Virus record (IMG/VR): IMGVR_UViG_3300029911_000121
Span: 1 to 27,462 of that record
DNA length: 27,462 nucleotides
Direction: 5' to 3' (one strand)
DNA from: a virus
Each line of letters begins with the position of its first letter. Position 1 is the stretch's first letter. Positions 1 through 27,462 of this stretch are shown here, one piece after another. The notes below the pieces were generated by a model that saw only the letters and a list, made by a program, of their open reading frames with translations, was not told the origin of the DNA and did no database searches. The translations under genes and the position numbers were made by a program.

Positions 1-107
1 GAGAGGATCGGCGTCCCGCATTCCTCCAGGCGCTCGGCCAGAGAGAGAGAGAGGAGCGTGATCCGCTCGACCGACTTAAATATTTCATCATCCATGCGCG
101 TATCCAC
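1..107 (-). CDS. Partial small protein at left edge (C-terminus outside window)
   Basis: A minus-strand frame runs open to the window edge. It can start at GTG (105-107), preceded by AAAGGTG at a good distance, or at ATG (93-95) twelve bases further on. The visible residues begin VDTRMDDEIFKSVERITLL and look amphipathic and helical. It is divergent from the ribbon-helix-helix gene at 212, and the two share an AT-rich intergenic region with a perfect inverted repeat. An (AG)7 dinucleotide run lies inside the frame and encodes alternating Leu and Ser. No family is recognised, and the rest of the gene is needed. Confidence 0.45.
   Translation of the reverse strand, partial: MDTRMDDEIFKSVERITLLSLSLAERLEECGTPIL
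40..53. repeat. (AG)7 dinucleotide run inside partial gene
   Basis: Seven perfect AG units on the plus strand, read as CT repeats in the minus-strand partial gene. Runs of this kind can slip during replication and change the frame. Seven units is short, so this may be coincidental. Confidence 0.6.
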
Positions 108-148
108 TTAGCCCACCTTTAACTTTTCAAGAGTCTACACGTTCCAGA

Positions 149-172
149 AATAAATAAGGTGCCATATTTATT
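149..172. promoter_or_regulatory. Perfect inverted repeat, candidate operator
   Basis: The sequence shows AATAAATA, then eight bases (AGGTGCCA), then TATTTATT. The 8-bp arms are perfect, and the spacer itself contains GG..CC. It lies 39 bp upstream of the ribbon-helix-helix gene and about 40 bp upstream of the divergent partial gene. Ribbon-helix-helix proteins typically bind such palindromes as paired dimers and repress their own promoters, so autoregulation is a natural inference. There is no direct evidence of binding. Confidence 0.45.
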
Positions 173-211
173 GTGATAGCAAGATCGCCGACGGAATGAG
201 ATTCATTATGA

Positions 212-412
212 ATGCCTATTCGCCGACACCCAGGACGCCCCCGCAGAGACGAGCCGCCGGCCCCCTCCCGAAGGAGGGTTATTCGGATCCCGGTCGACCT
301 AGACGAAGAACTGGCCCAGGAAGCCGAGGCCCGGGGATACAGTTATCAAGCTGCGATCAGGACGGCAATCGTGATTCTACTTGAGTCATGGCGAAAAGAA
401 AGCGAATCTTAA
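212..412 (+). CDS. Ribbon-helix-helix (CopG/Arc-like) DNA-binding protein
   Basis: A 66-residue protein with a basic, Pro/Arg-rich tail (residues 1-22) and then a beta strand RRVIRIPVDLD. This is followed by helix DEELAQEAEARG, turn YSYQ and helix AAIRTAIVILLESW, the layout of a ribbon-helix-helix domain. Such proteins dimerise and insert a beta ribbon in the major groove. It is one of few plus-strand genes in the window, and its 3' end is one base from the end of the convergent minus-strand gene. No strong ribosome-binding site precedes the ATG, so the start is uncertain. It could be a phage regulator or the antitoxin half of a pair with the divergent partial gene. Confidence 0.6.
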   Translation: MPIRRHPGRPRRDEPPAPSRRRVIRIPVDLDEELAQEAEARGYSYQAAIRTAIVILLESWRKESES

Positions 413-413
413 T

Positions 414-599
414 TCAGGGCCGGGGCATGTTGATTTGCTCCCGTGGGTCGCGGGTGGCAAAATACGCTGCATAGGCCCGGTCGGACTCGCGCAGGACGAC
501 AGAGAGCCGGGCCCGTTTCCGCTCGTCGCTGGTGGGCTCGATCACCTGTCCTTGCGGCTCTTTCCGGGGTTCCCGGCGGGGCTTGTCCTTGGACTTCAT
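414..599 (-). CDS. Small basic hypothetical protein
   Basis: A 61-residue product starting MKSKDKPRREPRKEP, strongly basic at the N-terminus, with a probable helix DERKRARLSVVLRESDRAYAAYFA. It starts four bases after the stop of the preceding virion-like gene, so it is the last minus-strand gene of the head operon visible here. A longer in-frame start exists nine codons upstream, but it would overlap the neighbour. No family is recognised. Confidence 0.5.
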   Translation of the reverse strand: MKSKDKPRREPRKEPQGQVIEPTSDERKRARLSVVLRESDRAYAAYFATRDPREQINMPRP

Positions 600-603
600 A
601 GAG

Positions 604-1029
604 CTATGCCCCAATGTAGGCGGCAAAGTTGATCTGACTGGTGGCGCCCAGGGCGTTGGTGGCGTCGTTGTTTTGGAACTTGACGGTCACGAACCGGCCA
701 TTGGGGCGCACGAAGAAGCTCTGGGCCCCGGTCGCCGGGGCAATGTTGGTGAAGACGGCCTGGCTCAACCCGGAGGCGCCGGCCTGGCCGAGGACCCGGG
801 CCGGCATGGTGATGTCGTTGGCGATGTCGGTGCCGTAGGCCGTGACGGTGTTCAGGGCGGTTTCAGGGGCGGCGGGGTCCACCGTGACCTGGACCAGGGT
901 GTAGGCGTCCCAGGTCTCGCCCAGATCGAAGGAGACGGAAGTGGTGGCGCTGGCAGCGAGGCTGGCGATGGATCCACTCACGCGGCCGTCCTGCCCTCCC
1001 TGAAGTCCTCTGCGGCAATTTACGGGCAT
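604..1029 (-). CDS. Probable virion structural protein
   Basis: A 141-residue protein. The start MPVNCRRG was chosen because it lies two bases after the stop of the minor head gene. It is rich in Ala, Thr, Ser, Val and Asn, with alternating beta-strand patterns such as TSVSFDLGETWDAYTLVQVTV and SFFVRPNGRFVTVKFQNN, and almost no Lys. This composition is typical of small phage capsid-decoration or head-associated beta proteins. Its place directly after the portal and minor head genes supports a head role. It is too short to be a typical HK97-fold major capsid protein. Function is inferred from composition and context only. Confidence 0.55.
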   Translation of the reverse strand: MPVNCRRGLQGGQDGRVSGSIASLAASATTSVSFDLGETWDAYTLVQVTVDPAAPETALNTVTAYGTDIANDITMPARVLGQAGASGLSQAVFTNIAPATGAQSFFVRPNGRFVTVKFQNNDATNALGATSQINFAAYIGA

Positions 1030-1031
1030 GG

Positions 1032-2135
1032 TCAACTCGCTTTCTTGACTTTGTCGGCATAGGCCGAGAGGTGCTTGGCAAACTGGGCGGGGCGGAGAGA
1101 GAGGTGGCAGGCACAGTTGGGATGCGCCGGACAGCATGGCCAATACATCTCGGCCTTGTCCCGCTTGTGCCCGGCCCTCTTGTCCCAGGGATGGGCAGAC
1201 CTCCCGATGTTGTTCTTGCCCACCCAGACATCGGTGTCGCCATTGCGCTTGGGATCATCGGCGGCCACGACCTTGAGCTGTTTCTTGGCCTGGGCGAGGC
1301 AGTAGGGGCAAGCATTGGGGGCGGCGATCCAGGTTGCAATCCAGCCGTCGTCGGGGTTCACGCTCGCCAGGGCGCCATTCTGGACGGCCATGGCGGATTC
1401 GGTCAGGGCGATCCGGCGCCAGTCCCGGTTGAGCTGGCCGAAGCGTTCCAGGAGCCGACGCTCCAGCTTCCCCGGGCCCTCCTCGGCCTGTTTGGACGTG
1501 ACCAGCTCGGTCACCAAGGCATGGCGGGTCGAGGACTGGAGATGGGTGGCGTATTCCATGCCCCGGGCCTTGGTCCACTCCATGGAAGCGACCTGGGAAG
1601 GCTCCACGATGTCCATGGCCTTCATCCAGTCGGGCAGCACTGGAGGCGCCTTGATGGCTTGGCCGACCTTGAACATCAGGTGCGACCGCATGGCGAGGCC
1701 CTGGGCGGCAGCCTCGGCGGATCCGGCGGGGGTCAGGGCGTCAGTGAGCTTGGTGATGACCTTGGTCCAGCCGTCCATCAGGTGGACCGGATCCTGGCCC
1801 GTCTTGAATAGGTCCATCACGCGGCCCCAGCCGGAGACGTTGGCGTTGAGCGGCATGAACCCGGCCTTGACCAGGAGGCGGGGCTGGACGTTCCGGCCCA
1901 GGACACCAGAAAGCATTCCCACCAGGAACTTCTGGCCCCAGCCATAGAAGGCCATTTCGATGGCGTTGATGGCCGGGTCGGGGTGCGGGCCCCAGAACGG
2001 ACGCTCGGCTTCGGTCTGCTTTCCGGTGGGCGGGCCTGGCTCCCGGCGGCGGGTGATCGCCTTCAGGATGGGGCGGCCGATGCGCGGGTCCGGGCTATGG
2101 CCGAAACGGGGGTCCAGATCGGGGGCGGGGATCAT
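1032..2135 (-). CDS. Phage minor head protein, Mu gpF / SPP1 gp7-like
   Basis: A 367-residue protein. Members of this family bind the portal or DNA inside the prohead and take part in head morphogenesis or DNA ejection. The C-terminal half carries the recognisable core: RRIALTESAMAVQNGAL (240-256), then NACPYC (274-279) and CCPAHPNCACHLS (334-346), spaced as in the Mu F-like domain. The cysteine/histidine pairs suggest a metal-binding or disulfide-stabilised site. The ATG overlaps the portal stop (ATGA, 2132-2135), the usual portal-to-minor-head order. The N-terminal 60 residues are Pro/Arg-rich and probably disordered. Confidence 0.8.
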   Translation of the reverse strand: MIPAPDLDPRFGHSPDPRIGRPILKAITRRREPGPPTGKQTEAERPFWGPHPDPAINAIEMAFYGWGQKFLVGMLSGVLGRNVQPRLLVKAGFMPLNANVSGWGRVMDLFKTGQDPVHLMDGWTKVITKLTDALTPAGSAEAAAQGLAMRSHLMFKVGQAIKAPPVLPDWMKAMDIVEPSQVASMEWTKARGMEYATHLQSSTRHALVTELVTSKQAEEGPGKLERRLLERFGQLNRDWRRIALTESAMAVQNGALASVNPDDGWIATWIAAPNACPYCLAQAKKQLKVVAADDPKRNGDTDVWVGKNNIGRSAHPWDKRAGHKRDKAEMYWPCCPAHPNCACHLSLRPAQFAKHLSAYADKVKKAS

Positions 2136-3994
2136 TCATCCTCCGATGTCCCGCTCAAGGCGTGAAGCCGATCCGAAACCTCTCCGCCGAAGCCTCCAGG
2201 AGGGCCCGCAGGAGCGTCCGGGTCGCCTTCGCCGCCATTCTCTCCACCATCGCCGCCGTCTTCACCTTCGGGGCCACCTTCGGGCTGCTGGGCGGCCTGG
2301 GGGTTGAGTGCATTCTGGACGGCCGCCTGCATGGACGGATTGAGCGGGGTGATGCCCACCTGGGGGTTCGGGAATTCGGGCAGCCCACCCCAGCACTTCC
2401 GGGCCTCGTCATAGGTCAGGATGGCCTGATACCGAGAGAATTCGGCAGCGAGGACGCCAGGGTCGGCCGGCAGGGCGCCGATGGACGGAACCGGATGAGG
2501 ACTCATGCCCAGGGATGCCCGATGCTCGTCAATCGTGGACATCCGGGCCCGCTCCGCCGCCTTCCACTTCTCATCCTCGGCCACCAGGCCGGTGAAGTTG
2601 AAGCGGACCCACGGCGCGAACCGGGACACGATGTCGGTGCCCACATACCCAGCAATGTCACCCAGGAAGGGACGGAGGCCCTTGTCTTTGGCGGCGGCCA
2701 GGCGCTCGGAGGTGTCGTCCCCGGACATGCTGGACTTCTCGTCGGAGTAGCCCGACAGGCCAATTTCCACGGGGTCGATGCCGTAGATGGCACAGGCGAT
2801 GGCCGTCTGGAGGGAGATCCATTTGGCGAAGGCCATTTCGGAGAACGGGGTTCCGGTCTGGACGAAGTTGGCGGCCCCTTGCTGGCCCCGGCTCATCATG
2901 ACCGGCATCCCGAAGTTGTTCCCAGCGCCCCGGATCTTGGCTTGCCACATGGCGTTGAAGGCTTGCATCTGGGTCTGGTCGTAGTTCCCGCTCATCACCA
3001 GGATGCCTCTAGGGATGGCGTTGTTGTCGATGCCTTCGCGGGTGTAGGCCACGGCCTGAAGGAAGTTGGAAATGGTCTCGATGCAGCTCTCCATTTCAGA
3101 GAGCCCGTAGCCGCACCACTCCAGGTCCGTCTGGGGGTTGCGCTGGAAGATGCTGGCCTGTTCCGGGGTGAATTCGATGATCTGACCCGGCTGGGTTTCC
3201 TGGATCAGGAAGGAATCGGGGATGTTGCCGGCCGAGTCCGCGTCCTGGTTGCGAAAGTAGAAGGTCGAGCTGTCCCGCATGAAGAACGAGTCCAGCCCCC
3301 GCGACCCGCGAAGGGGGACCAGCTCGGTCGCGCAATGATCGAAGGTCAGGCCGTCGTTGGTCAGCTTGCGGAGGTAGATCGGGAGGCCCTCCCGCTTGAG
3401 CTTCCGGCGTTCCAGGGCGTCGAATTCGCGGCCACCGCAGACCAGGAACTGGGTCAACCAGCTCATGTAGGCCCGGTGATCATCGCCCAGCTCGGCGTTG
3501 GGATCGGCGGCCGATAGGCGCCAGCCCACCGCGTCGTCCTTCATGCTTGGGTTGGAGAAGGCCATCACCTGGCGGGTTCGGGTCCGATGGATGGCCTGGA
3601 TGACCTCGATCCGCTTGGCAAGCTGTTTGAGGGCGACGAAGGGGAGGCCCGGCTTGGGGATGTAGACGCCACCGGAGCCGCCGCCGTAGGAATTCAGGAA
3701 CGGGGTGACCCGGGCCTTGGGGTCATCGCTGCCCGGGGTCGTGGTCTGGAGAGCCTTGGCCACCATGCGGCTGGCCACCTTCTCGGCTTGCTGGAGCTGG
3801 ACCCACTGGGAAACCATCCCGATCAAGTCGGGGTGCGGGTTCTCGTTTCCATATGCTTTCTGGACCTCGCGGCCGGCGTCCTGTTGTTCGTCCAGGGGAG
3901 CCATGGGGTCATTCGCCACGGATGCGGCTTGGCCCAGGTGCGAGAAGGCGCCACCGTTGATTGCTGAGAAGGAGAATCCAGAGGTGTCGCTCAC
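2132..3994 (-). CDS. Phage portal protein
   Basis: A 620-residue protein between terminase large subunit and minor head protein. Portals form the dodecameric ring at the capsid vertex through which the terminase pumps DNA. Features typical of portals include the region RIEVIQAIHRTRTRQVMAFS (an early helix), a beta/helix middle with TLTFDHCATELVPLRG-type segments, and a long helical region near YGLSEMESCIETISNFLQAVAY that would form the stem/clip. Length suits the larger portal families. The C-terminus is a Gly/Asp/Glu-rich low-complexity tail followed by a short ordered end. Translation starts at GTG in a GTGA overlap with the terminase stop. Confidence 0.85.
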   Translation of the reverse strand: MSDTSGFSFSAINGGAFSHLGQAASVANDPMAPLDEQQDAGREVQKAYGNENPHPDLIGMVSQWVQLQQAEKVASRMVAKALQTTTPGSDDPKARVTPFLNSYGGGSGGVYIPKPGLPFVALKQLAKRIEVIQAIHRTRTRQVMAFSNPSMKDDAVGWRLSAADPNAELGDDHRAYMSWLTQFLVCGGREFDALERRKLKREGLPIYLRKLTNDGLTFDHCATELVPLRGSRGLDSFFMRDSSTFYFRNQDADSAGNIPDSFLIQETQPGQIIEFTPEQASIFQRNPQTDLEWCGYGLSEMESCIETISNFLQAVAYTREGIDNNAIPRGILVMSGNYDQTQMQAFNAMWQAKIRGAGNNFGMPVMMSRGQQGAANFVQTGTPFSEMAFAKWISLQTAIACAIYGIDPVEIGLSGYSDEKSSMSGDDTSERLAAAKDKGLRPFLGDIAGYVGTDIVSRFAPWVRFNFTGLVAEDEKWKAAERARMSTIDEHRASLGMSPHPVPSIGALPADPGVLAAEFSRYQAILTYDEARKCWGGLPEFPNPQVGITPLNPSMQAAVQNALNPQAAQQPEGGPEGEDGGDGGENGGEGDPDAPAGPPGGFGGEVSDRLHALSGTSEDE

Positions 3995-5955
3995 CAGACA
4001 ACCTCACCAGAGATGGGCGGAATCTCGGTGACGCCCTCGGCTATTTCGCGGGGGTAATACATGGCGCAAGCTGGGTCGGCGCCCCGACAGGTGAAGTTGT
4101 TGGAGGCGCATTTACCTTCCGCAGGGCTGGCTAGCGGGTAGGAGGTGCAGGACTCGCAACGGTTGGCGCGGAGGGCGGCCCGCTGGGAGGTGATTTCATC
4201 CCAGATACCGGAGGGTTGGATTGGAGTGGTCGGGTCCACGGCCGACGGCGGCGTGACAGCGGCGGGGGCAGCCCCGACGGGCCCGACCGGGAACCCAGCA
4301 GCATCGGCGCCAGCCATGGGCGGACAGCCCCAGGCGTTGCGTCCCATGGTGCAGAGGTAGGCGCCGATGGCCATGCTGATCACCCGGTCGTCGTGGCAGT
4401 TCGGCAGGGCTTCCGGCTTGCCCGTGGGCCCGCGCTGGAAGGTGCTGCACTCCCGCCAGAAGTTGGGATCCAGGCAGATGAGAGCCTTGGAGCGAATGGC
4501 CGTGTCCAGGGCGTCCACGATCATGGGGCGCGTCTTGGCGTCGGTCGGGAAGCCAGCCCGAAGGAACGAGATGGTGCCCCCCTGGTCATATTCCAGGTGC
4601 CGGTAGACCTGGGGATACTGGCTGGTCTCCAGGGTGTTGATGGTGGAGTGGCCGTGGTTGTTGCGTTCCACCGCGATGCAGGCCCAGTTGAAAAGGCGCC
4701 CAGCACCCATGAGAAGGCGCCCGAATTCGATGGGGGTGATGCGGCCGTGGATCACACCTACGGCCCGGAGGTCCCGGACCCGGATGATCCAGCCGCAACA
4801 GAAGTCGGCCCCGCCCCGCTCGGGATCAGTGACATCGGTCACTCCGGCGTCCTTGCCTTCGGCGACATCGCAGGAGATCAGGTACTGCTCCCCGGGAATC
4901 GGGTTCTCCCAAAGGAACACATGGGCCCGGGGCGACTGGGGCGCCGGCAGCTTGCGGGCGGACTCCATCATGGCGTTGACGATCTTGGCGTCGAACATCG
5001 GGCGGCCGGTGGACAGGAAGGCGCCCAGGAGGGATTCCGGGTATTCCTGGGCGAACAGGTCGCCCAGATCCTGGCGTTTCTTGCGCCTCCATGCGATTTG
5101 TTCCAGGGTCAGACGCTCACGGACCATCAGCTCCACTTCCTCGGCGTCTGGGGTCTCCCCGACGGGCCAGGGGGCCTTGTATTCGGGGTGGCGGAACCAG
5201 GGGTAGTAGACGACGTCGAAGGGAGAATTCCCGGCCAGGGCCTTCATGACGAGGTGGTAGTAGTCATTCTGGCCGTTGGCCGTGGTCTCCAGCAGGATGT
5301 TCCCATCGGCGCCGACGCCCTGGACGTAGCTGGCCATGAAGCTGGGGAAGTTGCGGTAGAAGGCCGCTTCCGACGCATGTAGGTTGTGGATCACGCCGCC
5401 GCGCCAGGGGTGCCCGGCCTCGGTGTCGATGATGAATTTGCTGGGCGGGAAGACGGCCTGGTCCCCGGGGAAGACAATTTCAAACTCGTATTTCGTGTCG
5501 GACTTGAGCTTGAGGGCAGCCTTCAGGGTGGGCGGCAGATGCTCAAAGAATAGGCGATAGGTCTCCAGTAGGATTTCGGAGATGCCCTTGTCGTGGGACA
5601 GGACGACCGTCACGCGGCCCGGGTTCTTGATCCCGTCCATGAAGTAGAGGGCCGCGATGAACGTCGAAAAGCCGAGCTGCCGGGGTTTGACGATGGCGTC
5701 CCGGATGCCCCGGAACCGGTCTAGGCCCTTCACGGGGGCATGGCGGCGGCGGAGCGTCCGAAGGTAGTCATGCTGGATCGGGTTGACCGCGAAGGGGAGC
5801 AGGGGGCCACCTTCCTTGGTCCTGATCTTGAGGGCAGCCGCCGAGAACAGGTCCAGCCGCCCGCCCAGATGGTTCAGCTTGGCCTCCCGTGGCATGTCGG
5901 CGATGGGCGCCAGGATGGCGCGGGCGCGGGCTTCCTGTTCTTCGAGTAGGCTCAT
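3991..5955 (-). CDS. terL: Terminase large subunit with C-terminal cysteine cluster
   Basis: A 654-residue DNA-packaging motor. The ATPase half has a Walker A-like loop VKPRQLGFST (89-98), a Walker B with catalytic Glu in LHASEAAF (192-199) and coupling motif TTAN (224-227). The nuclease half has Asp363 in LISCDVAEGKD, Glu430 in AVERNNHG and Asp522/523 in HDDRVISMAIG, the expected three-acid RNase H-like site. Residues about 545-585 form a Pro/Ala/Gly linker. They lead to a short C-terminal module with six cysteines (C600, C603, C616, C623, C630 and nearby) that looks like a metal-binding knuckle, which is unusual for this family. The start overlaps the previous stop by one base (TAATG). Confidence 0.92.
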   Translation of the reverse strand: MSLLEEQEARARAILAPIADMPREAKLNHLGGRLDLFSAAALKIRTKEGGPLLPFAVNPIQHDYLRTLRRRHAPVKGLDRFRGIRDAIVKPRQLGFSTFIAALYFMDGIKNPGRVTVVLSHDKGISEILLETYRLFFEHLPPTLKAALKLKSDTKYEFEIVFPGDQAVFPPSKFIIDTEAGHPWRGGVIHNLHASEAAFYRNFPSFMASYVQGVGADGNILLETTANGQNDYYHLVMKALAGNSPFDVVYYPWFRHPEYKAPWPVGETPDAEEVELMVRERLTLEQIAWRRKKRQDLGDLFAQEYPESLLGAFLSTGRPMFDAKIVNAMMESARKLPAPQSPRAHVFLWENPIPGEQYLISCDVAEGKDAGVTDVTDPERGGADFCCGWIIRVRDLRAVGVIHGRITPIEFGRLLMGAGRLFNWACIAVERNNHGHSTINTLETSQYPQVYRHLEYDQGGTISFLRAGFPTDAKTRPMIVDALDTAIRSKALICLDPNFWRECSTFQRGPTGKPEALPNCHDDRVISMAIGAYLCTMGRNAWGCPPMAGADAAGFPVGPVGAAPAAVTPPSAVDPTTPIQPSGIWDEITSQRAALRANRCESCTSYPLASPAEGKCASNNFTCRGADPACAMYYPREIAEGVTEIPPISGEVVW

Positions 5956-6206
5956 TAGGCTTCCTTGGTCCAGAATTCGATGGACCCGTCGGCGCTCGGG
6001 ATCCCGTATTGAGTGCGGCCCTGGTTATCGAGCCGTTCATAGACCACCAGGGGCTCGGCCTCGATCTTGTCCCTGAACAGGTGGATGTTGGAGCGGAGGG
6101 CCTTGAACCAACTATCGAAGTTGGCGAGTGTCTCCCGCATGGCGACCTTTCGATGGGCTTTGGCGCGGGCCAGCCGCTGGACCTGAGCTTTCGGGAGGTG
6201 GTTCAT
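5955..6206 (-). CDS. Small hypothetical protein upstream of terL
   Basis: An 83-residue protein. It has a basic helical N-terminus (KAQVQRLARAKAHRKVAMRE) and then a region ending QGRTQYGIPSADGSIEFWT that reads as a small beta hairpin. Both ends are coupled: its ATG overlaps the preceding stop as ATGA and its TAA overlaps the terL start. Tight linkage suggests co-expression with packaging genes. No family is recognised. Confidence 0.65.
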   Translation of the reverse strand: MNHLPKAQVQRLARAKAHRKVAMRETLANFDSWFKALRSNIHLFRDKIEAEPLVVYERLDNQGRTQYGIPSADGSIEFWTKEA

Positions 6207-6400
6207 GACTTCACTTCTCTTTTCTCGTTGAATTTTTCAAGGAGGGATTGCTGGAGAGTGTGAAGGCGCTCCAGGTGGCAATACCTCAAGTCCCTGGGCT
6301 GGACGGCGCCCACGATGGTCTCCAGAGCCGTCATGGCGAGGTTCCAGTCCAGGGTGACCTCGGCCTGGATGGGCAGGATGGCGCGGTGTTCGGACATCAT
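6203..6400 (-). CDS. Small hypothetical helical protein
   Basis: A 65-residue product starting MMSEHRAILPIQAEV. The first ATG (6398-6400) forms an ATGA overlap with the preceding stop, which fixes the start better than the much longer open frame. The C-terminal half is helical (DLRYCHLERLHTLQQSLLEKF). It ends in another ATGA overlap. Function unknown. Confidence 0.6.
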   Translation of the reverse strand: MMSEHRAILPIQAEVTLDWNLAMTALETIVGAVQPRDLRYCHLERLHTLQQSLLEKFNEKREVKS

Positions 6401-6882
6401 TCCGATGCCCTCCGAAGCTCCAGCTCCAGGCTGGCCAGGAGGTTCCAGGTCGCTTGGGCCAGGTGGAGACAGCCCGTGTCCTTGTCCCGGGTCTCCCCGC
6501 TCCCCAGGGCCAGGAGGTGACGCATTGCGGCATTCATATATCGGGTCTCTCCGTCGGCGACCGCCTTCCATCCGTTGGGGGAATATTTCCGGGCCCCGAT
6601 AGTGGAGACGTTGGCGACCTCGGCCAGGGCCATGGCGAAGCCGGAGACACAGAGCCAGGGCAGCGGTTTCCCGGCGTCCAACTTGGCGCCCGGCTCGTGC
6701 TGGCCGATGCCGTTGGGGTCCACGTCCAGGAGGCCGGTGAAGCACGGGGCTGGGTCCGTCTTGCCACCGATGTCGGCGGGGGCATCGGTGAAGCCGTCCA
6801 GGAAGGCCCTCATCTCAACGGGAGGAACCCCAACGAGCAGGGACTTCCATGAACCGGGCAGAGTGGGCGGAAGAATGGTCAT
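6397..6882 (-). CDS. dATP/dGTP diphosphohydrolase N-terminal-domain-like protein (DUF5664)
   Basis: A 161-residue protein with a recognisable core from residue 65: GAKLDAGKPLPWLC, then IGARKYSPNGWKAV (95-108) and RYMNAAMRHLLAL (114-126) followed by GCLHLAQATWNLLASLEL. The GxKxDxGK and KY.PNGW signatures match the phage family annotated as dATP/dGTP diphosphohydrolase N-terminal (formerly DUF5664). These all-alpha proteins resemble MazG-type nucleotide pyrophosphatases and some act with modified-base genomes. No PurZ-like gene is in the window, so a role in 2-aminoadenine DNA is not indicated. Nucleotide-pool hydrolysis is an inference from the family. Confidence 0.7.
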   Translation of the reverse strand: MTILPPTLPGSWKSLLVGVPPVEMRAFLDGFTDAPADIGGKTDPAPCFTGLLDVDPNGIGQHEPGAKLDAGKPLPWLCVSGFAMALAEVANVSTIGARKYSPNGWKAVADGETRYMNAAMRHLLALGSGETRDKDTGCLHLAQATWNLLASLELELRRASE

Positions 6883-7238
6883 GGCTTGGGCTCCTGGAAT
6901 ACCAGACGGCGCATGTCGTTGAGGTGGGCCTGGACGGCAGTCATCTGGCCGGCGCTACCGGAGCCCTCGGAGGGGCGGAGGCCGCACTCCCAGAGCTGGT
7001 CCATGAGTTGCTGGCCTATGTCGGAGCCCATGGTCATCAGGGGCGGAAAATCGGCGCCTTCGTCCTGAGTGGTCAGAATGAGGTTGGTGGCCACCGTGAC
7101 CTTGGCCCCATCCACCACGGCCAGCCGGAGGTCGATGTCGTTATGGAATCGCCATGGGGTTCGGGTGGCTCGGACCAAAAGCTTACCCGGGATCATCTGG
7201 TCCCCGATGCGGGCGAAGTTGAATGTGGGCTCACTCAT
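6879..7238 (-). CDS. Conserved-looking phage hypothetical protein
   Basis: A 119-residue protein starting MSEPTFNFARIGDQMIPG, with the start chosen for the ATGA overlap at 7235-7238. The N-terminal two-thirds alternates in a beta pattern (LLVRATRTPWRFHNDIDLRL, KVTVATNLILTT). The end is helical (MDQLWECGLRPSEGSGSAG, then VQAHLNDMRRLVF). The C-terminal pattern resembles small phage proteins often found near terminase genes, but no function can be named. Confidence 0.6.
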   Translation of the reverse strand: MSEPTFNFARIGDQMIPGKLLVRATRTPWRFHNDIDLRLAVVDGAKVTVATNLILTTQDEGADFPPLMTMGSDIGQQLMDQLWECGLRPSEGSGSAGQMTAVQAHLNDMRRLVFQEPKP

Positions 7239-7471
7239 CGGTGGGCCTCCAGGATGGCGTCCGCCGCGAGGACGGCCCGCATCATGCGGCCGAAGGTGAT
7301 GCTTTCCGCGTCCTTCCACTTGCTCAGGTCCAGGGCCAGGGCCCGAACCTCGCCCAGAAGCTTTGGACGGGCGAGCTCGGGGGCGCCGGGTTCATCCTTT
7401 AGGGCGATCCGGTAGAGAGTCTGGAGGACATGGGCCGGGGATGTGCTGGTGGGCTCCCCGATGCAATCCAT
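7235..7471 (-). CDS. Hypothetical protein, start uncertain
   Basis: A 78-residue frame from ATG 7471 with helical content (AHVLQTLYRIAL, LLGEVRALALDLSKW, RMMRAVLAADAILEAH). No ribosome-binding site precedes this ATG. The frame stays open and protein-like for about 20 codons upstream (reading RVEFLPQQ and VRVLFTIPL) without an AUG, GUG or UUG. An ATA at about 7534 follows AAGGGGGTG. The real N-terminus may therefore lie upstream, by a non-standard start or a frameshift from the preceding gene. It ends in an ATGA overlap. Confidence 0.55.
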   Translation of the reverse strand: MDCIGEPTSTSPAHVLQTLYRIALKDEPGAPELARPKLLGEVRALALDLSKWKDAESITFGRMMRAVLAADAILEAHR

Positions 7472-7538
7472 GAGGGGGATGGTGAACAGAACCCGAACGT
7501 CATTATTTGACTGTTGGGGGAGGAATTCGACGCGTATC

Positions 7539-8012
7539 TTACACCCCCTTCCAGGTGGGATCAGGGACCTCCTCGTCCTTCCCCCAGGATGTCCGGTCGA
7601 AAGTCACCCTCCAGGTCCCGGCCCTTGCTCCCCAATCCAGAGAGAATATGGAGCGGTCACAGGCAGGGTTCATGCCCTTGATAAACGAACCCATGAGGTG
7701 AAGGTGGGACTGGGATTGCTGGTCCCGTTCGTCATCGAGCATCTTTTGGCCAATGGCGAGGGTATAGCCGCCCTCGAAAGCCTCGGCCGGGCTCCAGCTC
7801 TGGTAGCCGTCCTCGTAGATCACATAGTAGCCACCGGGTTGCGGATCGTGCTTCAGGACGTAGCCGGCGGGGACGGGGACGGAATAACCATCTTCCCCGA
7901 CCAACCTGGTTTCGCTGGGGGTGGCTTTGTCGAAGACGACACTATGGATTTTGAAGGCGTGGACCTTCTTGTGGCAGACATAGAGGGGAATCAGGAGGGG
8001 ATCGGTGGTCAT
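7539..8012 (-). CDS. Hypothetical protein with DUF-like 'PAGYVLKHDPQPGGYYV' region
   Basis: A 157-residue protein starting MTTDPLLIPLYVCHKKVHAF, with AAAGGA six bases before the ATG. The middle reads DGYSVPVPAGYVLKHDPQPG and GYYVIYEDGYQSWSPAEAFEGG. This is a compact Gly/Tyr-rich beta segment seen in many small phage proteins of unknown function (an N-terminal VxAxKIxxV-like strand followed by a D-x-PxPGG-Y-V block). It is cytoplasmic by composition. The role is unknown. The last codons lie on a run of five G that matters for the neighbouring gene's start. Confidence 0.7.
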   Translation of the reverse strand: MTTDPLLIPLYVCHKKVHAFKIHSVVFDKATPSETRLVGEDGYSVPVPAGYVLKHDPQPGGYYVIYEDGYQSWSPAEAFEGGYTLAIGQKMLDDERDQQSQSHLHLMGSFIKGMNPACDRSIFSLDWGARAGTWRVTFDRTSWGKDEEVPDPTWKGV

Positions 8013-8047
8013 GGCATTCCTTTGAGCGAGAGAGGGATGGATCCGGG

Positions 8048-8257
8048 TTATCCGATGTAGCCCATGACGCAGCCCAGGGGCACGATGAAGATGCCGGCGA
8101 TGCGGACGATCACGACGGGGTGGAACGGGGCAGCGGAGTGGCAGAGCTTGACGATGTTGGCGATCCAGCCACCAACGGATGCGATCCCGACGGTGGCGAT
8201 GAGCAGGGCGAGAACGGCCCCGGTGGCGGTGGATCCTGCTTGCTTGATGCGGTTCAT
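8048..8257 (-). CDS. Small two-helix membrane protein
   Basis: A 69-residue product starting MNRIKQAGSTATGAVLALL, with AAGGAG upstream of the ATG. Two hydrophobic segments are visible, at about residues 12-36 and 46-68, separated by KLCHSAAPFHP. It is probably an inner-membrane protein. It lies in the packaging/accessory operon and away from the lysis cassette, so a second holin or an exclusion role are both possible. Neither is supported beyond the topology. Confidence 0.6.
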   Translation of the reverse strand: MNRIKQAGSTATGAVLALLIATVGIASVGGWIANIVKLCHSAAPFHPVVIVRIAGIFIVPLGCVMGYIG

Positions 8258-8295
8258 AGGGGCTCCTTGTGGCGGTTGGGTTGGGGCAGTTCAGA

Positions 8296-8318
8296 GAAGG
8301 GGGGATAGGCCCCCCTTC
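8296..8318. terminator. Strong GC hairpin between operon segments
   Basis: GAAGGGGGG (8296-8304), a five-base loop, then CCCCCCTTC (8310-8318): nine perfect pairs. It sits in the 100-bp gap between two minus-strand genes. There is no T-tract on either side, so it is not a classical intrinsic terminator. It could attenuate, protect or mark a processing point in the polycistronic RNA. Confidence 0.45.
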
Positions 8319-8357
8319 ATTCAAATGCCAGGGGTCCGGGCTAGGCCGGGGCGGAGG

Positions 8358-8534
8358 TCAGGACGCAGCCCTCTCGCTCCAATCGACCTTGAAGCGGGGG
8401 TCACGGAACGGCCTACCGTCCCGACGGCCAAGAGGACAGACCACCATCCGGCGGTAGGCTGGGATGATGGGCGCCAAACACCAGCGCAGAGGCAGGGCGG
8501 GCATGGCGCAGAAGGGGAAGGCGAAGCTGATCAT
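8358..8534 (-). CDS. Small hypothetical protein
   Basis: A 58-residue frame starting MISFAFPFCAMPALPLRW and ending in a basic stretch with CPLGRRDGRPFRDPRFKVDW. The start is set by an ATGA overlap with the preceding gene (8531-8534). The N-terminus is hydrophobic and may be a weak membrane or signal segment. It is the last gene before the GC hairpin. No family is recognised, and it is real mainly by coupling. Confidence 0.45.
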   Translation of the reverse strand: MISFAFPFCAMPALPLRWCLAPIIPAYRRMVVCPLGRRDGRPFRDPRFKVDWSERAAS

Positions 8535-8767
8535 AGGCCCAGGATCTCCAGGCATTTTTCGGCGATCTCGCGGGGGTTTTCCTCCCCGATATGGTCCGGG
8601 TGGTCAATGTAATCGCCCGGCCAGCTTGCGATCCGTTGAAGAATGGACGCCAGGAGGTCTTCCGCGCTGACTTCCTCCTCATCGTCCTCGTCGGGCTCAA
8701 CCCGATGGACCGTTGGGCGGCCGGGATCCCGCCGGTCGAAGGCGACAAGATTTGTCGTTTCGTTCAT
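8531..8767 (-). CDS. Small acidic hypothetical protein
   Basis: A 78-residue product starting MNETTNLVAFDRRDPGRP, with the start placed at the ATGA overlap 8764-8767 rather than three codons upstream. It has a strongly acidic centre (VEPDEDDEEEVSAEDLL) and then helices LASILQRIASWPGDYI and REIAEKCLEIL. Acidic small phage proteins can be host-enzyme inhibitors or DNA mimics, but nothing specific is visible. Confidence 0.55.
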   Translation of the reverse strand: MNETTNLVAFDRRDPGRPTVHRVEPDEDDEEEVSAEDLLASILQRIASWPGDYIDHPDHIGEENPREIAEKCLEILGL

Positions 8768-9414
8768 GCCATACACCCCGCAAAGGCGAACTCAGCCAAG
8801 TTTCCAACCCGAGCATCGGCGCCCAGGGAGGTCAACCTGACAAGATGGGATCCATCCTCCAGGACAGCAGCGCAGTCTCGGCCGTCGGCAGAGATGATCA
8901 CCTGGACAATGTGGTGCTGGACGGGCGCCTTGGCCGGGCGGGGCTTGTGGTCCTTGTGCCGGATGAATGGCGGGAAGGGAGGAATGGGTGGGAGGTCGGG
9001 CATGGCCAGGCCGCCCTCCCGGGCAATGACCTTGATCTGGCCGAGGGTGGACCTAGCCTGGCTCCGGTACCGTTTGCTGGCCGGGTCAGTCTTCAGGCGC
9101 TCGATGACCACCAGATAGGCGGCGGAGCGGGTGGCAATCTTGTCGGCGCTGGTTTTGGACCGGAAGGGGGCCGTTGGACTCAATGGCTTGGCTTTGGCCT
9201 TGGGTGCCAGGAGGGCCACGACGGGACAAACCGCAGGGACAGGGGCGGGCTCAGGGGTCGCGTCAGCCGTGATGAATGCCTCCAGGCGGGCAACCTGGGC
9301 CCCGTTGTCCATCTTCCATCGATGCATGGCCGGGAGGTCGTCATCCCAGGGCTTGGTGTCCAGGATCATTTCGAGCTGATGGACGGCTTCGGCGGTGGTG
9401 AGGTGGTCGGTCAT
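8764..9414 (-). CDS. Hypothetical protein
   Basis: A 216-residue protein. An N-terminal helical part (TTAEAVHQLEMILDTKPWDD) is followed by an Ala/Pro/Lys-rich linker. A basic helical centre follows (SADKIATRSAAYLVVIERLK, KRYRSQARSTLGQIKVIARE). A Pro-rich hinge (about residues 140-150) leads to a C-terminal beta domain (HHIVQVIISADGRDCAAVLE, DGSHLVRLTSLGA). The two-part layout suggests separate nucleic-acid-binding and small beta modules, which is inference only. Both ends are ATGA-coupled. Confidence 0.6.
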   Translation of the reverse strand: MTDHLTTAEAVHQLEMILDTKPWDDDLPAMHRWKMDNGAQVARLEAFITADATPEPAPVPAVCPVVALLAPKAKAKPLSPTAPFRSKTSADKIATRSAAYLVVIERLKTDPASKRYRSQARSTLGQIKVIAREGGLAMPDLPPIPPFPPFIRHKDHKPRPAKAPVQHHIVQVIISADGRDCAAVLEDGSHLVRLTSLGADARVGNLAEFAFAGCMA

Positions 9415-9641
9415 GGGGTTACCTCAATCTCAGAAAGGTCCATTTCAGTTCGCTTGGTCCCACGGGCGTAGATGGTGACAAAGGGGCCCGCCTTGGCCGC
9501 ACCATCCGGCATTCGGGTGACCCATTCCGCCCCATACCATCCGCCACGGTTATTGCCTGGGAAAGCAGGCCCAGCCTGCATGGATACCTGATCCTCGGGT
9601 TGGCACTTGGCGAGGATGGCCTGGAGGTCCGCGACGGTCAT
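9411..9641 (-). CDS. Small hypothetical protein
   Basis: A 76-residue protein starting MTVADLQAILAKCQPEDQV. The opening 'tVadLqaiLak..pedqV' is common to many small phage and bacterial proteins of unknown function with a helix then a beta sandwich (FVTIYARGTKRTEMDLSEIEV). ATGA overlaps flank it on both sides. No function can be assigned. Confidence 0.6.
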   Translation of the reverse strand: MTVADLQAILAKCQPEDQVSMQAGPAFPGNNRGGWYGAEWVTRMPDGAAKAGPFVTIYARGTKRTEMDLSEIEVTP

Positions 9642-10237
9642 GGCTTCACTTCCAGGGCAACATGGACTTGGGCGACGAGTTTCAGGAGGTCCCCGGCGCC
9701 GTCCCCGGTGGCTTGGTCCAGGAGGCGCCCGGCCGCCCCGTCACCAAACATGCAGATCAGGCCGGCGCGGATCGAGCGGTGCAGCTTGGCAGCGGCGGCA
9801 GCGTCCTCGTCGGACCCAGCTAGGAGGCCATACCAGGCCGACAGGGCGAAGGATGCCTGGGCAGCCACGGCCCACCAGCCAGCCTCAGCCATGGCGATCA
9901 TGGGCCCGCGTTCCTCGAAGGCGGCGGTTGCGGCAGCGGTTGCCCGGGACAGGAAGGCGGGGGCAGTGTAGCTCCCTCTCGACCCCAGGACGGAGGCCAT
10001 CTCCCGGGCCATCTCCAGCAGCCGCTCGGTCACCCGGGAGTGCCCGGCGTTTAGGTAGAGGGTATGCAGAGCCCAGACGTGGGCCATACAGGTGCCCCAG
10101 CAGACCGTCACGGCGTCCAGGTCGGCGTCGATAGGGGAGAGGTCAATCGGGAGCAGGTAGGGGGCACCAGGGAGGCCCTTGATGGGTTCCGGGGAGATTC
10201 CCCAGGGGATGCGGGGCACGATGATTCCACGGAGCAT
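9638..10237 (-). CDS. Ala-rich helical hypothetical protein
   Basis: A 199-residue protein starting MLRGIIVPRIPWGISPEPIK. The body is a series of Ala-rich helices (TERLLEMAREMASVLG, RATAAATAAFEERGPMIAMA, WWAVAAQASFALSAWYGLLA, AAAAAKLHRSIRAGLICMFG). Some are hydrophobic enough to be buried or membrane-proximal. The ATG follows directly on the terminase-small-like stop, with GAGAGG in front. Function unknown. Confidence 0.6.
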   Translation of the reverse strand: MLRGIIVPRIPWGISPEPIKGLPGAPYLLPIDLSPIDADLDAVTVCWGTCMAHVWALHTLYLNAGHSRVTERLLEMAREMASVLGSRGSYTAPAFLSRATAAATAAFEERGPMIAMAEAGWWAVAAQASFALSAWYGLLAGSDEDAAAAAKLHRSIRAGLICMFGDGAAGRLLDQATGDGAGDLLKLVAQVHVALEVKP

Positions 10238-10945
10238 TCAGCTACCTCTCTGGGGGGTGACGACCCCGCCGATTTCGGGCCCTTCCAGGTCATCCTGGGC
10301 GAGGATGATCCGGGCCGGCGCGGGGGCGAGGGTGATGAACTGGGTCCAGTCGACGGTGACGCCAGAGCCTTCCCCGTCCGCCGGCTTGCCCATGGCGACC
10401 TCAACGACTTGCTGGGCACCCCGGAGGGAACCGGCCAGCCGCTGGAGACCCTTCTCGTCCAGGTCTCCCTGGCGGAGTTTGCGGGCGACCTGGGCCTGGA
10501 TCTGTTGTCCCGTGGCAGCGAAGGCCACCTGGGAGCGGACGCGACGGTCGGCCAGCTCCTGGATGAGGCGGGCATCTTCCTGGGTCCTCAGTTCACGCTG
10601 GAACGCATCCCGCTTCTCGCTCCATTCGCCTTCACGCGCCCTCATGTAAATCATGGTTTCGCTGATGTTGAACGCTCTCGCAACCTCGGCAAGGGTCGGC
10701 CAACGGCGCACATCGTCCACATTTGGGTTTTCGGGCAGAATCCCGTTGATGAACTGTCTCGCAACCTCCATCCATGCAATCTTTCGGGTGCGGGTGCGAC
10801 GTTCCTTTTTGACGACAGGGGCAGGGGCTGGAGCTGGCTTCACCTTGGCTATTTGTTTGATTTTCTTCGGCTTAACAACTTCGGCCTTTTGCCCCTTCGG
10901 GACGAGCCGCTTGACAGCCTTCTTCCTCGGCTTGGTCCCGGTCAT
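10238..10945 (-). CDS. terS: Putative terminase small subunit
   Basis: A 235-residue protein starting MTGTKPRKKAVKRL, with the start set by ATGA overlap 10942-10945. A very basic Lys/Pro/Ala tail (1-57) precedes a helix-turn-helix: WPTLAEVARAFNISETMIYM (82-101), followed by REGEWSEKRDAFQREL. Long helices follow (EDARLIQELADRRVRSQ, then QIQAQVARKLRQGDLDEKGL). An N-terminal HTH plus helical oligomerisation region is the small-terminase layout, and the W-exK-r-dxfq pattern after the HTH is typical of that family. The subunit would select pac or cos and hand DNA to TerL. It lies more than 4 kb from terL, which is unusual. It could instead be another HTH regulator. Confidence 0.6.
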   Translation of the reverse strand: MTGTKPRKKAVKRLVPKGQKAEVVKPKKIKQIAKVKPAPAPAPVVKKERRTRTRKIAWMEVARQFINGILPENPNVDDVRRWPTLAEVARAFNISETMIYMRAREGEWSEKRDAFQRELRTQEDARLIQELADRRVRSQVAFAATGQQIQAQVARKLRQGDLDEKGLQRLAGSLRGAQQVVEVAMGKPADGEGSGVTVDWTQFITLAPAPARIILAQDDLEGPEIGGVVTPQRGS

Positions 10946-11175
10946 TTCGCCCGCCTTTGGGGTGATTTCGTGAGGTGCCAGAGGCGGCAATGGGGGCACC
11001 GGTAGGCATAGAGCAGGATCCCGTCAGCCTTGAACGCCTTGGCCGCGTTGCACTTGGCGATCCGCTCCGTCTTACGGGCGATCTTCGCCTGGGGGCACGA
11101 CCTCATAATCAAGGGGTCGGTCACCTTGTCGGTGTATTTCTTCCGGCGGTTGAAATGGGCCTTGAGCGGGATCAT
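10942..11175 (-). CDS. Small zinc-ribbon-like protein
   Basis: A 77-residue basic protein with MRSCPQAKIARKTERIAKCN in the middle and AYRCPHCRLWHLT near the C-terminus. The CxxC followed by WH, together with the earlier Cys residues, suggests a single zinc-binding knuckle. The 'aYrCphCg.WHlT' ending is common in small phage proteins near replication or packaging genes. Probably nucleic-acid-binding; exact role unknown. Confidence 0.6.
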   Translation of the reverse strand: MIPLKAHFNRRKKYTDKVTDPLIMRSCPQAKIARKTERIAKCNAAKAFKADGILLYAYRCPHCRLWHLTKSPQRRAK

Positions 11176-11184
11176 GCGGATGCC

Positions 11185-11457
11185 TCAGTTGGTCTTCGCC
11201 CGACGCATGGAGAGGGGAGTCGACTCCTTGACCCACCACCTGGTGCCACCCTGGATGGGGGAGGCATGGAGGGCGCAGATGGACATAGCCAGCTCCATGT
11301 CGGCCTGGCTCACGTCGACGGCGCCGCCGGCCTTCCAGACGAGGGTGGAGACCAGGATGCGGAGGGCCAGTAGCTCGGCCTTGAGGGCTTCCTTGGTTTC
11401 CGGGACCATCAGGGGAATGTCGGGGGTGGGGGGCAGGTTCTTCAGGTTCTGGCTCAT
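11185..11457 (-). CDS. Small hypothetical protein
   Basis: A 90-residue product starting MSQNLKNLPPTPDIPLMVPE. A helix TKEALKAELLALRILVSTLV is followed by DVSQADMELAMSICAL. The start forms an ATGA overlap with the upstream stop, and the stop is nine bases from the next gene. No recognised family. Confidence 0.55.
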   Translation of the reverse strand: MSQNLKNLPPTPDIPLMVPETKEALKAELLALRILVSTLVWKAGGAVDVSQADMELAMSICALHASPIQGGTRWWVKESTPLSMRRAKTN

Positions 11458-11687
11458 GCGGACTCCGGGAATTCGACAATCAGAAACAGGGCATCGGGGA
11501 AGGGGCTCGGAGTCACGGGAAGGTCGAGGAGCTTCACGAAACGGGTATCAGGCACCTTGTCATCGAGTCCCATTTCATAGACCAGGGCCTTGGCCGCGTT
11601 CTCCCCGACAGCCAGCCCGACGACCATCAGCCCCCGGCCCCGGGCGTTGGCCACGTTGAGCTTGATGGAGTAGAGGCTATGCCTCAT
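11454..11687 (-). CDS. Small hypothetical protein
   Basis: A 77-residue product starting MRHSLYSIKLNVANARGRG. This ATG has GAGG six bases upstream, while the in-frame ATG two codons earlier has none at a usable distance. It contains two beta-rich segments (GLMVVGLAVGENAAKALVYE and FPDALFLIVEFPE). Its start lies 11 bases inside the upstream gene. Function unknown. Confidence 0.55.
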   Translation of the reverse strand: MRHSLYSIKLNVANARGRGLMVVGLAVGENAAKALVYEMGLDDKVPDTRFVKLLDLPVTPSPFPDALFLIVEFPESA

Positions 11688-11988
11688 GGCCATCCTCGGT
11701 GTGGCAATGGAGGGTGGCGGGCTGGATCACTTCGGCGTCCATCACGTCTGCCTCCATGTCGTCGGCGCTGGGTCGGGCATTGGGCCCGCGAAGGCGGAGC
11801 ACCCAGCCGTGGCCGATGGGGTCCTGGTCGATGGTGATGCCGCTCCCGTCCCATTGGGCCCGCACGGCGGCGGCATAGGAGACCCGGAGGGATCCGCCCA
11901 GGGCAGCGATGGCGAGTACCAGGAGGGTGGGGATGGCGGGCTCGTCAAGGGGCGCCATGTGCCCGGGGAATTCTTTCTCGAAGGTCAC
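11677..11988 (-). CDS. Small hypothetical protein, GTG start
   Basis: A 103-residue product read from GTG 11988 (VTFEKEFPGHMAPLDEPAIP). It has GGAGGTGA just upstream and a GTGA overlap with the previous stop. A hydrophobic helix (TLLVLAIAALGGSLRVSYAAA) is followed by a beta region GSGITIDQDPIGHGWVLRLR. An acidic C-terminus carries DDMEADVMDAEV. The hydrophobic part could be a membrane segment. No family is recognised. Confidence 0.55.
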   Translation of the reverse strand: MTFEKEFPGHMAPLDEPAIPTLLVLAIAALGGSLRVSYAAAVRAQWDGSGITIDQDPIGHGWVLRLRGPNARPSADDMEADVMDAEVIQPATLHCHTEDGHEA

Positions 11989-12218
11989 GGCTTCACCTCC
12001 CTGGATGGAGCGAAGCACTTCAGACGCCCAACCTCACGGCCATCGCTGGTAATGATGGCTCCGACAAGGGGAACGACGCCCAGTTCGGCATTGATCGCGT
12101 CGACCAGCACGGCAGCCAGGGACTTGACCTGTTCCGACCGGACCCCAAGCACTCGCCCCGGGCGGGCCTCGCGGTAACGGGCCTCCACTTTGGCCATGAT
12201 GTCTTCCAGGATCAGCAT
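11985..12218 (-). CDS. Small hypothetical protein
   Basis: A 77-residue product starting MLILEDIMAKVEARYREARP. An AAGGAGGT ribosome-binding site sits inside the end of the methyltransferase gene, and the two frames overlap by seven bases. Helices at the N-terminus and centre (SEQVKSLAAVLVDAINAEL) lead to a beta end (VPLVGAIITSDGREVGRLKC). Function unknown. Confidence 0.55.
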   Translation of the reverse strand: MLILEDIMAKVEARYREARPGRVLGVRSEQVKSLAAVLVDAINAELGVVPLVGAIITSDGREVGRLKCFAPSREVKP

Positions 12219-13591
12219 GTGACCTCCTTGCCGCCGCGCATGACCCGGGCGGTTCGGCCGGTGGCGTCCTGCCAGCGTTCCAAGATGCACTGGGCGAATT
12301 TGGGATCGAGTTCCAGGGAATTGCAGCGCCGGCCCATGGATTCACAGGTGATCAGGGTTGAGCCGGAGCCGCCGAAGGGATCCAGCACCAGCATCCCGGA
12401 GCGGCTGGAGTTCGTGATGGGCTTGCGGAGCAGCTCGACCGGCTTCTGGGTCGGGTGGCAGCGGTTCGCCAGTTCCCGGCCGCAGTTCCAGACCGTGGTC
12501 TGGGCTTTGTCGCCGCGCCAGAATTCCTTCTCTCCATTCCGGGCGGCGTAGATGACGGTCTCGTGGGCCGGGACATAGATCAGCGGCACCGCGCCATCCT
12601 TGGCGGCCAGGGCGACGGGCTCGTGCATCCAGCGATAGTGCTGGAAGCCATACCCGGCCTGATTCTTGGTCCAGATGATTTGGGTTTTGATGGTCAGGCC
12701 AGCGGAGGCCAGGCAGGACTCGAAGGTCGCATGGAGGCGGATGGGATAGAACACATAGAAGGCCGCGTCCTTCTTGGTTGCGGCCGACATCCCCAGGAAC
12801 GCCTTGACCAGGAACTGCCCGAATTCCTCGGGGGTCTGGTTGTCGTTCTTGATTTTCTTGGGGTTCTTGCCGGCCTTCCCTTGGGACTTGGCGACCCATT
12901 GGGGGGCCTCGTAATCGACGTTGTAGGGCGGGTCCGTCAGCACCATGTCGGCTTCCTCGCCATCCATGAGGAGAGCCAGGTTCGCCGGGTCGGTGCAGTC
13001 CGCCACCAGGAGGCGATGCTGACCTAGCAGCACCAGGTCTCCGAGCTGGATCCAGGGTTGCGCCGGGGGATCGGGAACAGCGTCGGGGTCGGCGCCATCT
13101 TTCAGGCCGGAGGCGTCCTGAGGGAACAGTTCCGCCAGGGCATCCGCATCAAATCCGGTCAGGTCCATATCGAAGGCGCCGGTATCCAGCTCCGCCAGGA
13201 TCGACTTCAGCTCCGGCAGCTTCCAGGTGGAAAGGTCGGTCAGGCGATTGTCCACCAGGGAGTAGGCGGCAGCTTCCTCGTCGGTCATCCGGGCCCAGAT
13301 CGCGGGCACTTCCGGGTCATCCTTTCCGGCGATGATCTTCAGGGCGGCCAGCCGACCGTGGCCGGCAACGCACATGTTGGTTCCCTCCTGGAGCAGGAAG
13401 GGGGCAATGAACCCGTGGCCCTTGATGCTTTTAACCAGGAGGGCGATCTGTTCGGCGTCGTGGGCCCGAGCGTTCATGTGGAACGGCACGATCTTGGACA
13501 GCTTGATCCGCCCCGCCCGGCCCCGGGAAAGGATGTCCTGGAGGTCCACGGAGGATTCCGATTCAGGCTCGGGCGAGGTTTTCTTGGGCAT
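12212..13591 (-). CDS. ParB-like domain fused to DNA methyltransferase
   Basis: A 459-residue two-domain protein. Residues about 28-118 form a ParB/Srx-type N-terminal domain: KLSKIVPFHMNARAHDAEQI, GHGFIAPFLLQEG and VAGHGRLAALKI, the GHgR motif. The rest is an N4-cytosine/N6-adenine methyltransferase with catalytic TDPPYN (219-224). HPTQKPVELL (379-388) comes ahead of the SAM-binding DPFGGSGST (404-412), so the motif order is DPPY before FGG, as in beta-class enzymes. Such fusions are common phage modification enzymes and protect the genome from host restriction. There is no cognate restriction endonuclease beside it, so it is probably an orphan methylase. The neighbouring HNH protein starts the same operon stretch. 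The stop-to-start junction is TAATG. Confidence 0.9.
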   Translation of the reverse strand: MPKKTSPEPESESSVDLQDILSRGRAGRIKLSKIVPFHMNARAHDAEQIALLVKSIKGHGFIAPFLLQEGTNMCVAGHGRLAALKIIAGKDDPEVPAIWARMTDEEAAAYSLVDNRLTDLSTWKLPELKSILAELDTGAFDMDLTGFDADALAELFPQDASGLKDGADPDAVPDPPAQPWIQLGDLVLLGQHRLLVADCTDPANLALLMDGEEADMVLTDPPYNVDYEAPQWVAKSQGKAGKNPKKIKNDNQTPEEFGQFLVKAFLGMSAATKKDAAFYVFYPIRLHATFESCLASAGLTIKTQIIWTKNQAGYGFQHYRWMHEPVALAAKDGAVPLIYVPAHETVIYAARNGEKEFWRGDKAQTTVWNCGRELANRCHPTQKPVELLRKPITNSSRSGMLVLDPFGGSGSTLITCESMGRRCNSLELDPKFAQCILERWQDATGRTARVMRGGKEVTC

Positions 13592-14064
13592 TAGGCAACC
13601 TCATGAACGGTGTATTGGGTTTCGAGTCTCAGGGCCGGGATCGGCGCCACCAAGGGCGGCGGCATGATGAATCCACGGGTGACACAGGTGTTCGCCCAGG
13701 CCACGGCATCCAGTTCGGAGCCGTAAATCTTGATCCAGGTCGTGCGGCCGGCGTGAAGGGCGACCCCGAGTTTCCCGTAATTGGCATGATGCCGCTCGCA
13801 GAGCCCGAAGGTCTCGAAGTGGCTGGCCCGCACGGTTCCGTATCCGGTCCCATCGGGGCGGGTCTTGGAGTGGTGGACCTGGCAGTCCACCCGCTGGCCC
13901 AGTTCGCGCCAGCATCCGTAGCATCCCAGCGCATGGACGGCATCCAGGTGGGCTTGTTCGGCAACATTGTGTGACTTCCTCCGGGTCCGCTTGGCCAGGC
14001 CCTTGGACTTCATGGGTTTGGAACGAAGGAAAGGCTTCTTGCGCCGGAGGGGACTGGTTTTCAT
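13591..14064 (-). CDS. HNH-type nuclease-like protein (Ref/DUF968-like)
   Basis: A 157-residue protein. A basic N-terminus (about 1-32) precedes a metal/HNH-like core: CYGC (48-51), DCQVHHSKTRPDG (60-72) and FETFGLCERHHANYG (83-97), then HAGRTTWIKIYG. The Cys pair, the VHH, and the LCxxHH followed by a helix resemble the phage P1 Ref / DUF968 nucleases, which cut DNA in RecA-dependent or recombination contexts. The gene is ATGA-coupled to the tiny membrane peptide upstream and TAATG-coupled to the methyltransferase downstream. The nuclease call rests on the motif; the target is unknown. Confidence 0.7.
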   Translation of the reverse strand: MKTSPLRRKKPFLRSKPMKSKGLAKRTRRKSHNVAEQAHLDAVHALGCYGCWRELGQRVDCQVHHSKTRPDGTGYGTVRASHFETFGLCERHHANYGKLGVALHAGRTTWIKIYGSELDAVAWANTCVTRGFIMPPPLVAPIPALRLETQYTVHEVA

Positions 14065-14159
14065 TTGGCCCCCCGTTTATTTAGGCGATGAATGACGTAG
14101 AAGGCCAATGGCCACCACAAAACGCTGAAAATGACGACGAATTCTAGTCGGTTGTTCAT
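14061..14159 (-). CDS. 32-residue single-span membrane peptide
   Basis: A very short gene starting MNNRLEFVVIFSVLWWPL. It is one hydrophobic helix (about 6-22) with a basic end HRLNKRGAK. Both ends are ATGA overlaps, with the preceding gene (14156-14159) and with the HNH gene (14061-14064). Such double coupling is hard to explain by chance. It has positive-inside topology with the C-terminus in the cytoplasm. Function unknown; small phage membrane peptides often act in exclusion or lysis timing. Confidence 0.6.
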   Translation of the reverse strand: MNNRLEFVVIFSVLWWPLAFYVIHRLNKRGAK

Positions 14160-14554
14160 GAGGTCGCCTTGAGGACCTGGGTCGTCTTCAGCGTCTTGAC
14201 CGATCCGCCATAGGCATGGGTCTGATACCAGACGAATCCCCATGGTTCGACGGCTCGGGCCTCAGCGAGGCGGACGTAGAGGGGATACGACTCCCGCAGG
14301 GGTGCGTCGGGGCCCAAGGCATGAAGGGCCCAGCGGGAAACACCCTGGGCAATGGCCACGTTCATGGCTCTGGCGTAGCTCTTTTTCAGGCGCCGATAAC
14401 CAACAGCGATGGCAAGGTGTTCATTTTCGACACCGGCCGCCTCACAGCGATGGATCAAGGCTCCAAGGAATTTTGCCGCATCAGGCCGGACACCGCTTGC
14501 ATCTTCACAGGCCCCAAGGAGCAACTCGATGCTTCGATTGATCGGTTGACCCAT
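14156..14554 (-). CDS. Hypothetical protein, first gene of late-side operon
   Basis: A 132-residue protein starting MGQPINRSIELLLGACEDAS, mostly helical in prediction. It has patterns such as AAKFLGALIHRCEAAGV and RRLKKSYARAMNVAIAQGV and ends SVKTLKTTQVLKA. It follows a 244-bp non-coding gap and so is likely the first translated gene of the long minus-strand operon. No family is recognised. Confidence 0.55.
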   Translation of the reverse strand: MGQPINRSIELLLGACEDASGVRPDAAKFLGALIHRCEAAGVENEHLAIAVGYRRLKKSYARAMNVAIAQGVSRWALHALGPDAPLRESYPLYVRLAEARAVEPWGFVWYQTHAYGGSVKTLKTTQVLKATS

Positions 14555-14739
14555 TGCGACACCCCGGCGATACCAAAGAGTGCTCTCGGTTAAGATCGTT
14601 GTCCAGTATGAGTTTTCGCCGTTTTGTGTTGTGTTTTGTAGTGCCGAAACGGGGGATTCTTGATTGTTTGTTTTTGTTTAAATTTTAAAATCACTTTTTT
14701 ACACAATGCCAAGGCAGTTGGTGGGGGAGACAAAGAGAA
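14555..14739 (-). promoter_or_regulatory. AT-rich gap, probable promoter region for packaging/head operon
   Basis: This is the longest AT-rich stretch in the window. It contains the palindrome ATTTTAAAAT (14682-14691), A-tracts and repeated ACAAAAC motifs upstream of the gene starting at 14554. Such a stretch could act as an UP element or a regulator-binding site. No convincing -35/-10 pair could be chosen. No gene is seen here. Confidence 0.4.
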
Positions 14740-14775
14740 TCGCCCCGCCCTCAGATTTTCGAGAGGACGGGGCGA
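14740..14775 (-). terminator. Candidate terminator after helicase gene
   Basis: TCGCCCCG-C-CCTC (14740-14752) pairs with GAGG-A-CGGGGCGA (14763-14775). That gives twelve pairs and one mismatch around a ten-base loop, starting 24 bases downstream of the helicase stop. On the minus strand it is followed by ATTCTCTTTGTC, only moderately U-rich, so termination efficiency is uncertain. It separates the replication module from the next operon. Confidence 0.5.
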
Positions 14776-14798
14776 CGGGGACGGGGATGGGAGGAGGA

Positions 14799-16181
14799 CT
14801 AAAGCTGGAGACCCCTCTGTGACCCTCGGGAGTGGGCCTGGCCATCGCTTTCGGTTTCCCGTTCGATCTGCCGGAGGCGATTGAAGGCCCCTCGGAATTC
14901 CAGTTCCTGTTTCCAGCCGCTGGGGCCCGAGCGGTTTTTGGCCGACTTGACGTAGACCACCTTGGATTCAGCCTGTTCCTCCTGGGCGGCCTGTTCCTTG
15001 TCCCAGAGCATCCAGACCGCGTTGGCGTCTTCTTCCCAGGCCCCGGACTCCTTCAGGTCGGACAGCTTGGGCTCTCCTTCGGCGCCCTGCCGGTTGAGCT
15101 GGATCAGCGGGATGATGCAGATTCGCAGCTCCTGGGCGAGTTTCTTGATGCTCCGGGACAGGTGGGTCCAGCAAGCCGCGTCGTTGACGCCCTTCCCGAG
15201 GATCGGCTTGGCGATCAGCAGGACGTGGTCGATCCAGACGGAGGTCGCGCCGTGAACCCGCACCGCATCCCGGATGGCCGCCTCGACCATGGACCAGGAC
15301 ACCCCCGAGGGATGGCACCACGTCGTGATCCGGTCCAGAGTGTCGGCCTGGGCACAGATCGAGGTCACGCTGGAATCCTTCCAGGCGCCGGCCCGGAAGA
15401 CCTTGTAGCCCTCCAGGGTCTGCCATGCCGCCATGCGGGCGTCGATTTCATCCTCGTCCATTTCGAGCGAGATCAGGAACGGATGGCCTCCCATCTGGGC
15501 CGTCCTCCACACCCCCTGGACGGCGAGGGCCGACTTGCCGACGCCAGGCCGGGCCCCGACCGTGATGACGTGGCCGGCGGCAGCCTCCACCGCGTCGTCC
15601 ATCCGGGGCACCCCGAAGTGGGCCAGCTTTCCGCCCGCCGTCGCACAGCGGAAGGCTTCACCGGAGACGATCCGATCCATCAGGACGGTCCCTCGCCGGA
15701 TCTTGATGGCCGACGCACCGCTGGAGAGATTCGAGAGCTGGGTGGCCAGGGACGAGATAGCATCCCCGACCGGATCGGCGAAGTCCTGGGCCCGGCGGAT
15801 TGCCTCGGCGCCCAGCTTGATCAGTTCCCGGCCCCGCCAGAGGTTCGCCAGCCGCTCCACCAGCACCATCGGCCGGGCGACATCCTCGCCGCCCAGGATT
15901 TCGATCACACCAGAGAACCCGCCGACCCGCCCAAGGGTTCCCTGGGCCTCCAGCGTTGCCTTGATCGAGAGTGAGTTGATGTCTGCGGCATCGGCATAGA
16001 GGGCCTTGATGGCATTGCAGACGGCCTTGTTGACGGGGTGACTGAAATACTCCGGCTGCATCGCCAGGACGGCATGGTGGGCGTCGGCGTTGTCCGAGCC
16101 GGGGTCTAGGATTCCGGCCGCCCCCAGGGTTGCGAGGAGGGTCTTTTCGGCTTCGATGTCTTCAGGAACGATGATCGGCAT
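14799..16181 (-). CDS. dnaB: Replicative DNA helicase, DnaB family
   Basis: A 460-residue hexameric 5'-3' helicase of the replication fork. An N-terminal DnaB domain (about 1-110) starts PEDIEAEKTLLATLG and includes FSHPVNKAVCNAIKAL and VGGFSGVIEILGG. The RecA-like motor has Walker A GARPGVGKSALAV (209-221), the H1a-type SLEMDEDEI (238-246), Walker B VWIDHVLL (315-322) and PLIQLNRQ (358-365). It ends with the LSDLKESGAWEEDANAVWML pattern near 373-392 and a C-terminal KNRSGPSG loop. Length matches the family. The Walker A Lys and Walker B Asp are present, so it should be active. The initiator-like gene lies directly upstream, as in many phages with an origin inside the initiator gene. Confidence 0.92.
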   Translation of the reverse strand: MPIIVPEDIEAEKTLLATLGAAGILDPGSDNADAHHAVLAMQPEYFSHPVNKAVCNAIKALYADAADINSLSIKATLEAQGTLGRVGGFSGVIEILGGEDVARPMVLVERLANLWRGRELIKLGAEAIRRAQDFADPVGDAISSLATQLSNLSSGASAIKIRRGTVLMDRIVSGEAFRCATAGGKLAHFGVPRMDDAVEAAAGHVITVGARPGVGKSALAVQGVWRTAQMGGHPFLISLEMDEDEIDARMAAWQTLEGYKVFRAGAWKDSSVTSICAQADTLDRITTWCHPSGVSWSMVEAAIRDAVRVHGATSVWIDHVLLIAKPILGKGVNDAACWTHLSRSIKKLAQELRICIIPLIQLNRQGAEGEPKLSDLKESGAWEEDANAVWMLWDKEQAAQEEQAESKVVYVKSAKNRSGPSGWKQELEFRGAFNRLRQIERETESDGQAHSRGSQRGLQL

Positions 16182-16192
16182 TGATTTTCCTT

Positions 16193-17128
16193 TCAGGCTG
16201 ATTCGATGGTGGGCTCAGGGCCCGGAGGTGGAGTGGTGGCTTGCTTCTGGCGGACATGCCAGAGCAAGATCGCGTCTGGCAACCAGTTCGCGCCCTCGCC
16301 ATTGGATTGGTTCTCCTGCTTGCCGAAGTAGTACTGCGGAGCCTTGGTCTGCTTGGGTTTCCGGGCGAGATACATTTTCCAAGCTTCAACCAGGATGGTT
16401 CCGTCGAGTTTGGGGTGATCCTTCAGAATTTGGGTGATGCGCTGGGCCACCTTGCCGGGATCGACCGTGATCAGGCGCCCGTCACGATCCTCCGCCGGGG
16501 TGCATTTGGCGACTTCGTTGGTGGCCGTGGAGACCTCCAGGGAGTAGGCAACGAAGGGATCGACGTTGGTTGCCTCGGGCTTGGGCGTCCTCGGCTTCCT
16601 GGATCCCTTGCCCTTCCCCTTCGACTCCCCACCCGAACCCGAAGGGGTAGGGGTAGTTATCTCTTTTAGAGTTTGAGTTTGAGTTTGAGAGACGGGCGTG
16701 ATGTCCCCCATTTCGGGGTAGTTTTCCGCCCCCATTTCGGGGTCGTGTCCACTGTCCGTATCATGGTCATGACCATCCCCCATTTCGGGGTCTGATTCAT
16801 TTCCGTTTATCCTTGCAACAACTACCTTTCGTTGATATTTGGCGGCCTGTCTTTCGAGCCGTTCTGACCTCCAGCATTTGGCCGAATCATCCCAGGTGAA
16901 GAAGGTAGGAAACCACAGAACGTCATGCCTTACTTTGCGAACATCTGTCCTGGATCTCCGGCCGATCTCCACCGGATCTCCGGGCAATCTCCCGCCCATC
17001 TCCGAGCAAACTATCCAGTATCTAACTAGCCGACCAAACTGGTCGTCATTCAGAGCGGCGATGTCAACGTCACCCAGAACCTCCCGGCAGTAGAGGGCGA
17101 GGAACGGGCCAAGGGCGCGGGTGGACAT
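16193..17128 (-). CDS. Replication initiator-like protein with internal repeat array
   Basis: A 311-residue protein immediately upstream of the DnaB helicase. The N-terminus (about 25-100) resembles the DUF1376/replisome-organiser type: DDQFGRLVRYWIVCSEMGG, LPGDPVEIGRRSRTDVRKV and LWFPTFFTWDD. It is probably a winged-helix DNA-binding domain. Residues 113-144 are four 8-residue repeats (DPEMGDGH, DHDTDSGH, DPEMGAEN, YPEMGDIT), then QTQTQT and a Ser/Gly/Lys linker to about 185. A C-terminal helical domain (190-290) could bind the helicase. The lambda O protein has the same domain-linker-domain plan with origin iterons in the linker. The assignment is by context and layout; no catalytic motif is expected. 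Confidence 0.65.
   Translation of the reverse strand: MSTRALGPFLALYCREVLGDVDIAALNDDQFGRLVRYWIVCSEMGGRLPGDPVEIGRRSRTDVRKVRHDVLWFPTFFTWDDSAKCWRSERLERQAAKYQRKVVVARINGNESDPEMGDGHDHDTDSGHDPEMGAENYPEMGDITPVSQTQTQTLKEITTPTPSGSGGESKGKGKGSRKPRTPKPEATNVDPFVAYSLEVSTATNEVAKCTPAEDRDGRLITVDPGKVAQRITQILKDHPKLDGTILVEAWKMYLARKPKQTKAPQYYFGKQENQSNGEGANWLPDAILLWHVRQKQATTPPPGPEPTIESA
16671..16688. repeat. (GTTTGA)x3 hexamer repeat beside the iteron array
   Basis: Three perfect GTTTGA units lie directly next to the 24-bp array, followed by an AT-richer stretch with CTCTTTTAGAG (an interrupted palindrome, 16661-16671). In the coding frame they give Gln-Thr repeats. Their place is that of a possible unwinding element. 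Confidence 0.6.
16697..16792. repeat. Four 24-bp units inside initiator gene, candidate replication origin
   Basis: The 15-base core CCCCCATTTCGGGGT is identical at 16705, 16729 and 16777, i.e. steps of 24 and 48 bp. The missing position at 16753 holds a degenerate copy (9 of 16 matches). Each core is itself an imperfect palindrome (CCCC/GGGG around ATTTC). Regular 24-bp spacing puts the cores on roughly the same helix face (about 2.3 turns). Iterons inside an initiator gene, flanked by AT-richer DNA, are the known plan of lambda-type origins. Alternatively this is only a protein-coding minisatellite. Confidence 0.6.
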
Positions 17129-17131
17129 AAA

Positions 17132-17635
17132 TTAGCCTCGGAAGTATTCATCAGCCGCAGCCATGGCGGCCTCAGCGGAATGGAAATTTTCAGCGTCGAA
17201 ATATGTGTTTCCATCCGCATCGGGGCCCAGGAACCGCCAGCCGGAGCAATCCTTGGCGAGGTAGACGTTGACCCAGGTATCCGGGCGGATGCGCTTGGTC
17301 CAGCCACCCTTTTTGGTTTTGCGCCACACCGGGGCCCCGCCCCTTTCTGGAGCCATGGGCGCCCGAGGGACGGGCGGTGCCTTCGGGGGATAGGACATGC
17401 CCGGCCGCGTCAACATCGGGGCGTGAGCGACCGGCCAAGCCCCGCCATGCTGGCAAGCCTCAGCGGCAGACTGGACGATCTGCATCAGGGCGGCACCACG
17501 AGGGAGAATGTCCGGGTGGATGGCCTTGGCTAGGAGCTTCATGGCCCCGCTCACTTCCTCGGGGGAGGAATGGGGAGCGAGGCCCAGGATTGCCCACGGG
17601 TCCAGCCCGTGAACGGAGATCGAATTTACCGCCAT
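17132..17635 (-). CDS. J-domain (DnaJ-like) cochaperone-type protein
   Basis: A 167-residue protein starting MAVNSISVHGLDPWAILGLA. Residues 11-60 match a J-domain: DPWAILGLAPHSSPEEV (helix I and turn), AMKLLAKAIHPD (helix II) with the signature HPD at 40-42, then helix III ALMQIVQSAAEAC. J-domains stimulate ATP hydrolysis by DnaK/Hsp70. A Pro-rich linker (about 72-100) with basic WRKTKKGGWTKR leads to a small C-terminal domain (VNVYLAKDCSGWRFLG, NTYFDAENFHSAEAAM) that may bind a partner. There is no Gly/Phe region or zinc finger. The gene is three bases upstream of the initiator, so recruiting host DnaK to the origin complex is a reasonable inference. Confidence 0.7.
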   Translation of the reverse strand: MAVNSISVHGLDPWAILGLAPHSSPEEVSGAMKLLAKAIHPDILPRGAALMQIVQSAAEACQHGGAWPVAHAPMLTRPGMSYPPKAPPVPRAPMAPERGGAPVWRKTKKGGWTKRIRPDTWVNVYLAKDCSGWRFLGPDADGNTYFDAENFHSAEAAMAAADEYFRG

Positions 17636-17727
17636 GGCTTCTCCTTGAAGACCAGAAGCACGATCAGACAGAGAGCCAAGAGGGTGGCTGTAGCTCCGGC
17701 TAGGTAGATAAAGAATGGGAAGGTCAT
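17626..17727 (-). CDS. 33-residue single-span membrane peptide
   Basis: A very short gene starting MTFPFFIYLAGATATLLAL, with a single hydrophobic helix and a basic end FKEKPWR. The ATG is in an ATGA overlap with the preceding gene (17724-17727), and its end overlaps the J-domain start by ten bases. A similar double-linked membrane peptide occurs at 14061-14159. Function unknown. Confidence 0.5.
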   Translation of the reverse strand: MTFPFFIYLAGATATLLALCLIVLLVFKEKPWR

Positions 17728-17936
17728 CCCACGGCCTCCAGGACGCCCTTGTCGGCGTCACATAGGGTTTCGAGGATGACCTGGCACCCGAAGATGACGT
17801 CGCGGTCTGGGGCACCGTCCAGGGCCCGGGAAATTGCCTTCAGGGCAGCGGAGAGTTCTTGGTTCATCGGGATACCCCCAAAGAAAGGGGCAGACTCGCG
17901 TCGTTCCCGGGAAAGGGAAAGGTTCAGGCCATTCAC
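17724..17936 (-). CDS. Small helical hypothetical protein
   Basis: The conserved-looking part begins MNQELSAALKAISRALDG and continues DRDVIFGCQVILETLCDADKG, a small helical domain. The start could be GTG 17936, which has GAGGTG five bases upstream, giving 70 residues. It could instead be ATG 17867, giving 47 residues of better codon use but a weak ribosome-binding site. It is probably the first gene of the replication operon. No family is recognised. Confidence 0.5.
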   Translation of the reverse strand: MNGLNLSLSRERRESAPFFGGIPMNQELSAALKAISRALDGAPDRDVIFGCQVILETLCDADKGVLEAVG

Positions 17937-17939
17937 GAT

Positions 17940-18215
17940 GGCACCTCACTGATAAGCAGGGGACTAACCCTGCTGGATTTTGGGTATTCAGTCCCAGGAA
18001 CGGCCTTGGGCCGGGAGTTTAGTCCGGGGTCAGTGGGCCCCTGCTGGTATTCCCCTTGCGGGTTTTGTGTTTCCAGCACTCCCGGCATGGATGCCGTCGT
18101 GCCGCCTTGCATTTTCTGCTTACGATGGCGACTCACCGCCACTGAGGAGGGACTAGCTCCAGGGTCGAGATTAGGCAGCCTGGAGTAGAATGCAAGAACT
18201 TTTTCAGGGGTAGAA
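17940..18215. other. 276-bp divergent region without a confident gene
   Basis: This region lies between the replication operon (minus) and a plus-strand gene. It holds an inverted repeat GGACTAA (17961-17967) with TTAGTCC (about 18017-18023) and a small CGGCC/GGCCG hairpin between the arms. There is also a TAGAAT -10-like hexamer at 18186-18191 upstream of the plus-strand gene, without a clear -35. A minus-strand frame crosses it but has Pro/Ser-rich, non-protein-like composition. Probably the divergent promoters. Confidence 0.4.
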
Positions 18216-18755
18216 ATGAGTGATTCAGGAAAGTCCTGGGACTTGGGGCCAATTTTCGAGAAGGCGGTTATCCGGCTGGTTGCGGAGCATGGCCCAGGAG
18301 CGGTAATTGAGCTAAGAGACAAGTTGCGGGTGACGTTGGAAAAGGCGGCGAAACGAACCCCTGAAGAAGTAAAAGTCCGGGAGGAGGCATTCCGTTCCAA
18401 GTGGGAGAAATACGGGAATGAGAGATCCCAGGCCAAGGAAAGGAAACGCCTTGAGTGGGACGAGCGAAAGACGTTCTGTTGGTTGGGGGAGTCCTTGCCG
18501 ATGATCAGTGAGGAAGACGACGATGGCGAAATTTTCTGGGCGGTGGTCGAGGTAGAACTAGCCGAGAAGATCCAGTCCATCGGGCGGAGATGGTGGGCCG
18601 GAGAGAGGCTCGAATCCTCGCTTGAATCTCTCCTTTTGCGGGAACTGGGGCAGTTCAACCGGAATTGGTGGGCCATGGCAAGGTGGGAATCAATGCTTCG
18701 AGTAGAGTTTTTGACAGGGTGGAGGAACCCTGATCTTGACGGCCCATTCGCTTGA
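18216..18755 (+). CDS. Plus-strand hypothetical protein, possible moron
   Basis: A 179-residue protein starting MSDSGKSWDLGPIFEKAVIR, preceded by AGGGG. It is helical and charged, with VEAHGPGAV-like turns near residue 25, the basic stretch EKYGNERSQAKERKRLEWDE and Trp-rich segments (RRWWAGERLESSL, FNRNWWAMARWESM). It stands alone on the plus strand between two minus-strand modules and has less GC-biased codons than the neighbours, which suggests separate acquisition or prophage-state expression. It has no recognised family and no membrane segment. Confidence 0.6.
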   Translation: MSDSGKSWDLGPIFEKAVIRLVAEHGPGAVIELRDKLRVTLEKAAKRTPEEVKVREEAFRSKWEKYGNERSQAKERKRLEWDERKTFCWLGESLPMISEEDDDGEIFWAVVEVELAEKIQSIGRRWWAGERLESSLESLLLRELGQFNRNWWAMARWESMLRVEFLTGWRNPDLDGPFA

Positions 18756-18762
18756 AGGTTTT

Positions 18763-19158
18763 TCAAAATGGGCACCCGTCGACGGGAGGAGGGTTGATGG
18801 CGTCCAGGAATGCCTTGGGGTCACCGGCCATGGCCAGGAGGTCATCCAGGCAGATGGACGCGAACAGGTCGGCGATCCGCTCCTGTTCGGCGTCGTTCCG
18901 ATGCTCCAGATCCTCCGCTATGGCCTTGAACTTGTCGGTCTCGGACCGCTGGTGGTCCAGTTGGATCTGGATCGAGTCCAGGAGGAGGGGCCAGTATTCG
19001 GAGTTCCCCTTGGGCGGAGGCGGGCAGGTCTGACCGCGACGGCCCAAGAACGGCAGCTCGTCCAGGAGGGCATCGACCGTTTCTCCGACGATACAGGCGG
19101 GCAGGTTGGTGTGGGAGAAAACGACTACCAGCCGGAGGCGGAGGGTGGCTCTATCCAT
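18763..19158 (-). CDS. Hypothetical protein downstream of RusA-like gene
   Basis: A 131-residue product starting MDRATLRLRLVVVFSHTN, with GAGGAT upstream inside the RusA-like gene (8-base overlap). After a short beta opening come helices IVGETVDALLDELPFLGRR, LLLDSIQIQLDHQRSE and ERIADLFASICLDDLLAMAG. It ends with NPPPVDGCPF, eight bases from the end of the convergent plus-strand gene. Unknown function; probably the last gene of the early operon. Confidence 0.55.
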   Translation of the reverse strand: MDRATLRLRLVVVFSHTNLPACIVGETVDALLDELPFLGRRGQTCPPPPKGNSEYWPLLLDSIQIQLDHQRSETDKFKAIAEDLEHRNDAEQERIADLFASICLDDLLAMAGDPKAFLDAINPPPVDGCPF

Positions 19159-19591
19159 TGGAAATATCCTCAAAGGTCAGGACGATGTAGGGCTTGCCGC
19201 CCTTGAGCAGCTTCTCGATGGGGGGAACCTGGAGGTCCAGGTGGGCGTCGTCGTCGTCAAGCACCAGGCCGTGGCCGATCCGTTCACGGGTCCAGACCTG
19301 GCCTTTTTTGGCGCCGGTTTTGTAGATCCCGGCGTCGATCTTGGGCGGACGGAGGACATCGACCATGGGTTTACATGCGAAGTACCGGTTTTCCTTGTCC
19401 ATGAGCCGGAGCCCGTGGATCTGGATGGTCAGTTTCCGCTTCCCGGTCGGCTTAGGGATGTCCTTGAAGCCGTCGGCGGCCCGGAGCTTCCAGAACCATC
19501 CCTTCAGAACCTCTCGGTAGGCCCGGAAGTGCATCCGCATGACCACGTTGCCAGAGACGGGGGTAGAGGGCAGGGTGATGATCCAAGACAA
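19151..19591 (-). CDS. rusA: RusA-like Holliday junction resolvase
   Basis: A 146-residue protein close to RusA length. It has an N-terminal strand MSWIITLPSTPVSGN and HFRAYREVLKGW. The RusA-type core is LTIQIHGLRLMDKEN, CKPMVDVLRPPK with a conserved Asp (78), and HGLVLDDDDAHLDLQ with the Asp cluster at 112-115 expected to bind metal. RusA-family dimers cut four-way junctions in phage recombination or before packaging. The start is TTG with GAGGT upstream; no ATG is available. It sits in the early operon with an annealing protein, which fits a recombination role. Confidence 0.7.
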   Translation of the reverse strand: MSWIITLPSTPVSGNVVMRMHFRAYREVLKGWFWKLRAADGFKDIPKPTGKRKLTIQIHGLRLMDKENRYFACKPMVDVLRPPKIDAGIYKTGAKKGQVWTRERIGHGLVLDDDDAHLDLQVPPIEKLLKGGKPYIVLTFEDISNG

Positions 19592-19648
19592 AGCAGACCT
19601 CGCGTCGGGCCAGCCAGAAACGGGCCCGGGAATGGGTTCAGGAGAGGG

Positions 19649-19951
19649 TCAGGAAGCCTTGGCGTTGTCCGCCGGCCGAGTCCACCACGCTTGCACTTCA
19701 GAGAGGACGTAGAGCTTCCGGCCGCTGCCCCGGTCGATATGGTGCGGCATTCCCATCTGGATCCGGCGATAGACGCAATCCCGGATAACCTTTCGGCCGA
19801 GCCAGATGGATAGGCCGTCACAAAGGCCCTTCATGTTGAGCATGGGTTCGATGGACAAGGGCGACTCCTGGGATTGGAGATCCAGAATTCCAGGAGTCGT
19901 GTCGTCGGATTCAGTGGCGCATTGCGGTATGCCGGGGGTAACACAAAGCAT
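19649..19951 (-). CDS. Excisionase-like / HTH DNA-binding protein, paralog 2
   Basis: A 100-residue protein. Residues from about 37 (LNMKGLCDGLSIWLGRKV, VYRRIQMGMPHHIDRGSGRK, LYVLSEVQAWW) form a MerR/AlpA-like winged-helix domain that reads like its upstream neighbour. The first 36 residues are extra and look disordered. The ATG follows the neighbour's TAG directly (TAGATG), with GGAAGG in front. It could act as excisionase or transcriptional regulator. Confidence 0.6.
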   Translation of the reverse strand: MLCVTPGIPQCATESDDTTPGILDLQSQESPLSIEPMLNMKGLCDGLSIWLGRKVIRDCVYRRIQMGMPHHIDRGSGRKLYVLSEVQAWWTRPADNAKAS

Positions 19952-20227
19952 CTAGCTGACCTTCCTGGAGCGACGGGAGATACGGAGGGCCACGTCGGAG
20001 GCGATGATGGGTTTGGTCGTCACCTTGGGGGAGTGCCACCACTCCAAGATTTCGGCCAGGACGAAGGTCGGGAACTTCCGGCCCACCGGGTCCGGGTGCC
20101 AGGGCATACCGGCGTCGATGGCCGCGTGAAGGGTGCGGGTGCCGGGAACCCTCGGGAGCCTCCCCTTCAGGGCGGAGCGGAGCTGGCTCATGTTGAGTAG
20201 GGCGGGATATTCGATCAGTTCAGCCAT
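19952..20227 (-). CDS. Excisionase-like / HTH DNA-binding protein, paralog 1
   Basis: A 91-residue protein: LLNMSQLRSALKGRLPRVPG, then TLHAAIDAGMPWHPDPVGRK and FPTFVLAEILEWW. The 'aIdaGMPwhp.pvGRk..f...eileWw' layout is the excisionase/AlpA-type winged helix that places a short wing over DNA. It shares LNM, GMP.H, GRK and the terminal WW with the next gene, so the two arose by duplication. The C-terminus is basic. It starts one base after the preceding stop. Confidence 0.6.
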   Translation of the reverse strand: MAELIEYPALLNMSQLRSALKGRLPRVPGTRTLHAAIDAGMPWHPDPVGRKFPTFVLAEILEWWHSPKVTTKPIIASDVALRISRRSRKVS

Positions 20228-20228
20228 G

Positions 20229-20621
20229 TCATTCCTCGTCTTTCACGGGGCCCAGGTCTTCGATGTCTTCGATGTCTTGGGAATCGGATTCCCAGTCGCC
20301 GGGGCGGGCTTCATCCTTAGCCAGCTCTCTGGCTTTTTCTTCGGTCTCGGCTTCCACCTCCACCTCCTGGGACTGGGCCCGGGTGACGATGACGCGCCAG
20401 AGGTGGAGTTTCTCATCGGTCGGGATCGGTTCGGCATACACCTTGACGACGCTGACCTTACGAGAGGCAGAGAAGGAGACTACGTCGTAGCCCATCCGCT
20501 TGGCGGAGGCGCGGGCCTGGGGCTCGGTCATCGGGAAGATCGCCGTGATGACCTTGCTTTCCTTGCCTGGCGCCGAGAAGGTCCAGGTGGTCATATCAAA
20601 TTCCATGGGTTCCGGTTTCAT
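20229..20621 (-). CDS. Hypothetical protein with acidic tail
   Basis: A 130-residue product starting MKPEPMEFDMTTWTFSAPG, fixed by the ATGA overlap at 20618-20621. It has beta-alpha patterns (KESKVITAIFPMTEPQARAS; VSVVKVYAEPIP; LWRVIVTRAQSQEVEVEAET) resembling small ferredoxin-like repeats. It ends in an acidic tail rich in Asp/Glu/Ile (SQDIEDIEDLGP). Such tails can mimic DNA or bind SSB-like partners, but this is speculation. Function unknown. Confidence 0.55.
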   Translation of the reverse strand: MKPEPMEFDMTTWTFSAPGKESKVITAIFPMTEPQARASAKRMGYDVVSFSASRKVSVVKVYAEPIPTDEKLHLWRVIVTRAQSQEVEVEAETEEKARELAKDEARPGDWESDSQDIEDIEDLGPVKDEE

Positions 20622-20842
20622 GCTGCCTCCGGGAGTTGGTAGATGGCGGCCTGAATCCCCTTGGTGAGCCGCGTTTGGGTGGTCCGCTTGACCAACCCCT
20701 GCCGGCGGAGCGACTTGAGTTGGGACTCGACCACGGTAAGGGTTTTCCCGGTCCATCCGGCGATTTCGGAAGCGGTGAGGCCAAGGGCCCCGGACTGCCG
20801 GAGAAGCCCGAGGATCTTGACGGAATCAGCGACGAGGTTCAC
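20618..20842 (-). CDS. Winged-helix DNA-binding protein
   Basis: A 74-residue protein starting at GTG in a GTGA overlap with the annealing-protein gene. The whole chain is a winged helix: VKILGLLRQSGALGLTASEI, AGWTGKTLTVVESQLKSLRR, QGLVKRTTQTRL and a strand AAIYQLP. The 'L...a..T...v...l..L...GlV.r' spacing is the MarR/Lrp-like pattern. It is probably a small phage regulator of the early operon. Confidence 0.65.
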   Translation of the reverse strand: MNLVADSVKILGLLRQSGALGLTASEIAGWTGKTLTVVESQLKSLRRQGLVKRTTQTRLTKGIQAAIYQLPEAA

Positions 20843-21906
20843 TGGGCGTCCCGCTTGAGCTTCGAGTCCGGGTTGACGCCGGTCGGCTGTTCCTGGGCCG
20901 CGCCCTGGGCCTCGGGGCTGGCCAGGGATTGGATGGTCTTGCGGAGGTCGGCGATGGTGGCGACAGCCTCACTCTTGCCGCGCTTGGGGGTCCATCCGTC
21001 CGAGAAGGTGGTGTATTCGGTGCTGTATCCGGCGTCCTTGAACGCGGTATAGGCTTCGGCCATGAGCCCGTCGAATTCCTCCATGGCTTCGATGGACCAG
21101 CCGAGGTCGTTGGCGACCTTGGGGGCGCGGGCGGTGCGCTGGGGCGGCCGTGACGAGAATGGTTCCCCCTCGATCACGTCGGCCTCGATGATGTCCTCCA
21201 GTTCCTCTTTGGACTGGAGACCCATCAGGAGTTCGGGGGCATAGAGCTTGCCAAACATGGATGCAGCCCGATAGCGGAGCATGACCTCGGGCATGGTCCG
21301 CCATTTGCTGCCCTTCTTCTGGATCCAGCCCTCGTCCAAGGCGAGCTGCATGGTGATTTCGGGCCCATCCAGGCGGGTTCCGGTGGCCTTCTCGATGGCC
21401 CAGGCCCGGCAGGACTGGTGACGGATCACAAGCTTGCCTTCCCGGTCTTCGGGGCGCCGTTTGCCGTTGGCAGCGTCCACCCATTCGACGTATTTGAAGG
21501 TCGCTTCCGTTTCATTCCCGGGTTCGGTGATGTCGAACCGGAGGGGGGAGAAGTGGCCGCACTTGTTGATAGAGGCAATGATGAAGATCGAGGACCAGGA
21601 GGGGCGCCCCTCGATCACGTTCATGTTCTGCATCACCATGAGAACGTCGGCGCCCATGCGGGTAGCCATGTTCATGGCAACGACGCAGTTGGCGAGGCCG
21701 TTGGGGTTCTCGGTGCGTTCCCCGGACTTCTCGACCTTCCACCGCCGGTAGATTTCGGGAACCAGGGTGGAGCTGGCCAGGAGGTTCCCGGCCCGCTGGA
21801 GGGCTTCCATTCCCTGGAGAGTGGACATATCCATCTTGACGGTCTCGACGGACTGGGCCGGGCGGGTGGCCAGAGCGGTGGTTTCGGTGGTGGTTTCGGT
21901 GGTCAT
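20839..21906 (-). CDS. RecT-like single-strand annealing protein (putative)
   Basis: A 355-residue protein. After a Thr-rich N-terminus and MSTLQGMEALQRAGNLLASS, the core reads CVVAMNMATRMGADVLMVMQ (74-93). It continues NVIEGRPSWSSIFIIASINK (96-115), GHFSPLRFDI, and KKGSKWRTMPEVMLRYRAAS (197-216), then FGKLYAPELLMGLQSKEELED. The pattern of a mid-level catalogue search for a ligand, 'MPE.M.rYRA...F.r.y.PE..mG', occurs in phage RecT-superfamily recombinases that anneal complementary strands. The C-terminal 100 residues look disordered. No partner exonuclease gene is next to it. The early-operon context with a RusA-like resolvase supports the call. It is less certain than terL or dnaB. Confidence 0.6.
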   Translation of the reverse strand: MTTETTTETTALATRPAQSVETVKMDMSTLQGMEALQRAGNLLASSTLVPEIYRRWKVEKSGERTENPNGLANCVVAMNMATRMGADVLMVMQNMNVIEGRPSWSSIFIIASINKCGHFSPLRFDITEPGNETEATFKYVEWVDAANGKRRPEDREGKLVIRHQSCRAWAIEKATGTRLDGPEITMQLALDEGWIQKKGSKWRTMPEVMLRYRAASMFGKLYAPELLMGLQSKEELEDIIEADVIEGEPFSSRPPQRTARAPKVANDLGWSIEAMEEFDGLMAEAYTAFKDAGYSTEYTTFSDGWTPKRGKSEAVATIADLRKTIQSLASPEAQGAAQEQPTGVNPDSKLKRDAQ

Positions 21907-21908
21907 AA

Positions 21909-22781
21909 CTACCTGCCTCCAATGGCGATGTCTTGGTAGATGCGGATCCCGGCGATTTTCGCGTCACCCTTGAGGGTGCGGATGGTGGCGCCGATCAGTT
22001 GTTCGTTGGGAAGCATGTATTCCCGGGGGATCAGGGCCTTGTCGATGTATTCAAACTTCCAGGGCCGGTTGATTTTGGTTCCGGCCGCACGAACCTGGGG
22101 GATGGCCACGGCCTGGACGCTGGACTCCATGGCCCGCTGGTCCCGGACGGCCGCAACGGTCGTTTCAGCGGCGACCCGGACGGTCTCGGCAGCCTGGACG
22201 GTCTCGGCTTGGCGGGCGGCCCGCAGGAACGGGTTGGTCTCGGCCTGGACAGCCTTGGCGGCAGCAAGGGCAGCGTCCTGGGCCCGCTGGAGTTCCTCGG
22301 ACGCCAGCCGACGGGCCTCGTCCTGCTTCCTGGTTTCCTCGGCGGCAACCCGGCGGGCGGCGGCTTCGGATTCCTGGCGGATCCGGTCCTGCTCCCGGAC
22401 ATGAACCAGCATGGGGGACTCGCAGGAAGCGATGGCGTTCTTGATGTCCGCCTTGGGGCCCCGGAAAAGGTCGTTGACGGCGGAGAGGGTAGCATTCAGC
22501 GGAGTCGTGATGGACAGCCGCTTGGCCTCCAGGGCCTTCTCCATGCCCTTCAGGGACACTATGTGGGCAGCGTTCAGCTCATAGTCGGCCTGAGACTTGA
22601 CGACGGCCAGGAACGGCTTGGAGAGCAGGGGGGCAGCTTCCCGGGCGGCGACTTCGGCCAGGGCCTCGGGAGTGGTGGCGTCGGTGACGACTTTCACCAG
22701 CGGGTGGATGTTCGATTCAGCTTCGAGGACTTCGACGGCCGACGATCCCTCATCGAAGGGGAGCGGTTCCTGGTTCATCAC
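21909..22781 (-). CDS. Coiled-coil phage protein of early operon
   Basis: A 290-residue protein starting MMNQEPLPFDEG. A helical N-terminus includes ALEAKRLSITTPLNATLSAV. A long Ala/Glu/Arg/Gln coiled coil follows at about residues 110-225. A C-terminal globular end reads NRPWKFEYIDKALIPREYM and IGATIRTLKGDAKIAGIRIY. That 'p.eyl.p....i...vk..kg...i.Giriy' ending is common in phage coiled-coil proteins encoded beside annealing proteins, suggesting a recombination accessory role. Starts at the first of two ATGs in an ATGA overlap. Function is not established. Confidence 0.6.
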   Translation of the reverse strand: MMNQEPLPFDEGSSAVEVLEAESNIHPLVKVVTDATTPEALAEVAAREAAPLLSKPFLAVVKSQADYELNAAHIVSLKGMEKALEAKRLSITTPLNATLSAVNDLFRGPKADIKNAIASCESPMLVHVREQDRIRQESEAAARRVAAEETRKQDEARRLASEELQRAQDAALAAAKAVQAETNPFLRAARQAETVQAAETVRVAAETTVAAVRDQRAMESSVQAVAIPQVRAAGTKINRPWKFEYIDKALIPREYMLPNEQLIGATIRTLKGDAKIAGIRIYQDIAIGGR

Positions 22782-22996
22782 GCCTCCTGGGCGAATGGAA
22801 GGGGCATCACGCCCCTGGATTGAGAGATGGCTTCCTGGATGTCTCGAAGGAGGGAAGCGTCTTCGGGTTCAAACATTTCCCGAGGATCCAGCACAACGTC
22901 TTGTTTCGTCTCGATGGCGTATTTGGCGATCCCTTGATAGGACTTCAGACGTCGCTCGGCCCTTTCGAGTAGCTTCATGGCGTCCCTGTTCTTCAC
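22778..22996 (-). CDS. Small hypothetical protein
   Basis: A 72-residue product starting MKNRDAMKLLERAERRLKSY, basic and helical at the N-terminus and ending RGVMPLPFAQEA. GTG start in a GTGA overlap with the first early gene. Function unknown. Confidence 0.5.
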   Translation of the reverse strand: MKNRDAMKLLERAERRLKSYQGIAKYAIETKQDVVLDPREMFEPEDASLLRDIQEAISQSRGVMPLPFAQEA

Positions 22997-23262
22997 GCAT
23001 TCACCGCCGGGAGCATCGCGTCAGCGACCATGGCTCGATGGAAGTTGGCACCCAACGGCCAGCACTTGGGGCAGGGGGAGATCATCGCCAAGGCATCCTT
23101 GACGCGGGCCCCTTCCTCGCCCTTGATGGCGCCGGGAATGAAGTGTCCACAAGCAAAATCGAGCCCCATCACTCCGTTTTTGATAGCGAAGATAGGCCCG
23201 CGAGTGCGACGGGGCAGTTGCGCCTCGACGCTTTCGATCTTAGAATGAAGGGGAGTCGTCAT
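22993..23262 (-). CDS. First early gene, small Cys/His protein
   Basis: An 89-residue product starting MTTPLHSKIESVEAQLPRRT, with GGAGG seven bases before the ATG. The longer open frame upstream covers the promoter region and is not protein-like. It has FACGHFIPG (one Cys-x-His) followed by MISPCPKCWPLG, suggesting one zinc knuckle. The basic N-terminus fits nucleic-acid binding. As the first gene after the immunity region it is likely expressed early. No family is recognised. Confidence 0.6.
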   Translation of the reverse strand: MTTPLHSKIESVEAQLPRRTRGPIFAIKNGVMGLDFACGHFIPGAIKGEEGARVKDALAMISPCPKCWPLGANFHRAMVADAMLPAVNA

Positions 23263-23429
23263 ACGAAAGCCTCCAGAAAGCAGGTCCCGATTGCAGTCGG
23301 GGCCTTTTTTTGTGGTATTTTGTTGGGTTGTGTAACCCGGTTGGAGTTCATGTATCAAAGGTAAGACGTAACGAGACGATGTGCAAGAAGAAAAAACAAA
23401 TATTATCAAATTTGAACAGAAGGTGAGAC
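23263..23429. promoter_or_regulatory. Immunity-type divergent promoter/operator region
   Basis: This region lies between the plus-strand repressor and the leftward early operon. It contains GGGTT-GTGT-AACCC (23325-23338, an inverted repeat with a 4-base spacer) and the 10-bp palindrome TCAAATTTGA (23406-23415) just ahead of the repressor ribosome-binding site. ATCAAA is repeated at 23354-23359 and 23405-23410. These are natural candidate operators for the repressor. No clear -35/-10 pair was picked. Confidence 0.5.
23283..23311 (+). terminator. Intrinsic terminator reading toward the repressor
   Basis: GGTCCCGA (23283-23290) pairs with TCGGGGCC (23297-23304) over eight pairs, one of them G-T, around a six-base loop. 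Seven T follow (23305-23311). It is a classical plus-strand terminator lying just upstream of the early gene's RBS and facing the repressor, so it would stop plus-strand readthrough from the left. On the minus strand the same hairpin sits in the 5' leader of the early operon without a U-tract. Confidence 0.65.
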
Positions 23430-23942
23430 ATGGATTGGGAATCGGTCGCAGCAAGGGTGAAACGGCTACGAGCCGTCAAGAACATAACCCAACCGGAATT
23501 AGCAAAAGCCATCGGGAAGCACCGGGCGACCGTGGCGCGTTTGGAGGGAGGAGGCCCTGTCTACGGGGGAACCCTTTATGCAATAGCGAGGGCCTTGGAC
23601 GTTTCGATTGAGGAGTTGACAGGAGAACCGCTTGTCGGACCTCCAATATCCAAGCCAACACAGGCCCCTATCCCTGGATCCGCCCCGGCCACCTTCCCGG
23701 ACCTGATAGACCTTGTCGTGGCAGCCAGAGAACTTTCAAACTTTATTCTCATATGGGAGAACACGGGCATCTCTGGCCTAACGTTTGGAGACCTTGCAAA
23801 GGTCATTGCCCAGGCCCATCGGGTGATGGATACGGTTAAGGCCGTGGAAGCGGAGCTACAGGCACAGTTGGGAGCTGGAACACCTGTTGAGCCTCAGTCT
23901 TCGCCTCTTTCGCCAAAGACAAATACGGCAGCAACAGGTTGA
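23430..23942 (+). CDS. CI/Cro-type phage repressor (XRE-family HTH)
   Basis: A 170-residue protein with an N-terminal helix-turn-helix: VAARVKRLRAVKNITQPELA (6-25), AKAIGKHRATVARLEGGG (25-42), TLYAIARALDVSIEELTG (48-65). This is the XRE pattern. The rest is a Pro-rich hinge and a helical C-terminal part (DLIDLVVAARELSNFIL; VIAQAHRVMDTVKAVEAELQ), probably for dimerisation. No S24/LexA-type Ser-Lys protease core is seen, so classical RecA-stimulated self-cleavage is not expected. AAGGTGA precedes the ATG. It is divergent from the early operon, as expected for the lysogeny repressor. Its last 107 bp overlap the convergent minus-strand gene. Confidence 0.75.
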   Translation: MDWESVAARVKRLRAVKNITQPELAKAIGKHRATVARLEGGGPVYGGTLYAIARALDVSIEELTGEPLVGPPISKPTQAPIPGSAPATFPDLIDLVVAARELSNFILIWENTGISGLTFGDLAKVIAQAHRVMDTVKAVEAELQAQLGAGTPVEPQSSPLSPKTNTAATG

Positions 23943-24483
23943 AGCACAAAGCCAGGAACGCGAGGACAATCCCGTGGGCGGCGGCTTCTTTGATGCGCGG
24001 CCACCACCAGGACAGGCCGGTCTGGGCCCGGCCGGTGTCGGGCGCCAGGTCGTTCATTGACCGGAGGATGCCCAAGGTCTCTTTCAAGTCCCGAATGAGG
24101 GGCGGAGGGTCGGCAAGGGGCGCCATTCCAAGGATCCCAAGCAGGAGGGTCCGGTTGCTGGAGACATCGGCCAGCCCTGATTCGATGGTGCCCCGGAGGG
24201 CCTCATAGCTCTCGTGGAACCGGTTCGTTTCGTCAATCTCCCGCTCGATCAGATTGATCCGGTTGACGGCCGATTCAACGGTGGTCAGGAGAACCCCGCG
24301 CCAGTCCATGCTGGCCTTGTCATGGGCCGAGATGGTCACCAGGTTGTCCTGGAGAATGTTGGCCATGCTGGAGAGGAGATTCTTGACCGTCTCCAAGTCC
24401 TTGGTCAGGTTTGCCAGGGCGAGGCGGGCGTCGATCACGTCCTCCCTCAGCTCCCGGTGGTCACGCTCACAGTCCGATCCCAC
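23836..24483 (-). CDS. Coiled-coil protein with one membrane span, end of lysis cassette
   Basis: A 215-residue protein read from GTG 24483, with GGAGG six bases upstream. A charged helical coiled-coil N-terminal half (RDHRELREDVIDARLALANL; VESAVNRINLIEREIDETNRF) is followed by a linker, WWWPRIKEAAAHGIVLAFLA and a hydrophobic span at about 170-190, then a short tail. The anchor is near the C-terminus. Its last 107 bp overlap the repressor gene on the opposite strand. It may be a lysis accessory or an exclusion protein, and no family is recognised. Confidence 0.55.
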   Translation of the reverse strand: MGSDCERDHRELREDVIDARLALANLTKDLETVKNLLSSMANILQDNLVTISAHDKASMDWRGVLLTTVESAVNRINLIEREIDETNRFHESYEALRGTIESGLADVSSNRTLLLGILGMAPLADPPPLIRDLKETLGILRSMNDLAPDTGRAQTGLSWWWPRIKEAAAHGIVLAFLALCFNLLLPYLSLAKEAKTEAQQVFQLPTVPVAPLPRP

Positions 24484-24649
24484 GTCTTGCCTCCGCTTGG
24501 GCCCGGAGCCCTGCTGAAAATTGCTCCATGGCCCTTACCGCAGCCTCCAGTCCTACTTCGGAGACACGCGGCATGGCCATGGCGGCGTCGAGCATTGCCG
24601 ACTGTTCGATGATTCGCATGGTCAACCGTGGGGAGATGACCAGGGGCAT
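24467..24649 (-). CDS. Small hypothetical protein in lysis cassette
   Basis: A 60-residue helical product starting MPLVISPRLTMRIIEQSAML, with AVRAMEQFSAGLRAQAEARR at the C-terminus. It starts five bases after the lipoprotein gene and overlaps the next gene by 17 bases. Longer frames upstream run through the lipoprotein gene and are Pro/Arg-rich, so the short start is preferred. Unknown function. Confidence 0.45.
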   Translation of the reverse strand: MPLVISPRLTMRIIEQSAMLDAAMAMPRVSEVGLEAAVRAMEQFSAGLRAQAEARRGIGL

Positions 24650-24654
24650 TCCGC

Positions 24655-24915
24655 CTACTTGGGCGGGAAGGAAGGCGCCGGCCGGTAGGCGTCCAGGGCG
24701 ACCTGGAGCTGGGTCGCGTAACCCACCCAATCGGCCAGGTCCAGGACGTAGGCTTCCGTCACCTGATCCGGGGAACTCTGGGGGTCGAGGGACGCGGTGC
24801 GAAGGGAAGGTTGCGTCACGACTGGAGGGGGCGGACACGGGAACACCACCGGGGGTTTGTTGCACCCAACAAGGAGGGAAGCCCCCACGCAGAGCCAGAG
24901 GAAGTGTTGCCGCAT
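24655..24915 (-). CDS. Lipoprotein, outer-membrane spanin (Rz1-like) candidate
   Basis: An 86-residue protein with a lipoprotein signal: MRQHFLWLCVGASLLVGC, lipobox LLVGC with acylated Cys18. A Pro-rich segment follows the Cys (PPVVFPCPPPPVV), the usual Rz1 trait, then a short helical end (VTEAYVLDLADWVGYATQLQ). It lies three bases downstream of the inner-membrane candidate, an i-spanin/o-spanin pair order. The two genes are adjacent rather than nested. A Gram-negative outer membrane is implied. Confidence 0.65.
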   Translation of the reverse strand: MRQHFLWLCVGASLLVGCNKPPVVFPCPPPPVVTQPSLRTASLDPQSSPDQVTEAYVLDLADWVGYATQLQVALDAYRPAPSFPPK

Positions 24916-24918
24916 GAT

Positions 24919-25275
24919 TCACCTTTTGGCCTCGGCCGCGATTCGCTTGGAGGCAGCGATGGCCCAGGCGTTGACCTGGGCGGGATTCTTGGGGGCGGAT
25001 TTCTGAAGACTGGCGATCAGTTCCTTGGATGCCTTATCCTCGTCGCCGAGAGCCTTGTTCGCGGCGTCCAGGCGGGTCTGGAGGGCCTTGGAGGCGGCGA
25101 TGTAACCGTCAACCACGGGCTGGAGGACGGCGACCTTGGCGCGGGCGTCGTTGCGCTCGTGGCGTAGGACGGCGATATAGGTCCCGGTGGCCAGAACGAC
25201 CAGAGTGACCAGGGTGCCGATGATCACGTTGAGGTAAGCCTTGGCTTGGGTCAGGAGGACGTTGAGTGGGAGCAT
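24919..25275 (-). CDS. Inner-membrane spanin (Rz-like) candidate
   Basis: A 118-residue protein with one N-terminal membrane span (about 15-37; IIGTLVTLVVLATGTYIAVL). A long charged, periplasmic helix follows (ASKALQTRLDAANKALGDED). This is the i-spanin plan: anchor then coiled coil reaching the outer-membrane lipoprotein. The start is ATG 25275, with GAGGTG just upstream; GTG 25281 would add two residues and forms a GTGA overlap. It acts in the last step of lysis, outer-membrane disruption. Confidence 0.6.
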   Translation of the reverse strand: MLPLNVLLTQAKAYLNVIIGTLVTLVVLATGTYIAVLRHERNDARAKVAVLQPVVDGYIAASKALQTRLDAANKALGDEDKASKELIASLQKSAPKNPAQVNAWAIAASKRIAAEAKR

Positions 25276-25277
25276 GG

Positions 25278-25598
25278 TCACCTCGGGTTGGGTTCGGTGG
25301 AGCCCTTCATCCCGATGGCGATGCCGTGGGAGGCGGTATTTCCGGCAAGGGCGATGGCCAGGTCTTTGATGTTCATGTTCGGGGCCTTATGGACAAGCTG
25401 CCAATACCAGCCGCCGATGATGGCGATGGTGCAGATGACCCAGGAATACTTCCCCAGGTCATGGCTGGTATTGTCCTTCCCCGTCATCAGGTCCCGGACG
25501 ATCTTCTGGAGTGCCTGGAGGCAGCGGGACGTAATGGTCGTCGGAGTAGGGGCAGGGGAGATAGGGGTCTCGGGGGTCAGGCATGGTTCAGGCGACAT
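25278..25598 (-). CDS. Putative holin
   Basis: A 106-residue protein starting MSPEPCLTPETPISPAPTP, with a Pro-rich front. It has DLMTGKDNTSHDLGKYSW, a hydrophobic span (WVICTIAIIGGWYWQLVH, about 53-70) and a second weakly hydrophobic helix (KDLAIALAGNTASHGIAIGM). The end KGSTEPN recalls holin-like proteins with the 'DLLTGkDN.T.D..r' and 'G..mK..TEP' pattern. It lies between the muramidase and the spanin candidates, the usual place for a holin that opens the inner membrane. Starts 11 bases inside the muramidase gene. Confidence 0.6.
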   Translation of the reverse strand: MSPEPCLTPETPISPAPTPTTITSRCLQALQKIVRDLMTGKDNTSHDLGKYSWVICTIAIIGGWYWQLVHKAPNMNIKDLAIALAGNTASHGIAIGMKGSTEPNPR

Positions 25599-26082
25599 CC
25601 GGCACGTCCTTGGCACGAACCAGCCAGCCCCGCATGAATTCCTCGTCGTTGGGATTCCTGGCCACGATTTCCTCATACCTGGCCACGGCAGCATCCGAGA
25701 TAGCCTGGATGAGCTGGTCCGGGTCCTCGGCGTTGATCGCGGTCTCGGTCGCGGGACCATAATGCCCATCGGCCGGGACTCCGACGATGACCTGGATCAT
25801 TTTCAGCTCCGTCCCGTCCCCGAAGTTGACGCAGAGGTCGAAGCACTTGCTGGCGACCCTCTGATCGTTCACCCCATCGAACCGCCAGTAGCCGGCGCGA
25901 TAGATCCGCAGCACGTCCTCGTCGGAAATGTTGCGGAGGTCATCCTCAGTCATGATGCCGAATGCCTGAGCCACGGCCAGGGTGATCCCCTTCATGGTCG
26001 GGCCGCCACGGTCCTGCCGCCGGTTGCTCCAGCCGCCTTCGTGGTTCAAAAGGAATGGCATTGCCGCTTCAATCGTGGCCAT
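25588..26082 (-). CDS. Endolysin, GH108-type N-acetylmuramidase
   Basis: A 164-residue protein starting MATIEAAMPFLLNHEGGWSN, with GGAGG upstream. The GH108 signature is NHEGGWSN (13-20), with catalytic Glu15, and RRQDRGGPTMKGITL (21-35). A helix IYRAGYWRFDGVNDQRVAS and a typical C-terminal GHYGPATETAINA (106-118), a peptidoglycan-binding-type turn, follow. The enzyme cuts MurNAc-GlcNAc bonds. There is no signal peptide, so release would depend on the holin downstream. First gene of the lysis cassette. A longer GTG start is possible four codons upstream. Confidence 0.82.
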   Translation of the reverse strand: MATIEAAMPFLLNHEGGWSNRRQDRGGPTMKGITLAVAQAFGIMTEDDLRNISDEDVLRIYRAGYWRFDGVNDQRVASKCFDLCVNFGDGTELKMIQVIVGVPADGHYGPATETAINAEDPDQLIQAISDAAVARYEEIVARNPNDEEFMRGWLVRAKDVPDVA

Positions 26083-26141
26083 GGGGCCCTCCACCTCCAG
26101 CCTTGAGCAAGGCCCGGCCCGGGAGGCGGTCGTCCAACGGG

Positions 26142-26156
26142 ATACCCCGCTGGTAT
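26142..26156. repeat. Short inverted repeat upstream of lysis and moron genes
   Basis: ATACC-CCGCT-GGTAT with a 5-base spacer, in the 120-bp divergent gap between endolysin and the plus-strand gene. CCTTGAGCAAGG (26101-26112) is a second small palindrome nearby. Either could be a regulatory site; both are short. Confidence 0.35.
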
Positions 26157-26183
26157 TGCTGGGCGCGTCGCCTTGTGGATAAT
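26156..26183 (+). promoter_or_regulatory. Candidate sigma70-like promoter for plus-strand gene
   Basis: TTGCTG (26156-26161), 16 bases, then GATAAT (26178-26183), about 20 bp before the ATG at 26203. The -10 matches five of six consensus bases; the -35 is weaker. It fits independent expression of a moron. Confidence 0.35.
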
Positions 26184-26202
26184 GTGGAGATCGGGAGATG
26201 GC

Positions 26203-26604
26203 ATGAATAAGAAATGGGCAAAGGTCGCGCTTGGGGTTGTGGCCGCACTAACCATATGGTGCATTAGCGTAAATTTTCTTATTACAGAGTTCCATAACGC
26301 AAAATCAAAAAAGATACATCAATATTTTTTATCATCTAATGGATCATACGAGTATATTTCTGCAACCCAATACCATCTGACGGTAACGGAGGAAATGAGT
26401 CGGGTCTTCAAGGAAGCGGGCAGTTCCTATGTGGAGAAAGAGAAGGAATTCAACAAGGAGATTGATGCTTGGTGGACAGACGCAGACGCCAAAGGAACTC
26501 CGGCAGATATTGCGATAAAATATTTGGATAATATTCCTGAAAATTCAATTAAAAATATGAGTGGGGAAAAGGGTGGATTTAGGAAACTGGACCGAGATTT
26601 TTAA
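26203..26604 (+). CDS. Plus-strand membrane-anchored protein, likely moron
   Basis: A 133-residue protein starting MNKKWAKVALGVVAALTIWC. A single hydrophobic span at about 7-27 anchors it, with a hydrophilic remainder (ATQYHLTVTEEMSRVFKEAG; YVEKEKEFNKEIDAWWTDAD) probably outside the cytoplasm. GGGAG precedes the ATG. It is clearly AT-richer than its neighbours, with AAA, AAT, TTT and ATA codons, and it lies on the opposite strand with its own -10-like hexamer. This is the profile of a moron acquired by transfer. Superinfection exclusion or host-surface change are the usual roles; there is no direct evidence for either. Confidence 0.65.
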   Translation: MNKKWAKVALGVVAALTIWCISVNFLITEFHNAKSKKIHQYFLSSNGSYEYISATQYHLTVTEEMSRVFKEAGSSYVEKEKEFNKEIDAWWTDADAKGTPADIAIKYLDNIPENSIKNMSGEKGGFRKLDRDF

Positions 26605-26619
26605 TATAAATACCCACAT

Positions 26620-27462
26620 TTATTGTTTTTTGTTTGGATCATTGTGCATCCATCCCCTGACCGTCCCTCCTGGGTCAAATGCCATCCCAAAGCCAGCCTT
26701 GGCTCGGTCTATCCAGCTTCCAGCAGTCAACTGTGATACCCAACCACCAAAATTATCAACGCCCTGACTGAACGTCTTACTTGCTTCGAGTTCCGCTTTA
26801 GCTTTTTCGGCCTCCCATTGAAGAAGACCCATAAGCCTCTGTTCACTGGCTCCCGACGTAGCGATCTCTTTGACTTGGCCACCATAGGCCGATAGGTGTT
26901 CTGTTTCATTGAGTTCCTGATTGAAGTCGGAGCCAAGGGAGGATCCGTCCTTCTTTTTAGGCTTAAATCCATGCCGAGCCACGGCAAGATAGGAGTCGGC
27001 CTGGAGGATGGATTGTCCATCGAGCCCCATGAGGTGTCTCTGGACAATGGGTGGCAACTTTCCCCACGATCCCTGGAGCATTTTTGCCCCAAATGTTCTT
27101 TTATACTCTGGGGAATCCATGAGTATCTGGGCCTTTTCGTAGTCAGGCAGACTATCGAGCGCCTTATTGTGGGGGAGGTCATGCCATGCCGCCTTTCCGG
27201 CACCGGTAAGGCCAGTTGGGCTAAGGAGCGAGGCCATCTCTGCACCCTGGAAAATGGCGTTATGGTTGTTTCCAGCCGCGTTCATTACCCCAAGCGATTT
27301 TGAGCCGCCCAGCGAGTGCTTGTCGAAATCTCCCAACGCTTCCTGCTCTCGGCGCATTCGGTCAAATACGGACCCCGAGACGGCGCCGGAGCGGGTCTGC
27401 TCCATCTGCATCAGGGACGAGACGGCCTGGAGAGTGTCGTTCCCCTTGATTCCGATCTTGTT
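26620..27462 (-). CDS. Large protein, C-terminal part only (gene continues past right edge)
   Basis: At least 281 residues in frame to the window edge; the gene begins to the right. The visible part starts NKIGIKGNDTLQAVSSLMQM. It is hydrophilic, helix-rich and Gln/Ser/Gly/Lys-rich (GQVKEIATSGASEQRLMGLL; WEAEKAKAELEASKTFSQG), ending SWIDRAKAGFGMAFDPGG, GWMHNDPNKKQ. A long, repeat-free, low-hydrophobicity chain upstream of the lysis genes fits a virion protein such as a tail or internal-core protein, but nothing specific is visible. It is convergent with the moron gene. Confidence 0.6.
   Translation of the reverse strand, partial: NKIGIKGNDTLQAVSSLMQMEQTRSGAVSGSVFDRMRREQEALGDFDKHSLGGSKSLGVMNAAGNNHNAIFQGAEMASLLSPTGLTGAGKAAWHDLPHNKALDSLPDYEKAQILMDSPEYKRTFGAKMLQGSWGKLPPIVQRHLMGLDGQSILQADSYLAVARHGFKPKKKDGSSLGSDFNQELNETEHLSAYGGQVKEIATSGASEQRLMGLLQWEAEKAKAELEASKTFSQGVDNFGGWVSQLTAGSWIDRAKAGFGMAFDPGGTVRGWMHNDPNKKQ

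Follow-up and report, generated by a model that had tools for sequence, protein, structure and literature searches.

A candidate lambda-like replication origin inside a DUF1376-like initiator gene of a tailed phage

Does a repeat array in the middle of a phage gene serve the encoded protein, or is the DNA itself used as a replication origin? This question was raised by a window of 27,462 bases (the whole stretch of DNA that was analysed; IMG/VR virus record IMGVR_UViG_3300029911_000121), in which an open reading frame on the minus strand (16193..17128; product P0001, 311 aa) carries such an array. The gene directly downstream (14799..16181, minus strand) encodes a DnaB-type replicative helicase with matches to PF03796 (4e-35), PF00772 and PHROG 19, in agreement with the initial annotation, which had placed the array gene just upstream of a DnaB helicase. 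Elsewhere in the window, a DNA methylase (N6_N4_Mtase; 12212-13591, minus strand) was found whose N-terminus gave a weak ParB_N-like match.

The gene, its predicted product and its two repeat arrays

P0001 was predicted to consist of an N-terminal winged helix (residues ~28-111), a disordered linker (~112-190) and a helical C-terminal part. AlphaFold2 modelled the N-domain (112 residues) with a pLDDT of 79, a pTM of 0.67 and the element order H-E-H-H-E-E; in the full-length model, confidence was confined to this domain and the linker was predicted to be disordered. With hmmscan, P0001 had no Pfam match even at E 10, reaching neither the PF07120 (DUF1376) nor the PF04492 (Phage_rep_O) model, and no PHROG match was obtained. 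Alignment by hhalign of a profile built from P0001 and the homologue in its relative (see below) with three PF07120 proteins gave a probability of 90.6 (E 1.3e-6, 94 columns), and DUF1376 proteins were also the top viral fold matches of the N-domain in BFVD (best TMq values, 0.65-0.68), followed at lower rank by Lin1244-like and replisome-organiser proteins. PDB searches by sequence and by fold yielded weak matches only, mostly to winged-helix proteins; among solved structures, the N-domain came closest to AspA, a centromere-binding winged-helix protein (E 0.025). On profile and predicted fold, we describe P0001 as a distant DUF1376-like, putative initiator rather than as a PF07120 member. The earlier assignment of the repeats to the linker of a DUF1376-like protein thus stands for the linker and, at the level of profile and fold, for the likeness to DUF1376, and falls for Pfam hmmscan (E 10). 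Searches with tblastn returned zero matches to P0001 in phage or plasmid records and zero homologues in genome contigs, and the viral contigs searched held one contig identical at 100% and one diverged relative only.

The 15-base core CCCCCATTTCGGGGT was found at 16705, 16729 and 16777, as had been reported. Read on the minus strand, these sites comprise three exact copies of a 13-base core, CCCCGAAATGGGG, that is absent from the rest of the window. In gene order, dyad iteron 1 lies at 16778..16790 (gene position 338, the matching position in a 69%-identical relative), dyad iteron 2 at 16730..16742 and dyad iteron 3 at 16706..16718, 18 bp before a CAAACT tract (a distance of 17 bp in the relative). 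All three copies are dyads of the form CCCC-N5-GGGG, and the window dyads occupy gene positions 338, 386 and 410, with the arrays at 0.36-0.44 of the gene length. The fourth unit that the initial annotation had placed at 16753, in an array of exact 24-bp steps, was rejected: it matches the core at 8/15 positions and lacks a dyad, and nothing corresponding to it is present at this step in the relative. The layout is therefore one of three units spaced at 24 and 48 bp, and not of four at 24 bp. A perfect 14-bp palindrome between iterons 1 and 2 (ATGGTCATGACCAT, 16763-16776) is absent in the relative and was not counted as part of the array.

A candidate unwinding element, (CAAACT)x3 (CTAAAAGAGATAACTA; 16653..16692, minus strand), follows the iterons towards the C-terminal-coding end of the gene and includes the (GTTTGA)x3 tract previously noted beside the array, which is indeed present at 16669-16689. 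No 40-bp segment of the gene is less stable than this one, which ranks among the weakest 0.6% of the window, and its CAAACT tract is preserved in the relative with 8/9 codons identical. The A/T-rich tract following the iterons is modest in both length and composition (59% AT over 46 bp). The AT-rich intergenic stretch at 14600-14702, downstream of dnaB, has a stability below that of the CAAACT tract. Using a loose consensus, two DnaA-box matches were found in the window, none of them inside the initiator-like gene. GC skew across the window showed no switch at 16.7 kb, and is uninformative because most window genes share one strand.

A second array, which had gone unmentioned in the initial annotation, lies within the winged-helix coding sequence of the same gene and consists of six AGAT units at exact 11-bp steps (16943..17001, minus strand; GGAGAT in five units). 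It coincides with the top-scoring tandem array of the window as detected by TRF (16943-17009, score 63). Its units rotate through all three reading frames owing to the 11-bp step, so that a peptide repeat cannot underlie it, and they are borne by codons that are rare in this phage (AGA, 2% of Arg; ACA, 1.5% of Thr; TTG, 3.5% of Leu). The relative retains all six AGAT despite amino-acid differences within the units, as where ACA (Thr) is replaced by CTA (Leu) before the last GAT. In synonymous recodings that kept the protein and randomised the DNA according to phage codon usage, AGAT x6 was recovered in 0/20,000 cases for the window gene and in 0/20,000 for that of the relative. No other run of at least five equal tetramers with periods of 8-30 was present in the window or in the 8.9-kb locus of the relative. 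In both phages, three consecutive units of the array contain GATC.

Scanning for AGAT x5 at 11 bp retrieved 91 viral stretches, the majority of which were non-coding or near-perfect tandem repeats, and therefore only degenerate coding arrays were weighed. Whether the AGAT array of the window forms part of the same origin as the dyads, as a second iteron set or as an assembly or bending element, appears from these data to be about an even question. An unlikely but still serious alternative, concerning the AGAT array only and compatible with an origin at the dyads, is that it constitutes a separate partition (centromere-like), host-factor or bending site unrelated to initiation. Direct repeats of 11 bp are known from plasmid partition sites, and the weak match of the N-domain to the centromere-binding AspA would fit such a role. 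It is harder to square with the degenerate coding arrays of other phages, which reside mainly in winged-helix genes (Lin1244-like L187, L213 and L235; DUF1376 L239; L245 and L206), several of them preceding primase-helicase, helicase or loader-like ORFs, and no partition gene was noticed near the window array. The recoding values of these arrays are not independent proof, since the arrays were selected by pattern.

Conservation of the repeats beyond the needs of the protein

The dyads might be explained by the protein, if a PEMG linker peptide repeat (e.g. for partner binding) had grown by local duplication and left DNA identity as a by-product. In support of this, all three window copies share one frame and encode PEMG, and three identical 13-mers arose in 67/3000 recodings of the window gene (2.2%), which makes their identity only moderately unlikely, and weaker evidence for an origin, because the peptide repeat explains part of it. 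At least three CCCC-N5/6-GGGG dyads were obtained in 7/3000 synonymous recodings of the gene.

The diverged relative, IMGVR_UViG_3300042090_000646, came out of a search with a degenerate paired-dyad pattern, and its homologue of P0001 (69% protein identity) is also followed by a DnaB gene. The linker of this homologue harbours four dyads, at gene positions 338, 374, 398 and 422, with the sequences CCCCGAAATGGGG (twice), CCCCGAATTAGGGG and CCCCCATATCGGGG, and at least four dyads appeared in 0/3000 of its recodings. Two of these four units encode PELG and PHIG and nonetheless preserve the CCCC...GGGG arms, the PHIG-encoding CCCCCATATCGGGG being an inverted version of the motif. Among residues shared by the two proteins, codons were identical at 18/20 positions of the linker and CAAACT tract, as compared with 96/178 of the remaining ones (Fisher p 0.0012), a test that rests on one pair and few codons because the collections searched contained one diverged relative only. 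For this pair, the comparison of synonymous sites that the initial annotation had proposed as a check on an origin thus turned out positive. Sequence comparison shows the dyads and the AGAT array to be conserved beyond what the protein requires. The preserved arms of the PELG and PHIG units and the inversion of one of them argue against a repeat maintained for its peptide, as do the like dyads of other initiators, which fall in all three frames; the AGAT array would moreover be left unexplained. We therefore consider a purely protein-serving repeat to be quite improbable.

Comparison with oriLambda and with other initiator genes

The origin of phage lambda, oriLambda, lies inside gene O and comprises four iterons and an AT-rich tract, the iterons themselves being the origin (PMC3349717, PMC7466680), and the minimal O site is an inverted-repeat iteron, which O binds as an imperfect inverted repeat (PMC7466680). 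The lambda iterons (gene O, 39034-39118; CCCTCAAAACGAGGG and variants) display a C-rich arm, an A-rich centre and a G-rich arm, and their four CCC-N8/10-GGG dyads appeared in 1/3000 recodings; for lambda O the any-dyad test has little power, its arms being 3 bp long. The initial annotation had described the window repeats as differing completely from those of lambda, which has to be softened, since both share this C-rich/A-rich/G-rich dyad form. Both loci also carry their dyad iterons mid-gene, and the A/T-rich tract that follows the iterons in lambda may have its counterpart on the C-terminal-coding side in the window. In contrast to oriLambda, the window tract is shorter and milder, the winged helix resembles DUF1376 rather than Phage_rep_O, 13-bp cores at 24/48 bp take the place of 18-19 bp iterons at 20-24 bp, the next gene encodes a DnaB-type helicase instead of a P-type loader, and an extra 11-bp AGAT array is present.

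This order of elements also bears on the possibility that the dyads are regulatory, acting either as an autoregulation operator or as RNA hairpins through which translation of the initiator mRNA is tuned. Initiators often autoregulate, and the dyads could form small stem-loops in the sense strand. However, the sites are situated 340-420 bp into the gene, away from its start, one copy in the relative is inverted, the arms measure only 4 bp, and the succession of iterons and A/T-richer tract resembles that of oriLambda, so that a regulatory site seems very unlikely. We give equally little credence to a main origin elsewhere, such as the AT-rich gap at 14.6-14.7 kb, with the in-gene arrays merely titrating or handcuffing the initiator: the 14662-14701 segment, one of the least stable in the window, shares bases with a DnaA-box-like 9-mer (14697), but no iteron-like repeats were listed at 14.6-14.7 kb and in lambda the iterons are the origin.

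The module formed by genes 18 and 12 of phage P22 consists of an initiator and the phage's own DnaB-type helicase. Compared by gene order alone, the window resembles this module in that the initiator-like gene is directly followed by a phage DnaB homologue, and differs from it in the DUF1376-like N-domain of the putative initiator.

To place the window among other phages, genes were surveyed in a sample of 80 viral DnaB loci and two phage records, yielding 58 upstream genes, 81 dnaB genes and 169 others. Local iteron-like 10-mer repeats were found in 24/58 (41%) of the upstream genes, a class that is defined by position upstream of a phage DnaB and of which not every member was checked as an initiator, versus 1/81 (1.2%) of the dnaB genes and 7/169 (4.1%) of the others. 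Repeats significant by recoding followed the same distribution (33%, 1.2% and 2.4%, respectively), and frame-rotating hexamer runs occurred in 13/58, 0/81 and 3/169 genes. The repeat copies were mostly located at 0.3-0.57 of the gene, often 11, 22 or 33 bp apart and rotating through the frames, and many were dyads. The two-copy dyad pattern was detected in 86 viral stretches and its arm-swapped control in 20, and many carriers of the dyad pattern are initiators, including Phage_rep_O and HTH_36 proteins. Two loci with a PF04492 (Phage_rep_O) match, L103 and L105, carry iterons similar to those of the window. Dyads of the CCCCCAAAAAGGGG type, with a spacing of mostly 15-25 bp and in rotating frames, were seen in L094 and 20 clustered loci and in L103, L105, L123, L127, L131 and L145, the genes concerned belonging to large viral initiator-like families of the HTH_36 and Phage_rep_O types.

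Among DUF1376 genes, ydaU of the Rac prophage of E. coli K-12 (L291:3620-4477) was found to carry the dyad TGTT-NN-AACA three times in its linker (two copies of TGTTCAAACA and one of TGTTTGAACA; one of the three has an inverted centre), a pattern reproduced in 0/5000 recodings. YdaU (PF07120) is like P0001 in its predicted N-terminal fold, its profile similarity and the linker dyads of its gene. P0001 differs in remaining below the PF07120 model, in iteron sequence and in its next gene: DnaB follows in the window, whereas ydaU is followed by the gene for YdaV, a putative ATP-binding protein. An active origin, oriJ, is known in the Rac prophage (PMC3945230); the ydaU dyads are a candidate site for it. 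A literature search covering few subscription papers retrieved no paper linking DUF1376 to iterons.

Proposed mechanism and meaning for DUF1376-type initiators

With a probability of roughly 0.8, judged from sequence and from the analogy with lambda, we interpret the dyad array as a set of iterons bound by the initiator, within a lambda-like intragenic origin that lies in the DUF1376-like initiator gene of a tailed phage. In the mechanism that we propose, the O-like, DUF1376-type winged-helix product would bind the CCCC-N5-GGGG dyads within its own gene, probably as one dimer per dyad given the dyad symmetry. Several occupied dyads could then, as in lambda, assemble into an O-some-like complex that would open the adjacent, A/T-richer CAAACT tract. 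Subsequently, the C-terminal part might recruit the DnaB-type helicase that the phage itself encodes in the next gene, and so initiate theta replication, gene order being what suggests both the recruitment and the theta start.

More tentatively, and at somewhat less than even odds, the origin may be bipartite, combining the linker dyads with helically phased AGAT units in the codons of the DNA-binding domain. As both types of array seem to recur across unrelated phage initiator families, they might in turn reflect a shared recognition code or host partner for the large group of winged-helix initiators of the DUF1376 and Lin1244-like kinds. The AGAT array in itself shows that a signal at the DNA level can be superimposed on codons for a folded domain.

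For uncultured phage genomes, the combination of recoding and frame-rotation tests may offer a sequence-only route to origins. Phages and prophages commonly encode DUF1376 proteins, yet these are labelled as being of 'unknown function'; judging from the repeats described here, they would become candidate replication initiators with an origin nested in their own gene.
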